A DNA stretch of 64,000 bases from the NCBI RefSeq assembly GCF_018342065.1, contig NZ_JAFDOE010000003.1, positions 558,001 through 622,000 on the forward strand. Reading direction: 5' to 3'. Position 1 is the stretch's first letter. Each line of letters starts with the position of its first letter. Under the pieces are notes generated by a model. The model saw only the letters and a list, made by a program, of their open reading frames with translations. It made no database searches and was not told the origin of the DNA. The DNA is from Citrobacter sp. FP75. Lineage in GTDB: Bacteria > Pseudomonadota > Gammaproteobacteria > Enterobacterales > Enterobacteriaceae. A program made the position numbers and the translations under genes. Positions 1 to 64,000 of this stretch are shown here, piece by piece.

Positions 1-1
1 G

Positions 2-46
2 TCCCGCAGCGGCAAAGATGTTAAAAAACTGCTGGATAAACTCTGA
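2..46 (+). CDS. asmA: 3' end of probable asmA (partial)
   Basis: Only the last 14 codons and a TGA stop lie in the window; they read SRSGKDVKKLLDKL. The fragment is too short to identify by sequence. The name rests on synteny: in Escherichia and Salmonella asmA is the neighbour of yegH on the side away from wza, in the orientation seen here. AsmA is an inner-membrane-anchored protein that affects outer membrane assembly and lipid transport. What is seen is a terminal open frame ending 48 bases from the yegH stop; the gene name is inference. Confidence 0.5.
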   Translation, partial: SRSGKDVKKLLDKL

Positions 47-53
47 CAGAGAA

Positions 54-89
54 TGTCGGATGGCGGCGCGTAAGCGTCCCATCCGACAC
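54..89. repeat. REP-like palindrome between asmA and yegH
   Basis: A palindrome with arms GTCGGATGG and CCATCCGAC around a GC-rich centre ending GCGTAAGCGTC. It matches the layout of enterobacterial REP elements and sits, as they usually do, between convergent stop codons. It may also stabilise or end both transcripts. A related copy lies at 16434-16472. Confidence 0.6.
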
Positions 90-94
90 GTCAC

Positions 95-1681
95 CTACAC
101 TTCGTAATCCATCTCTTCATCATTATTGTGCAGCGGTATCAACTGGACCTTTTGCACCCGGTGGTTTTCCACCTGTAACGTTTTCAGCCGATAGTCTCCC
201 ACCTGCACTTCTTCCCCGGTTTTTGGGATGCGCTGCAAATATTCCATCAACAGCCCGGCAATGGTGTGATATTCCCGTTTCTCATCGAGGGGAATTGGGA
301 TGTACTGCACCAGATCTTCCAACGGCATATGCCCGTTAGCCGTCCATGATCCGTCGGCATTTTTCTGAATGTCGTGGCGGGCGTCGATCTCTTCCACTTC
401 ATTAGGCAGGTTACCGGCGATGGTCTCCATCACGTCGCTCAGCGTCACAATTCCTTCTACAGAACCAAACTCATCCGCCACAAATGCGAAGTGGGTGCGG
501 GCGTTACGAAACTGCTCCAGCGCCGGCAGCAGCGGCAAGGTCTCCGGGAACACCAGCGGCTGGCGGATCAAGGCGCGCAGGTTGAGCGGTTCGCCGTGCA
601 GCGACTGTTGCAGCAGGTCGATAACGTGCACCACACCGAGCAGTTCTTCTTGTTCGTCTTCCCCGGTGACCACCAGACGCGTGTGCTGATTTTTCTCCAG
701 CAGGGCGCGGACCTCGGCTTCGGGCGCGTTAAGATCGATGTGCTCAATATCATGGCGCGAGGTCATAATGCTGCTGACGGTCCGTTGATTGAGATTCAGC
801 ACGCGCTCAATCATCCGTCGTTCCTGCGGAGCAAAAATCTGACCTTCATGGTGGTCTGCCAGCATAGCGGCGGTTTGTGCATCCAGTTCAGCGTCTTCTT
901 TTTGTCCGCTCAGCAGGCGCATCACCGCTTCGGCGGTGCGCTGGCGCAGGGTTTGATTGGCTGACAGAAAACGGCGGCGGTTAAAGATAGCCAGCTGATT
1001 TAATGCCTCAATCATGACCGAGAAGCCGATAGCCGCATACAGGTAGCCTTTTGGAATACGGAAGCCAAACCCTTCAGCGACCAGGCTGAAACCGATCATC
1101 AGCAGGAAGCTAAGACACAGAATAACGATGGTAGGGTGGCTGTTGACAAAGCGGGTCAACGACTTGCTGGCCAGCACCATCAGGCTAATCGCAATAATGA
1201 CGGCTGCCATCATCACGGCCAGGTGATCGACCATCCCCACGGCGGTGATCACCGAGTCGAGAGAGAAGATGGCATCCAGCACGACAATTTGTGCGACCAC
1301 GCCCCAGAACTTCGCCCCTTTACGCTGGGTGGGGTTATCGCTGTCTTTCCCTTCCAGCCGCTCATTGAGTTCCATTGTGGCTTTGAACAGCAGGAAGAAG
1401 CCCCCGAAGAGCATGATCAGGTCTCGCGCGCTAAAGCTCAGATCCCGAATACTAAACAACGGTGTCGTGAGCGTCACCAGCCAGGAGATTGAGGCCAGCA
1501 GCAGCAGGCGCATCACCATCGCCAGCAGGAGCCCGGTAATACGTGCCTTGTCCCGCTGGGCAGGAGGCAATTTCTCCGCGAGGATGGCAATAAAAACAAG
1601 ATTATCAATGCCAAGAACGAGTTCGATCACGATTAGCGTGACGAGTCCGGCCCAGATTGACGGATCGGCAATCCATTCCAT
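95..1681 (-). CDS. yegH: YegH, TerC-like membrane protein with CBS pair and CorC/HlyC domain
   Basis: 528 residues, against 527 in E. coli as I recall it. The N-terminal half is a TerC-type membrane domain of about seven helices with acidic residues inside the membrane (ELVLGIDN near residue 15, DAIFSLDSV in the middle), typical of proposed metal-ion transporters. Two CBS domains follow (about 290-410), then a CorC/HlyC-type domain at the C terminus (about 430-520). An in-frame ATG lies six codons upstream, but the family begins [10 protein letters not shown], so 1681 is used; neither start has a clear Shine-Dalgarno sequence. It is transcribed away from wza. The exact substrate is unknown; metal transport is inferred from the family. 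Confidence 0.93.
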
Positions 1682-1853
1682 AGTAAAAGCTATACCCATA
1701 GTTGTATGACAATTGTCACAATTCGATCATGGATAAAGCCAGCGAAAAATGCAATGCCGGGAACGGATTTCTCTGCCATTTATATCAGGTAGGCAGTCGG
1801 GAAAATAGCCTTAATGTTACTGCAGGAAATAACTTTTTAACGCTGACTATATT

Positions 1854-1867
1854 TAGGAAATATCGCA
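1854..1867. promoter_or_regulatory. Candidate RcsAB box upstream of wza
   Basis: TAGGAAATATCGCA; read on the minus strand it matches 9 of 14 positions of the RcsAB consensus TAAGAATATTCCTA, including the well conserved TTCCTA half. It lies about 470-480 bp before the wza start, close to where the E. coli wza box lies (about 457 bp upstream as I recall). The match is partial, so the position carries much of the weight. Confidence 0.4.
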
Positions 1868-1980
1868 CGTGGAATATTTAAATATTATCACTGTCAATAT
1901 CAATAAAATCCTAAAAACATTCTGTTTTCACTCTTAATATTAATCTTAAAAGCAACTGGCAGAGGTGTTGTTATCTTGCC

Positions 1981-1989
1981 TGCTATTCT
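1981..1989 (+). promoter_or_regulatory. Candidate extended -10 for the wza operon
   Basis: TGCTATTCT has the TGn motif joined to a good -10 hexamer (TATTCT). No convincing -35 is seen, which fits a promoter needing an activator such as RcsA/RcsB. The start would be near 1996, about 120 nt before JUMPstart. Confidence 0.35.
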
Positions 1990-2118
1990 TTTAACTGCAA
2001 CAATTCTTTCCGTATTCTAAAAATAGACATATTTCGTCCTCACACTGCGTTGCATTTCCTGATGTGCGCAATTCTGGATGTGATGAAAATACAGGAGAAA
2101 GTGAAAATTTAAATTAAT

Positions 2119-2157
2119 CAGTGCATTGGTAGCTAACTAAGCCAGGGGCGGTAGCGT
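2119..2157 (+). promoter_or_regulatory. JUMPstart with ops element, wza leader
   Basis: The 39-bp stretch matches the JUMPstart consensus and ends in the ops core GGCGGTAGCGT at 2147-2157. In the untemplated strand of a paused complex, ops recruits RfaH, which suppresses termination across long surface-polysaccharide operons. It lies about 180 nt before wza and 120 nt after the proposed transcription start. A second copy precedes the O-antigen genes at 26098-26134. Confidence 0.92.
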
Positions 2158-2335
2158 ACCTGGACGCCTGATGACCCGCCTGAATTATTCAGTCAATAGA
2201 CCGCGGATGAATTCAATATTTTAGGATTGATGCCAGTTAATTTTCTTTTCAATTAACGGCAAGGTAAAGGTGAACAGGCGAAATTGCTATTTAGAAAGCA
2301 CGTGATAATTACTCTGTCAAAGTGATAAATAATCA

Positions 2336-3475
2336 ATGATGAAATCCAAACTTAAATTGATACCTGTCCTGGTGTCGGTAATCTTGATAAACGGTTGTAC
2401 CGTACTACCGGGCAGTAATATGTCGACGATGGGTAAAGACGTGATTAAACAGCAGGACGCTGATTTCGATCTCGACCGCATGGTGAATGTTTATCCACTG
2501 ACGCCCCGACTGGTAGAACAGTTACGCCCGCGACCAAACGTCGCCCAGCCCAATATGTCGCTGGACCAGGAGATCTCTGGCTACCAGTATCGCGTCGGCC
2601 CGGGTGATGTATTGAATGTGACCGTCTGGGACCACCCGGAATTGACCACGCCTGCGGGGCAGTACCGCAGCTCCAGCGATGCCGGCAACTGGGTTCAACC
2701 CGATGGCACCATGTTTTATCCCTACATTGGCAAAGTCAATGTGTCCGGGAAAACGTTGGCAGAAATCCGCAGTGATATTACCGGGCGCTTAGCGAAGTAC
2801 ATTGCTGACCCGCAGGTGGACGTTAATATCGCCGCTTTCCGCTCGCAAAAGGCTTATGTCTCCGGGCAGGTGAACAAATCCGGTCAGCAGGCCATTACCA
2901 ACGTGCCGTTAACCATTCTCGACGCCATTAATGCCGCAGGCGGCCTGACCGAGGCGGCGGACTGGCGCAACGTCGTGCTAACCCATAACGGGCGGGAGCA
3001 GCGTATCTCTCTACAGGCGCTGATGCAAAACGGCGACCTTAGCCAGAACCGGCTGCTCTATCCTGGCGACATCCTGTTTGTTCCACGTAACGACGATCTG
3101 AAGGTCTTCGTGATGGGCGAAGTGAAGAAGCAGAGCACCCTGAAAATGGACTTCAGCGGTATGACGCTGACCGAAGCGCTGGGCAATGCGGAAGGTATCG
3201 ACCTGACCACCTCCAATGCCAGCGGTATCTTCGTCATTCGACCATTGAAAGGCGAGGGCGGGCGCAACGGCAAGATTGCCAACATTTACCAGCTTGATAT
3301 GTCCGATGCCACCTCTCTGGTGATGGCGACGGAATTCCGCCTCCAGCCTTACGACGTGGTGTATGTCACTACCGCACCGGTCGCCCGCTGGAACCGTTTG
3401 ATCAATCAGTTGCTGCCGACCATTAGCGGTGTTCGTTACATGACGGATACGGCCAGCGACCTTCACAACTGGTAA
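2336..3475 (+). CDS. wza: Wza, outer-membrane polysaccharide export lipoprotein
   Basis: 379 residues, the same length as E. coli Wza and near-identical through the core. It forms the octameric outer-membrane channel through which colanic acid leaves the cell. A lipoprotein signal peptide ends in the lipobox LINGC (Cys21). The polysaccharide-export (PES) domain follows with the [19 protein letters not shown] motif near residue 86, then SLBB repeats, and a C-terminal amphipathic segment (about 345-379) that forms the membrane barrel of helices. Two adjacent ATGs (2336, 2339) exist; the first matches the family's MMKSK start. First gene of the operon, five bases before wzb. Confidence 0.97.
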
Positions 3476-3480
3476 TCGAC

Positions 3481-3930
3481 ATGTTTAACAAAATCTTAGT
3501 TGTCTGCGTGGGGAATATTTGCCGTTCCCCTACGGCAGAGCGCCTGTTAAGGCAATTTCACCCGGCGCTGACGGTCGCGTCTGCAGGCCTGGGAGCGCTG
3601 GTGGGCAAAGGGGCAGATCCGTGCGCCATCAGCGCGGCGCAGGCACATAATCTGTCGCTGGAGAATCATTGTGCACGGCAAATCTCGGGAACAATGTGCC
3701 GGGATTACGACCTGATCCTGACCATGGAGAAGCGCCACATTAGCGCGCTGTGTGATATGGCACCGGAGATGCGCGGCAAGGTGATGCTTTTCGGCCACTG
3801 GGACAGTGAGCGCGAAATACCCGACCCGTATCGTAAAAGCCAGGACGCGTTTGACGCGGTGTACACCTTACTTGAACGGTCTGCCCGCCAATGGGCCCAG
3901 GCACTGAACGCGGAGCAGGGAAAACAATGA
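3481..3930 (+). CDS. wzb: Wzb, low-molecular-weight protein-tyrosine phosphatase
   Basis: 149 residues. The P-loop CVGNICRS starts at Cys9, the catalytic nucleophile, with Arg15 binding phosphate; Asp115 in the DPY motif is the general acid. It removes phosphate from the tyrosine cluster of Wzc, and this cycling is needed for polymer assembly and export. Its stop overlaps the wzc start (ATGA at 3927-3930), so the two are likely translationally coupled. Confidence 0.97.
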   Translation: MFNKILVVCVGNICRSPTAERLLRQFHPALTVASAGLGALVGKGADPCAISAAQAHNLSLENHCARQISGTMCRDYDLILTMEKRHISALCDMAPEMRGKVMLFGHWDSEREIPDPYRKSQDAFDAVYTLLERSARQWAQALNAEQGKQ

Positions 3931-6089
3931 CAGAAAAAGTAAAACAGTCTGCTGCGCAGGTAACGGGCAATGATGAAATTGATATTGGGCGTCTGGTCGG
4001 GACGGTGCTGGAAGCGCGCTGGTGGGTGCTGGGTATTACCGCGGCCTTTGCGCTGTGTGCGGTTATCTACACGCTGTTTGCCACGCCTATCTACAGCGCC
4101 GATGCGCTGGTGCAGATTGAGCAAAACACCGGCAATTCGCTGGTGCAGGATATTGGCTCGGCGTTGTCGAATAAACCTCCTGCCTCGGAAGCCGAAATTC
4201 AGCTGATTAAGTCGCGACTGGTGCTGGGGAAAACGGTGGACGATCTGGATCTGGATATCGCCGTCACCAAAGAGACGTTTCCACTGTTTGGCGCGGGATG
4301 GGAGCGGTTGATGGGTCGCCAGAACGAAACGGTTAACGTGACAACGTTCACCCTGCCAAAGGCGATGAGAGATCAAACATTCACTCTTAACGTGCTGAAT
4401 GATAAAAGCTATCAGCTGGTCAGCGACGGCGGTTTTAGCGCTCAGGGTCAGGTTGGACAGACGTTAAACCACGGCGGCGTTACCCTGCAGGTGAATGCCA
4501 TTCATGCCAGCGCGGGCAGCGTTTTTACCGTCAGCAAATTCTCCACGCTCGGCATGATCAACGCGCTGCAAAACAACCTCAGCGTGACGGAAACCGGCAA
4601 AGACACCGGCGTACTGAGCCTGACGTTTACCGGCGAAGATCGCGAGCAGATCCGCCAGACTCTCGACAGCATCACCCGTAACTACCTTGAACAAAACGTA
4701 GTGCGCAAATCTGAAGAAGCGGCTAAAAGCCTGGCATTTCTGGCCAGACAGTTGCCGGAGGTGCGTAACCGTCTGGACGTTGCTGAAAACAAACTCAACG
4801 CCTTTCGTCAGGATAAAGACTCCGTAGATTTACCGCTGGAAGCCAAAGCGGTGCTGGATTCGATGGTCAACATCGACGCCCAGTTGAATGAACTAACGTT
4901 CAAAGAGGCGGAAATCTCCAAGCTGTTCACCAAAGCGCATCCGGCCTACCGTACGCTGCTGGAAAAACGCCAGGCGCTGGAAGATGAAAAAGGCAAACTG
5001 AGCGGTCGGGTGACGGCGATGCCGAAAACGCAGCAGGAAATTGTCCGTTTGACCCGCGATGTGGAGTCCGGTCAGCAGGTCTATATGCAACTGTTGAACA
5101 AACAGCAGGAGCTGAAGATCACCGAAGCCAGTACGGTAGGGGATGTGCGTATTGTTGATCCGGCCATTGCCCAGCCCGGCGTGCTGAAGCCAAAGACTGC
5201 GCTGATTATTCTCGGCAGTATTATTCTTGGTTTGATGCTGTCGGTGGTTGGTGTGCTGCTGCGCTCGCTGTTCAATCGCGGTATCGAAAGCCCGCAGGCG
5301 CTGGAAGAACACGGGATCAATGTGTATGCCAGTATTCCGCTTTCGGAATGGCAAAAAGCACGCGATAACGTCCAGACCATTAAAGGTATCAAGCGCTACA
5401 AGCAAAGCCAGCTGCTCGCGGTGGGGAACCCGACCGATCTGGCGATAGAAGCGGTACGCAGCCTGCGCACCAGCCTGCACTTCGCCATGATGCAGGCGCG
5501 CAACAATGTGTTGATGCTAACCGGCGTCAGCCCGTCGATTGGTAAAACCTTTGTTTGCGCCAACCTGGCGGCGGTCATCAGTCAGACCCACAAACGCGTG
5601 CTGCTGATCGACTGCGATATGCGCAAAGGCTACACGCACGAGCTATTGGGCACCAATAACATCAATGGTCTGTCCGATATCCTCGCCGGTAAGGGCGATA
5701 TGACCGCCTGCGCCAAACCGACATCTGTCCCTAATTTCGATCTGGTCCCGCGCGGTCAGGTGCCACCCAATCCCTCTGAACTGCTGATGAGCGAACGCTT
5801 TGGCGAGCTGATTGCCTGGGCCAGCGCGCACTACGACCTGGTGCTGATTGATACCCCGCCAATTCTGGCGGTAACCGATGCGGCTATTGTCGGCCGTCAT
5901 GTTGGCACCACGCTGATGGTCGCGCGTTATGCGGTCAACACCCTGAAAGAAGTGGAAACCAGCCTGAGCCGCTTTGAGCAAAACGGTATTCAGGTTAAGG
6001 GCGTGATCCTCAACTCCATCTTCCGACGCGCGAGCGGGTATCAGGATTACGGCTATTACGAATACGCGTACACGTCGGACTCGAAATAG
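3927..6089 (+). CDS. wzc: Wzc, tyrosine autokinase and polysaccharide co-polymerase
   Basis: 720 residues, as in E. coli. A Wzz-type periplasmic domain lies between two membrane helices (about 32-52 and 425-447). The cytoplasmic BY-kinase follows, with Walker A GKT at 539-541 (Lys540), Walker A' LLIDCDMRKG and Walker B LVLIDTPP. The C-terminal tail holds six tyrosines in YQDYGYYEYAY, the autophosphorylation cluster acted on by Wzb. It controls chain length and export of colanic acid with Wza. The ATG at 3927 is used because it overlaps the wzb stop and matches the family start; an upstream in-frame ATG at 3891 lies inside wzb. Confidence 0.97.
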   Translation: MTEKVKQSAAQVTGNDEIDIGRLVGTVLEARWWVLGITAAFALCAVIYTLFATPIYSADALVQIEQNTGNSLVQDIGSALSNKPPASEAEIQLIKSRLVLGKTVDDLDLDIAVTKETFPLFGAGWERLMGRQNETVNVTTFTLPKAMRDQTFTLNVLNDKSYQLVSDGGFSAQGQVGQTLNHGGVTLQVNAIHASAGSVFTVSKFSTLGMINALQNNLSVTETGKDTGVLSLTFTGEDREQIRQTLDSITRNYLEQNVVRKSEEAAKSLAFLARQLPEVRNRLDVAENKLNAFRQDKDSVDLPLEAKAVLDSMVNIDAQLNELTFKEAEISKLFTKAHPAYRTLLEKRQALEDEKGKLSGRVTAMPKTQQEIVRLTRDVESGQQVYMQLLNKQQELKITEASTVGDVRIVDPAIAQPGVLKPKTALIILGSIILGLMLSVVGVLLRSLFNRGIESPQALEEHGINVYASIPLSEWQKARDNVQTIKGIKRYKQSQLLAVGNPTDLAIEAVRSLRTSLHFAMMQARNNVLMLTGVSPSIGKTFVCANLAAVISQTHKRVLLIDCDMRKGYTHELLGTNNINGLSDILAGKGDMTACAKPTSVPNFDLVPRGQVPPNPSELLMSERFGELIAWASAHYDLVLIDTPPILAVTDAAIVGRHVGTTLMVARYAVNTLKEVETSLSRFEQNGIQVKGVILNSIFRRASGYQDYGYYEYAYTSDSK

Positions 6090-6109
6090 ATAACTAACTG
6101 GGAATGAAC

Positions 6110-6952
6110 ATGACTACAGACAACCCGCTCATTTCAATTTATATGCCGACCTGGAACCGTCAGCAGTTGGCGATCCGGGCGATTAAATCGGTGCTGCGTC
6201 AGGACTATCCGCATTGGGAGATGATCATCGTGGATGACTGTTCTTCCGAGTACGAGCAGCTCCAGCAGTATGTCGATGCGCTGAACGATCCGCGCGTGAC
6301 TTATATCCATAATGCGACCAACGCTGGCGCCTGCGCGGTGCGTAATCAGGCCATTATGCAGGCCAGTGGGCAATACATTACCGGTATTGATGACGATGAC
6401 GAGTGGACGCCGAACCGCCTGAGCATCTTCCTCAGGGATCGCCATCAACTGGTGACGCGGGCGTTTTTGTATGCCAATGATTATATCTGCGAAGGCGAGG
6501 TCTATTCACAGCCTGCCAGCTTGCCGCTGTATCCCAAGTCGGTGTATTCGCGGCGCAAGTTCTATAAACGCAATATTATTGGTAATCAGGTGTTTACCTG
6601 GGCCTGGCGGTTCAAAGCCTGCCTGTTTGATACCACGCTGAAAGCGGCGCAGGATTACGATATTTTTCTGCGCATGGTGGTGGCCTATGGCGAGCCATGG
6701 AAGGTCAATGAAGCCACGCAGATCCTGCATGTGAATCACGGTGAGATGCGCATCACCTCATCGCCGAAAAAATTCTCCGGTTACTTCCAGTTTTACCGCA
6801 AGCACAAAGGCAAATTTGACCGCGCCAGCAAAAAATATCAGCTGTTCACGCTGTACCAGATCCGTAACAAACGGATGAACTGGCGCACGCTGTTGACCTT
6901 GCTGTCGCTGCGTAACGGTAAGCGACTGGCCGACGGCCTGCGGGGGCGCTAA
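6110..6952 (+). CDS. wcaA: WcaA, colanic acid GT2 glycosyltransferase
   Basis: 280 residues. A GT-A fold family 2 enzyme: nucleotide-binding start PLISIYMPTWNR, VDDCS motif, and the metal-binding DDDDE near residue 100. It adds one sugar to the undecaprenyl-linked colanic acid unit on the cytoplasmic face; the exact linkage is not evident from sequence. The ATG at 6110 is preferred over 6104 because GGGA at 6100-6103 is six bases from 6110 but overlaps the space needed for 6104, and E. coli WcaA starts at the matching position. Confidence 0.93.
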   Translation: MTTDNPLISIYMPTWNRQQLAIRAIKSVLRQDYPHWEMIIVDDCSSEYEQLQQYVDALNDPRVTYIHNATNAGACAVRNQAIMQASGQYITGIDDDDEWTPNRLSIFLRDRHQLVTRAFLYANDYICEGEVYSQPASLPLYPKSVYSRRKFYKRNIIGNQVFTWAWRFKACLFDTTLKAAQDYDIFLRMVVAYGEPWKVNEATQILHVNHGEMRITSSPKKFSGYFQFYRKHKGKFDRASKKYQLFTLYQIRNKRMNWRTLLTLLSLRNGKRLADGLRGR

Positions 6953-6954
6953 GT

Positions 6955-7443
6955 ATGCTGGAAGATTTACGCGCTAACGGCTGGAGCCTGCGCCCGTGCT
7001 GCATGGTGATAGCTTATCGGGTTGCCCATTTTTGCTCCGTCTGGCGCAAAAAAAACGTGCTGAACAATCTGTGGGCGGCACCCGCACTGGTGGTGTATCG
7101 CCTGATTACCGAATGTATTTTTGGCTATGAAATCCAGGCGGCTGCGACCATTGGCCGCCGCTTCACCATCCACCATGGTTATGGTGTGGTGATCAACAAA
7201 CGCGTGGTGGCCGGGGATGATTTTACCCTGCGCCATGGCGTGACTATCGGCAACCTCGGCGCAAACGATCTGGCCTGCCCGACGATCGGCAACGGCGTTG
7301 AGCTGGGCGCGAATGTCATCTTGCTTGGCGACGTTGTGATTGGTCATAACGTGACAATTGGCGCCGGCAGCGTCGTTGTCGACAGCGTGCCTGACAATAC
7401 GCTGGTGGTGGGCGAGAAAGCGCGAGTAAAGGACGTAAAATGA
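6955..7443 (+). CDS. wcaB: WcaB, left-handed beta-helix acetyltransferase
   Basis: 162 residues, the same length as in E. coli. The C-terminal two thirds carry hexapeptide repeats (IGNGVELGANVILLGDVVIG and others), a serine-acetyltransferase-like fold with HHGYGVVIN holding catalytic histidine(s). It is expected to O-acetylate a colanic acid residue using acetyl-CoA. It starts two bases after wcaA ends and its stop overlaps the wcaC start. Confidence 0.94.
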   Translation: MLEDLRANGWSLRPCCMVIAYRVAHFCSVWRKKNVLNNLWAAPALVVYRLITECIFGYEIQAAATIGRRFTIHHGYGVVINKRVVAGDDFTLRHGVTIGNLGANDLACPTIGNGVELGANVILLGDVVIGHNVTIGAGSVVVDSVPDNTLVVGEKARVKDVK

Positions 7444-8657
7444 ATATCCTGCAATTTAATGTCCGACTGGCAGAAGGCGGTGCGGCAGGAGTGGCGCTGG
7501 ATTTGCACCTGCGGGCGCTGGAGCAAGGGCTGTCGTCGCGCTTTATCTATGGCTACGGTAAAGGCGGTAAGAAAAGCGTCAGCCACAATCACTATCCGCA
7601 GGTGTTCAAGCATACGCCACGTCTGACGTCGGCGATGAACATTGCGCTGTTTCGCCTCGCGAACCGCGATTTGTTCGGCAACCTCGACAATCTGTATCGC
7701 ACCGTTACTCATACCACTGGCCCGCTGGTGCTGCATTTTCACGTGCTGCACAGCTACTGGCTGAATCTGGAAGAGGTGGTGGCGTTTTGCCAAAAGGTGC
7801 AGGCGCATAAACCGGATATTACCTTCGTCTGGACGCTGCACGATCACTGGAGCGTCACCGGGCGCTGTGCGTTTACGGACGGCTGCGAAGGCTGGAAAAC
7901 TGGCTGCCAGCAATGCCCGACGCTGAGCAATTATCCCCCGGTAAAGGTCGATAAAGCACATCAACAACTGCCCGGCAAGCGCCAGATGTTTCGCGCTATG
8001 CTGGCGCTGGGCTGTCAGTTTATTTCTCCCAGCCAGCACGTGGCCGACGCGTTTAACAGCCAGTACGGTGCGGGACGCTGCGCCATTATCAACAACGGGA
8101 TAGATGTCGCGACCGAAGCTATTCTCAGCGATTTGCCGCTCAACGATGCCCCTCGCAGCAGGCCGAAAATCGCCATCGTGGCCCACGATCTGCGCTATGA
8201 CGGGAAAACCAGCCAACAACTGGTGAGGCAGATGATGGCGCTGGGCGAGAGGATAGAGCTGCATACCTTCGGTAAATTCTCGCCGTTTAGCGGCGCGAAC
8301 GTGGTTAATCACGGATTTGAAACCGACAAGCGTACGCTCATGAATGCGCTTAATCAGATGGATGGGCTGGTCTTCAGCTCGCGGGTGGATAACTACCCGC
8401 TGATTTTATGCGAAGCGCTTTCTATTGGCGTGCCGGTGATCGCCACGCACAGCGAGGCAGCGCAGGAAGTGCTGGCAAAATCAGGGGGACAAACCTTCAG
8501 TGAAGAGGATGTCCTGCAACTGGTGCAGCGGAATAAAACGGAGATCGCGCAGGCGGTATTTGGCACGTCGCTTGCAACATTTCGCCAGCGTAGCCGAAGC
8601 GCCTACAGCGGCCAACAGATGCTGGAGGAGTATGTCTCGTTCTATCAGACTCTGTAG
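7440..8657 (+). CDS. wcaC: WcaC, colanic acid GT4 glycosyltransferase
   Basis: 405 residues, same length as the E. coli protein. A GT-B fold enzyme of family 4: N-terminal acceptor domain starting MNILQFNVRLAEGGA and C-terminal donor domain with SRVDNYPLILCEALSIGVPVI, the E-x7-E type motif that binds the nucleotide sugar. ATGA overlap with wcaB. The sugar it transfers in the colanic acid unit cannot be read from the sequence. Confidence 0.94.
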   Translation: MNILQFNVRLAEGGAAGVALDLHLRALEQGLSSRFIYGYGKGGKKSVSHNHYPQVFKHTPRLTSAMNIALFRLANRDLFGNLDNLYRTVTHTTGPLVLHFHVLHSYWLNLEEVVAFCQKVQAHKPDITFVWTLHDHWSVTGRCAFTDGCEGWKTGCQQCPTLSNYPPVKVDKAHQQLPGKRQMFRAMLALGCQFISPSQHVADAFNSQYGAGRCAIINNGIDVATEAILSDLPLNDAPRSRPKIAIVAHDLRYDGKTSQQLVRQMMALGERIELHTFGKFSPFSGANVVNHGFETDKRTLMNALNQMDGLVFSSRVDNYPLILCEALSIGVPVIATHSEAAQEVLAKSGGQTFSEEDVLQLVQRNKTEIAQAVFGTSLATFRQRSRSAYSGQQMLEEYVSFYQTL

Positions 8658-9849
8658 CTACCTGATGCTACCGCTGCTTTATCTGTTGGTTAACGTCAAA
8701 CTGGCGCAACTGGGGGAAAGTTTTCCGGTCACTATCGTCACTTTTTTGCCGCTCCTGCTGTTGTTGTTCGTTGAACGTATTAACATCAAAAAGCTGCTGA
8801 TTGCGCTGGGGATTGGCGGCGGTCTGACCGCCTTTAACTACCTGTTTGGTCAGTCGCTGGACGCCAGCAAGTATGTGACTTCCACCATGCTGTTTGTCTA
8901 TACGGTGATCATCATTGGCATGGTCTGGAGTATTCGCTTCAAAACCGTCTCCCCGCATAACTATCGTAAGATTTTGCGTTTTTTCTGGCTGGTGGTGGGA
9001 CTGGTGGTCGCGCTTGCTGCGGTTGAGATGGCGCAGATTATTCTCACCGGCGGCAGCAGTTTAATGGAAGCAATTTCGAAATATCTTATTTACAGTAACA
9101 GTTATGTTCTGAACTTTATTAAGTTTGGCGGCAAGCGTACCACTGCACTTTATTTCGAACCTGCGTTCTTTGCTCTGGCGTTAATCTCAATTTGGCTCAG
9201 CATCAAACAGTTTGGTATCAAAACACCTAAGGCCGATGCTATGATTCTGTTCGGGGTAATATTATCAGGGTCGTTTTCAGGGGTGATGACGTTTATTTTA
9301 TTTTATCTGCTGGAGTGGGCATTTCAGTATCTGAATAAAGAGGCGATAAAAAAGAAATTGCCGTTGGCGATAATCTCACTCAGCGTGTTTATGGTTGGCG
9401 TGGTGTTTGCCTTTCCCTATATTGCAACACGGCTTGGCGATTTAGGTACGGAAGGGTCGTCATCGTATTACCGTATCGTTGGGCCGCTGGTAATGGTCGG
9501 CTATTCATTACTCAATATTGATGGTGTAGTCAGATTCGGCTCGCTTTATGAATATGTGGCGTCATTCGGAATTTTTAACGGTGCAGACGTCGGTAAAACA
9601 ATAGACAATGGTTTGTATCTGCTGGTTATTTATTTTTCATGGTTCGCCGTAGTATTAGCGCTATGGTACATGGGGAAAGTTCTGAAAATGATGCTGAATG
9701 CGTTTGGCGATAATCAGAATTATCAGGTGCAGCTTTATCTTTTTACACCGATGTCGCTGTTCTTTACCGGCTCGGTATTTAGTCCGGAATATGCGTTTTT
9801 AATTGTTTGTCCGTTTATTTTGCGCAAGGCGCTGAATATCGCGAGGTAA
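8632..9849 (+). CDS. wcaD: WcaD, putative colanic acid polymerase (Wzy-type)
   Basis: 405 residues and about ten to twelve predicted membrane helices with a large loop near residues 140-190 and 280-320. It is taken to be the Wzy polymerase joining flipped colanic acid units in the periplasm. The ATG at 8632 lies inside the end of wcaC (26-base overlap); it reproduces the E. coli start MS(R/T)SIR and length. The GGAGGAG just before it is only one base away, so initiation may rely on coupling with wcaC. Confidence 0.93.
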
Positions 9850-9854
9850 TTCAT

Positions 9855-10601
9855 ATGCTGCTCACTATTATCACCGTCGCCTTTCGTAATCTGGAAGGGA
9901 TCGTCAAAACCCACGCGTCGTTAGCACATCTGGCGCAGGCGGGCGACATCAGCTTTGAATGGATTGTCGTTGATGGCGGTTCCGCCGACGGCACGCAGGA
10001 ATTTCTGGAAAACCTTAACGGTGAACATAGGTTACGGTTTGTCAGCGAGCCGGATAACGGCATCTATGATGCGATGAACAAAGGTATTGCGATGGCGCGC
10101 GGGCGGTTTGCGCTGTTTCTGAACTCCGGGGATATTCTGCATGCGAATGCCGCGCATTTTATTCGTCAACTCAAAACGCAAAGCGATAAGGTGATGGTGA
10201 CTGGCGATGCGCTGCTGGATTTTGGCGCTGGTCATAAAATTAAGCGCCGCGCCAAGCCCGGTTGGTATATTTATCACAGTCTGCCGGCCAGTCATCAGGC
10301 GATATTTTTTCCGCTCAGTGGACTTCATGCCTTTCACTATGACCTGCAATACAAAGTGTCATCCGATTATGCGCTGGCGGCCAAATTATATAAATCCGGT
10401 TATGCCTTTAAAAAGTTAAGCGGGCTGGTCTCTGAGTTTTCTATGGGCGGCGTATCGACGACAAATAATCTGCAGCTATGTCGGGATGCCAAAAAAGTCC
10501 AGCGACAAATATTACATATGCCGGGTTTTTGGGTCGGTTTGTCAGAATATTTACGCCTGCGCACCACCGGCAAAACAAAAACCTTATATGGCAAAACGTA
10601 A
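9855..10601 (+). CDS. wcaE: WcaE, colanic acid GT2 glycosyltransferase
   Basis: 248 residues, the E. coli length. A GT-A family 2 enzyme: [12 protein letters not shown] nucleotide-binding start, [10 protein letters not shown], and NSGD in the position of the metal-binding motif near residue 95. The ATG at 9855 is chosen by homology over an upstream frame inside wcaD. It adds a sugar to the lipid-linked unit; linkage not determined here. Confidence 0.94.
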
Positions 10602-10610
10602 AGGCGAAAT

Positions 10611-11165
10611 ATGCAGGATTTAAACGGCTTCACGCTGCCAAAAGGCTTTCGCGGTGGTGGTGCGATTAAAGTGCAATTATGGTGGGCGGTACAGGCAACA
10701 TTATTTCGTTTATCGCCGCAGGTGATGTATCGCTGGCGTGCGTTTTTATTACGAATGTTTGGCGCGAAAATAGGAAAAAACGTAGTCATTCGACCTTCAG
10801 TAAAAATTACCTATCCGTGGAAGTTAACCCTGGGAGATTACGCCTGGGTCGGTGATGACGCGGTGTTATATACGCTGGGTAATATTACGATTGGTGCGAA
10901 TGCGGTTATTTCGCAGAAAAGTTATTTATGCACCGGGAGTCATGATTATGCCAGCCCGCATTTTGATATTAACGCCACGCCTATTGTGATTGGCGAGAAA
11001 TGCTGGCTGGCGACAGATGTTTTTGTCGCACCCGGCGTGACGATTGGCGCTGGCACCGTCGTCGGGGCGCGAAGCAGCGTATTTAAATCGCTGCCCGCTA
11101 ATGCCGTTTGTCGGGGAAATCCCGCAGTCGTGACGCGCGAACGCGTTGAGAAAGTTACTCCCTGA
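10611..11165 (+). CDS. wcaF: WcaF, hexapeptide-repeat acetyltransferase
   Basis: 184 residues (182 in E. coli). A CysE/LacA/NodL-type acetyltransferase with a left-handed beta-helix; CTGSHDYASPHF holds the likely catalytic His of the SHD motif near residue 107, and VFVAPGVTIGAGTVVGARS forms later coils. Second acetyltransferase of the operon beside WcaB, in line with the two or more acetylation sites on colanic acid. It precedes the GDP-fucose genes. Confidence 0.94.
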   Translation: MQDLNGFTLPKGFRGGGAIKVQLWWAVQATLFRLSPQVMYRWRAFLLRMFGAKIGKNVVIRPSVKITYPWKLTLGDYAWVGDDAVLYTLGNITIGANAVISQKSYLCTGSHDYASPHFDINATPIVIGEKCWLATDVFVAPGVTIGAGTVVGARSSVFKSLPANAVCRGNPAVVTRERVEKVTP

Positions 11166-11189
11166 GGGGATCATTTAAGAGGTGAAAAC

Positions 11190-12311
11190 ATGTCAAAAGT
11201 CGCTCTCATTACTGGCGTAACCGGGCAGGATGGTTCTTACCTGGCAGAACTTCTGCTGGAAAAAGGTTATGAAGTTCATGGGATTAAACGTCGTGCGTCG
11301 TCGTTTAACACCGAGCGTGTGGACCATATCTATCAGGATCCGCACTCGGGTAATCCAAAATTCCATCTGCACTATGGCGATCTGACGGATACCTCCAACC
11401 TGACCCGTATTTTACAGGAAGTTCAGCCGGATGAAGTCTACAACCTCGGGGCAATGAGCCACGTGGCAGTGTCGTTTGAGTCACCGGAATATACCGCGGA
11501 TGTCGATGCGATCGGCACGCTGCGCCTGCTGGAGGCGATTCGCTTCCTCGGTCTGGAAAAGAAAACGCGTTTTTATCAGGCCTCCACGTCTGAACTGTAC
11601 GGCCTGGTGCAGGAAACGCCGCAGAAAGAAACCACCCCGTTTTACCCGCGTTCGCCGTATGCCGTCGCCAAACTGTACGCCTACTGGATAACCGTCAATT
11701 ACCGTGAATCTTACGGTATGTTCGCCTGTAACGGCATTCTGTTTAACCATGAATCCCCGCGTCGGGGCGAAACGTTCGTGACCCGCAAGATCACCCGTGC
11801 AATTGCCAATATAGCGCAAGGGCTGGAGTCGTGCCTGTATCTCGGCAACATGGACTCTCTGCGTGACTGGGGTCATGCGAAAGATTACGTGCGGATGCAG
11901 TGGATGATGCTGCAGCAGGACCAGCCGGAAGACTTTGTCATTGCCACCGGTGTGCAGTACTCCGTTCGCCAGTTTGTGGAGATGGCGGCCGCACAGTTGG
12001 GTATTAAATTGCGCTTTGAAGGTCACGGCGTTGAGGAGAAAGGCATTGTCGTTTCGGTAACCGGACACGATGCGCCGGGCGTGAAGCCGGGCGATGTGAT
12101 GATTGCGGTCGATCCGCGCTATTTCCGCCCGGCAGAAGTAGAAACGCTGCTCGGCGACCCGGCAAAGGCGCACGACAAACTGGGCTGGAAGCCGGAAATC
12201 ACTCTGCGTCAGATGATCGCCGAAATGGTTGCTACTGACCTGGAAGCGGCGAAGAAACATTCCCTGCTGAAATCTCACGGTTATGAGGTCGCCATCGCGC
12301 TGGAGTACTAA
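11190..12311 (+). CDS. gmd: Gmd, GDP-mannose 4,6-dehydratase
   Basis: 373 residues, identical length to E. coli Gmd. It turns GDP-D-mannose into GDP-4-keto-6-deoxy-mannose, the first committed step to GDP-L-fucose. Extended SDR signs: [10 protein letters not shown] at the NADP site, STSELYG with the Thr/Ser-Ser-Glu of the dehydratase, and Tyr-x3-Lys in [16 protein letters not shown] Shine-Dalgarno GAGGTG lies just before the ATG. Its product passes to Fcl, encoded two bases downstream. Confidence 0.98.
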
Positions 12312-12313
12312 GG

Positions 12314-13279
12314 ATGCTGAAACAACGTATTTTTGTGGCGGGCCATCGCGGGATGGTGGGGTCTGCCATCGTCAGACAGCTGGCCCTGCGCGATAACGTG
12401 GAACTGGTGCTGCGTACTCGCGATGAACTCAATCTGCTGGACGCACGCGCGGTGCAGCAGTTTTTTGCCACTGAGCATATCGACCAGGTGTATCTGGCGG
12501 CGGCTAAAGTGGGTGGGATTGTGGCGAACAATACCTATCCCGCTGATTTCATTTACGAAAACATGATGATTGAGAGCAACATCATTCACGCGGCGCACAG
12601 CCATAACGTGAATAAGCTGTTGTTCCTCGGTTCATCCTGTATTTACCCGAAGATGGCCAACCAGCCGATGCGCGAAAGCGAACTGTTGCAGGGAACGCTT
12701 GAGGCCACTAACGAGCCCTACGCGATTGCCAAAATCGCCGGGATCAAGTTGTGCGAGTCGTATAACCGCCAGTATGGCCGCGATTACCGCTCGGTGATGC
12801 CAACCAATCTTTACGGGCCGCAGGACAACTTTCATCCGAATAACTCGCACGTGATCCCGGCGTTGCTGCGCCGCTTTCATGAAGCCTGCGAGCAAAATGC
12901 ACCGGACGTGGTGGTGTGGGGGAGCGGAACGCCGATGCGCGAGTTTCTGCACGTGGATGACATGGCAGCCGCCAGTATCCACGTGATGGAACTGGACCGC
13001 GAAGTCTGGCAGGAACACACCCAGCCGATGTTATCGCACATCAACGTGGGAACCGGCGTGGACTGCACCATTCGCGAACTGGCGCAGACGGTTGCGAAGG
13101 TAGTGGGCTACAAAGGCCGCGTGGTGTTTGACGCCAGCAAACCCGACGGCACGCCGCGTAAATTGCTGGACGTCACGCGCCTGCACCAGTTGGGCTGGTA
13201 TCACGAAGTGTCGCTGGAGGTTGGGCTTGCCAGCACGTATCAGTGGTTTCTTGAAAATCAGCAGCGCTACCGGGGGTAA
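12314..13279 (+). CDS. fcl: Fcl (WcaG), GDP-fucose synthase
   Basis: 321 residues, as in E. coli. A bifunctional 3,5-epimerase/4-reductase that finishes GDP-L-fucose using NADPH. SDR signs: [12 protein letters not shown] at the cofactor site, LGSSCIYP with the catalytic Ser and Cys, and YAIAKIAG with Tyr-x3-Lys. Follows gmd by two bases. Confidence 0.98.
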
Positions 13280-13281
13280 GC

Positions 13282-13761
13282 ATGTTTGTACGTCATGAAG
13301 ATTTCGCCACGGTAGTGCGCTGTACTCCGCTGATTTCCATTGATTTGCTGGTGGAAAATGCGCGCGGTGAGTTCCTGCTGGGCAAGCGCCTCAACCGTCC
13401 CGCCCAAGGATGTTGGTTTGTCCCGGGCGGTCGGGTGCAGAAAGATGAACGGCTTGAGGGCGCGTTTGAGCGCCTGACGCTGGCGGAACTGGGCTTACGT
13501 TTGCCTCTGCCATCCGCGGAGTTTTATGGCGTCTGGCAGCACTTCTATGACGATAATTTTTCCGGGGAGGATTTCTCAACGCATTACATCGTGCTGGGAT
13601 TTCGTCTGCGGGTGTCGGAAAACGATCTGCAACTGCCCGATGTTCAACATGATGCGTACCGCTGGCTGACGCCACAGGCCGTGCTGGACAGCGACAACGT
13701 GCACGATAACAGCCGGGCGTACTTTTTACCGCAACGCCAGTCCGGGGTGCCGGGCTTATGA
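13282..13761 (+). CDS. gmm: Gmm (NudD/WcaH), GDP-mannose mannosyl hydrolase
   Basis: 159 residues. A Nudix-fold enzyme hydrolysing GDP-mannose and GDP-glucose to GDP and free sugar. The Nudix box is the divergent type of this family ([24 protein letters not shown] from about residue 50), lacking the full REUXEE core, which matches its unusual glycosyl hydrolase chemistry. It may adjust GDP-sugar pools. Two bases after fcl; its stop overlaps wcaI (ATGA). Confidence 0.96.
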
Positions 13762-14981
13762 AAATTCTGGTGTATGGCATCAATTACTCACCGGAACTGA
13801 CCGGTATCGGCAAGTACACTGGCGAGATGGTGGAGTGGATGGCGCAAGCGGGGCATGAGGTTCGGGTGATCACTGCGCCGCCTTATTATCCGCAGTGGAA
13901 AGTGAACGGTCGCTATTCTGCCTGGCGTTACCGTCGGGAAGAGGGTGATGCCACCGTCTGGCGCTGTCCGCTGTATGTGCCAAAGCAGCCCTCAACGCTG
14001 AAACGCCTGCTGCATTTAGGCAGTTTTGCCGTGAGCAGTTTTTTCCCGCTCATGGCGCAGCGGCGCTGGAAGCCCGATCGCATTATTGGCGTAGTGCCGA
14101 CGCTGTTTTGCACGCCCGGCATGCGCCTGTTGGCGAAACTTTCCGGGGCGCGCACGCTGTTGCACATTCAGGATTACGAAGTTGACGCCATGCTCGGCCT
14201 TGGGATGGTCGGGAAAGGTGGAGGCGGCAAAATGGCAACGCTTGCCAGCGCGTTTGAGCGCAGCGGCCTGCATAACGTCGATTATGTCTCAACCATCTCG
14301 CGCTCGATGATGAACAAAGCGCAGGAAAAAGGCGTAGCGCAGGAAAAGGTCATTTTCTTTCCTAACTGGTCGGAAGTGGCGCGTTTTCGTGAGGTGACTG
14401 AGGATGACGCGCGGGCGCTGCGTCAGCAGCTCGGTTTGCCTGAAAATCAAAAAATTATTTTGTACTCGGGCAACATCGGGGAAAAGCAGGGGCTGGAGAG
14501 CGTGATTGATGCCGCCGCAGAACTGAGCACTCAGCCCTGGCTGTTTGTGATTGTCGGGCAGGGGGGTGGCAAAGCGCGGCTGGAAAACATGGCCCGCGAA
14601 CGTGGCCTGAGTAACGTGAAATTTTTCCCCTTGCAGCCTTACGACGCGCTGCCTGCGCTGCTAAAGATAGGCGATTGCCATTTAGTGGTGCAAAAGCGCG
14701 GTGCGGCGGATGCCGTACTGCCCTCCAAGCTGACCAATATCCTCGCCGTTGGCGGCAACGCGGTGATCACCGCCGAGCCTGAAACCGAACTGGGCCAGCT
14801 CTGCGAGAACCATCCGGGAATTGCGGTATGCGTGGCGCCAGAATCGGTGAGCGCGCTGGTGGCCGGAATTACCCAGGCGCTCTTTATGCCTGAAACCAAC
14901 ACGGTGGCACGTGACTATGCCGAGCGCACGCTGGAAAAAGACCGCGTGCTCAGCCAATTTATTGCAGATATACGGGGATAA
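13758..14981 (+). CDS. wcaI: WcaI, colanic acid GT4 glycosyltransferase
   Basis: 407 residues, equal to E. coli WcaI. A GT-B enzyme: [21 protein letters not shown] at the N terminus, donor domain with [14 protein letters not shown] and the C-terminal [20 protein letters not shown]. WcaI is generally taken as the fucosyltransferase adding fucose to the WcaJ-primed glucose. That role comes from the literature on the family and is not visible here. Confidence 0.94.
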
Positions 14982-14984
14982 ATC

Positions 14985-16421
14985 ATGAGTCAACGTACCC
15001 TCTTTCCGGTCGTGATGGCCGGTGGCTCCGGCAGCCGTTTGTGGCCGCTGTCCCGCGTCCTGTATCCCAAGCAGTTCCTGTGCCTGAAGGGCGATCTCAC
15101 CATGCTGCAAACCACAGTATGCCGTCTGAACGGCGTGGCATGCGAAAGCCCGGTGGTTATCTGCAACGAGCAGCATCGCTTTATTGTTGCCGAGCAGCTT
15201 CGACAGCTTAATAAGCTGACTGAAAACATCATTCTGGAACCCGCCGGACGTAACACAGCACCGGCGATTGCGCTGGCTGCACTGGCGGCAAAACGTCACT
15301 CCCCGGACGCTGACCCGCTGATGCTGGTGCTGGCGGCGGATCATGTGATTACTGATGAAGAGGCGTTTCGCGAGGCGGTTCGCAAGGCCATGCCGTATGC
15401 CGAAGCAGGCAAGCTGGTGACGTTTGGTATCGTCCCGGACGCTGCGCAAACCGGATACGGCTATATCCGCCGTGGCAACGTCTGCCCTGCAACCACCGAT
15501 GTGGTTGCTTTTGCGGTGGCGCAGTTTGTGGAAAAACCGGATCAGGAAACCGCGCAAGCCTACGTGGCAAGCGGTGACTATTACTGGAACAGCGGCATGT
15601 TTCTGTTCCGTGCCGGGCGCTATCTGGAAGAGCTGGAAAAGTATCGTCCCGATATTCTGAGCGCCTGCGAGAAGGCGATGAGCACGGTCGATCCCGATCT
15701 CGATTTTGTCCGCGTCGACGAAGAGGCGTTTCTCGCCTGCCCGGAAGAATCGGTGGATTATGCGGTGATGGAGCATACCGCAGACGCGGTGGTGATGCCG
15801 ATGGACGCGGGCTGGAGCGATGTGGGTTCCTGGTCATCGCTGTGGGAGATAAGCGCGCATACCGCCGAGGGCAATGTGCATCACGGTGACGTCATTAGCC
15901 ACAAAACCGAAAACAGCTACGTCTACGCGGAGTCCGGACTGGTGACTACCGTTGGGGTGAAAGATCTGGTGGTGGTGCAGACCAAAGACGCGGTGCTGAT
16001 TGCCGATCGTAACGCGGTACAGGATGTGAAAAAAGTGGTGGAGCAGATTAAAGCAGACGGTCGCCATGAGCATCATATTCACCGCGAGGTGTACCGCCCG
16101 TGGGGCAAGTATGACTCCATCGACGCCGGAGAGCGTTACCAGGTTAAGCGCATTACCGTAAAACCTGGCGAAGGATTGTCGGTGCAGATGCACCATCACC
16201 GCGCAGAGCACTGGGTGGTAGTGGCTGGAACGGCGAAGGTGACGATCGATGATGACATCAAACTGCTCGCGGAAAACGAGTCTGTCTATATTCCGCTCGG
16301 GGCGACGCACTGCCTGGAGAACCCCGGAAAAATCCCGCTCGATCTGATTGAAGTCCGCTCGGGATCTTACCTTGATGAGGATGATGTTGTGCGGTTTGCG
16401 GATCGCTACGGTCGGGTTTAA
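14985..16421 (+). CDS. cpsB: CpsB (ManC), mannose-1-phosphate guanylyltransferase
   Basis: 478 residues, as in E. coli. It makes GDP-mannose from mannose-1-phosphate and GTP. The pyrophosphorylase signature [12 protein letters not shown] lies at the N terminus, FVEKP in the middle, and a C-terminal cupin domain (about 365-470) carries the isomerase-type signature [10 protein letters not shown]; the type II family can be bifunctional with phosphomannose isomerase. It supplies Gmd and the mannose-derived sugars of colanic acid. Confidence 0.97.
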
Positions 16422-16433
16422 CACGACATCATC

Positions 16434-16472
16434 GTTGTCGGATGGCGGCTGAACGCCTTATCCGGTCTACGA
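16434..16472. repeat. REP-like palindrome between cpsB and cpsG
   Basis: Reads TTGTCGGATGGCGGCTGAA then CGCCTTATCCGGTCTACG, the common enterobacterial REP layout (GCCGGATGGCGGC...GCCTTATCCGGC). It lies in the only sizeable gap (126 bp) in the middle of the colanic acid operon, where it may protect or partly end the upstream mRNA. Confidence 0.75.
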
Positions 16473-16547
16473 ACGAATGGTTATTCATTTTGTGAAAAAC
16501 ATCTCCTGTCGGGAGAGGGCTTCCTGTTGCCTGAAAAAGGGTAAATC

Positions 16548-17918
16548 ATGACAAAACTGACCTGTTTTAAAGCGTATGACATTCGCGGCCGACTGGGCGA
16601 AGAGCTCAATGAAGATATCGCCTGGCGCATTGGTCGTGCTTATGGCGAACTCCTGAAACCAAAAATTATTGTCCTGGGTGGCGATGTCCGTCTGACCAGC
16701 GAGACGCTGAAGCGCGCGCTGGCAAACGGGCTGCAGGACGCAGGGGTGGAGGTGCTGGATATTGGCATGTCAGGCACCGAAGAGATTTACTTTGCCACCT
16801 TTCACCTCGGCGTGGACGGCGGTATCGAAGTGACCGCCAGCCATAATCCGCTGGATTATAACGGCATGAAGCTGGTACGTGAGGGCGCTCGGCCCATCAG
16901 CGGTGATAGCGGCCTGCGTGAGATCCAGCGGCTGGCGGAAGCCAACGACTTCCCGCCCGTCAATATGGCAAATCGCGGTAGCTACACAACGATCAATCCG
17001 CGCGCAGCTTACATTGATCATCTGCTTGGCTACATCGACGTTAACAATCTGCAACCGCTGAAGCTGGTACTTAACGCCGGTAACGGCGCGGCAGGTCCGG
17101 TGGTGGATGCCATTGAGGCACGATTTAACGCGCTCGGCGTTCCCGTCGAATTGATCAAGATCCACAACGTCCCGGATGGCTCCTTCCCGAACGGTATACC
17201 TAATCCGCTGCTGCCGGAATGTCGTGCGGATACCCGTAACGCGGTGATTGAACACGGCGCGGATATGGGGATTGCCTTTGACGGCGATTTTGACCGCTGC
17301 TTCCTGTTCGATGAGAAAGGCCAGTTTATTGAGGGCTATTACATTGTCGGCCTGCTGGCGGAAGCGTTTCTGGAGAAACACCCGGGGGCGAAGATCATTC
17401 ACGACCCGCGTCTGTCGTGGAACACGGTCGATGTGGTGACGGCGGCGGGCGGTAAGCCGGTGATGTCGAAAACCGGGCATGCGTTTATCAAAGAGCGGAT
17501 GCGCCATGAAGATGCGATCTACGGCGGCGAGATGAGCGCCCATCACTATTTTCGCGATTTTGCCTACTGCGACAGCGGAATGATCCCATGGCTGCTGGTC
17601 GCGGAGTTGTTGTGCCTGAAAGGTCAGTCGCTTGGTGAACTGGTTCGCGACCGGATGGCAGCTTACCCGGCGAGCGGGGAAATTAACAGCACTCTGGCAG
17701 AGCCTGTGGCGGCTATCGAGCGGGTGGAGCAGCATTTCTCCGGCGAAGCGCTGGCGGTTGACAGAACCGATGGCATCAGCATGTCGTTTGTTGACTGGCG
17801 CTTCAATTTACGTTCCTCCAATACTGAACCGGTGGTGCGTCTGAACGTGGAATCGCGCGGAGACATTGCGTTGATGGAAGCGCGAACGCGCACTCTTCTG
17901 GCGTTGCTGAATCAGTAA
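16548..17918 (+). CDS. cpsG: CpsG (ManB), phosphomannomutase
   Basis: 456 residues, same as E. coli. It converts mannose-6-phosphate to mannose-1-phosphate for CpsB. Alpha-D-phosphohexomutase signs: [13 protein letters not shown] with the phosphorylated Ser near residue 98, the metal-binding FDGDFDR near residue 245, the sugar-binding [12 protein letters not shown], and the phosphate-binding RSSNTEP near the C terminus. It follows cpsB by 126 bp with a REP element between them. Confidence 0.97.
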
Positions 17919-17972
17919 TGCCGGTGCTTCCCTTGTCCGACAGTGGGCAAGGGGCGACTAACAGGAACCACG

Positions 17973-19367
17973 ATGACACATCTAAAAAAGCGCCAACGCG
18001 CGAAAACCAATGCGTCGTTAATCTCAATGGTGCAACGCTTTTCAGATATCACCATCATGTTCGGCGGGCTATGGCTGGTCTGCGAACTGAGCGGCTTGCC
18101 CTTCCTGTACATGCACCTGCTGGTAGCGCTGATCACGCTGGTGGTTTTTCAGATGCTGGGGGGGATCACCGATTTTTATCGCTCCTGGCGCGGTGTCAAA
18201 ATTTCTACCGAGCTGGTGCTGCTGCTGCAAAACTGGACGCTGAGCCTGATTTTCAGCGCGGGGTTAATTGCCTTTAATAACGATTTTGACAACCGGCTTG
18301 CGGTCTGGCTGGCGTGGTATCTGCTGTCAAGCGTTGGCCTGCTGCTGTGTCGTGCGTTCATTCGCTACGGCGCAGGATGGTTACGCAACCGGGGGTACAA
18401 CACCCGCCGGGTGGCGGTAGCGGGCGACCTTCCTGCCGGACAAATGTTGCTGGACAGCTTTCGCCATGAACCGTGGCTGGGCTTTGAGGTCGCGGGTGTC
18501 TATCACGACCCCAGGCCCGGACGTAATTCCCGGGATTGGGCCGGAAATCTACAACAGCTGGTGGAGGATGCCAAAGCTTCACGCATACACAACGTCTATA
18601 TCGCCATGTCGATGAACGATGGCGCGTGTGTGAAAACACTGGTGCGCGACCTGGCCGACACCACCTGTTCGGTGATCCTGATCCCCGATGTCTTTACATT
18701 CAACATCTTGCATTCGCGTATTGAAGAGATGAACGGCGTGCCGGTGGTTCCGCTGTATGACACGCCGCTGTCGGGCATTAACCGTTTGCTGAAACGCGCG
18801 GAAGATATCGTGCTGGCCTCGCTGATCCTGCTGCTGATTTCCCCGGTGCTGTGCGGCATTGCGCTGACGGTGAAGCTGACCTCGAAAGGGCCGGTCATTT
18901 TCCGCCAGACCCGCTATGGCATGGACGGTAAGCCGATCAAGGTGTGGAAGTTTCGCTCGATGAAGGTGATGGAAAACGACGCGGTAGTGACCCAGGCGAC
19001 GCAAAACGATCCGCGCGTTACCCGCGTGGGTAACTTCCTGCGCCGCACGTCGCTCGATGAACTGCCGCAGTTTATCAACGTGCTGACGGGCGGCATGTCG
19101 ATCGTTGGGCCGCGCCCCCATGCGGTGGCGCACAACGAGCAATACCGTCAACTGATTGAAGGCTACATGCTGCGCCATAAGGTGAAACCGGGCATTACCG
19201 GCTGGGCGCAAATCAACGGCTGGCGCGGTGAAACCGACACGCTGGAGAAAATGGAAAAACGGGTGGAATTTGACCTCGAATACATCCGCGAATGGAGCGT
19301 GTGGTTCGATATCAAGATTGTTTTTCTGACGGTATTTAAGGGTTTTGTTAACAAAGCGGCGTATTAA
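17973..19367 (+). CDS. wcaJ: WcaJ, undecaprenyl-phosphate glucose-1-phosphate transferase
   Basis: 464 residues, the E. coli length. It starts each colanic acid unit by moving glucose-1-phosphate from UDP-glucose to undecaprenyl phosphate. Membrane helices at about 30-140, a central Rossmann-like CoA-binding domain, a further helix near 280 and the cytoplasmic bacterial sugar transferase domain with KVWKFRSMKV, RRTSLDELPQF and GITGWAQINGWRGE. The ATG at 17973 (MTHLKKRQRAKTN) matches the family start; an earlier in-frame ATG at 17943 would add ten non-conserved residues. Confidence 0.97.
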   Translation: MTHLKKRQRAKTNASLISMVQRFSDITIMFGGLWLVCELSGLPFLYMHLLVALITLVVFQMLGGITDFYRSWRGVKISTELVLLLQNWTLSLIFSAGLIAFNNDFDNRLAVWLAWYLLSSVGLLLCRAFIRYGAGWLRNRGYNTRRVAVAGDLPAGQMLLDSFRHEPWLGFEVAGVYHDPRPGRNSRDWAGNLQQLVEDAKASRIHNVYIAMSMNDGACVKTLVRDLADTTCSVILIPDVFTFNILHSRIEEMNGVPVVPLYDTPLSGINRLLKRAEDIVLASLILLLISPVLCGIALTVKLTSKGPVIFRQTRYGMDGKPIKVWKFRSMKVMENDAVVTQATQNDPRVTRVGNFLRRTSLDELPQFINVLTGGMSIVGPRPHAVAHNEQYRQLIEGYMLRHKVKPGITGWAQINGWRGETDTLEKMEKRVEFDLEYIREWSVWFDIKIVFLTVFKGFVNKAAY

Positions 19368-19369
19368 AC

Positions 19370-20848
19370 ATGAGCTTACGAGAAAAAACCCTTAACGGCG
19401 CGAAGTGGTCAGCGATCGCCACCGTGATCATCATTGGCCTTGGGCTAATCCAGATGACTGTGCTGGCGCGCATTATCGATAACCATCAGTTTGGGCTGCT
19501 GACCGTGTCGCTGGTCATTATTGCGCTGGCCGATACGCTGTCTGATTTCGGTATTGCCAACTCAATTATCCAGCGTAAAGCGATTGGGTATCTCGAACTT
19601 ACTACCCTGTACTGGCTGAACGTTGGGCTGGGGATGGTGGTGTGTCTGGCGATGTTCCTGCTCAGCGATGCAATTGCCGAGGTATTGAAGAATCCCGATC
19701 TGGCACCGCTGATTAAAACGCTGTCGCTGGCGTTTGTGCTGATCCCGCATGGGCAGCAGTTTCGCGCGCTGATGCAAAAGGAAATGGCCTTCAACAAGAT
19801 TGGCATGATCGAGACCAGCGCGGTGCTGGCCGGGTTTAGCGTTACCGTGGTCAGCGCCCACGTCTGGCCGCTGGCGATGACCGCGATTGTGGGATATCTG
19901 GCGAACTGCGCGCTACGCACGCTGTTGTTTGGCTATTTTGGCCGCCAGATTTATCGCCCCGGCCTGCATTTTTCACTTTCATCGGTGACGTCGAACCTGC
20001 GCTTTGGCGCGTGGCTGACGGCAGACAGCATCATCAATTATGTGAATACCAACCTTTCCACGCTGGTGCTGGCCAGAACGTTGGGCGCAGGCGTGGCGGG
20101 GGGATTCAATCTCGCCTGGAACGTGGCGGTGGTCCCGCCCATCAAACTGAACCCGATTATCACCCGCGTGCTGTTTCCGGCGTTTGCCAAAATTCAGGAT
20201 GACAGCGAGAAACTGCGGGTGAATTTCTACAAGCTCCTGTCGGTTGTCGGCATCATCAACTTCCCTGCGCTGCTGGGCCTGATGGTGGTGTCGAACAACC
20301 TGGTGCCGCTGGTGTTTGGCGAGAAGTGGAGCGCCATCGTCCCCATTCTGCAACTGCTGTGCGTCGTTGGGCTGCTGCGATCTGTGGGGAATCCGATTGG
20401 TTCGCTGCTGATGGCAAAAGCCCGCGTTGATATCAGCTTCAAATTCAACATCTTTAAAACCTGTCTGTTTATTCCGGCCATTCTCATTGGCGGACATCTG
20501 GCGGGCGCGATGGGCGTGACGCTGGGCTTTTTGCTGGTGCAGGTGATCAACACCATCCTGAGTTACTTCGTGATGATTAAACCGGTGCTTGGCAGCAGCT
20601 ACCGACAGTACATGCTCAGCCTGTGGCTGCCGTTTTATCTCTCCTTACCTACGCTGGTCGTCAGCTATCTGCTGGGTATTGCGCTGCAGGGCCAACTGAC
20701 GTTAAGCCTGCTGCTAGGTCTGCAGATTGCGTCGGGCGCGCTGGCGTTTGCCGGGGTAATTGTCCTGTCGCGCCACCCGCTGGTGGTGGAGATCAAGCGC
20801 CAGTTCTGCCGCAGTGAAAAAATGAAAACCCTGCTCCGTGCAGGGTAA
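19370..20848 (+). CDS. wzxC: WzxC, colanic acid repeat-unit flippase
   Basis: 492 residues, the E. coli length. A MOP/MATE-superfamily transporter with about twelve to fourteen membrane helices, starting MSLREKTLNGAKWSA. It moves the undecaprenyl-linked colanic acid unit across the inner membrane for polymerisation. It starts two bases after wcaJ. Standard for this operon. Confidence 0.96.
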   Translation: MSLREKTLNGAKWSAIATVIIIGLGLIQMTVLARIIDNHQFGLLTVSLVIIALADTLSDFGIANSIIQRKAIGYLELTTLYWLNVGLGMVVCLAMFLLSDAIAEVLKNPDLAPLIKTLSLAFVLIPHGQQFRALMQKEMAFNKIGMIETSAVLAGFSVTVVSAHVWPLAMTAIVGYLANCALRTLLFGYFGRQIYRPGLHFSLSSVTSNLRFGAWLTADSIINYVNTNLSTLVLARTLGAGVAGGFNLAWNVAVVPPIKLNPIITRVLFPAFAKIQDDSEKLRVNFYKLLSVVGIINFPALLGLMVVSNNLVPLVFGEKWSAIVPILQLLCVVGLLRSVGNPIGSLLMAKARVDISFKFNIFKTCLFIPAILIGGHLAGAMGVTLGFLLVQVINTILSYFVMIKPVLGSSYRQYMLSLWLPFYLSLPTLVVSYLLGIALQGQLTLSLLLGLQIASGALAFAGVIVLSRHPLVVEIKRQFCRSEKMKTLLRAG

Positions 20849-20869
20849 AAAATGTTTTAAGAGGTCATG

Positions 20870-22150
20870 ATGAAATTATTAATTCTCGGCAACCATACCT
20901 GTGGTAACCGTGGCGACAGCGCCATTCTGCGCGGTTTGCTGGATGCGATTAACATGCTGCAACCCGCAACGGAAGTCGATGTGATGAGCCGTTATCCGGT
21001 GAGTTCTTCGTGGCTGCTGAACCGTCCGGTGATGGGCGATCCGCTGTATTCTCAGATGAAGCAGCATAATAACGCCGCTGGCGTAGTGGGACGGGTGAAG
21101 AAAGTTCTGCGCCGACGCTACCAGCATCAGGTTCTGCTCTCCCGTGTGACTGACTCCGGCAACTTGCGCAACATCGCCATCGCCCAGGGGTTTACCGATT
21201 TTGTCCGTCTGCTGTCACGCTATGACGCCATCATCCAGGTGGGTGGATCGTTTTTTGTCGATCTGTACGGCGTGCCGCAGTTTGAACATGCCCTGTGTGC
21301 GTTTATGGCGAAAAAGCCGCTGTACATGATCGGTCACAGCGTCGGGCCATTCCAGGATGCACAGTTTAACCAACTGGCGAATTACGTCTTTGGTCACTGT
21401 AATGCGCTGATTTTGCGTGAGTCCGTCAGTCTGGAACTGATGAAGCGCAGTGCGATAACCACCGAGAAAGTGGAGCACGGTGTGGATACCGCCTGGCTGG
21501 TTGATAATCATCAGGATGACTTTAAGCCCAGCTATGCCGTCCGGCACTGGCTACACACGGCGGCACAGCAACAAACCGTCGCCATCACGCTGCGCGAACT
21601 GGCTCCGTTTGATAAGCGGCTGGGAACCACGCAGCAGGCCTATGAGCAAGCGTTTGCCGGGGTGGTAAACCGGATCCTCGACGAAGGCTATCAGGTGATG
21701 GCGCTGTCAACCTGTACCGGTATTGATAGTTACAACAAAGATGACCGCATGGTGGCGCTGAATCTGCGTCAGTATGTCAACGATCCGGCCCGTTATCACG
21801 TGGTTATGGACGAGCTGAACGACCTCGAGATGGGGAAAATTCTCGGGGTATGTGATTTAACGGTGGGAACCCGCCTGCATTCCGCCATCATCTCAATGAA
21901 CTTTGACACCCCGGCGATTGCAATCAATTACGAGCATAAATCAGCGGGGATTATGCAACAACTGGGACTGCCGGAGATGGCGATTGACATCGGTCATCTG
22001 TTGGACGGCAGCCTGCAAACGCAGGTTGCGGATGTGCTCGGGCAGTTACCGGCGCTCAACTTGCGGCTGAGCGAAGCCGTGCAGCGTGAGCGCGCACAAG
22101 GCATGCGCATGGTGCAGTCGGTATTGGCGCGTATTGAGGAGCAAAAATGA
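20870..22150 (+). CDS. wcaK: WcaK, polysaccharide pyruvyl transferase family protein
   Basis: 426 residues, matching E. coli. Family signs: GNHTCGNRGDSAIL at the N terminus, IGHSVGPFQD, and TVGTRLHSAIISMNF with AINYEHKSAG in the C-terminal nucleotide-binding half. It is expected to add the pyruvate ketal to a colanic acid sugar using phosphoenolpyruvate. Two ATGs overlap the start; GAGG at 20861-20864 is five bases from the second, which is therefore used. Its stop overlaps wcaL (ATGA). Confidence 0.95.
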   Translation: MKLLILGNHTCGNRGDSAILRGLLDAINMLQPATEVDVMSRYPVSSSWLLNRPVMGDPLYSQMKQHNNAAGVVGRVKKVLRRRYQHQVLLSRVTDSGNLRNIAIAQGFTDFVRLLSRYDAIIQVGGSFFVDLYGVPQFEHALCAFMAKKPLYMIGHSVGPFQDAQFNQLANYVFGHCNALILRESVSLELMKRSAITTEKVEHGVDTAWLVDNHQDDFKPSYAVRHWLHTAAQQQTVAITLRELAPFDKRLGTTQQAYEQAFAGVVNRILDEGYQVMALSTCTGIDSYNKDDRMVALNLRQYVNDPARYHVVMDELNDLEMGKILGVCDLTVGTRLHSAIISMNFDTPAIAINYEHKSAGIMQQLGLPEMAIDIGHLLDGSLQTQVADVLGQLPALNLRLSEAVQRERAQGMRMVQSVLARIEEQK

Positions 22151-23367
22151 AGGTTGGTTTTTTTCTGCTTAAATTTCCACTCTCATCCGAGACCTTTGTG
22201 CTCAACCAGATCACCGCATTTATCGACATGGGATATGACGTCGAGATTGTGGCGTTGCATAAGGGTGATCTCGAGAACACCCATGTTGCCTATGAGGCTT
22301 ATCGTCTGGCAGACAAAACGCACTGGCTGCTCGACGAGCCGCAAGGTAAGCGGGCAAAGCTGCAATATCGGGGCACGGCGGCCTTGCAGGGCATCACCCG
22401 TCCGGCGACCTGGAAAGCGCTGAATATCTCTCGCTATGGCGACGAGGCGCGCAATCTGATTCTGGCGGCGATATGCGGGCTAACTCGCAAAACGTTTCAC
22501 GCCGACGTGTTTATTGCTCACTTTGGACCCGCAGGCGTGACGGCGGCGAAACTCCGTGAGCTTGGCGTGATAAGCGGCAAAATCGCCACGGTGTTTCATG
22601 GCATTGATATTTCTCACCGGGAAGTGCTCGCCCGCTATGCGCCGGAGTATCAAAAGCTGTTTCAGCGCGGTGATTTGATGTTGCCCATCAGCCATCTGTG
22701 GGCCGGGCGGTTAAAAAAAATGGGCTGCCCGGCGGAAAAAATTGCCGTATCGCGGATGGGAATTGATATGACGCGCTTTACCCCGCGTGAGGTGAAAGCG
22801 CCCGCTGAAGCGCTGGAAATCCTCTCGGTTGCGCGACTCACCGAGAAAAAAGGGCTGCATGTGGCTATCGAAGCCTGTCGTCAGCTAAAAGAGCAGGGCG
22901 TGGTGTTTCGTTATCGTATTCTGGGGATCGGCCCGTGGGAGCGACGTCTGCGTACGCTGATTGAGCAGTATCAACTTGATGATGTGATTGAGATGTCCGG
23001 CTTTAAGCCGAGCCATCAGGTGAAAGAGATGCTGGAACAGGCGGATGTGTTCCTGCTGCCGTCCATCACGGGAACGGATGGTGATATGGAGGGGATCCCG
23101 GTGGCGCTGATGGAAGCGATGGCGGTGGGGATCCCGGTGGTCTCTACCGTTCACAGCGGTATTCCTGAGCTGGTGGAGTCCGGTAAATCTGGCTGGCTGA
23201 CGCCTGAAAATGATGCACAGGCACTCGCAGCACGGCTGGCGGCGTTCAGCCAACTCGATGACGAAGAGATTACGCCGATTGTGGGGCGCGCACGTGAAAA
23301 GATCGTCACGGAATTTAATCAGGCAGTAATCAATAAACAGTTAGCCAGTCTGCTGCAAACCCTGTAA
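22147..23367 (+). CDS. wcaL: WcaL, colanic acid GT4 glycosyltransferase
   Basis: 406 residues. A GT-B enzyme of family 4: [21 protein letters not shown] at the start, [18 protein letters not shown] at the donor domain, and the E-x7-E region [20 protein letters not shown]. Family knowledge places it late in repeat-unit assembly (a galactosyl- or glucuronosyl-type step); the exact sugar is not shown by sequence. Confidence 0.95.
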
Positions 23368-23378
23368 AGCGAGGTTGT

Positions 23379-24773
23379 ATGCCAGAGAACAAACTCACCC
23401 GACGTACCTTTCTGACGGCAGGCACTGCGCTTGCTGTGCTTCATTCTCCCGCTGTTAGGGCGCTGGAAACCGGACGCAGCGTCAATATTCAGGATTACAA
23501 CCCCAAAGACTGGGTCGCCTCTTTTCGTCAGGCCTTCTCAGAAGGGCAAACCGTCGTTGTACCTGCGGGTCTGGTCTGCGAAAACATGAATACCGGGGTA
23601 TTCATCCCGCCGGGTAAAACGTTACGCGTACTCGGGCGAGTGAGCGGCAACGGACGCGGCCGGTTTGTTCTGCAGGAAGGGAGCCAGGTAACAGGCGAGG
23701 GCGGCGGGAGCCTGCACAATATCACCCTCGACGTACGGGGTTCGGAGTGCGTAATCAAAGGGATCACTATGAGCGGTTTCGGCCCGGTGACGCAAATTTA
23801 TATCGGCGGTAAGACGCCTCGGGTGATGCGGAACCTCATCATTGATGATATTACCGTCAGCCATGCTAACTATGGCATCCTGCGCCAGGGGTTTCATAAT
23901 CAGATGGACGGTGTGCGGATCACCAACGGGCATTTTAGTGATTTACAGGGCGATGCCATTGAGTGGAATGTGGCGATAAACGACAGCAACATCCTTATCT
24001 CAGATCATGTCATTGAGCGCATTAACTGTACCAACGGCAACGTCAACTGGGGCATTGGCATCGGACTGGCGGGCAGTACCTATGACAATAACTACCCGGA
24101 TGCGCAGGCGGTGAAAAACTTTGTGGTGGCGAATATCACCGGCTCTGATTGTCGCCAGTTGGTCCACGTAGAAAACGGCAAGCATTTTATCATTCGTAAC
24201 GTTAACGCGCGCAATATCACCCCGGATTTCAGTAAGAAAGCGGGCATTGATAATGCCACAATTGCTATTTACGGCTGTGACAATTTCGTAATTGATAATA
24301 TCAATATGAAAGAGAGTGCGGGCATGTTAATTGGTTATGGCGTCATCAAGGGCCGTTATTTATCTATTCCGCAAAACTTTAAGCTTAATAATATTCACCT
24401 AGATAATAATAAGCTCGACTCTACATTACGCGGCATTCAAATTTCATCAGGTAATGCAACGTCGTTTGTCGCCATCACCAACGTGGAGATGACGCGGGCG
24501 ACGCTGGAACTGCACAACCAACCGCAGCATCTTTTTTTACGTAATATCAATGTGATGAAACAATCTACCGTTGGGCCTGCCCTGAAGATGCACTTCGACC
24601 TGCGGAAAGACGTGCGCGGCAAATTTATGGCTAAACAGGACACGCTGTTGTCGCTGGCTAATGTCCATGCGGTGAATGAAACCGGGCAAAGTTCGGTCGA
24701 TATCGACAGGGTGAATCATCAGGTGGTGAACGTTGAGGCGGTGAATTTTCGGCTGCCGGAGCGGGGGAGGTAA
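23379..24773 (+). CDS. wcaM: WcaM, exported colanic acid protein (Tat signal, beta-helix)
   Basis: 464 residues, same as E. coli. The N terminus has a twin-arginine signal, LTRRTFLTA at residues 6-14, followed by a hydrophobic stretch and an AXA-like end near residue 28. The rest has the short beta-strand repeats ([33 protein letters not shown]) of a parallel beta-helix like pectate lyases. A carbohydrate-binding or modifying role in the periplasm is inferred; no catalytic residues could be assigned. Last gene of the operon. Confidence 0.94.
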
Positions 24774-24791
24774 CTTTGCGACCATTCCTGG

Positions 24792-24812
24792 CTCAAGTTG
24801 CACTTACTTGAG
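24792..24812 (+). other. Hairpin after wcaM, possible weak terminator
   Basis: A perfect 7-bp inverted repeat, CTCAAGT / ACTTGAG, with a seven-base loop, 19 bases after the wcaM stop and followed by only three T residues. It could slow or partly end colanic acid transcription, leaving some read-through into galF. The short T-tract keeps confidence low. Confidence 0.35.
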
Positions 24813-24814
24813 TT

Positions 24815-24828
24815 TAAGATTACTGCAT
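24815..24828. promoter_or_regulatory. Weak candidate RcsAB box upstream of galF
   Basis: TAAGATTACTGCAT agrees with the RcsAB consensus TAAGAATATTCCTA at 9 of 14 positions, including the full TAAGA left half. It lies 124 bp before the galF start and 65 bp before the proposed -35. Rcs control of galF promoters is known for Klebsiella capsule loci; here it is only a possibility. Confidence 0.25.
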
Positions 24829-24879
24829 TCTGCAGATAAGCGGCGTAACATATGCACCAACTGAGCGGTGTAATTCATA

Positions 24880-24908
24880 CTGGCTAAAACAAGCTAAAAA
24901 GCTATAAT
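24880..24908 (+). promoter_or_regulatory. Candidate sigma-70 promoter for galF
   Basis: A consensus -10, TATAAT, at 24903-24908 is 17 bases after CTGGCT (24880-24885), a weak -35. Transcription would start near 24915, giving a very short leader to the galF ATG at 24939. Confidence 0.5.
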
Positions 24909-24938
24909 TCAGCAACTATAGAATAGGTGAATGACTTA

Positions 24939-25832
24939 ATGGTTAATTTGAAAGCAGTTATTCCGGTAGCAGGTCTGGGGATGCACATGTTGCCTGCCAC
25001 AAAGGCAATCCCTAAAGAAATGCTGCCGATCGTTGATAAGCCGATGATTCAGTACATTATCGACGAGGTTGTGGCTGCTGGGATCAAAGAAATCGTTCTG
25101 GTGACGCATGCATCCAAGAATGCCGTGGAGAACCACTTCGACACCTCTTATGAATTAGAGTCACTCCTTGAACAGCGCGTTAAGCGTCAGTTGCTGGCTG
25201 AAGTGCAGTCCATCTGCCCGCCGGGCGTGACTATCATGAACGTGCGTCAGGCGCAGTTGCTGGGCCTGGGCCATTCAATTCTTTGCGCTCGTCCTATCGT
25301 TGGCGATAACCCTTTTGTGGTGGTGTTGCCCGATGTCGTGCTTGATACGGCGAGTGCCGACCCGCTGCGTTACAACCTCGCCGCGATGGTGGCCCGTTTT
25401 AATGAAACTGGGCGCAGCCAGGTGTTGGCTAAGCGTATGGAAGGCGATCTTTCCGAATACTCGGTTATTCAAACCAAAGAAGCCTTAGACAATGAAGGCA
25501 AAGTCAGCCGCATCGTCGAATTCATTGAAAAACCCGATCAGCCACAAACGCTGGATTCCGATCTTATGGCTGTAGGGCGCTATGTGCTGTCAGCTGATAT
25601 CTGGGCAGAACTTGAAAAAACGACTCCGGGAGCATGGGGACGTATCCAGTTAACGGATGCCATTGCCGAACTGGCGAAAAAACAATCTGTTGATGCCATG
25701 CTGATGACCGGCGACAGCTACGACTGCGGTAAAAAAATGGGCTACATGCAGGCATTCGTTAAGTACGGACTGCGCAACCTGAAGGAAGGGGCAAAGTTCC
25801 GTAAAGGCATTGAGAAGTTGCTTACGGAGTAA
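24939..25832 (+). CDS. galF: GalF, UTP-glucose-1-phosphate uridylyltransferase-like protein
   Basis: 297 residues, as in E. coli. Related to GalU, which makes UDP-glucose, but it has the GalF form of the nucleotide loop, [17 protein letters not shown], with His-Met where GalU has the activity-linked Arg; GalF is thought to modulate GalU and has little activity itself. FVVVLPDVV and EFIEKPDQP follow the family. The ATG at 24939 has AGGTGA eight bases upstream; a GTG at 24927 in the same frame is less likely. It marks the left border of the O-antigen locus. Confidence 0.97.
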
Positions 25833-25875
25833 GATTTGGTGACGATATTAGGCATTGATTGAATGTATCTTTATT

Positions 25876-25934
25876 AACGGCAGTTGGGTGTTCAGAAACC
25901 TGTTAGGTTTTTAGAATGCTGCTGCCGTTTTTTC
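25876..25934 (+). terminator. Intrinsic terminator of galF with nested hairpin
   Basis: Outer arms AACGGCAG (25876-25883) and CTGCCGTT (25922-25929) are followed by a run of T. Inside the loop is a second perfect hairpin, AAACCT-GTT-AGGTTT (25897-25911). It separates galF from the O-antigen operon. Confidence 0.8.
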
Positions 25935-25987
25935 ATTTAAATCAATCACTAAAAAAAGCAGTTGCATTTATTTTTGATGATTGTACG

Positions 25988-26001
25988 TAGGAATTGTCCT
26001 T
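25988..26001. promoter_or_regulatory. Candidate RcsAB-like site before the O-antigen genes
   Basis: TAGGAATTGTCCTT fits the reverse complement of the RcsAB consensus (TAGGAATATTCTTA) at 10 of 14 positions and shares TAGGAA with the site before wza. It is 110 bp upstream of JUMPstart. No binding evidence exists here. Confidence 0.3.
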
Positions 26002-26097
26002 GTCATAAAGTGCGATTAGGACCACAATGCGTCATCAAATTTTAACATGTTCTGACTGCGTAAAAACGCCGCAGGGCAGCAGACTTTCTATGCGTTT

Positions 26098-26134
26098 AGT
26101 GCACTGGTAGCTATTGAGCCAGGGGCGGTAGCGT
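26098..26134 (+). promoter_or_regulatory. JUMPstart with ops element, O-antigen leader
   Basis: AGTGCACTGGTAGCTATTGA followed by GCCAGGGGCGGTAGCGT, ending in the ops core GGCGGTAGCGT at 26124-26134. This is the RfaH-loading site typical of enteric O-antigen operons, 97 bases before the first gene. It differs from the wza copy at a few positions and lacks one base in the middle. Confidence 0.93.
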
Positions 26135-26230
26135 ATCTTGCATTAGCGAATGAACGTAACACATTGTTTCGTGGCTGATAAAGCATATCGTGGTTAAAAA
26201 CTATCAGAGCGAGCAGATAGGGGATTGGCA

Positions 26231-27175
26231 ATGAAAGTATTGGTGACTGGTGGTACCGGGTTTCTTGGTACTGCTTTAGTCCAGGCGTTGAAATCATCGG
26301 GGCATCAGGTGATATTAACAACGCGTCGGCAAGAAGATATTGAACAGGGAATTTACAACCTGGGTGATATTTCAGCGGAAACCAACTGGATAAACCTTCT
26401 GCAAGGATGCGATACCGTCATTCATACCGCGGGAAGGGCGCATGTCTTGAATGATAATGCTCAGGATGCATTAGCGGAATTTCGTCGTGTTAATCGCGAC
26501 GCGACATTGAAGTTAGCTAAAGACTCGGCCAGCTGCGGCGTAAAGCATTTTATTTTCGTCAGTTCGATTGGGGTGAACGGCAATGCCACATCAGGAACCC
26601 CCTTTACTGAAGCGTCAGAGCCTCGGCCAACTTCTGACTACGCCATTTCTAAATTTGAGGCTGAGCAAAGTCTGCGGCAAACCTTTACCAATAGCGAAAT
26701 GGCGGTAACCATTGTCCGTCCGGCGCTGATCTGTGGTGAAAATGCGCCAGGTAATATCCAGCGCCTGTTAAAACTGGTGTCGAAAAATCTGCCGTTACCG
26801 TTTAAAAACGTCAAAAACAAACGTGCGCTGGTGTCGCTGGACAACGTTGTCAGCTTTATTAATGAATGCGTCGTGAATGATAAGTCGAAAAATCAGCTCT
26901 ACCTGCTCGCCGATGCAGAGCGACCTTCAACCGAGGATATGATTAACGCCTTTGCGACTGGAATGGGTATTCACGCAAAAATTATCTATTTCCCGAAGAA
27001 CGTCCTGAAATTATTACTTTCGGCCGTGGGGAAAGCTGGAATTTACGATCAGTTATTCGGTGATCTTGAAGTTGATGCCAGTAAATCGAGAGATCAACTG
27101 CACTGGACACCGCCGATAACGTTGCATGAAACTATGAAAAAAACGGCGAAATATTATATCGAAGGTAATAAATAA
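26231..27175 (+). CDS. WbpV-like UDP-4-keto-sugar reductase / NAD-dependent epimerase
   Basis: 314 residues. An extended SDR: GGTGFLG at residues 7-13 for NAD(P), Ser111-Ser112 and Tyr137-x3-Lys141 (YAISK) in the active site. The tail NVKNKRALVSLDNVVSFI resembles WbpV/WbpK, which reduce UDP-4-keto-6-deoxy-GlcNAc from WbpM to UDP-D-QuiNAc or UDP-D-FucNAc. A UDP-GlcNAc 4-epimerase (Gne) is the alternative name for such proteins. With a WbpL-like transferase directly downstream and a WbpM-like dehydratase nearby, reductase is the better reading. ATG 26231 is used; a TTG two codons upstream is possible. Confidence 0.75.
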   Translation: MKVLVTGGTGFLGTALVQALKSSGHQVILTTRRQEDIEQGIYNLGDISAETNWINLLQGCDTVIHTAGRAHVLNDNAQDALAEFRRVNRDATLKLAKDSASCGVKHFIFVSSIGVNGNATSGTPFTEASEPRPTSDYAISKFEAEQSLRQTFTNSEMAVTIVRPALICGENAPGNIQRLLKLVSKNLPLPFKNVKNKRALVSLDNVVSFINECVVNDKSKNQLYLLADAERPSTEDMINAFATGMGIHAKIIYFPKNVLKLLLSAVGKAGIYDQLFGDLEVDASKSRDQLHWTPPITLHETMKKTAKYYIEGNK

Positions 27176-28218
27176 TGTTGGATTTAGGGATCGTAATATT
27201 CGCATTTTTAGTGTCATGTGCACTGACCTGGGGATTACGCGGTTATGCGATTAAACATAACGTGATTGACCGACCAAACCAGAGAAGCTCGCATTCTGTG
27301 CCGACTCCGCGTGGGGGGGGGGTGGCTATTGTCCTGACGCTTTTAGCCGCGCTGATGTGGTTTTATTTCAGCAACTCGCTGACGGTAGATGGCTTCTTAG
27401 GTTTGTTCATTCCGGGGTTAATTGTAGCCGTAATCGGGTTCCTGGATGACCACGGTCATATTGCGGCACGCTGGCGTCTGCTGATGCATTTCCTGGCTGC
27501 GGCAATTGGCCTGTATTTCTTAGGTTCTTTCCCGATTATTACTCTGTTTGGTTACGATCTCTCCTTATCATGGATTGGGATGACTCTGGGCTGCTTCTAT
27601 TTGGTCTGGATGTTGAATTTATACAATTTCATGGATGGGATTAACGGTTTAGCCAGTTCGGAAGCGATCACCTTTGCGGCAAGCAGTGCGATGTTAATGG
27701 TCGTCAACCAGTATATGCTTGCTCCTGGTAGCATCTATCCGCTGACGCTTGCCCTGGCCGGCGCTGCTGCAGGTTTTATTGTCTGGAACTTCCCGGCTGC
27801 CAAAATCTTTATGGGGGATGCCGGAAGCGGTTTCCTCGGAATAACCATCGGGCTGATGATCCTCCATATTGCAAAAGTCGATTCACACTTCTTTATTGCA
27901 GAGTTATGTTTGCTGGGTGTCTTCATCGTCGACGCTACAACCACACTGCTGCGTAGAGTGGTTGCCGGTAAGAAAGCCTATGAAGCGCATGCGAGCCATG
28001 GTTATCAGAACTTGGCCCGGAAATATGGTAGTCATGTTCCGGTGACGCTGATGGCGGTTGCCGTTAACCTGCTCTGGCTCTTACCAATTGCTTATCTGAT
28101 TGCAGCTGCCAAAATTGATGGCCTTGTGGGACTGATTATCGCCTGGTTACCACTGTTCTTTGTTGCATTCAAATGTGGTGCTGGCGTGAAAGACAAAGAG
28201 AGCAACGTCAATGCATGA
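27175..28218 (+). CDS. WbpL/WecA-like undecaprenyl-phosphate sugar-1-phosphate transferase
   Basis: 347 residues, about ten membrane helices. Polyprenyl-P N-acetylhexosamine-1-P transferase motifs in order: PRGGG (45-49), GFLDDHG with Asp91-Asp92, NLYNFMDGINGL (148-159), FMGDAGSG with Asp215, and the HASHGYQ His motif near 272-275. It would start a glycan by moving QuiNAc-, FucNAc- or GlcNAc-1-phosphate to undecaprenyl phosphate on the inner membrane. It closely resembles the WbpL/WbcO branch rather than WecA. Start overlaps the upstream stop (TAATG). Its PRGGG codons form a ten-base G tract (27313-27322), which may allow slippage. Confidence 0.85.
   Translation: MLDLGIVIFAFLVSCALTWGLRGYAIKHNVIDRPNQRSSHSVPTPRGGGVAIVLTLLAALMWFYFSNSLTVDGFLGLFIPGLIVAVIGFLDDHGHIAARWRLLMHFLAAAIGLYFLGSFPIITLFGYDLSLSWIGMTLGCFYLVWMLNLYNFMDGINGLASSEAITFAASSAMLMVVNQYMLAPGSIYPLTLALAGAAAGFIVWNFPAAKIFMGDAGSGFLGITIGLMILHIAKVDSHFFIAELCLLGVFIVDATTTLLRRVVAGKKAYEAHASHGYQNLARKYGSHVPVTLMAVAVNLLWLLPIAYLIAAAKIDGLVGLIIAWLPLFFVAFKCGAGVKDKESNVNA
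27313..27322 (+). repeat. Uninterrupted G10 tract inside the initiating transferase gene
   Basis: Ten consecutive G residues code for Gly47-Gly49 and the first base of Val50 of the PRGGG motif, all as GGG, a rare glycine codon in enteric genes. The reading frame is intact with ten G. Gain or loss of one G would frameshift the gene after 49 of 347 codons. Confidence 0.9.
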
Positions 28219-28771
28219 CCTGATGATTTTGGGGGCTGGTGGCCATGGACGCACGCTATGCGAAATGGCCAGACTACTGGGCTATGCGGATATTGTGTTT
28301 CTCGATGAGAATGCATCCCTTTGCCATGAGACCAACAAACTCATCATTGGTAAAATTTCAGAGCTACCGTTACACATCAACAGTGCTAATAACGTCGTTA
28401 TTGGCATTGGAAATAATAAAGTCAGAGAACAACTCTATCAGCAGGTTATTAGCCTAGGTATCCAACCTGCCACGCTTATACATCCGTCTGCATTTGTTAG
28501 CCCGTCGGCAACGATAGCTGATGGTTCAGTGGTATTAGCGGGAGCGGTGGTGGGTGCCAACGCAACATTAGGTGCGGGTACAATTGTAAATAGCCATTCG
28601 ACGGTAGATCACGATTCTATTCTCGGCGATTTTGCTCACTTAGGTGTTGGTGTTCATCTTGCCGGCAGTGCTGATATTGGGAAATCAGCTTTTCTGCAGG
28701 CTGGTACAGTGGGTGGCTATAATGCAAAAGTGGACGATTACTCAGTGTGTCCTGCTGGTACTATTTTATAA
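28211..28771 (+). CDS. NeuD/PglD-family sugar O/N-acyltransferase
   Basis: 186 residues. An N-terminal Rossmann-like domain starts LMILGAGGHGR, followed by a left-handed beta-helix from about residue 90 (IHPSAFVSPSATIADGSVVL), with the likely catalytic His in STVDHDS. Relatives acetylate amino sugars (PglD) or sialic acid (NeuD). It stops at CPAGTIL, lacking the usual final coil ending in GVPAK, so the C terminus is short. No 4-aminotransferase gene of PglE type is next to it, so the substrate is unclear. It overlaps the upstream gene by eight bases. Confidence 0.75.
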   Translation: MHDLMILGAGGHGRTLCEMARLLGYADIVFLDENASLCHETNKLIIGKISELPLHINSANNVVIGIGNNKVREQLYQQVISLGIQPATLIHPSAFVSPSATIADGSVVLAGAVVGANATLGAGTIVNSHSTVDHDSILGDFAHLGVGVHLAGSADIGKSAFLQAGTVGGYNAKVDDYSVCPAGTIL

Positions 28772-28809
28772 ACTGAAGGCAAGCTTTAACGAGGCGGCTA
28801 GTTTTTAGT

Positions 28810-30696
28810 ATGCTAACTTATTTAATATCTTTACCAAGACCGATAAAACGAATTATCACGTTATCTATTGATATTGTACTGCTCTTATGCGCATTTTGGT
28901 TTGCGTTTTGGGTCCGTATTGATTCGATGACACCGATATATAGTACTTCACATTGGTTATTTATTTTTTCAATAATATTTGTCACTTTGGCAATCTTTAT
29001 CAAGCTGGGGCTTTATCGCGCGGTTATCCGATATATTACGGCTAAAATCCTGCTGGTGGTTGCCGTTGGGATGTTTACATCATCCGTACTGCTTGTTATT
29101 GCGGCGTTCTATACCAATTTATATCTGCCAAGAACTATTCCATTCATTTACTTCTCATTCGGTGTACTTTTAATTGCTGGGTCAAGGCTTGGAATGAGAA
29201 TGTTAGTCAATCGCGGATTGAACTTGGGGACTCGAGTGGTAATTTATGGCGCGGGTGCATCGGGCCGTCAGTTGCTACCAGCACTGAGCCAGATGGATGA
29301 ATACTATCCGGTCGCTTTTGTTGATGATAATCGTGCTTTGCAAGGACAGGTGATTCACGGTGTTAGTGTATTTGCGCCTGAGAAACTCGCGTGGCTAGTT
29401 GAGAAATACGAAGCGAAGAAAATTCTGCTGGCAATGCCAAGTGCGAGTAGGGCAAGAAAGAATGAAGTGATCAAAACGCTGGAGGGTTTACCTTGCGAGG
29501 TACTTTCTATTCCCGGGATGGTCGATCTTGTAGAGGGTAAAGCACGTATTGATGCCTTACGCAAAGTGGTTATTACCGACCTATTGGGACGAGACCCGGT
29601 ATCACCGATTCCTGAATTAATATCCCGCAATATCACCGGGAAAACGGTTATGGTTACAGGAGCGGGTGGATCTATTGGCTCTGAATTATGTCGGCAGATT
29701 ATAAAAAATAATCCTACTCAGCTTATTTTATTTGAGCTGTCAGAGTTCTCACTTTATTCCATTGATTCTGAACTAAATAGCCTAATACGCAGTCAAAAGT
29801 TACACGTTAAGATTTACCCAATTCTTGGGAACGTACAGGATAAAGAACATCTTGAAAGGTTAATCAAGGCATTCAACGTCGATACTATTTATCACGCAGC
29901 GGCGTATAAGCATGTACCGCTCGTTGAGTTCAATGTTATCGATGGTGTTCGTAATAATATTTTCGGCACTCTGTGCTGTGCTCAAGCGGCAGCTCAATGT
30001 GGCGTTGAAAATTTTGTCTTAATTTCTACAGATAAAGCGGTACGACCTACAAATACAATGGGTGCGACCAAACGTATGGCGGAGCTGGTGCTGCAGGCAT
30101 TAGCGAAGGAACACAGCAAGACCTGCTTTAGCATGGTTCGTTTTGGCAACGTGCTGGGTTCGTCGGGCTCGGTTGTGCCACTGTTTGAAAAACAAATTGC
30201 CAGCGGTGGGCCGGTTACACTCACTCACCAAGATATCACGCGCTACTTTATGACCATTCCAGAGGCCGCACAGTTGGTGATTCAAGCGGGCGCCATGGGG
30301 ACTGGGGGGGATGTTTTCGTACTGGATATGGGAGAACCGGTGAAAATACTGGATCTCGCGCACCGGATGATTGCGCTGCAAGGTCTCTCTATTTGTGATG
30401 AAAAGAATCCGTATGGCGATATTGCTGTCAAAACAACGGGTTTACGACCAGGTGAAAAGCTTTATGAAGAATTGCTTATCGGCGACAATGTGTCCACCAC
30501 ACAGCATCCGCGTATAAAAACCGCTAATGAAGTTATGCTGCCGTGGAACGAGATGAGCAATATCCTTGCAGAACTCGACAACGCCTGTCGTGAATTCGAC
30601 TATGAGCGTGTACGTGAGATACTTTTACAAGCACCTGCAGCTTTCAATCCAACCGATGACATCTGTGATTTACTCTGGAAAGAAAAAATGAGTTAA
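28810..30696 (+). CDS. WbpM-like UDP-GlcNAc 4,6-dehydratase (membrane-bound, long form)
   Basis: 628 residues, the length of WbpM/PglF-type enzymes. Four N-terminal membrane helices (about 12-130) lead to a first Rossmann domain (YGAGASGRQL) and a second catalytic SDR domain with TGAGGSIGSE at 283-292. The active site reads STDKA (406-410) and Met417-x3-Lys421, where most SDRs have Tyr; Met in this spot is typical of WbpM. It turns UDP-GlcNAc into UDP-4-keto-6-deoxy-GlcNAc for the WbpV-like reductase at 26231. A Shine-Dalgarno is poor (GAGG at 28791, far upstream). Confidence 0.85.
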   Translation: MLTYLISLPRPIKRIITLSIDIVLLLCAFWFAFWVRIDSMTPIYSTSHWLFIFSIIFVTLAIFIKLGLYRAVIRYITAKILLVVAVGMFTSSVLLVIAAFYTNLYLPRTIPFIYFSFGVLLIAGSRLGMRMLVNRGLNLGTRVVIYGAGASGRQLLPALSQMDEYYPVAFVDDNRALQGQVIHGVSVFAPEKLAWLVEKYEAKKILLAMPSASRARKNEVIKTLEGLPCEVLSIPGMVDLVEGKARIDALRKVVITDLLGRDPVSPIPELISRNITGKTVMVTGAGGSIGSELCRQIIKNNPTQLILFELSEFSLYSIDSELNSLIRSQKLHVKIYPILGNVQDKEHLERLIKAFNVDTIYHAAAYKHVPLVEFNVIDGVRNNIFGTLCCAQAAAQCGVENFVLISTDKAVRPTNTMGATKRMAELVLQALAKEHSKTCFSMVRFGNVLGSSGSVVPLFEKQIASGGPVTLTHQDITRYFMTIPEAAQLVIQAGAMGTGGDVFVLDMGEPVKILDLAHRMIALQGLSICDEKNPYGDIAVKTTGLRPGEKLYEELLIGDNVSTTQHPRIKTANEVMLPWNEMSNILAELDNACREFDYERVREILLQAPAAFNPTDDICDLLWKEKMS

Positions 30697-30701
30697 AATA
30701 A

Positions 30702-30725
30702 CAGATTGGCATTTTTACCAATCTG
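30702..30725. repeat. Inverted repeat between the WbpM-like gene and rmlB
   Basis: Perfect 8-bp arms CAGATTGG and CCAATCTG with an eight-base T-rich loop, nine bases after the stop at 30696. There is no T-tract after the stem, so it is not a classical terminator. It falls at the join between the two halves of the O-antigen locus. Confidence 0.5.
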
Positions 30726-30802
30726 GTGTACTTGACGATAGTCACCAGGCGTGTTGGCGTGTAATTCATTGTTTCTGAAAACTTTAAGAGCGAAAAAAAA
30801 AC

Positions 30803-31888
30803 GTGAAAATTTTGGTCACTGGTGGGGCAGGCTTTATTGGGTCTGCAGTTGTACGACATATTATCAATAATACGCAGGATTCCGTCGTCAACGTCGATAA
30901 ACTGACTTACGCAGGTAATCTTGAATCGCTGGCCGACGTCGCGCACAGTGATCGCTATCGTTTTGAACATGCCGACATCTGCGACAGTAGTGCGATGGCG
31001 CGCATTTTTGCCGATCACCAGCCAGATGCGGTGATGCACCTGGCGGCAGAGAGCCATGTTGACCGTTCGATCACCGGCCCGGCAGCTTTTATTGAAACCA
31101 ACATTGTGGGTACTTATGTACTGCTGGAAGCCAGTCGCCAGTACTGGTCAGCATTAGGCGCTGAGAAGAAAGCCGCATTCCGTTTCCACCATATCTCTAC
31201 CGATGAAGTGTACGGTGACCTTCCTCACCCTGATGAAGCAGCGAAGGGCAGTGAACTGCCGCTGTTTACTGAAAAAACAGCCTACGCACCAAGCAGTCCT
31301 TACTCCGCTTCAAAAGCATCCAGTGACCACCTGGTTCGCGCCTGGCTGCGTACCTACGGTTTCCCGACTATTGTGACCAACTGTTCTAACAACTACGGTC
31401 CTTACCACTTTCCGGAAAAACTGATCCCGTTGGTTATCCTCAACGCCCTGGAAGGCAAAGCCCTGCCGGTATACGGTAAAGGCGATCAGATCCGCGACTG
31501 GTTGTACGTTGAAGACCATGCACGCGCGCTCTATACAGTGGTGACACAGGGTAAAATTGGTGAAACCTACAACATCGGCGGCCACAACGAGAAGCAAAAC
31601 CTGGATGTGGTACACACTATTTGCTCTCTGCTGGATGAAATAGTTCCGAAAGAAGGTTCGTATTGCGACCAGATAACCTACGTTGCTGACCGCCCGGGGC
31701 ACGATCGTCGCTACGCCATTGATGCCGAGAAAATTGGTCTGGAACTGGGCTGGAAACCGCAGGAAACCTTTGAAAGTGGCATCCGTAAAACTGTGGAATG
31801 GTATCTGGCCAACAGCCAGTGGGTGGAGAATGTGAAAAGCGGTAGCTACAAATCCTGGATTGAGGAAAACTACGGGGATCGTGGGTAA
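30803..31888 (+). CDS. rmlB: RmlB, dTDP-glucose 4,6-dehydratase
   Basis: 361 residues, same as E. coli RmlB. It makes dTDP-4-keto-6-deoxy-glucose. [11 protein letters not shown] binds NAD; Thr133-Asp134-Glu135 (STDEVYGD) and YSASKAS (Tyr-x3-Lys) are the catalytic groups. The start is GTG, as in many enteric rmlB genes, and its stop overlaps the rmlA start (TAATG). GC content is high, about 60 percent in a sampled line, unlike every gene downstream. No rmlC or rmlD follows, so the product feeds the amino-sugar branch, not rhamnose. Confidence 0.97.
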
Positions 31889-32751
31889 TGAAAGGAATTA
31901 TTTTAGCGGGTGGTTCAGGAACCCGGTTATATCCAATTACAATGGGTGTATCAAAGCAGTTGCTGCCAATTTACGACAAGCCAATGATTTACTATCCTCT
32001 CTCGGTATTAATGTTGGCTGGTATCAAAGAAATTCTCATCATTACTACATCGGAAGATCAATCAGGGTTTATCCGTTTACTTGGTGATGGGAGCCAATTT
32101 GGTATAGAAATACAATACGCAATTCAACCGAGCCCTGATGGTTTAGCACAGGCATTCATTATTGGTGAGAGTTTTATTGGTAATGATTCTGTTTGTCTTG
32201 TTCTTGGCGATAATATTTTCTTTGGACAAGGGTTTACTCCAAAGTTGAAACTTGCTAGTGAGCGCCCTTGTGGTGCTACGGTATTCGGTTATCAAGTAAT
32301 GGATCCTGAGCGGTTTGGTGTTGTTGAATTTGATCAGGAATTCAAAGCATTAAGTATTGAAGAAAAACCAACTAAACCAAAATCAAATTGGGCTGTGACT
32401 GGTCTATATTTCTATGATAATGATGTAATAGAAATAGCTAAGAATATCAAGCCATCATCGCGCGGCGAGCTTGAAATAACTACCGTTAATGAAATTTATT
32501 TAAAAAATAACGCTTTGAGTGTTGAACTGCTTGGCCGTGGTTTTGCTTGGCTTGATACTGGGACTCACGATAGCTTGATTGAAGCAGGAAGTTTTGTAGA
32601 GACTGTTCAGAAACGGCAGGGGATGATGGTAGCATGTCTCGAAGAAATAGCTTGGCGAAATGACTGGCTGACTAAAGACAGTTTATACGAAAGGGGTCAG
32701 CAACTCTGTAAAAATCATTATGGTCAATATTTATTAAAATTAGTAGGGTGA
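31888..32751 (+). CDS. rmlA: RmlA, glucose-1-phosphate thymidylyltransferase
   Basis: 287 residues. It makes dTDP-glucose from dTTP and glucose-1-phosphate. The nucleotide loop [24 protein letters not shown] with the metal-binding Asp, and [20 protein letters not shown] match RmlA throughout. Codon use is visibly AT-rich compared with rmlB, so this is where the foreign part of the locus begins. Confidence 0.96.
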
Positions 32752-32754
32752 ATT

Positions 32755-33150
32755 ATGAATGTCCAACTTATTCCATTACAGATCCATGGTGATGATAGAG
32801 GTGCTCTTGTTTCTTTAGAAAGAGATAAGAATATAGATTTTGAGATTAGACGTGTTTACTACATTTTCAATACAAAAAGAGGGGTTGTTAGGGGCTATCA
32901 TGCACATAAAAACCTGAAGCAGTTAGTTGTTCCCGTCAGAGGTTCATGCCGCTTTACTTTAGATAATGGTTGTGAACGAGTAAGTATCCTCTTGGATAAT
33001 CCTGCGCAAGGGTTGCTTGTTGACTCGTTAATCTGGAGGGAGATGTCAGACTTCTCTGACGATTGCGTATTAATGGTATTAGCCAGTAATGAATATGATG
33101 AATCTGATTATATCAGAGATTATGATGTATTTAAATTGGCGGTGAAATAA
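32755..33150 (+). CDS. FdtA/QdtA-type dTDP-4-keto-6-deoxyglucose 3,4-ketoisomerase
   Basis: 131 residues, a single cupin domain. It moves the keto group from C4 to C3 so that a 3-amino sugar can be formed. GYHAHK (His49, His51) holds the catalytic histidines; [11 protein letters not shown] near residue 113 is a family signature. Two residues reported to set the product stereochemistry disagree here: Arg15 (in DDRG) is FdtA-like (galacto), while Arg95 (in IWREM) is QdtA-like (gluco). So the product may be dTDP-Fuc3N or dTDP-Qui3N precursor. Four bases after rmlA; stop overlaps the next gene (TAATG). Confidence 0.85.
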
Positions 33151-33611
33151 TGTTTATACATAAGTTAAGTGATGTACAGTCACAATCTATAGGTGAAGGT
33201 ACGAATATATGGCAGTTTGTTGTTGTTCTTAAGAATGCAGTAATAGGCAAGAATTGTAATATCTGTACTAGTTGCTTTATAGAGAATGATGTTGTAATTG
33301 GTGACTCAGTGACTGTTAAATCTGGAGTTTATATCTGGGATGGGGTAAGGATACATGATAATGTATTTATTGGTCCCTGCGTTGCTTTTACTAATGATAA
33401 ATATCCGCGCTCAAAAAACCACAATGCCAATCTCTTTGAAACAATAATTGGTGAAAATTCATCGGTCGGTGCGAACTCGACTATTCTCCCAGGGGTTAGA
33501 ATTGGGCGTAATTGTATGATTGGGGCAGGTTCAGTCGTAACTAAAGATGTGCCAGACAATGCACTAGTTTTAGGTAATCCAGCAAACATTGTGAAGTTTT
33601 TGGAGGCATAA
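33150..33611 (+). CDS. dTDP-3-amino-3,6-dideoxyhexose N-acetyltransferase, LbH fold
   Basis: 153 residues, almost entirely hexapeptide repeats of a left-handed beta-helix ([34 protein letters not shown]), ending in [12 protein letters not shown]. It resembles FdtC, WlbB and the N-terminal domain of WxcM, which acetylate the 3-amino group. QdtC enzymes are usually longer, which slightly favours Fuc3NAc. Placed between the isomerase and aminotransferase genes, with one-base overlaps on each side. Confidence 0.8.
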
Positions 33612-34714
33612 TGATTGATTTTCTTAACTTACAGAAGTCTAACTCTCGTTATAATGATGAATTAATTAAAGCTGCAGTGAGAGTTATTGAAAGTGGGTGG
33701 TATATCTCTGGCTCAGAATTAGATTCCTTTGAAGAGAATTTTGCAAAGTATTGTAACACCACATATGCAATCGGTGTTGCTAATGGACTTGATGCCTTGA
33801 CATTAACACTTAAAGCATGGCTAGAATTGGGAAAAGTAAGACCAAATGATGAGGTGATTGTCCCTGCGAACACATACATAGCATCGATCCTTGCCATCAG
33901 TGAAGCTGGTCTAAAACCTATTTTAGTTGAGCCGAGTGAGTCTAGCTATAATCTTTCAATTGAGAATATTAAATCCCAAGTTACTCCCAAGACGCGAATC
34001 ATACTTCCTGTTCATCTCTATGGTTTGATCTCTCCAATGGATGAAATCATGAGTTTTTCAAGGGATAATAACTTTTTAGTATTAGAAGATAGCGCTCAGG
34101 CTCATGGATCTTCAATTAATGGCAAAAAAGCAGGAAGTTGGGGGGATGCAGCCGGATTTAGTTTCTATCCGGGAAAAAATTTAGGAGCACTTGGTGACGC
34201 TGGTGCTATAACGACTAATGACACCGAATTAGCCGAAACTGTTAGCTATTTGAGGAATTATGGGTCAAGAGTAAAATACAAACATGAATTTAAAGGTGTA
34301 AATAGTCGTCTGGATGAGATTCAGGCGGCATTTCTTAATGTAAAACTGAAGTATTTAGATGAAGATACTCGCATTAGGAGAAGTATCGCTAATCGTTATA
34401 TAAATGAAATCAACAACGAATTAATTATACTCCCAAAGACTACCTATGAAGAAAATCATGTTTGGCACCTTTTCGTTATTAGAGTGAAAAACAGAGATGC
34501 GCTTCAACGGTACCTGAGCGATAACAATATTCAAACGGTAATTCATTATCCAACACCTCCCCATCGTCAACAGGCGTATAAAGAGTTCAAGGGGTTGAGT
34601 TTCCCTTTGAGTGAAGAATTACATCGTGAAGTAATTTCTATTCCAATGGACCCTACTCTCACAGAAGAACAGGTTAGCTATATCATTGGTGTATTGAATA
34701 AATTTAGTTGCTAA
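33611..34714 (+). CDS. FdtB/QdtB-type sugar 3-aminotransferase (DegT/DnrJ/EryC1)
   Basis: 367 residues. A PLP-dependent aminotransferase with Asp160 in [12 protein letters not shown], and the PLP-binding Lys189 in [17 protein letters not shown]. It puts an amino group (from glutamate) at C3 of the dTDP-3-keto-6-deoxyhexose made by the 32755 isomerase; the 33150 enzyme then acetylates it. The result is dTDP-Fuc3NAc or dTDP-Qui3NAc for the O unit. TAATG overlap with the previous gene. Confidence 0.9.
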
Positions 34715-34716
34715 TC

Positions 34717-35973
34717 ATGAATTTAATTAAAGTCAGTTTTTATAATGGAATCTCTGTAATAATTAAAATGCTGACTATGCTGGGACTTAACAAAGTCCTA
34801 GCTATTTATGTCGGCCCCAGTGGTTATGCCATAATAGGTCAGTATCAAAGTTTTATTCAAACACTTGCTACATTTTCCGCGGGCTCAATTGCAAATGGAA
34901 TTACAAAATATACTGCTCAGAATGCAAATGAGGACCAAGAATTAATACGGGTATGGAAAACAGCAGGGACTGTCAGTATCATTTCGAGTTTATTTATTTC
35001 AGTGATGATATTGTTTCTGTTTAAAAATATAAATGCTAGATTTTTTAATAATACAATAGACAATAACCTATCATATTGGCTTGCTGTTTCGTTTTTATTT
35101 ATGATGTTGAATAGTTACTTTATGGCTATTCTGAATGGAATGAAAGCAATAAAACCTTATGTATTGCTTAATATATCCAGTAGTGTGTTAGTGTTAATTG
35201 TTACTGGCCTTTTTGCATTTAGCATGGGGCTAAAAGGAGCACTGATAGCATTAACCATAAATCAATCATTGAATTTTATAATAACTTTTTCATATTTTGT
35301 TAGACAGAAATGGTTCCAGGTTAGTTTTTTGGTGGGACGTTTAGATAAAGTCATAATTAAAGGTCTTAGCCGATTCTTCTTTATGGCGTTGTTCTCATCT
35401 TTAGCTGTTCCTTTAACACAGATGTTCCTGAGAAATTTTATTGGTTCTAATGTTTCTTGGGAGGTTTCTGGTTATTGGGAAGCCATTAACAGGATAAGTG
35501 CAATAAATATAATGCTGGCAACAACCACACTAACACTTTATTATTTGCCAAAATTATCTGAAATAAATGAGAAAGCAAAATATAAATATGAATTAATCAA
35601 CATATCAAAACTTTTAATACCAGTTACTGCTATTGGGTGCTTTGGCGTTTTTTATTTTAAATTTTACATCATAAATATACTCTTTACACCTTCATTTATT
35701 AACATGTCGCCATTGTTCGGTTGGCAAATGCTTGGGGATTTTTTCAAAGTTTTCAGCTGGATTTTCTCGTTTGCCTTATTGACGAAAGAAAAATGGAAAA
35801 TCTTTATAGCGTGTGAAATCTTATCTGCGATTGTCTTGACTGTGTCAACAAGTACGATCGTGTATTTTATGTCGTGGCATTATCTTTCTTTGGCATACGC
35901 AGCAACATATTTGATATATCTAATATTCACATCTATATTTTTCTATTATTTTATATATAAAAAGGCAATCTAG
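34717..35973 (+). CDS. wzx: Wzx, O-unit flippase, WzxE-like
   Basis: 418 residues with about twelve membrane helices, AT-rich. MNLIKVSFYNGISVIIKMLT and GSIANGITKYTAQNAN resemble WzxE, the flippase for the enterobacterial common antigen unit, which carries a 4-acetamido-4,6-dideoxygalactose. It would flip the undecaprenyl-linked O unit. ATG 34717 is two bases after the fdtB-like stop; the frame is also open to an upstream TTG at 34708. The closeness to WzxE is judged by eye. Confidence 0.88.
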   Translation: MNLIKVSFYNGISVIIKMLTMLGLNKVLAIYVGPSGYAIIGQYQSFIQTLATFSAGSIANGITKYTAQNANEDQELIRVWKTAGTVSIISSLFISVMILFLFKNINARFFNNTIDNNLSYWLAVSFLFMMLNSYFMAILNGMKAIKPYVLLNISSSVLVLIVTGLFAFSMGLKGALIALTINQSLNFIITFSYFVRQKWFQVSFLVGRLDKVIIKGLSRFFFMALFSSLAVPLTQMFLRNFIGSNVSWEVSGYWEAINRISAINIMLATTTLTLYYLPKLSEINEKAKYKYELINISKLLIPVTAIGCFGVFYFKFYIINILFTPSFINMSPLFGWQMLGDFFKVFSWIFSFALLTKEKWKIFIACEILSAIVLTVSTSTIVYFMSWHYLSLAYAATYLIYLIFTSIFFYYFIYKKAI

Positions 35974-37290
35974 ATGGAGTTTACTCTAAACCTTCTTATA
36001 ATAATGTTGAGTTTTATTCCTGGATACTATCTGGGTGTATTTAGATTCAAACAACTCAATTATTATTGTGTGCTTTATTGGTCTATGTTGATATTCTGTG
36101 TTGTTGGTTCGTTTATTATATATTCCGGTGCTATGGATGATTCATTCTTTATCGAACCAATTGCAAATAATGTTGAAGCGAAAAGTCTGGGCATATTAAT
36201 CACTACCCTTTCTTTTTTAATATTTTTTGTATCTGCTTTTATTATTGAGGTTTTTTATTCTTTATATACGCGTTATAGATTTGAAAAAGTAAAATGGGAA
36301 CTTCATTACTCACGCCCAATAATCATGAGCAGTAATACGGTATTACTAGCACTGTGTGTTTTATCAATTGTACTAGTTATATATTATATTGTGTCTATTT
36401 ATCCTGCGCCATTACTTATTGTTTTTCAAGGAGCTTCAGCAGATCAGGTTGCTGTGCGCCGATTAGAGGTAACAAAAGATTACTCGGGAATTGGTTATTT
36501 TAAAACGTTAGCAGGTATCTTACCTGTAATTTTATCTTATTACTGTTTTATCTCATATCTAAAATTCAAAAAACACCTTCCTCTTTTTATTTTTATTGCT
36601 ATCATCTCGATGCTGACGTTGACAATAAATGGTGAGAAGGCGCCTCTTGTCTTCTATTTTTTGGGGCTTTTAGTGTCGTATTCTTCGGTCAGGGAAGTTA
36701 GCAAGAAAGTTTATGTGTTTTCATTGTTATTGATTTTTTCTTTTATATTGACAATGTATATCATTCTTTTCCAATTTGATGATCTGGAATATATTCTTAA
36801 TATTCTTACTGAGAGATTATTTATAGCTCAGGAAGCCGCTGTTTTTTATGCTGCAGACTACTTTTCTACCCACAGCGCGCTGGGTTTATCCAGCATGGAT
36901 ACCGTTTTTAACAAAATACTAAATATTATCCCTGCGCCCAGAGCGTCAGAGTTATTTATGTACCAATATTTGCCAGGCATGGTTGAAAATGGTGGCTGGA
37001 ATGTGAATGGCTTTTTTGCTCATGAGACTTTCTCAAATTTCGGTTTTATGGGCGTTATTTTTGGAAGTACATATGGTGGTATTGTAAATAGCTTGCTATG
37101 CATATATTTTAGAACAAGAGAAAAAACGTTATTAACAATGAGTTTTTATAGCTTTTACATTGTATCTATAACAACAGTACTCAGTAGTTTCAATGCAATG
37201 CTTTTTAATACACAATTAATACTTGTATTCATCATTTATATATTATTGTCATTTATCGATAGGGGGAAAAAACATGCTGTACCAAAGTGA
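35974..37290 (+). CDS. wzy: Wzy, O-antigen polymerase
   Basis: 438 residues with about eleven membrane helices and a larger soluble loop in the middle (about 150-165 and 270-345). There is little motif conservation in this class, so the name comes from topology and place: next to wzx and between sugar genes and transferases. It would join flipped O units at the reducing end in the periplasm. AT-rich. It begins directly after the wzx stop (one-base spacing). Confidence 0.8.
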   Translation: MEFTLNLLIIMLSFIPGYYLGVFRFKQLNYYCVLYWSMLIFCVVGSFIIYSGAMDDSFFIEPIANNVEAKSLGILITTLSFLIFFVSAFIIEVFYSLYTRYRFEKVKWELHYSRPIIMSSNTVLLALCVLSIVLVIYYIVSIYPAPLLIVFQGASADQVAVRRLEVTKDYSGIGYFKTLAGILPVILSYYCFISYLKFKKHLPLFIFIAIISMLTLTINGEKAPLVFYFLGLLVSYSSVREVSKKVYVFSLLLIFSFILTMYIILFQFDDLEYILNILTERLFIAQEAAVFYAADYFSTHSALGLSSMDTVFNKILNIIPAPRASELFMYQYLPGMVENGGWNVNGFFAHETFSNFGFMGVIFGSTYGGIVNSLLCIYFRTREKTLLTMSFYSFYIVSITTVLSSFNAMLFNTQLILVFIIYILLSFIDRGKKHAVPK

Positions 37291-38152
37291 CAGGGTTTCT
37301 ATCATTATAATATCATATAATCATGATCAATTTATAGAAGATGCCATTGAAAGTGTATTGTGTCAAACTTATAAGAATATTGAGCTTATTATCGTCGATA
37401 ACAATTCATCAGACTCCACGCCTTTGATTCTGAGAAAATATAATAGTAAAGATAACATAAAAATTATTCATCTTGAAGAAAATATTGGTATTACTGGTGG
37501 CATCAATGAAGGATTAAAACATTCTAGTGGAGAATTTGTCAGTTTTTTCGCTAGCGATGATATTATGATGTCGAATAGAATCGAATTGCAGGTTAATGCG
37601 TTAAAACATGAGCCTGAGGCTGTTGCTTGTTTTGGTAATATGATGAGAATTAACGGAGATGGTTCGATCAATAAGCGAGGTTTGCTGCCAGTTGTGGATT
37701 TTAAATGGTGGACTTTTGACGACTTACTAACAAATAGGATATGTCTGTACTCTCCAACTCAACTATATAGAGCTGATATCTTTAGGGATAACTCAATAAT
37801 TTTTCCGAAAGACATAAGAATTGAAGATATTTGGATTTATTTCAAACTTCTCAATATGGGCTACAAGTTCATTACCATACCATATCTTTTGACCATGTAC
37901 CGAGTTCATAATAATAACACTCATACCCGGTACAAAATGATGATGCTTGAGAAAATAAAAATATTGGATGAATATAATGATAAGGATTTTTATCAAAAAG
38001 CGCTTCGTTTTATCTATCTCGAACATTTCTCTAATTTTGGCTCAACTTCCAAGAAAGATGCATTAAGGTTGCTTCCTAAGGTTATATTAAGTATTAAATC
38101 TAAATATTTGTATATCGGTCTAGCTAGGCTTTTTTTCGATTGGAGGAAGTAA
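37274..38152 (+). CDS. GT2 glycosyltransferase of the O-antigen locus
   Basis: 292 residues. RVSIIIISYNHDQF and VDNNSSDSTP make the nucleotide-binding start, and ASDD near residue 95 takes the DXD metal-binding place; IEDIWIY in the second half is the likely base region. ATG 37274 has AGGGGG seven bases before it and overlaps the end of wzy by 17 bases; a further upstream ATG at 37223 lies inside wzy with no such site. It adds one sugar of the O unit, which one is unknown. Confidence 0.85.
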   Translation: MLYQSDRVSIIIISYNHDQFIEDAIESVLCQTYKNIELIIVDNNSSDSTPLILRKYNSKDNIKIIHLEENIGITGGINEGLKHSSGEFVSFFASDDIMMSNRIELQVNALKHEPEAVACFGNMMRINGDGSINKRGLLPVVDFKWWTFDDLLTNRICLYSPTQLYRADIFRDNSIIFPKDIRIEDIWIYFKLLNMGYKFITIPYLLTMYRVHNNNTHTRYKMMMLEKIKILDEYNDKDFYQKALRFIYLEHFSNFGSTSKKDALRLLPKVILSIKSKYLYIGLARLFFDWRK

Positions 38153-38820
38153 TGTTTAAACATGTATACGTTGATTTGTGTGATACTTTAATTAAAGGAA
38201 ACACGACGTTCATGTTCTTGGATTCCTTTTTTAGTCGACATTATAATAATCGTTATTGGTTTTATAGAAAGATTAGCACGTCATTAATAATGAGAGTTCT
38301 ATTCAAATTATTGCTCTCAGCTAAAATTGATCTAAACAGAAGAATCGCCATTCGTTATTTAAATGGATACAACATAGATTCTCTTAGAGAACATGTGAAA
38401 TGGATGCTAGATAATAATGTTTTTGTGGAGAATAAGGAACTTGTTGAAATCATACATTGTGCTAAAAGCAAACACATTCCAGTAACGATTATTTCTGCCT
38501 CTTTAGATTTCATTGTTGAAGTAGTAGCATCTTGTTATTCAACTGATTATTTCAGTAGCAAACTTTTGTATAAGGATGGATGCTGTCAGGGACGTATCAT
38601 GCTTGACCTTCTCTTTGAAAAGGATAAGGTTTTTAATAATGTTGAGAAAGCCAGCGATACTTACTGTTTTATAAGCGATAACATTCAAGATGTTAAAGTG
38701 CTAAAATCTTGTAAGTATGGTTTTGGCGTTCCGAATTTAAAAAATAGAAAGGTATTCATTGATAATGATATTGAGCTTATCAATTATGATAAGCTTATTA
38801 ACCTGATTAAGAGTGAATGA
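38152..38820 (+). CDS. HAD-superfamily protein paired with a UbiA-like gene
   Basis: 222 residues. An HAD-IB-like protein: motif I reads VDLCDTLIKGNT (Asp8 nucleophile, Thr12), motif II is IISAS, motif IV is ISDNIQD. The usual second Asp of the DxDxT motif is Cys10 here, which could weaken phosphatase activity. With the UbiA-like gene starting inside its stop (ATGA) it looks like a two-gene unit, as for the phosphatase that removes the 5-phosphate from polyprenyl-phosphoribose. Alternative: a regulatory or inactive partner. SD GGAGGA at 38142-38147; TAATG overlap. Confidence 0.7.
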   Translation: MFKHVYVDLCDTLIKGNTTFMFLDSFFSRHYNNRYWFYRKISTSLIMRVLFKLLLSAKIDLNRRIAIRYLNGYNIDSLREHVKWMLDNNVFVENKELVEIIHCAKSKHIPVTIISASLDFIVEVVASCYSTDYFSSKLLYKDGCCQGRIMLDLLFEKDKVFNNVEKASDTYCFISDNIQDVKVLKSCKYGFGVPNLKNRKVFIDNDIELINYDKLINLIKSE

Positions 38821-39611
38821 TTGTGAAAGAATATAGTATTTTTTATATTCCATTCTGGTATTCGATACAAACCAGATTTCGAACAATTCCAAGATTTTGT
38901 TCATGGGTTATAATCTATTTAATTCCTGTTTTATTGTGTTTCTTTTTTGTTTCCTCGATCTTTAATTATATTTTTTTGTTGAAATCATTTTTGGGCGTTG
39001 TATTAGTCTACAATTTATATGAGATTGGATATATATATAATGATGCAGAGACAATAAAAAAAGAATCATCACCTACGATGAGGCTTAGCAACTCTCAAAT
39101 ACAATTTTATGAAAATAACAAGAGGAATATTTATAACTTCCGTTTTTTTGTTGCAGCAGTGATAACATTTTGTCTGTCTTTCTATGATGGGGTATTGCTA
39201 TTCTTGCTTGCTGCTTGGGCAATAATTCCAGCTTACATGTTGTATAACTCCGTCAGGAGTAGATTAAATCTACCATTGCATTTCGTGTTGGTAACGCTGA
39301 GGTATTGTTCACCAGTATTACTATTTACGGGGTGCGATAATATTTATATCGGTTTTGTAATGATTTTATTGTTCCCACTTATAAATACACTTGAAAGATG
39401 TGCTGAAAGTAGATTTAAGCTGAATTTTTTTAAAGATTTTTTTCTAGTAAATAGGAAAAGTGGACGTTATATATATTACTTCACTTTACTTGTTATGGGA
39501 CTTGTCTGCATATATGTGTTTGGGGATTACATATACTTTGTTTTTTCTTGCTATGCTTTGTATTATATGATTTTTAGGTTCTTATCCGCACAGGTAAATA
39601 TTAATGAATGA
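38817..39611 (+). CDS. UbiA-family membrane prenyl-phosphate transferase (DPPR synthase-like)
   Basis: 264 residues, about seven to nine membrane helices. The polar motif NDAETIKKESSPTMRL at residues 75-90 fits the NDxxDxxxD motif and following PTxR of the UbiA branch that contains decaprenylphosphoryl-5-phosphoribose synthase (Rv3806c); Thr79 and Glu83 replace the second and third Asp. NTLERCAESR near residue 188 could be the second acidic motif. This branch uses PRPP. In the O-antigen setting it suggests addition of ribofuranose or a derived pentofuranose, directly or as a polyprenyl-linked donor. A farnesyl-type function is less likely here. ATGA overlap with the HAD gene. Confidence 0.65.
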   Translation: MIVKEYSIFYIPFWYSIQTRFRTIPRFCSWVIIYLIPVLLCFFFVSSIFNYIFLLKSFLGVVLVYNLYEIGYIYNDAETIKKESSPTMRLSNSQIQFYENNKRNIYNFRFFVAAVITFCLSFYDGVLLFLLAAWAIIPAYMLYNSVRSRLNLPLHFVLVTLRYCSPVLLFTGCDNIYIGFVMILLFPLINTLERCAESRFKLNFFKDFFLVNRKSGRYIYYFTLLVMGLVCIYVFGDYIYFVFSCYALYYMIFRFLSAQVNINE

Positions 39612-40431
39612 TAGTCCGCAATCATTTAGTGTATTGATGTCTTTATACGATAAAGAAAAACCAGATTATCTTGACTCATGCTTTGCAAGTATTGCAAATC
39701 AAATATTGTTGCCTGCGGAGGTTATTTGTGTTTTTGATGGCCCACTTAATGCTGAGTTAGAAGATGTTGTTTCAAAATGGATTAAGGTTTTGAATATAAA
39801 CATTGTGAGACTTCCTGTTAATGTTGGATTGGGTAAAGCTCTTAATAAAGGACTTGAACATTGCTCTTTTAACATTGTGGCTCGAATGGATTCAGACGAT
39901 ATTTGTTTGCCAGAGCGTTTTCAAAAACAAATCCCCCTTTTCTTTAGTGATGAAGAACTTGTCTTGCTGGGAGCTGGCATTGATGAGTTTGAAACATGTG
40001 AAAACATAGTTAAATCTGTCCGCAGTGTTCCATCATCTCATTCTGAAATTCGAGAGATATGTAAGGTGAAAAACCCGTTCAATCATATGACTGTGGTTTT
40101 TAGGAAAAATGAAATTTTATCACTTGGTGGTTATAAACATCATTTTTTAATGGAGGATTATAACCTTTGGCTTCGAGTTATTGCTAAAGGATATAAAGTA
40201 GGAAATATTAATAGTTCACTTGTTAAAGCTCGGGTTGGTAATGGGATGGTCGGTAGGCGAAAGGGAATTAAATATATTAAAAGTGAGTGGAAAATTTTTC
40301 TGCTAAAGAAGAACCTTGGACTGCAATCTTTTTTTCCCGGGGTAGGTGTTTTTTTGATGCGCTCGGTCCCTCGCTTGCTTCCTAAAACTTTGCTCTCAAT
40401 GCTTTACAGTATGTCAAGGACTAAGAGCTAA
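39604..40431 (+). CDS. GT2 glycosyltransferase, last gene of the O-antigen locus
   Basis: 275 residues. FSVLMSLYDKEKPDYL and VFDGP start the nucleotide fold; ARMDSDD near residue 98 is the metal-binding motif; MEDYNLWLRV is the likely catalytic region. The pattern is like the AmsE and related Gal/GalNAc/GlcNAc transferases, but the sugar is not fixed by it. It overlaps the UbiA-like gene by eight bases. The locus ends 184 bases before gnd, in AT-rich DNA. Confidence 0.85.
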   Translation: MNDSPQSFSVLMSLYDKEKPDYLDSCFASIANQILLPAEVICVFDGPLNAELEDVVSKWIKVLNINIVRLPVNVGLGKALNKGLEHCSFNIVARMDSDDICLPERFQKQIPLFFSDEELVLLGAGIDEFETCENIVKSVRSVPSSHSEIREICKVKNPFNHMTVVFRKNEILSLGGYKHHFLMEDYNLWLRVIAKGYKVGNINSSLVKARVGNGMVGRRKGIKYIKSEWKIFLLKKNLGLQSFFPGVGVFLMRSVPRLLPKTLLSMLYSMSRTKS

Positions 40432-40521
40432 ATATATTCGGGTCTCAGCTATAAAATAAGTATCCATAGGTAAATGGGCGAAAATTGCTGTTAGCAATGT
40501 CAGTTTGTGATCTTAAATGAC

Positions 40522-40527
40522 TATACT
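40522..40527 (+). promoter_or_regulatory. Candidate -10 of the gnd promoter
   Basis: TATACT 89 bases before the gnd start, in the 184-bp gap that follows the O-antigen genes. No strong -35 lies 16-18 bases upstream (TGTCAG at 18 bases is weak). AGGAG precedes the gnd ATG. Confidence 0.35.
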
Positions 40528-40615
40528 ATCAAGCGAAGCAATACTAGGTTAACATCAACGATATATCCAAGCCGCGCATAAGTCGCGCGGTGACCACACC
40601 TGACAGGAGTATGTA

Positions 40616-42022
40616 ATGTCCAAGCAACAGATCGGCGTCGTCGGTATGGCAGTGATGGGGCGCAACCTGGCGCTCAACATCGAAAGCCGTGGTTATACCG
40701 TCTCCATCTTCAACCGCTCTCGTGAAAAAACTGAGGAAGTTGTTGCCGAGAACCCGGGTAAAAAGCTGGTGCCTTATTACACGGTGAAAGAGTTCGTTGA
40801 GTCTCTGGAAACCCCACGTCGTATCCTGTTAATGGTGAAAGCAGGTGCAGGTACAGACGCTGCTATTGATTCCCTGAAACCGTATCTGGATAAAGGCGAC
40901 ATCATTATTGATGGCGGTAACACTTTCTTCCAGGACACCATTCGTCGCAACCGCGAGTTGTCCGCGGAAGGCTTTAACTTCATCGGTACCGGTGTTTCCG
41001 GTGGTGAAGAGGGCGCACTGAAAGGGCCTTCTATCATGCCTGGTGGCCAGAAAGAAGCGTACGAACTGGTTGCGCCGATTTTAACTAAAATCGCTGCGAT
41101 TGCTGAAGATGGCGAACCGTGTGTGACCTATATTGGCGCTGACGGTGCGGGCCACTATGTGAAGATGGTTCACAACGGCATCGAATATGGCGACATGCAG
41201 CTGATTGCAGAAGCGTACTCTCTGCTGAAAGGCGGTTTGAACCTGTCTAACGACGAGCTGGCAAGCACTTTCACCGAGTGGAACGAAGGCGAGCTGAGCA
41301 GCTACTTAATCGACATCACCAAAGACATCTTCACCAAAAAAGATGAAGAGGGTAAATACCTTGTTGATGTGATTCTGGATGAAGCGGCGAATAAAGGCAC
41401 CGGAAAGTGGACCAGCCAGAGCTCTCTGGATCTCGGTGAGCCGTTGTCTCTGATCACGGAGTCCGTATTCGCGCGTTATATCTCTTCCCTGAAAGAGCAG
41501 CGCGTTGCGGCTTCTAAAGTCCTGACAGGTCCTAAGGCCAAGCTTGCAGACGACAAAGCCGAATTTATCGAGAAAGTGCGTCGTGCACTGTACCTGGGTA
41601 AAATTGTCTCCTACGCTCAGGGCTTCTCCCAACTGCGTGCAGCGTCTGACGAACACAACTGGGATTTGAACTATGGTGAGATTGCCAAAATCTTCCGTGC
41701 TGGTTGTATCATTCGTGCACAGTTCCTGCAGAAAATAACCGATGCGTACGCTAAAAATGCTGGTATCGCCAACCTGCTGCTGGATCCGTACTTCAAAAAT
41801 ATTGCCGATGAGTATCAGCAGGCGCTGCGTGATGTTGTCGCGTATGCCGTGCAGAACGGCATTCCTGTTCCGACCTTCTCCGCTGCGGTTGCCTACTACG
41901 ACAGCTATCGTGCAGAAGTACTGCCTGCTAACCTGATCCAGGCACAGCGTGACTACTTCGGGGCGCATACTTATAAACGCACTGATAAAGAAGGTGTGTT
42001 CCACACCGAATGGCTGGATTAA
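40616..42022 (+). CDS. gnd: Gnd, 6-phosphogluconate dehydrogenase
   Basis: 468 residues, as in E. coli. Third step of the oxidative pentose phosphate path: 6-phosphogluconate to ribulose-5-phosphate with [20 protein letters not shown] binds [25 protein letters not shown] and the catalytic Lys in [16 protein letters not shown] are clear, with the C-terminal tail reaching TEWLD. gnd flanks enteric O-antigen loci and is often recombined with them. SD AGGAG eight bases before the ATG. Confidence 0.98.
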
Positions 42023-42049
42023 TCTGATTTAGCCTAACTGTAAATCCAG

Positions 42050-42078
42050 GCCCGGAGCGCTCCTCCGGGCTTTTTTTT
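42050..42078 (+). terminator. Intrinsic terminator of gnd
   Basis: Stem GCCCGGAG / CTCCGGGC with a five-base loop (42050-42070), followed by eight T residues (42071-42078). Confidence 0.93.
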
Positions 42079-42133
42079 GGGCAAAAAACGGCATTCGGTC
42101 AGGTCTGATAGGCGTAGCCCCCCTAAATCGCGA

Positions 42134-42139
42134 TATAAT
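42134..42139 (+). promoter_or_regulatory. Candidate ugd promoter -10
   Basis: A consensus TATAAT 91 bases before the ugd start. No good -35 is present (GGCGTA at 17 bases), as expected for a promoter driven by activators; ugd (pmrE) in Salmonella answers to PmrA, PhoP and RcsB. Activator sites were not convincingly seen. Confidence 0.4.
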
Positions 42140-42229
42140 GCGCTTACGCTGATCCGATACGACAACGTTGGGTCTAACGATGGTGATTTGTTCACCCTTT
42201 AAATGTTTAACCGGAAGAAGTTAGAGCTA

Positions 42230-43396
42230 ATGAAAATAACGATTTCAGGTACAGGTTACGTAGGTCTGTCGAACGGCATTCTGATTGCCCAGCACCACGA
42301 AGTGGTTGCACTGGATATCGTGCAATCCAAAGTAGACATGCTGAATCAGAAACAGTCACCGATTGCTGATAATGAAATTGAAGAGTATCTGGCCACAAAA
42401 GATCTCAACTTCCGCGCAACCACCGACAAGCAAGATGCATACCGCAATGCGGATTACGTCATTATTGCAACGCCAACTGATTACGATCCTAAAACCAACT
42501 ATTTCAATACCTCCAGCGTGGAGTCAGTCATCAGTGACGTACTGGAGGTGAATCCACAGGCGGTGATGATTATAAAATCAACCATCCCGGTTGGTTTTAC
42601 CCAGTCTATTAAAGAGCGTTTGGGCACGGATAATATTATTTTCTCACCGGAGTTTTTGCGCGAAGGGAAGGCACTTTATGACAATCTTCATCCTTCACGA
42701 ATTGTGATTGGTGAGCGTTCTGCGCGCGCAGAGCGATTTGCGGCCTTGTTGCAGGAAGGGGCAATTAAGCAAAACATCCCCACGTTATTTACCGATTCTA
42801 CTGAAGCCGAAGCGATTAAACTTTTTGCCAATACTTACCTCGCCATGCGCGTGGCGTATTTTAACGAACTTGATAGCTATGCGGAAAGCTTAGGTCTTGA
42901 CACCCGCCAAATCATCGAAGGTGTATGTCTGGATCCGCGAATTGGCAATCACTATAACAATCCGTCATTTGGTTATGGCGGGTATTGCCTGCCGAAAGAC
43001 ACCAAACAACTGCTGGCGAACTATCAGTCGGTCCCTAATAATCTCATCTCAGCCATTGTGGATGCCAACCGTACGCGTAAAGATTTTATTGCTGACTCCA
43101 TCCTTGCGCGCAAACCGAAGGTTGTGGGCGTTTATCGCTTAATCATGAAAAGTGGTTCAGATAACTTCCGCGCATCGTCCATTCAGGGGATCATGAAGCG
43201 GATTAAAGCCAAAGGTGTGCCGGTGATTATTTATGAACCGGTAATGAAAGAGGATGAATTCTTTCACTCGCGGGTTGTACGTGATTTAGATGCCTTTAAA
43301 AATGAAGCGGACATTATCATTTCCAACCGTATGACGCCGGAACTGAGTGATGTCGCCGATAAGGTGTATACTCGCGATCTGTTTGGTAATGACTAA
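42230..43396 (+). CDS. ugd: Ugd, UDP-glucose 6-dehydrogenase
   Basis: 388 residues, same as E. coli. It oxidises UDP-glucose to UDP-glucuronate with two NAD+, feeding colanic acid, L-Ara4N on lipid A, and the epimerase at 43461. [10 protein letters not shown] binds [32 protein letters not shown] and the catalytic Cys in [12 protein letters not shown] are all present. ATG 42230 ([12 protein letters not shown]) is the conserved start; nine more codons are open upstream. Confidence 0.97.
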
Positions 43397-43408
43397 TTCT
43401 TTTCGATA

Positions 43409-43441
43409 CTAAAAGAGGCCCTTTCGCAAGGCCTCTTTTAA
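43409..43441. terminator. Bidirectional terminator between ugd and the epimerase gene
   Basis: Stem AAAAGAGGCC / GGCCTCTTTT with loop bases CTTTCGCAA, with A-tract before and T-tract after, so it can end transcripts from both converging genes. Confidence 0.9.
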
Positions 43442-43460
43442 AACTCAGAATCGAATTGCT

Positions 43461-44465
43461 TTATACCGCGTAGAAGTCGCGGTACCAGTCAACGAAGTTT
43501 TTCACACCGTCTTTAACGGTGGTTTCGGGTTTAAAACCAATCACGTCATACAGTGCTTTAGTGTCCGCACTGGTTTCCAGCACATCACCGGGTTGCAGCG
43601 GCAGCATATTTTTAGTGGCTTCAATGCCTAACGCTTCTTCCAGGGCTTTGATGTAATCCATCAGCTCGACGGGGGCGCTATTGCCAATATTATACACGCG
43701 ATAGGGGGCAATGCTGGTAGCCGGGGTGCCAGTTTCAACAGTCCACTTTGCGTCAGTCTGCGGAATGACATTCTGCAGGCGAATAATCGCCTCGGCAATA
43801 TCATCAATATAGGTAAAGTCACGCTTCATTTTACCGAAGTTATAGACATCAATAGTTTTCCCTTCCAGCATCGCTTTAGTGAACTTAAACAGCGCCATAT
43901 CCGGGCGACCCCATGGGCCGTAAACGGTGAAGAAACGCAGTCCTGTTGTCGGCAACCCATACAAATGTGAATAGGTATGCGCCATCAACTCATTCGCTTT
44001 TTTAGTTGCCGCGTATAAGGAGACCGGATGATCGACGGAATCATCCGTTGAAAACGGCATTTTGCGGTTCAGGCCATACACTGAACTGGAGGAGGCATAG
44101 AGCAGGTGTTTTACGTGATTATGCCGGCACCCTTCCAGCACGTTCAGGAAGCCGGTCAGGTTGGAGTCTGCATAGGCGTGGGGATTTTCGATTGAGTAGC
44201 GGACGCCCGCTTGTGCGGCGAGATGGATCACGCGATCAAAACGCTCGTTTGAGAAGAGTGCCGCCATGCTTTCCCGGTCAGCTAGATCAACTTTGTGAAA
44301 ATGAAAACCAGGCTGTACCAGTAAATCCAGCCGCGCCTGCTTAAGGCTGACATCGTAGTAATCATTGAGATTATCAATACCGACCACCTGATGACCAGCT
44401 TCCAGCAGGCGTTGGCTAACATGGAAGCCGATAAAACCGGCGGCACCCGTAATCAGGTATTTCAT
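43461..44465 (-). CDS. uge: UDP-glucuronate 4-epimerase (uge/gla type)
   Basis: 334 residues. An extended SDR turning UDP-glucuronate into UDP-galacturonate: [15 protein letters not shown] binds NAD, SSSSVYG and [13 protein letters not shown] (Tyr-x3-Lys) are catalytic, and [17 protein letters not shown] is typical of the GlcA epimerases. Its substrate comes from Ugd, encoded convergently 64 bases away. In enterics such a gene is often found between ugd and wzz. GAGGAA precedes the ATG. No GalA transferase is seen in this window, so the use (lipopolysaccharide core, O unit or capsule) is open. Confidence 0.88.
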
Positions 44466-44816
44466 TTGTGTTCCTCTGTCAGGCTTAATTATCGCCAGGT
44501 ACCAACGGGCACCACAAAAGAGAGAATCATACCGCCAGACGGCAAAAAAGCTAATTGTAATCTTGATTAGCTTGTCCTATTTTACTGGTTATGCCTTTTT
44601 AATTCATGGTGTGAATTGATTGCACAAACAGAAAGATAGCCGTTGTCTGGTTTTTGCTGTTGACAACGATGATTACCCACGTCACTTTTCCAGTAGTGAT
44701 TAAAATACCAATCAATATCAGTTAAATAATCTGTCATTTTTATCAATAGTCCTATGGCATTAACTATATTTATGACTAAACTATTGGCGTTAAGTCTTTC
44801 CTCATTTAGGGTGTTT
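44466..44816. other. Divergent gap between the epimerase gene and wzz (351 bp)
   Basis: AT-rich, no gene supported. It must hold the promoters for wzz (plus) and the epimerase (minus). The one clear structure is the inverted repeat at 44548-44573 with an A-tract before it. Confidence 0.6.
44544..44573 (-). terminator. Possible leader terminator upstream of the epimerase gene
   Basis: Perfect 8-bp arms AAGCTAAT / ATTAGCTT around ten bases; read on the minus strand the stem is followed by six T residues, so it looks like a weak intrinsic terminator 79 bases before the epimerase ATG. It could attenuate that gene or end antisense transcription from wzz. The stem is poor in GC. Confidence 0.35.
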
Positions 44817-45797
44817 ATGTCTGTCGGTGATAACAACATATCCGGGCGTAGTAACGATCCGGAACAGATTGATTTAATTGATTTAGTGATGCAGTTGTGG
44901 CGTGGAAAAGTAACCATCGTTACCGCAATTGTTGTTGCCATTGTGCTGGCTGTGGGCTATCTGGTCGTTGCTAAGGAGAAATGGACCTCTACAGCGATTA
45001 TTACTCAACCGGATGTTGGACAGATTGCCACGTATAACAACGCACTCAATGTGTTGTATGGTGTCAGTGCCCCTAAGGTTACTGAGTTACAGGCAAACGT
45101 GATTGGCCGTTTTAGTACGTCATTCTCTGCATTGGCGGAAACGCTGGATAATCAGGAAGAACCAGAAAAACTATCGATTGAGCAGTCTGTAAAAGGGCAA
45201 TCATTGCCGTTAGCGGTCTCTTATGTGGCAGGTTCTCCAGAAGAAGCTCAGCGTCAGCTGGCTGAATACATTCAACAAACAGACGAAAAAGTTGCCAAAG
45301 AGCTGGAGCTTGACCTGGCTGATAACATCAAGCTGCAAACCAGTACTCTTGAAGATTCTCTAAAGACTCAGGAAGTGGTCGCTCAGGAACAAAAAGATTT
45401 GCGAATCAAGCAAATCCAGGAAGCGCTGCGTTATGCGCAGCAGGCGGGCGTCACTAAGCCGCAAATTCAGCAAACTCAGGATGTTACACAGGATAGCATG
45501 TTCCTGTTGGGTAGCGATGCCCTGAAATCCATGATTGAGCACGAAGCGACTCGCCCGTTGATTTTCTCAGATAATTACTATCAGACTAAACGAAATCTGC
45601 TGGATATTAAGGCGCTTAAGCTTGAAGGTACTGAATTGCATACCTACCGCTACGTGCTGAAACCGACTTTACCGGTTCGTCGAGACAGTCCGAAAAAAAC
45701 GATCATCCTGGTGCTGGCGGTGCTGCTTGGTGGGATGATTGGCGCGGGCGTGGTACTGGGACGCAATGCGTTACGTGGTTACAAAGCGAAAGCGTAG
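44817..45797 (+). CDS. wzzB: WzzB, O-antigen chain-length regulator
   Basis: 326 residues, same as E. coli. A polysaccharide co-polymerase (PCP-1) with two membrane helices (about 32-52 and 296-316) around a long periplasmic coiled-coil region; PEQIDLIDLVMQLWRGK leads in and the proline-rich LPVRRDSPKK before the second helix is diagnostic. It sets the modal length made by Wzy. ATG 44817 has AGGG about six bases upstream and matches the family; in-frame ATGs at 44754 and 44772 would add non-conserved residues. Confidence 0.96.
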   Translation: MSVGDNNISGRSNDPEQIDLIDLVMQLWRGKVTIVTAIVVAIVLAVGYLVVAKEKWTSTAIITQPDVGQIATYNNALNVLYGVSAPKVTELQANVIGRFSTSFSALAETLDNQEEPEKLSIEQSVKGQSLPLAVSYVAGSPEEAQRQLAEYIQQTDEKVAKELELDLADNIKLQTSTLEDSLKTQEVVAQEQKDLRIKQIQEALRYAQQAGVTKPQIQQTQDVTQDSMFLLGSDALKSMIEHEATRPLIFSDNYYQTKRNLLDIKALKLEGTELHTYRYVLKPTLPVRRDSPKKTIILVLAVLLGGMIGAGVVLGRNALRGYKAKA

Positions 45798-45818
45798 TAA
45801 TCTACTGAGCTGAAAAGC

Positions 45819-45846
45819 AAAAACCGGGCATCGCCCGGTTTTTTTA
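45819..45846. terminator. Bidirectional terminator between wzz and hisI
   Basis: Arms AAACCGGGC / GCCCGGTTT with a three-base loop ATC; T-tract follows on the plus strand and A-tract precedes, so both wzz and the his operon can end here. Confidence 0.93.
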
Positions 45847-45856
45847 CGCCTGAAGA

Positions 45857-46461
45857 TCACTGATGACGCTGGCGTAAATTCTCAATCACCGTCGTCAGGT
45901 CGAGGTCCTGGTCTTGCAGCAGCACCAGCAGATGATACATCAGATCAGAGGCTTCATTTGTCAACTCGAAACGGTCGTTTACGGTCGCTGCCAGTGCGGT
46001 TTCTACGCCTTCTTCGCCCACTTTCTGTGCGATGCGTTTGGTGCCGCTGGCATAGAGTTTCGCCGTGTAAGAGCTTGCCGGGTCAGCGGTTTTGCGTTCA
46101 GCCAGCAGTTGCTCCAGTTGATACAGAAACAGCCACTGATGGCTAGCCTCGCCAAAACAGCTGCTGGTCCCTTTGTGGCAGGTTGGCCCAATCGGGTTCA
46201 CCAGCACCAGCAGGGTGTCGTTATCGCAATCGGGTGTAATGCTGACCACATTGAGGACGTTGCCGGAGGTTTCACCCTTGGTCCACAGGCGTTGTTTGGT
46301 GCGCGAGTAAAAGGTCACTTTGCCGCTATCAAGGGTTTTATCCAGCGCTTCCGGGTTCATATAGCCCAGCATCAATACTTCGCCGGAGACTGCATGCTGG
46401 ACCACGACTGGTATCAGTCCGTCGGTTTTTTCCCAGTCCAGTTCACGGCATTGTTGCTTCG

Positions 46462-46468
<7 letters not shown>
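45857..46468 (-). CDS. hisI: HisI (HisIE), phosphoribosyl-AMP cyclohydrolase / PR-ATP pyrophosphatase
   Basis: 203 residues, same as E. coli. Bifunctional: the N-terminal cyclohydrolase domain has [22 protein letters not shown] with the zinc Cys residues, and the C-terminal pyrophosphatase domain (about 115-203) has [13 protein letters not shown]. Steps two and three of histidine synthesis. Last gene of the operon; it overlaps hisF by seven bases. Confidence 0.98.
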
Positions 46469-51991
<5,523 letters not shown>

Positions 51992-51996
51992 GGCTA

Positions 51997-52896
51997 TCAC
52001 TCCATCATCTTCTCAATCGGCAGCACCAGAATCGAACTGGCACCGAGCGCTTTCAGTTTTTCCATGGTTTCCCAGAACAGGGTTTCGCTGCTGACCATGT
52101 GCATCGCAACGCGCTGCTGATCGCCTGCCAGCGGCAGAATGGTTGGACGCTCTGCGCCTGGCAGCAGGGCGATGACTTCATCCAGACGTTCGGTTGGGGC
52201 GTGCATCATGATGTACTTGGATTCGCGAGCCTGGATAACGCCCTGAATACGGGTCAGCAGTTTATCAATCAACTGCTGCTTGGCTTCGGCCATCTCGCCG
52301 TCGCGCTGAATCAGACAGGCTTTGGAGCGGTAAATGACCTCCACTTCACGCAGGCCGTTGGCTTCCAGCGTGGCGCCGGTTGAGACCAGATCGCAAATCG
52401 CATCGGCCAGGCCCGCACGCGGTGCAACTTCTACCGAGCCGTTTAACAGGCAGGATTTAAACGTGACGCCTTTCTGATCGAGATAACGTTTAAGCAGGTG
52501 CGGATAAGAGGTGGCGACACGTTTACCGTTCAGCGAGGCCGGGCCTTCCCAGGCTTCGTCTGCCGGGGTGGCTAACGAGAGGCGACAGCCGCCGAAGTCC
52601 AGACGACGTAGCGTAAAGTAACGCGGATCTTCGCCCTGCGCCCGACGGTTGAGCAGTTCTTCTTCCAGAACGTTTTCACCAATGATGCCGAGGTCAACCA
52701 CGCCGTCCATCACCAGACCCGGAATATCGTCATCACGCACGCGGAGAATATCAATCGGCATATTCTCTGCCATCGCAATCAGGCGCTGGGTGTGAAGATT
52801 AATTTTAATGCCACAGCGAGCCAGTAATTCGCGTGAATCATCGCTTAAACGGCCTGATTTCTGCATAGCTATGCGTAAACGGGTGTTATCTAACAT
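51997..52896 (-). CDS. hisG: HisG, ATP phosphoribosyltransferase
   Basis: 299 residues, the E. coli length (long, hexameric HisG). First step of histidine synthesis, feedback-inhibited by histidine through the C-terminal domain. [14 protein letters not shown] is the PRPP-binding loop. The start ATG 52896 ([17 protein letters not shown]) matches the family. The frame is open further upstream into the attenuator, which is not coding. PRPP used here is also the proposed donor for the UbiA-like gene. Confidence 0.98.
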
Positions 52897-52942
52897 TCTC
52901 TTGTCCTCGTTATCCTGTCTGAATCGGTCTGGGTTACGCACC

Positions 52943-52978
52943 AAAAAAAAGCCCCCGGAAGAATTCTTCCGGGGGCTT
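52943..52978 (-). terminator. his operon attenuator
   Basis: On the minus strand, a 14-bp GC-rich stem, AGCCCCCGGAAGAA / TTCTTCCGGGGGCT, then eight T residues, between hisL and hisG. This is the classic his attenuator: when charged tRNA-His is scarce, ribosomes stall on the hisL codons and the stem does not form. Confidence 0.96.
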
Positions 52979-53040
52979 TCTCATACGCTCATGCACCACT
53001 GGAAGATTTAAATGTCTCCCAGCACACATCGCCTGAAAGA

Positions 53041-53088
53041 CTAGTCAGGATGATGGTGATGATGGTGTTTAAATTGAGCGCGTGTCAT
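53041..53088 (-). CDS. hisL: HisL, his operon leader peptide
   Basis: A 15-codon peptide, MTRAQFKHHHHHHPD, followed by TAG. Six consecutive His codons (CAC CAT CAT CAC CAT CAT) sense charged tRNA-His. E. coli and Salmonella have seven in a row and 16 residues as I recall; Ala4 replaces Val. It lies 62 bases before the attenuator stem. Confidence 0.96.
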   Translation of the reverse strand: MTRAQFKHHHHHHPD

Positions 53089-53127
53089 AAATTTTCTCGA
53101 TGAATGTTTATTCATTTGATGTCTTTT

Positions 53128-53157
53128 AACCTAAACCACTTTAGTCACCGAAAGCAA
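53128..53157 (-). promoter_or_regulatory. his operon primary promoter
   Basis: On the minus strand: -35 TTGCTT, 18-base spacer, -10 TAGGTT. Both hexamers and the following TAAAAGACATC match the known hisLp1 region of E. coli and Salmonella. The hisL ATG is about 40 bases beyond the -10. Confidence 0.85.
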
Positions 53158-53262
53158 GGGCTTTTTTTGATCATTAATTCATTTCATATTGATACTATGA
53201 ATTGTCAGTCACCGTGGGCTGGCGTAGCCTTGGGTAATAGGCCAAAAGTCAGGAGAGAAGGC

Positions 53263-54087
53263 ATGAAAAAGGTCGCAATTGTCGGATTAGGTTGGTTAGG
53301 CATGCCGTTAGCCATGTCGCTTGCGGCGCGAGGCTGGCAGGTCACCGGCAGCAAAACCACGCTGGATGGGGTGGAAGCGGCCCGCATGAGCGGTATCGAA
53401 AGCTACTCGCTGCGCCTTGAACCTGAACTGGTGTGTGAGTCAGACGATCTCGATGCGCTGATGGATGCCGATGCACTGGTCATCACGTTGCCCGCCCGCC
53501 GAAGCGGACCGGGTGAAGATTTTTATCTGCAGGCGATGCAGGAGCTGGTTGACAGTGCGCTGGCATATCGTATCCCACGGATTATTTTTACCAGCTCGAC
53601 GTCAGTCTATGGTGATGTGCAGGGAACCGTGAAGGAGAGCTCGCCGCGCAATCCGGTTACGGCAAGCGGTCGCGTGCTGAAAGAGCTTGAGGACTGGCTG
53701 CACAACCTGCCGGGGACGTCGGTGGATATTGTGCGCCTGGCCGGCCTGGTTGGGCCGGGAAGACATCCTGGTCGTTTTTTCGCCGGTAAAACGGCACCGG
53801 ATGGGCAACATGGCGTCAATCTGGTGCATCTGGATGATGTGGTTTCTGCTATCTCTCTACTGTTGCAGGCACCGAAAGGGGGACACATCTATAATATATG
53901 TGCGCCTATGCATCCGGCGCGTAATGTGTTCTACCCTCAGATGGCTCGTTTGTTGGGGATGGAGCCGCCGGAATTCCGGGACGGTGTGGATAACGGTAAA
54001 GGTAAAGTCATTGACGGCAATCGAATTTGCAATGAACTTGGGTTTGAGTACCAGTATCCCGACCCGCTGGTGATGCCGATGGAGTGA
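53263..54087 (+). CDS. yeeZ: YeeZ, NAD(P)-binding SDR family protein
   Basis: 274 residues, E. coli length. Atypical short-chain/UDP-epimerase fold with VAIVGLGWLGMPLA for the nucleotide and SSTSVYGD in the middle; a YxxxK is not evident, so enzymatic activity is doubtful. Function unknown. ATG 53263 has AGGAG upstream and the conserved start MKKVAIVGLGWLG. It precedes yeeY on the same strand by 41 bases. Confidence 0.93.
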   Translation: MKKVAIVGLGWLGMPLAMSLAARGWQVTGSKTTLDGVEAARMSGIESYSLRLEPELVCESDDLDALMDADALVITLPARRSGPGEDFYLQAMQELVDSALAYRIPRIIFTSSTSVYGDVQGTVKESSPRNPVTASGRVLKELEDWLHNLPGTSVDIVRLAGLVGPGRHPGRFFAGKTAPDGQHGVNLVHLDDVVSAISLLLQAPKGGHIYNICAPMHPARNVFYPQMARLLGMEPPEFRDGVDNGKGKVIDGNRICNELGFEYQYPDPLVMPME

Positions 54088-54128
54088 CAGACCAGCAGCG
54101 TGCCGTCATATGCCGCCAGGGGGCGAGT

Positions 54129-55058
54129 ATGAAACCACTGCTGGACGTTCTGATTATCCTCGATGCACTAGAGAAAGAGGGAAGTTTCGCGGCGGCGTCG
54201 GCAAAATTGTTTAAGACGCCGTCAGCGCTAAGCTATACCGTTCATAAGCTGGAAAGCGATCTGAATATTCAATTGCTGGATCGCAGTGGGCATCGGGCGA
54301 AGTTCACCCGCACCGGTCAGATGCTGCTGGAAAAGGGGCGGGAGGTACTGCATACCGTCCGCGAACTCGAAAAGCAGGCCATCAAATTGCATGAGGGCTG
54401 GGAAAATCAGCTTGTTATTGGCGTGGATGACACCTTTCCCTTTTCACTGCTTGCCCCACTTATCGAATCCTTCTACCAACACCACAGCGTCACGCGGCTT
54501 AAGTTTATTAATGGCGTACTGGGCGGCTCCTGGGAGGCGCTCACCCAGGGGCGAGCCGATATTATCGTTGGGGCGATGCACGAACCGCCTTCGGCGAGCA
54601 ACTTTGGTTTTGCGCGTTTAGGTGACCTAGAGCAGGTCTTTGTGATTGCTCCGCATCATCCGCTGGCGCAGGAAGACGAGCCGTTGCAACGCCTTACGAT
54701 TAAACGGTTTCGCGCCATTGTGGTGGGTGACAGCACGCACCAGGCGAGTTTGTCTGGTTCTCAGTTGCTTGACGATCAGGATGCGATTACCGTTTTTGAT
54801 TTTAAAACCAAACTGGAGCTGCAAATTACTGGCCTTGGATGTGGATATTTACCGCGCTATCTGGCGCAGCGTTTTCTGGACAGCGGTGCCCTTATCGAGA
54901 AGAAAGTGGCCGCACAAATCATGTTTGAGCCGGTGTGGATTGGCTGGAATGAACAGACGTCCGGATTAGCCAGCGTCTGGTGGCGAGATCAGATTTTAGC
55001 AAATAGTGCTATCGCGGGTGTCTATGTAAAATCGGGTGTCGATAAATCAGACAGTTAG
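54129..55058 (+). CDS. yeeY: YeeY, LysR-type transcription regulator
   Basis: 309 residues. N-terminal winged helix-turn-helix (about 6-60), GSFAAASAKLFKTPSALSYTVHKLE, and a C-terminal effector-binding domain with NGVLGGSWEALTQGRADIIVGA. Its targets are unknown. ATG 54129 matches the E. coli start MKPLLDVL(I/M)ILDALEKEG; the frame is open back into yeeZ. Confidence 0.93.
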   Translation: MKPLLDVLIILDALEKEGSFAAASAKLFKTPSALSYTVHKLESDLNIQLLDRSGHRAKFTRTGQMLLEKGREVLHTVRELEKQAIKLHEGWENQLVIGVDDTFPFSLLAPLIESFYQHHSVTRLKFINGVLGGSWEALTQGRADIIVGAMHEPPSASNFGFARLGDLEQVFVIAPHHPLAQEDEPLQRLTIKRFRAIVVGDSTHQASLSGSQLLDDQDAITVFDFKTKLELQITGLGCGYLPRYLAQRFLDSGALIEKKVAAQIMFEPVWIGWNEQTSGLASVWWRDQILANSAIAGVYVKSGVDKSDS

Positions 55059-55145
55059 GAAAAAATATTTATTTTTGGCCGTCTCAATCTCTTGTTATTT
55101 CTCTTCAATTTAGTGCAAAATACGCCGCTTGCAAAAAATGACATT

Positions 55146-55179
55146 AACCGACGTTTTAATACGCGTCGGTTATTTTTTT
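55146..55179 (+). terminator. Intrinsic terminator between yeeY and plaP
   Basis: Stem AACCGACG / CGTCGGTT with a ten-base loop, then A and seven T residues. It most simply ends yeeY mRNA. A possible plaP promoter (TTGTTA, 18 bases, CAAAAT at about 55096-55125) would lie just before it, so an attenuator role cannot be excluded. Confidence 0.85.
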
Positions 55180-55326
55180 GCATCAAACCAATCATTCATA
55201 AAAGAGGCCGGGCTTCGTACCGGATAGATACTTACTAAAAACCGACAGTTGTTGTCGCTGAGGAATCCGTAAAAATGGGGCAATTTTTTGCTTACGCGAC
55301 GGCGTTCACCGTAAAGGGGAATGACC

Positions 55327-56688
55327 ATGTCGCATAACGTTACTCCAAACACCTCTCGCGTGGAATTACGTAAAACGCTTACGTTGGTTCCGGTTGTTAT
55401 GATGGGCCTTGCCTATATGCAGCCGATGACGCTGTTCGATACATTTGGTATCGTTTCGGGCTTGACCGATGGTCACGTCGCGACGGCTTATGCTTTTGCA
55501 TTGGTTGCAATTCTCTTTACTGCGTTGAGCTACGGTAAACTGGTTCGCCGTTTCCCGTCTGCTGGCTCGGCGTACACCTATGCTCAGAAATCCATTAGCC
55601 CGACCGTAGGCTTTATGGTGGGCTGGTCATCGCTGTTGGACTATCTGTTCATGCCGATGATCAACATCCTGTTGGCCAAAATCTACTTTGAAGCGCTGGT
55701 GCCGTCGGTTCCGTCGTGGATCTTTGTTGTCGCGCTGGTGGGCTTTATGACCATCTCTAATCTGCGCAGCATTAAGGCCGTAGCGAACTTCAATACCCTG
55801 ATCGTTATTTTGCAGATGGGTATTGTGGCGGTAATTGTTGGCCTGATTATTTACGGCATTATGCACGGCGAAGGCGCGGGTACGCTGACCAGCACTCGTC
55901 CGTTCTGGTCTGAAGGCGCGCACGTGGTGCCGATGATCACCGGTGCGACTATCCTGTGCTTCTCGTTCCTTGGTTTTGACGGTATCTCTTCTCTGTCGGA
56001 AGAGACCAAAGATGCAGAACGCGTGATCCCGAAGGCTATCTTCCTGACCGCGCTGATTGGCGGCCTGATCTTTATCGGTGCTTCCTACTTCCTGCAGCTG
56101 TATTTCCCGGATATCTCGCGCTTTAAAGATCCGGACGCGTCACAGCCTGAAATCATGCTGTACGTAGCGGGTAAAACCTTCCAGTGGGGCGTGCTGGTAT
56201 TCTCCAGTGTTACCGTACTGGCATCCGGTATGGCGGCACATGCGGGCGTTTCTCGTCTGATGTACGTGATGGGGCGTGATGGCGTATTCCCAAGCCGTTT
56301 CTTCGGCTATATTCACCCGAAATGGCGTACTCCGGCATGGAACGTGCTGCTGGTTGGCGCGATTGCGCTGCTGGCAATCAAATTTGACCTGGTGACGGCG
56401 ACTGCGCTGATCAACTTCGGTGCGCTGGTGGCGTTTACCTTCGTGAACCTGTCTGTGATTTCGCAGTTCTGGATCCGCGAAAAACGCAACAAGACGCTGA
56501 AAGACCACTTCAACTACCTGGTAATGCCAGTGTGCGGCGCACTGACCGTTGGCGCGCTGTGGGTTAACCTGGAAGAAAGCTCGATGGTTCTGGGTCTGAT
56601 CTGGGCGGGTATTGGTCTGGTTTACCTGGCTTGCGTGACCAAAAGCTTCCGCAACCCAGTACCGCAGTACGAAGATATCGCGCAGTAA
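55327..56688 (+). CDS. plaP: PlaP (YeeF), putrescine importer, APC family
   Basis: 453 residues, about twelve membrane helices. A proton-coupled amino acid/polyamine permease; E. coli PlaP imports putrescine at low affinity and signals surface motility. [22 protein letters not shown] and [23 protein letters not shown] fit the APC core. GGGGA at 55316-55320 favours the second ATG (55327), which also is the E. coli start [11 protein letters not shown]. Confidence 0.96.
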
Positions 56689-56703
56689 AAAGTATTAAGC
56701 ACA

Positions 56704-56740
56704 AAAAACCGGAGACGTGTAGAGTGTCTCCGGTTTTTTT
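56704..56740. terminator. Bidirectional terminator between plaP and sbcB
   Basis: Arms AAAACCGGAGAC / GTCTCCGGTTTT, nine-base loop, then T-tract on plus and A-tract upstream; suits both converging genes. Confidence 0.93.
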
Positions 56741-56751
56741 ATGCCTGTGCG

Positions 56752-58176
56752 TTACACAATCTCTTCTGCGTATTGCCAGAGTGATTTCAGTAACGCCAGC
56801 TTCTCTTTGTTATCCGCATACTGCTGACTCAGCATCTGCAATTCATTGGCATAGCTTTGTAAAAATTCTGCAGTGAACACCTGACGGCGATGGTCCAGCC
56901 AGCGCTGCTGTTCGGTCTCATCCAGCGATCCGGGGAAGTTACGCGCACGGTAATTAAACAGCAGCTTTTCAATACGCTTATCGACAAAGGTGATATCCAG
57001 TGCTGGTAAATTACGTGGGTCGGTTTCCAGAACGATTTTCATTGCGGCGCGGTCAGCATCGCTGAAAAAACCGTCATACAACTGAGCATCAACGTTGTCT
57101 GATGGCGCAAAAGGTTCCGCTTCAGCAAATATGGCCACCACTTTATCGCGAACCTGTGGGTTTTCGCGCAGGATTTTAAGATTATCCAGACAATGCTGGC
57201 GGTTAATCCCCAGCCGGTCGGCATCTTCCGGGCGTAGCGTGTTGGCCTGCGCCAGGACCGGACATTTGTTGATGTGCACCAGTTTCACCGGTATCGCTAC
57301 GTTATCGCCCAGGTCGGCTTTAGCCGTGTAAAGACGTTCACGCAGAGTGTCGCTGTCCAGCTCAAGTAGAGGGGAGATATCACCGGCTAAATCAACCATG
57401 ATGACCGCATTGCGATTGTCCGGGTGCCAGGCGAGCGGAGCAACCCAACTGGTATTGCCGCGCCATGCGCCGAACATGCCGGAGACATGCACAAGGGGTT
57501 TCATTTGTGGGACGTCGATCAGGGCGGCCAGTTTATGTTTGTTTCTATGGCTATAGAGATAGTCAAACAGGCGAGGCTGACGTGACTTGACCAGTTGCGC
57601 CATCGCAATGGTGGCGTACACATCGGCCATAGCATCGTGGGCGTTAGCGTGTTCAATGCCGTTGGCTTTGGTCAAATGCTCAAGACGAAAACTGGGTAAC
57701 CCGTCGTCGTTTTCTGGCCAGTTAATGCCTTCCGGGCGCAGGGCATAACAGGCGCGCATAACATCCAGTAAATCCCAACGTGAATTATCGTGCTGCCAGC
57801 TCCAGGCGTAGGGATCGTAAAAATTGCGGTACAGGATATTGCGCGTCACTTCGTCGTCGAAGCGTACGTTGTTATAGCCCACAATACAGGTTTTGGGCAC
57901 GGTAAACAGTGAGTGAATGCGGGCAGCAAACGTCGCTTCGTTCTCTCCTTTTTCACGCGCTTCCTGCGGCGTAATACCGGTGATGAGAACCGCTTCAGGA
58001 TGCGGAAGATAGTCGTCCGCAGGCTTACAATAAAAGACCTCCGGGTCACCAATAATGTTGAACTCGTTATCCGTGCGAATGGCTGCAAATTGCGCGGGTC
58101 TGTCCAGCGCCGGATGGGTACCAAAGGTTTCGTAATCGTGGAAGAGAAACGTAGGGTGCTGCTTACCGTCATTCAT
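56752..58176 (-). CDS. sbcB: SbcB, exodeoxyribonuclease I
   Basis: 474 residues (475 in E. coli). A processive 3'-5' single-strand DNA exonuclease; DEDDh active site with Asp14 and Glu16 in FLFHDYETFGTHP, then NNVRFDDEVTR and NAHDAMADVYATI with the catalytic His-x4-Asp. SH3-like and C-terminal domains follow to residue 474. It is the suppressor of recBC mutations and acts in mismatch repair and recombination. Converges with plaP. Confidence 0.98.
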   Translation of the reverse strand: MNDGKQHPTFLFHDYETFGTHPALDRPAQFAAIRTDNEFNIIGDPEVFYCKPADDYLPHPEAVLITGITPQEAREKGENEATFAARIHSLFTVPKTCIVGYNNVRFDDEVTRNILYRNFYDPYAWSWQHDNSRWDLLDVMRACYALRPEGINWPENDDGLPSFRLEHLTKANGIEHANAHDAMADVYATIAMAQLVKSRQPRLFDYLYSHRNKHKLAALIDVPQMKPLVHVSGMFGAWRGNTSWVAPLAWHPDNRNAVIMVDLAGDISPLLELDSDTLRERLYTAKADLGDNVAIPVKLVHINKCPVLAQANTLRPEDADRLGINRQHCLDNLKILRENPQVRDKVVAIFAEAEPFAPSDNVDAQLYDGFFSDADRAAMKIVLETDPRNLPALDITFVDKRIEKLLFNYRARNFPGSLDETEQQRWLDHRRQVFTAEFLQSYANELQMLSQQYADNKEKLALLKSLWQYAEEIV

Positions 58177-58195
58177 TGTTCAGTTATGTCCGGGA

Positions 58196-58459
58196 TCAAT
58201 TTAGCGCTTTCCTAAGAATACCAAAAATGAGCGAGGTAATCAGCAAAGCGATTATCAGTTCGGGAAGTATGGCCGCAATAAAATTGAGATAATCGATGTT
58301 TATATATATTTTTTTAATTAATTGAGCGCTCTTAACCCTATTTATTAGAGTAAATTCTCCAAAAAATAATTCGCTTATAATAAGTTGACTGAGAACCATT
58401 ATTGTTATTTTTACGGTTAATTGTTGAGTTTTGGAAGTTTTAAAAGTCTTTGTAAACAA
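58196..58459 (-). CDS. Doubtful small membrane protein upstream of sbcB
   Basis: An AT-rich frame of up to 87 codons with two likely membrane helices (about residues 17-34 and 58-82: LNFIAAILPELIIALLITSLIFGIL). The only long start is TTG at 58459; ATG at 58399 would give 67 residues. Neither has a Shine-Dalgarno sequence. It ends 19 bases before the sbcB start on the same strand. I do not recognise it; the two hydrophobic segments make it worth keeping, but AT-rich spacer DNA can give this by chance. Confidence 0.3.
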   Translation of the reverse strand: MFTKTFKTSKTQQLTVKITIMVLSQLIISELFFGEFTLINRVKSAQLIKKIYINIDYLNFIAAILPELIIALLITSLIFGILRKALN

Positions 58460-58503
58460 TAGGTTCTGAATTGTCAGGTTGCGCTTATCTCATTGTAAGG
58501 AAA

Positions 58504-58545
58504 TGTGAGTGAGGTTAAAAATTAATAATATAAACTCCATATAAT
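58504..58545 (+). promoter_or_regulatory. Candidate phsA promoter with CRP half-site
   Basis: TATAAT at 58540-58545, with TGTGA at 58504-58508 preceded by AAA as in a good CRP half-site; the second half (TTAAA) is poor. The spacing places the site centre about 41 bases before the likely start, the class II CRP position. phs in Salmonella is reported to be anaerobic and catabolite-sensitive. No FNR-like TTGAT-N4-ATCAA is seen. Confidence 0.35.
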
Positions 58546-58575
58546 AATTGGATATATCTAATAACAGGAGGTTAT

Positions 58576-60849
58576 ATGAGCATTAGTCGGCGTAACTTTT
58601 TACGCGGTGTGGGCATTGGCTGCTCCGCTTGCGCAATAGGGACTTTTCCACCTGGGGCACTGGCGCGCAATTTGCCAGAGAGCATCAAAGGGAAAACTAC
58701 ACTCACGCCAAGTTTGTGCGAAATGTGTTCATTTCGCTGCCCCATTCAGGCTCAGGTCATTAATAATAAAACCGTTTTCATTCAGGGGAATCCCAATGCA
58801 CCGCAGCAAGGAACCCGGGTCTGTGCCCGTGGGGGCAGCGGTGTGAGCCTGGTTAACGACCTGCACCGTATTGTTAAACCGATGAAGCGCACCGGTCCGC
58901 GTGGCAGTGGAGAATGGCAGGTTATTAGCTGGCAACAAGCCTATCAAGAAATTGCCAAAAAAATGGGCGCCATAAAAACGCAATATGGTCCTCAGGGTGT
59001 CGTCTTCTCCTCTAAATCAGGCTCGCTTTCCGGCCATTTATTTCACCTCGCGACGGCCTTTGGTTCGCCGAATACCTTTACCCACGCTTCGACCTGTCCC
59101 GCCGGGAAATCCATTGCTGCGAAAGTGATGATGGGCGGCGATCTGGCTATGGACATCGCCAATACCCGCTATATGGTCTCTTTTGGCCATAATCTCTATG
59201 AAGGCATTGAGGTCGCCGACACGCACGAGCTGATGACCGCGCAGGAGAGGGGCGCGAAGATGGTTAGCTTCGACCCGCGTTTATCCGTATTTTCCAGTAA
59301 AGCGGATGAATGGCATGCAATAAGGCCTGGCGGTGACTTACCGGTACTGATGGCGATGTGTCACGTCATGATTAAAGAAAACCTGTATGACGCGCAGTTC
59401 GTTGAACGTTACACCACGGGATTTGAACAGCTGGCAGAGGCTGTACAACAGGCAACGCCTGAATGGGCGGAAAAGCTGGCTGATGTTCCCGCTGAGGTGA
59501 TTACCCGGGTTACCCGGGAAATGGCGGCCAGTGCGCCTCGCGCCATCGTCAGTCCAGGGCACCGCGCGACGTTTTCTCAGGAAGAGATCGACATGCGGCG
59601 TACTATCTTCACCCTCAATGTGCTGCTGGGCAATATTGAACGTGAAGGCGGCATGTACCAGAAAAAAGCGGCGGCAACCTACAACAAACTGGCCGGAGAA
59701 AAGGTTGCTCCGGTGCTGGCAAAACCGGATGTAAAATTGCCGAAGCCAACCGCGCAGCGTATTGATCTGGTTGCTCCGCAGTTTAAGTACATCGCCGCGG
59801 GCGGTGGTGTTGTTCAGAGTATCATTGATGCCGTGTTAAAGCAGACACCCTACCCGGTGAAGGGATGGATCATGTCCCGGCATAATCCTTTCCAGACCGT
59901 GACCTGCCGGCCCGATCTGGTCAAAACGGTTGAACAACTGGATCTGGTGGTCAGCTGCGACGTCTATTTAAGCGAAAGCGCGGCCTATGCCGACTATCTC
60001 TTACCGGAATGCACTTATCTTGAGCGTGATGAAGAAGTCTCTGATATGTCAGGGCTAAATCCGGCTTATGCATTGCGCCAACAGGTGGTCGAGCCAATTG
60101 GTGATGCGCGTCCGAGCTGGCAAATCTGGAAAGAGCTGGGTGAGCAGTTGGGCCTCGGGCAATTCTACCCATGGCAGGATATGCAGACGCGTCAGCTGTA
60201 CCAGCTTAATGGCGATCACGCCCTATCCGCAGAATTGCGTCAGAAAGGGTATCGTGAGTGGGGCGTTCCGCTGCTGCTGCGCGAACCTGAAGCTGTGCGT
60301 CAGTTTGTTGAGCGCTACCCTGGCGCGGTGGCGGTGGACAGCGACGGTACCTACGGCGAGCAGCTGAGATTCAAATCCCCGTCAGGCAAAATCGAACTGT
60401 ACTCCGCAGAACTGGAATCCTTGCTCCCCGGCTACGGTATTCCACGCGCCCGCAATTTTGCCCTGAAGGAGGACAATGAACTCTATTTCATCCAGGGCAA
60501 GGTGGCGGTTCACACCAACGGTGCGACGCAATATGTGCCGTTACTCAGTGAACTGATGTGGGACAACGCGGTGTGGATCCACCCGACAACAGCGCGTGAA
60601 AAAGGGATAAAAAGCGGCGACGACATCTGGCTGGAAAACGCCACCGGTAAAGAAAAAGGCAAGGCGCTGGTCACCGCCGGTATTCGGCCCGATACGCTGT
60701 TCGTCTATATGGGATTTGGCGCCAAGGCTGGCGCGAAAACGGCCGCGACAACGCACGGTATTCACTGCGGCAATTTACTCCCGCATGTGACCAGTCCGGT
60801 TTCCGGCACGGTGGTCCACACCGCTGGCGTTACGCTGAGTCGGGCATGA
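58576..60849 (+). CDS. phsA: PhsA, thiosulfate reductase molybdopterin subunit
   Basis: 757 residues (758 in Salmonella). Catalytic subunit of anaerobic thiosulfate reductase; it yields sulfide and sulfite, and is periplasmic. Twin-arginine signal SRRNFLRG at the N terminus ending near ALA (residue 30); one [4Fe-4S] site from Cys48, Cys51, Cys55 and Cys83; Mo ligand Cys174 in STCPAGKS, as in the PsrA/PhsA family. C-terminal cofactor-binding domain from about 630. AGGAGG lies six bases before the ATG. Stop overlaps an ATG of phsB; phsABC looks like one operon. Confidence 0.96.
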
Positions 60850-60863
60850 ACAAGGAGAACATC

Positions 60864-61442
60864 ATGAATCAATCCACTAACCCCTATGTCATGCTGCATG
60901 ACGAAAAACGCTGTATTGGCTGTCAGGCCTGTACGGTTGCCTGCAAGGTACTGAACGATGTGCCTGAAGGATATAGCCGCCTGCAGGTGCAGATCCGCAC
61001 CCCGGACAGTGAATCCGACGCCCTGTCGCACTTTCAGTTTGTGCGTGTCTCCTGTCAACACTGCGAAGATGCGCCCTGTGTGAGCGTTTGTCCGACCGGC
61101 GCCTCCTTCCGTGACGAAAATGGCATTGTACAGGTGGACAAATCGCGCTGTATTGGCTGCGACTATTGTGTTGCCGCCTGTCCGTTCCATGTTCGTTATC
61201 TGAATCCGCAAACGGGTATTGCTGACAAATGCAATTTTTGTGCGGATACCCGCCTCGATGCCGGGCAATCACCTGCCTGTGTTTCCGTTTGTCCTACCGA
61301 TGCGCTGAAATTTGGTCGTCGCGATGACCCGGAAATTCAGCACTGGATAAGTCAAAAAGAGGTTTATCGCCAGCAGGATACGCGTAGCGGTGCGGTGAGC
61401 CTTTATCGGCGTAAAGAGATTCATCAGGAGGGGAAAGTATGA
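60864..61442 (+). CDS. phsB: PhsB, thiosulfate reductase iron-sulfur subunit
   Basis: 192 residues, as in Salmonella. A DMSO-reductase-type electron transfer protein with four cysteine groups for [4Fe-4S] clusters: C17-C20-C23-C27, [30 protein letters not shown] and CNFCADTR...CVSVCPTDA. It passes electrons from PhsC to PhsA. ATG 60864 with AAGGAG six bases before it is used; ATG 60846 overlapping the phsA stop would add six residues and has no ribosome site. Confidence 0.95.
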
Positions 61443-62206
61443 ATTCTATCTGGGGAGCAGAACTTAACTATGCGCCGGATTACTGGCCGCTGTGGCTCAT
61501 TTACGCAGGTGTGGTCATCCTGCTGATGATTGTTGGTTTGGTAGCGCATGCGCTGCTGCGCCGGATGCTGGCACCCAAAACGGCAACCGGTGAAGAACAT
61601 CGTGACTATCTCTACTCGTTGGCGGTTCGTCGCTGGCACTGGGGAAATGCACTGCTGTTTATTCTGCTGTTGTTGAGCGGCTTGTTTGGTCACTTTTCTG
61701 TTGGACCCGTGGCGCTCATGGTGCAGGTACACACCTGGTGTGGCTTTGCATTGCTGGCCTTCTGGATTGGCTTTGTGCTGATAAACGCCGCCAGCGGCAA
61801 CGGCTGCCACTATCGGGTGAAATTTAGCGGGCTGATTTCGCGCTGTCTTCAGCAGACACGTTTTTATCTGTATGGGATCATGAAAGGGGAAGCGCATCCT
61901 TTCGCCGCGACGGCGGAGAGTAAATTTAACCCTCTGCAACAGTTGGCCTATCTGGCCATCATGTACGCGCTGGTACCGCTATTGATCATCACCGGTTTGC
62001 TCTGTCTTTACCCGCAAGTGGTAGGGGCTGGGCCGGTAATACTGGTGCTGCATATGGTGTTGGCGGTTGTCGGCATCCTGTTTATTTGTGCCCATATTTA
62101 CCTGTGCACGCTGGGCGACACGCCGGGGCAAATTTTCCGCAGCATGATTGATGGTTATCACCGGCATTGTAGCCGTCACGCAGACGTATCACCACGGAAA
62201 GGGTAA
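61439..62206 (+). CDS. phsC: PhsC, thiosulfate reductase cytochrome b subunit
   Basis: 255 residues with about five membrane helices. Cytochrome b anchor: candidate heme His residues lie in [27 protein letters not shown] and CAHIYLC. It takes electrons from menaquinol and hands them to PhsB. ATG 61439 overlaps the phsB stop (ATGA). Confidence 0.94.
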
Positions 62207-62242
62207 TGTAGTGGGGATTTCTCACTATCCGTTTATCTGATA

Positions 62243-62292
62243 CTTGCATTCCATTGCAAGAAAATGGTCCTTAAGTCACATTTTCTTGCAAT
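62243..62292. repeat. Overlapping inverted repeats between phsC and dacD
   Basis: A perfect 14-bp inverted repeat, ATTGCAAGAAAATG (62253-62266) and CATTTTCTTGCAAT (62279-62292), separated by 12 bases. A further CTTGCA at 62243-62248 is also complementary to TGCAAG at 62255-62260, so two hairpins exclude each other. No T-tract follows. It lies 36 bases after the phsC stop and 70 bases before the dacD start. Confidence 0.85.
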
Positions 62293-62362
62293 TTATCCCT
62301 GTTTGTTCGTCAGAATTTCCGTAAAAAGAACGGCCATTTCTTCAATTTCTAAGGATATTCTG

Positions 62363-63529
62363 TTGAAACGCCGTTTGTTTATTGCCGCTTCATTATTCGC
62401 GATGAGCTTTTCGCCTGCCTGGGCGACTGATGTCACCAACTTTGCCCCTCAGCCTCCCGCCATTAATGCTGGCGCGTGGGTACTTATGGATTACACCACG
62501 GGCCAAATACTGACCGCCGGTAATGAACACCAGCAACGCAATCCGGCCAGCCTGACCAAGCTGATGACCGGCTATGTTGTTGATCGCGCAATCGACAGCC
62601 AGCGTATTAGCCCGACAGATATTGTCACAGTCGGGCGTGACGCGTGGGCGAAAGACAATCCGGTATTCGTCGGCTCATCGTTGATGTTCCTGAAAGAAGG
62701 CGATCGTGTTTCGGTGCGTGATTTAAGCCGTGGTTTAATTGTTGATTCTGGCAACGATGCCTGCGTTGCACTGGCTGATTACATCGCCGGCGGACAGTCG
62801 CAGTTTGTCGCCATGATGAACAGCTATGTGCAGAAACTGAAGTTGCAGGACACCCATTTCGAAACGGTGCACGGACTGGATGCCCCAGGTCAGCACAGCT
62901 CGGCTTACGATCTGGCCGTGTTGTCCCGGGCTATCATTCACGGCGAACCTGATTTCTACCATATGTACAGTGAGAAAAGCCTTACCTGGAACGGGATCAC
63001 CCAGCAAAACCGTAACGGCTTGTTGTGGGATAAGACCCTGAACGTAGATGGGCTGAAGACGGGCCACACTTCTGGCGCCGGATTTAACCTGATTGCGTCT
63101 GCCGTCGACGGACAGCGGCGATTAATTGCCGTTGTTATGGGGGCCGAGAGTGCGAAGGGGCGTGAAGATCAGGCGCGTATACTGCTGAAGTGGGGGCAGC
63201 AAAACTTCGACACGGTACAGGTTTTGCGCAGCGGCAAGCAGGTTGGCGTGGAGCGGATCTGGTATGGCGATAAAGAAAAAATCAGTCTCGGTACTGAGCA
63301 AGATTTTTGGATGGCGCTGCCTAAAGCCGAAGTGCCGAATATTAAAGCAAAGTATGTGCTTGATAAAAAAGAATTGGTGGCACCTATTGCCGCGCATCAG
63401 CGCGTGGGTGAAATTGAACTCTACGACAGAGATAAGCTGGTGGCGCATTGGCCGCTGATGACGCTGGAGTCAGTTGGTGAGGGCGGAGTGTTTTCGCGTC
63501 TGAGCGATTATTTTCACCATAAGGTATAG
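62363..63529 (+). CDS. dacD: DacD, penicillin-binding protein 6b (D-Ala-D-Ala carboxypeptidase)
   Basis: 388 residues, same as E. coli. A periplasmic low-mass PBP that trims the terminal D-Ala of muropeptides. Signal peptide MKRRLFIAASLFAMSFSPAWA; active site Ser63-x2-Lys66 (SLTK), Ser129-Gly-Asn131, Lys232-Thr-Gly234; the C-terminal domain and amphipathic anchor end HHKV. The start is TTG 62363 with AAGGA seven bases upstream, giving the family length; the only upstream in-frame ATG (62264) lies in the repeat. Confidence 0.95.
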   Translation: MKRRLFIAASLFAMSFSPAWATDVTNFAPQPPAINAGAWVLMDYTTGQILTAGNEHQQRNPASLTKLMTGYVVDRAIDSQRISPTDIVTVGRDAWAKDNPVFVGSSLMFLKEGDRVSVRDLSRGLIVDSGNDACVALADYIAGGQSQFVAMMNSYVQKLKLQDTHFETVHGLDAPGQHSSAYDLAVLSRAIIHGEPDFYHMYSEKSLTWNGITQQNRNGLLWDKTLNVDGLKTGHTSGAGFNLIASAVDGQRRLIAVVMGAESAKGREDQARILLKWGQQNFDTVQVLRSGKQVGVERIWYGDKEKISLGTEQDFWMALPKAEVPNIKAKYVLDKKELVAPIAAHQRVGEIELYDRDKLVAHWPLMTLESVGEGGVFSRLSDYFHHKV

Positions 63530-63617
63530 ATTCCTGTTTGTGCACCAGACTGGCAAGAGTGCGAATCTGCTCACATAATAATCACTGTTTCCTTGTGGCC
63601 AAAATACGAAAAAATTA

Positions 63618-63637
63618 CACTGTATATAAATACAGTG
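63618..63637. promoter_or_regulatory. LexA (SOS) box upstream of sbmC
   Basis: CTGT-N8-ACAG (63620-63635) with AT-rich centre ATATAAAT inside a longer palindrome ACACTGT...ACAGTGT. It lies 17 bases before the sbmC ATG, as expected for the SOS-induced sbmC (dinI-like group) gene. Confidence 0.93.
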
Positions 63638-63653
63638 TAATAACGGAGGTTAT

Positions 63654-64000
63654 ATGGAGTACGAGATAAAGCGGGTCGATAAACGCAAGATTGCCGGTTT
63701 TCACATGGTTGGACCATGGGAACAAACGGTAAAGCAGGGGTTTGAGCAACTGGTGATGTGGGTTGACGGTAAACAGATTGCACCGCTGGAATGGATTGCT
63801 GTCTATTACGACAACCCAGACGAGGTTCCGGCAGACAAACTGCGCTGCGATACTGTCGTTTCCGTTCCGCAGAATTTTGTCATCCCGGAGAACAGTGAAG
63901 GGGTGATCCTGACTGAACTGGCGGGAGGCGAATATGCTGTGGCTGTTGCCCGCGTTGAAAATCATGACTTTGCCACGCCCTGGTACCAGTTCTTTGAACG
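63654..64000 (+). CDS. sbmC: SbmC (GyrI), DNA gyrase inhibitor (partial)
   Basis: 115 complete codons, then the window ends; the E. coli protein has 157. GyrI-like fold: [26 protein letters not shown] and [13 protein letters not shown] match. It binds gyrase and protects against gyrase poisons such as microcin B17. GGAGG at 63645-63649 precedes the ATG. Confidence 0.95.

Follow-up and report, generated by a model that had tools for sequence, protein, structure and literature searches.

A HAD-type phosphatase and a UbiA-like membrane protein are candidate ribofuranose genes in an O-antigen cluster of Citrobacter sp. FP75

Which genes supply the ribofuranose (Ribf) found in bacterial O antigens? 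In the excerpts used here, two studies of Ribf O-antigen clusters did not find Ribf genes in the clusters (PMC4869667, PMC5560731), and the question arises again for two neighbouring genes of Citrobacter sp. FP75, which we followed up in a stretch of 64 000 nt (the window). The initial annotation had described them as two ATGA-coupled genes inside an O-antigen locus, one HAD-like and one for a membrane protein, and their coordinates, coupling and content were all confirmed. The HAD gene (222 aa) runs from the ATG at 38152 to a TGA stop at 38818-38820, and that of the membrane protein (264 aa, here called MEM) from the ATG at 38817 to a stop at 39609-39611; the two overlap by ATGA, and the start of the following gene, GT2b (39604), lies inside the 3' end of MEM. 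Both are under purifying selection relative to E. coli O5 (dN/dS 0.128 for HAD and 0.165 for MEM). Where E. coli loci were viewed, RefSeq has either no gene or a hypothetical protein in the place of MEM, and no description of the pair was found in the excerpts of PMC11127046, PMC10299916, PMC11231755 and PMC4869667. The pair sits in a Wzx/Wzy O-antigen cluster with the following features:

26225..30696, + strand: SDR (26225), WecA-like phosphoglycosyltransferase (27175-28218), NeuD/PglD-like acetyltransferase (28211) and WbpM/PglF-like dehydratase (28810); absent from the O5 loci viewed
30803..34714, + strand: rmlB, rmlA, 3,4-ketoisomerase, hexapeptide acyltransferase and aminotransferase; genes of the route to dTDP-Qui3NAc (or Fuc3NAc), 83-91% to their E. 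coli O5 counterparts
34708..35973, + strand: wzx, O-unit flippase; PF01943 6.1e-15, 84.7% to a gene labelled O5 family flippase
35974..37290, + strand: wzy, O-antigen polymerase; TIGR04370 7.1e-14, 77.4% to a gene labelled O5 family polymerase
37274..38152, + strand: GT2a, predicted Qui3NAc transferase onto ribose; Pfam Glycos_transf_2 1.9e-31 (translated from 37268), 80% to E. coli O5
38152..38820, + strand: HAD-type phosphatase, predicted phosphoribosyl-glycan 5'-phosphatase (PRP-like)
38817..39611, + strand: MEM, UbiA-like membrane protein, predicted PRPP-dependent glycan phosphoribosyltransferase
39039..39065, + strand: MEM motif NDAETIKKE (residues 75-83), aligned to NDxxDxxxD of PPPRS/DPPRS
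39072..39086, + strand: MEM motif PTMRL (residues 86-90); R89 in 18/18 and P86 in 17/18 loci
39393..39395, + strand: MEM Glu193, aligned with Lys191 of Rv3806c
39604..40431, + strand: GT2b, predicted beta-galactosyltransferase that would make the acceptor; Pfam Glycos_transf_2 3.1e-21, 81% to its O5 homolog

A close parallel can be drawn with E. coli O5: wzx, wzy, GT2a, HAD, MEM and GT2b are colinear with the O5 genes and 75-85% identical to them, and the gene order from rmlB to gnd is common to both clusters. The window differs by four extra genes between galF and rmlB (the 26225-30696 block), which probably make the first sugar different from that of O5; in the galF-rfbB interval of O5 loci only an IS1 transposase is annotated in one locus (L001) and nothing in another (L004). 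The O5ac antigen carries beta-D-Ribf in the chain, substituted by Qui3NAc (PMC9912281, excerpt), and the repeat of both O5ac and O5ab is a tetrasaccharide (PMC7496230, excerpt). Such a unit needs three linkages after the first sugar, and two glycosyltransferase (GT) genes are annotated in the O5 cluster; therefore the third linkage falls to the HAD-MEM pair. This bears out the earlier suggestion that the pair may account for a sugar, given four sugars in O5 against two GT genes. The accompanying remark that only two GT2 genes are present holds from rmlB to gnd, with the WecA-like phosphoglycosyltransferase at 27175-28218 standing besides them. E. coli MS 119-7 has an O5-type pair, and Hafnia alvei PCM1222, whose O antigen contains Ribf, has a gene with about 32% identity to a HAD gene of that strain as well as one GT gene too few (PMC4869667, excerpt). 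For E. coli O63 a polysaccharide structure was not found in our literature search. Ribf is also present in the O antigen of E. coli O114.

The pair stays together while other cluster genes change. HAD is found in the same cluster as MEM in all 18 distinct loci, ranging from Enterobacterales to Niabella, and directly before MEM in 16 of them. For this count, two near-identical clusters from two genomes (L019 and L020) were taken separately, whereas repeats (L004 and L005, both O5; L027, on the same contig as L007; L095, of the type of L093) and shorter pieces of counted loci (L006, L011-L017, L024-L026, L096-L098) were left out. The O5 strain X14-3 (L002) is likewise outside the 18; there an IS1 element replaces the aminotransferase gene, wzx, wzy, GT2a, HAD and part of MEM. 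One further hit (H143), next to a gene for a prophage tail, was set aside as due to chance. The best homolog of GT2b in 16 loci has 81% identity in O5, 38-52% in six loci and 24-29% in another six, and is missing from three.

What kind of protein is MEM? No UbiA model of Pfam or NCBIfam matches it at E <= 1, and for this reason its resemblance to UbiA is hidden from standard annotation. Neither PF01040 nor any other Pfam UbiA model matched the 10 members of the MEM alignment A1, among them the protein of the window, at E <= 10, a search whose reach is limited by the HMMER filters, which discard most matches above 0.1. Against the PDB, neither single-sequence phmmer nor hmmsearch with a 10-sequence profile returned anything. 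Profile-profile comparison (hhalign) with 32 PPPRS sequences, on the other hand, gave a score of 41.5 (P 3.9e-5, probability 70.6%), which was reached by none of 200 block-shuffled controls (maximum 21.2). The yardsticks are 47.0 for PPPRS against UbiA and 53.8 for PPPRS against CyoE, and MEM itself scores 18.8 against UbiA and 15.1 against CyoE. The match of the MEM profile to the PRPP-using UbiA branch (PPPRS/DPPRS) is thus almost as strong as that between PPPRS and UbiA. Earlier comparisons were weak (25.7% with 12 and 5 sequences, 22.0% with 14 and 32 sequences), and the probability rose to 70.6% once four more homologs, two of them distant, had joined the alignment. In a decoy panel, 10 of 29 PPPRS outscored the best of 45 other membrane proteins with MEM; the Mann-Whitney P is here only a guide, because scores of the 45 non-PPPRS proteins climb somewhat with length (r 0.37), many PPPRS are long fusions and the 29 are related to each other. 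A search with PF01040 picked out three proteins of the genome, which we take to be UbiA, CyoE and MenA, and MEM was not among them. A quinone or heme UbiA identity of MEM was rejected, as these three score 13.0, 13.2 and 16.0 with the best other decoy at 20.5; the clear match to such a function that would have spoken against the initial annotation was not seen, MEM resembling the three no more than it does decoys. The proposed profile search against UbiA turned out divided, without a PF01040 match on the one side and with a PPPRS score above all 200 shuffles on the other. No PPPRS match was found in this genome at E <= 1e-10.

Structure prediction, likewise proposed earlier, gave a similarly mixed picture. 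The AlphaFold model of MEM has a pLDDT of 86.9 and a pTM of 0.86, and all 11 Foldseek rows of probability >0.4 are a UbiA homolog or the membrane PRTase (TM up to 0.55), but their E-values, 0.68-3.6, are not significant. PhoU proteins hold ranks 3-5, above the membrane PRTase at ranks 17-18, and no structure named gPRT occurs among the 46 rows. The modelled fold suggests, weakly, a place in the UbiA superfamily.

The resemblance of NDAETIKKE and PTMRL to the UbiA branch of decaprenylphosphoryl-5-phosphoribose (DPPR) synthase, noted before, goes beyond chance by the profile score. Across the loci N75 is kept in 18/18 and D76 in 17/18, position 83 is acidic in 18/18 and position 79 in 0/18. Residues N75, D76, T79 and E83 align with positions 73, 74, 77 and 81 of the mycobacterial DPPR synthase Rv3806c, and N75, D76 and E83 with N247, D248 and D255 of Citrobacter youngae O1 ORF15. 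N75-D76 falls on N-D in all three MEM-PPPRS alignments and E83 on ORF15 D255 in two of them, being shifted in the first (the 25.7% one). The positions matching Tyr70 and Asn73, two residues of the Rv3806c donor site, are unchanged in all 18 MEM proteins, and the one matching Tyr138 (Tyr140 in TM5 of MEM) is Y in 13, F in four and L in one. The Mg ligand Asp77 is replaced by Thr, Ala, Leu, Val or Gly (acidic in none of 18), and the pyrophosphate-site positions Lys87, Arg90 and Lys143 are basic (Lys/Arg) in 3/18, 1/18 and 2/18, respectively. At the position of Lys191, which binds decaprenyl phosphate in Rv3806c (PMC10994848), MEM has E in 12, T in three, I in two and G in one locus.

The partner protein is easier to place. 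HAD matches Pfam PF12710 (5.5e-11), its AlphaFold model has a pLDDT of 91.7, and the best Foldseek rows are HAD and SerB structures (best E 1.9e-9); its PDB matches are phosphoserine phosphatases and similar proteins. Fold and catalytic motifs of SerB-like HAD phosphatases are present except in motif I, which reads D-x-C instead of D-x-D in 18/18 loci; D8-x-C10, K157 and D176-N177-x-x-D180 are invariant in 11/11 aligned homologs. Profile matches to PRP of the ORF15 type are weak (7.8e-5 and 9.1e-5, in small protein sets), and no structure named as PRP is found among the 22 PDB match rows or the best 50 Foldseek rows.

Taken together, the pair very probably supplies Ribf to the O unit. The initial annotation had proposed ribofuranose made from PRPP, and this is supported by the colinearity with O5 and its beta-D-Ribf, by the MEM profile (more weakly by the fold), by the joint occurrence of HAD and MEM in all 18 loci and by the GT that would otherwise be missing. 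With somewhat less confidence, we favour a pair that adds Ribf by direct transfer: PRPP would donate its phosphoribose to the undecaprenyl-PP-linked glycan, and dephosphorylation would follow. MEM would act as an inverting transferase that takes 5-phosphoribose off cytoplasmic PRPP and attaches it to a hydroxyl group of the O unit being built on undecaprenyl-PP, the acceptor in O5 being a beta-Gal set by GT2b; the HAD protein would strip the 5-phosphate to leave beta-D-Ribf, which GT2a would extend with Qui3NAc before Wzx and Wzy complete the chain. Here we infer the PRPP donor, the glycan acceptor, the order of steps and the roles of both GT2 proteins.

Colinearity with O5 alone does not separate this route from one through a lipid-linked donor, in which MEM makes undecaprenyl-P-ribose-5-P, HAD converts it to undecaprenyl-P-Ribf and another transferase, a cytoplasmic GT2 or a periplasmic GT-C, places the ribose. 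We regard this as unlikely, although MEM aligns with the PPPRS/DPPRS branch and the nearest characterised enzymes, ORF15 and Rv3806c, make polyprenyl-P-linked phosphoribose from PRPP (PMC11127046, excerpt; PMC10994848); ORF15, with a HAD-type PRP and a UbiA-type domain in one protein, is a fused counterpart of HAD-MEM. Both GT2 genes are, however, already taken up by the two remaining O5 linkages. One search, which used a presumed GT-C from a genus mate (L061, where DUF7024 alone was recognised), yielded no GT-C candidate in this genome, its only hit being the C-terminal DUF7024 domain of an OpgB protein. Among the cluster proteins scanned wzx is the only flippase, and the markers of the three-component pentofuranose pathway, a second (MATE-type) flippase and a GT136 GT-C beside the synthase, were not found here. 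The DPPRS mechanism is inverting and its product a beta-linked phosphoribosyl lipid (PMC10994848); from such a lipid an inverting transferase would give alpha-Ribf, in contrast to the beta-Ribf of O5ac. Direct transfer fits best, given a single flippase gene in the cluster, the beta configuration of the ribose and a Lys191 position with no basic residue in any of the 18 loci. Against it stand the loss, as aligned, of Asp77 and most of the pyrophosphate site in MEM, the D-x-C in motif I of HAD, the missing Pfam match and non-significant Foldseek E-values of MEM, and a first sugar that probably differs from that of O5. The evidence therefore favours direct transfer, between two routes that had been left open, without proving it.

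It is improbable that the pair handles a sugar other than Ribf (PRPP-derived or not, e.g. an epimerised pentofuranose) or a precursor, with Ribf coming from elsewhere. The window does hold extra sugar genes between galF and rmlB, including the SDR at 26225, and in two older papers Ribf genes were located, or suspected to lie, outside the cluster (excerpts of PMC4869667 and PMC5560731), but O5 has Ribf and the same six genes without the 26225-30696 block, and epimerases are not among the pair's neighbours in the window, which are two GT2 genes, wzy and gnd. The earlier remark that arabinofuranose is less likely stands. More improbable still is that MEM is no phosphoribosyltransferase at all, e.g. 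an acyltransferase, flippase or scaffold, and that HAD acts on another sugar phosphate. No curated family reaches its cut-off on MEM, and one HAD-like and one acyltransferase-like gene of Hafnia have been read as makers of a modified rhamnose (PMC4869667, excerpt); the profile, decoy and fold results, the persistence of the pair amid changing genes and the Tyr, Asn, Asp, Glu and Arg residues conserved where MEM aligns with the active site all argue otherwise.

How does the pair compare with known PRPP-based systems? Among the closest is the PRP-PPPRS fusion ORF15 (Kelly et al. 2024, PMC11127046, excerpt), with which an O-antigen locus likewise combines a HAD-type phosphoribose phosphatase and a PRPP transferase of the UbiA type. 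ORF15 is a single fused protein (its counterparts from two genus mates, 483 aa long, are recognised by Pfam UbiA), whereas MEM is separate and lacks a Pfam match; it acts through a lipid donor, with a MATE flippase and a GT-C, on alpha side chains (PMC11127046, excerpt), whereas the MEM cluster has no second flippase gene and MEM occurs in O5, with Ribf beta and in the chain. With Rv3806c (PMC10994848) MEM would share the UbiA-like fold and the PRPP donor; the mycobacterial enzyme differs in its acceptor, decaprenyl phosphate, and in a phosphatase partner that is not a HAD (PMC11127046, excerpt). A third comparison is with the gPRT-PRP proteins. These ribofuranosyltransferases were reportedly the subject of Kelly et al. 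2022. In Klebsiella O4/O7, Hib Bcs3 and Campylobacter Cj1432 they transfer phosphoribosyl from PRPP to a glycan, with subsequent HAD dephosphorylation (excerpts of PMC11231755, PMC10299916 and PMC12096443), and the product is beta-Ribf (PMC11127046, excerpt). Their transferase is a cytoplasmic domain of another fold, whereas MEM is a polytopic membrane protein. Our literature search turned up no UbiA-type enzyme with a glycan as the acceptor of its sugar.

The HAD-MEM pair is a concrete candidate for Ribf genes within an O-antigen cluster. The chances seem evenly balanced that MEM founds a family of UbiA-fold glycosyltransferases, membrane-embedded and PRPP-dependent, which attach phosphoribose directly to O units on their lipid-PP carrier, which arose from a lipid-donor synthase that changed its acceptor, and which serve as a general means of putting beta-ribofuranose into the main chain of Wzx/Wzy O antigens (E. 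coli O5, and perhaps also O63, O185, Morganella, Acinetobacter and Hafnia). If so, this would be a third arrangement of PRPP-based glycosylation beside the cytoplasmic gPRT enzymes and the lipid-donor synthases. It would give a sequence marker by which the presence of Ribf in surface polysaccharides could be predicted, as well as a building block for glycoengineering, and would explain the origin of a sugar found on several bacterial surfaces.

The two ATGA-coupled reading frames that the initial annotation had put forward as a source of ribofuranose (Ribf) are present, and they lie together with two glycosyltransferase genes as follows:

37274-38152, glycosyltransferase gene GT2a
38152-38820, HAD-type phosphatase gene (HAD, 222 aa), starting on the last base of the stop codon of the preceding GT2a
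38817-39611, putative UbiA-like membrane protein gene (MEM, 264 aa), joined to HAD by an ATGA overlap
39604-40431, glycosyltransferase gene GT2b, overlapped by the end of MEM

The O-antigen cluster around the pair reads, in order, rmlB, rmlA, 3,4-ketoisomerase, hexapeptide acyltransferase, aminotransferase, wzx (flippase), wzy (polymerase), GT2, HAD, MEM, GT2, gnd, ugd and wzz. Between galF and rmlB (26225-30696) we observed a block of four genes (SDR, WecA-like phosphoglycosyltransferase, NeuD/PglD-like acetyltransferase and WbpM/PglF-like dehydratase); none of the O5 loci viewed has it. The O unit of the window probably starts with a different sugar from that of O5.

Of 5426 complete E. coli genomes, 35 contain the pair as a single match spanning 80% or more of its length, and wzx and wzy are labelled as O5 family in all three annotations viewed from these 35. 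Gene order in the window equals that of the O5 locus L001, with identities of 84.7% for wzx, 77.4% for wzy, 80.3% for GT2a, 78.4% for HAD, 75.0% for MEM and 81.1% for GT2b; dN/dS between the window and O5 is 0.128 for HAD and 0.165 for MEM (0.074-0.131 for four neighbour genes). The fourth sugar of O5 is beta-Gal, placed between Ribf and GalNAc. The E. coli O5ac antigen is described as containing alpha-GalNAc-(1-2)-beta-Qui3NAc-(1-3)-beta-D-Ribf (PMC9912281), within a tetrasaccharide unit reported as common to O5ac and O5ab (PMC7496230); the rml and ketoisomerase genes fit Qui3NAc. Among the same 5426 genomes, the pair was also found in 6 with an O185-type locus (label seen in one, L003) and in 10 of an unlabelled type (L093 and L095 viewed), and MEM in 5 of O63 type (label seen in one, L092). 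The disaccharide beta-Ribf-(1-4)-beta-Gal is described for the O antigens of E. coli O114 and Hafnia 1206 (PMC10609480). The MEM gene has no CDS in RefSeq at six O5, O185 and unlabelled-type loci (L001, L003, L004, L005, L093, L095), while O63 (L092) and one O5 strain (SCZE5) have a hypothetical protein annotated at its position. In E. coli X14-3 an IS1 element replaces the stretch from the acyltransferase gene into MEM of the O5-type cluster.

Few genomes have a MEM homolog, and these are scattered: 4/394 in the order, 4/17 in the genus, 4/246 in the family, 1/369 in the class and 4/398 in the phylum; the samples overlap, and the genome of the window is included in every count. We compared 18 distinct loci: the window, O5, O185, O63, the unlabelled E. 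coli type, Morganella, Acinetobacter, two from Niabella, L018-L023, L028, L099 and L100. All 18 carry a HAD of the same family in the MEM cluster, immediately 5' of MEM in 16; the exceptions are O63, where a glycosyltransferase gene and wzy separate the two, and Acinetobacter, with an IS element between the two and a shortened HAD. Since the remaining cluster genes differ between loci, HAD and MEM are taken to be a unit of function. The pair is also seen outside the Enterobacterales, in the Niabella loci (L009, L010) and in L099 and L100. Among 16 loci compared, GT2b has a homolog of 81% identity in O5 and of 38-52% in O185, the unlabelled type, Morganella, Acinetobacter, L022 and L028; its best match reaches only 24-29% in six loci, and it is absent in three. 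This distribution suggests that, in the loci with a homolog at 38-81%, GT2b may make the acceptor for the pair.

Searches of MEM against Pfam and NCBIfam gave no model at its cut-off. The AlphaFold model (12 sequences; pLDDT 86.9, pTM 0.86) returned 46 Foldseek matches in the PDB, 11 of them with probability >0.4 (next best 0.23). Nine of the 11 are chains from an archaeal UbiA homolog (0.44-0.92), and the other two are a membrane phosphoribosyltransferase, once with donor and once with acceptor bound (8j8j and 8j8k, 0.60 and 0.57). The E-values of these 11 are poor (0.68 to 3.6), and when ranked by E-value PhoU proteins stand at 3-5 and the phosphoribosyltransferase at 17-18; on its own, the predicted fold is only suggestive of a UbiA-type protein. 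Stronger evidence comes from profile comparison with PPPRS, the PRPP-using branch of UbiA: 18 MEM against 32 PPPRS sequences scored 41.5 (P 3.9e-5, probability 70.6%), and none of 200 block-shuffled controls came up to this value, the highest scoring 21.2. For scale, the PPPRS profile reaches 47.0 with UbiA and 53.8 with CyoE, the MEM profile only 18.8 and 15.1. An earlier MEM profile of 14 sequences had scored 32.1 against PPPRS (probability 22.0%), with 12.4 for the reversed profile and 0 of 100 shuffles reaching the score (maximum 24.6). In a panel of individual membrane proteins, drawn from the loci collected here rather than from a whole genome, 10 of 29 mutually related PPPRS scored higher than any of the 45 other proteins (Mann-Whitney P 4.6e-5).

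Residues Y72, N75, T79, E83, Y140, S145, R162 and E193 of MEM align with positions 70, 73, 77, 81, 138, 143, 160 and 191 of the mycobacterial enzyme Rv3806c, numbered through the Citrobacter youngae O1 fusion ORF15 minus 174 (the offset agrees for Tyr70, Asn73, Asp77, Lys87, Arg90, Tyr138, Lys143 and Lys191). In Rv3806c, Tyr70 is described as contacting the 5-phosphate, Asn73 an Mg ion and the ribose, and Asp77 an Mg ion, with pyrophosphate bound by Tyr138, Lys87, Arg90 and Lys143 and the phosphate of the lipid acceptor by Lys191 (PMC10994848). Y72, N75, R89, N144 and R162 are invariant in all 18 MEM sequences, D76 is Asp in 17, all 18 have an acidic residue at position 83, and position 140 holds Tyr in 13 and Phe in 4; MEM thus looks to keep part of the donor site. 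T79 is acidic in 0 of 18, and a Lys or Arg stands at the Lys87, Arg90 and Lys143 positions in 3, 1 and 2 of 18, so that the pyrophosphate site appears mostly lost or moved, as does one Mg ligand. Position 193 is basic in 0 of 18, and the lipid-phosphate ligand looks to be gone. The D251A variant of ORF15 (the Asp77 position) is reported to retain some in vivo activity but to be inactive in vitro (PMC11127046); that paper gives D255 as an Mg contact, the Rv3806c paper Asp77 (PMC10994848).

The HAD is SerB-like (PF12710, 5.5e-11; model pLDDT 91.7; best Foldseek E 1.9e-9). Motif I of most HAD phosphatases is D-x-D. It is replaced by D-x-C in all 18 loci, whereas the phosphoribose phosphatase (PRP) part of ORF15-type proteins has D-x-D; 11 of 11 aligned sequences keep the first Asp of motif I, K157 and the motif IV pattern D-N-x-x-D.

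Two routes to Ribf have to be weighed. UbiA-type PPPRS is described as making undecaprenyl-P-Ribf, with a flippase and a GT-C as partners and mostly alpha side chains as product (PMC11127046), whereas cytoplasmic gPRT-PRP enzymes ribosylate the glycan itself from PRPP to give beta-Ribf (PMC11127046, PMC11231755, PMC12096443, PMC10299916). The protein types of our pair resemble the former, but its setting resembles the latter. One flippase gene was found among the cluster proteins scanned; the window's genome gave no PPPRS match at E <= 1e-10, and a search there for a GT136-type GT-C with the presumed GT-C of L061 matched only an OpgB protein, in its C-terminal DUF7024 region. A tetrasaccharide needs three transfers after the first sugar and the O5 cluster has two annotated glycosyltransferase genes, which favours direct transfer. 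DPPRS is reported to convert PRPP to a beta-ribosyl product by inversion (PMC10994848); direct transfer would therefore give beta-Ribf as in O5ac, whereas a beta-linked lipid donor used by an inverting transferase would give alpha-Ribf. By this analogy, the stereochemistry agrees with direct transfer. The ORF15 authors state that the PRPP-using enzymes of their own 2022 paper account for every beta-linked Ribf they identified (PMC11127046).

A fused 483-aa protein occurs in 2 of 17 genomes of the window's genus; in L060 its D18, N247, D248, D251, D255, R366 and E369 match the published ORF15 numbering exactly, which suggests that the genus is Citrobacter. This ORF15-type PRP-PPPRS fusion adjoins gnd in both (L060:7550-9001, L061:7272-8723). 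Close by in L061 are a gene resembling an epimerase and one for a large polytopic protein that ends in DUF7024, which is what the three-component pathway predicts; from its position and this end, we infer the polytopic protein to be the GT-C.

Independent support for the pair comes from Hafnia alvei PCM1222, known here from its published description. Its O antigen is reported to contain Ribf, and a gene ~32% identical to a HAD of E. coli MS 119-7 sits beside a second gene not firmly assigned by the authors; three linkages are left over for only two glycosyltransferase genes, and the Ribf gene was suggested to lie outside the cluster (PMC4869667). In that paper the two genes are linked to a modified rhamnose, and a gtr operon is made responsible for the additional linkage (PMC4869667). 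The O5-type pair is present at whole length in MS 119-7, and we infer that the HAD cited is the O5-type HAD. As a Ribf-adding unit, the pair would account for both gaps. Taken together, the proposal that the pair makes Ribf is supported and, of the two routes initially considered, direct transfer of the ribose unit is preferred. Action on a glycan would be a putative activity for an enzyme of UbiA type.
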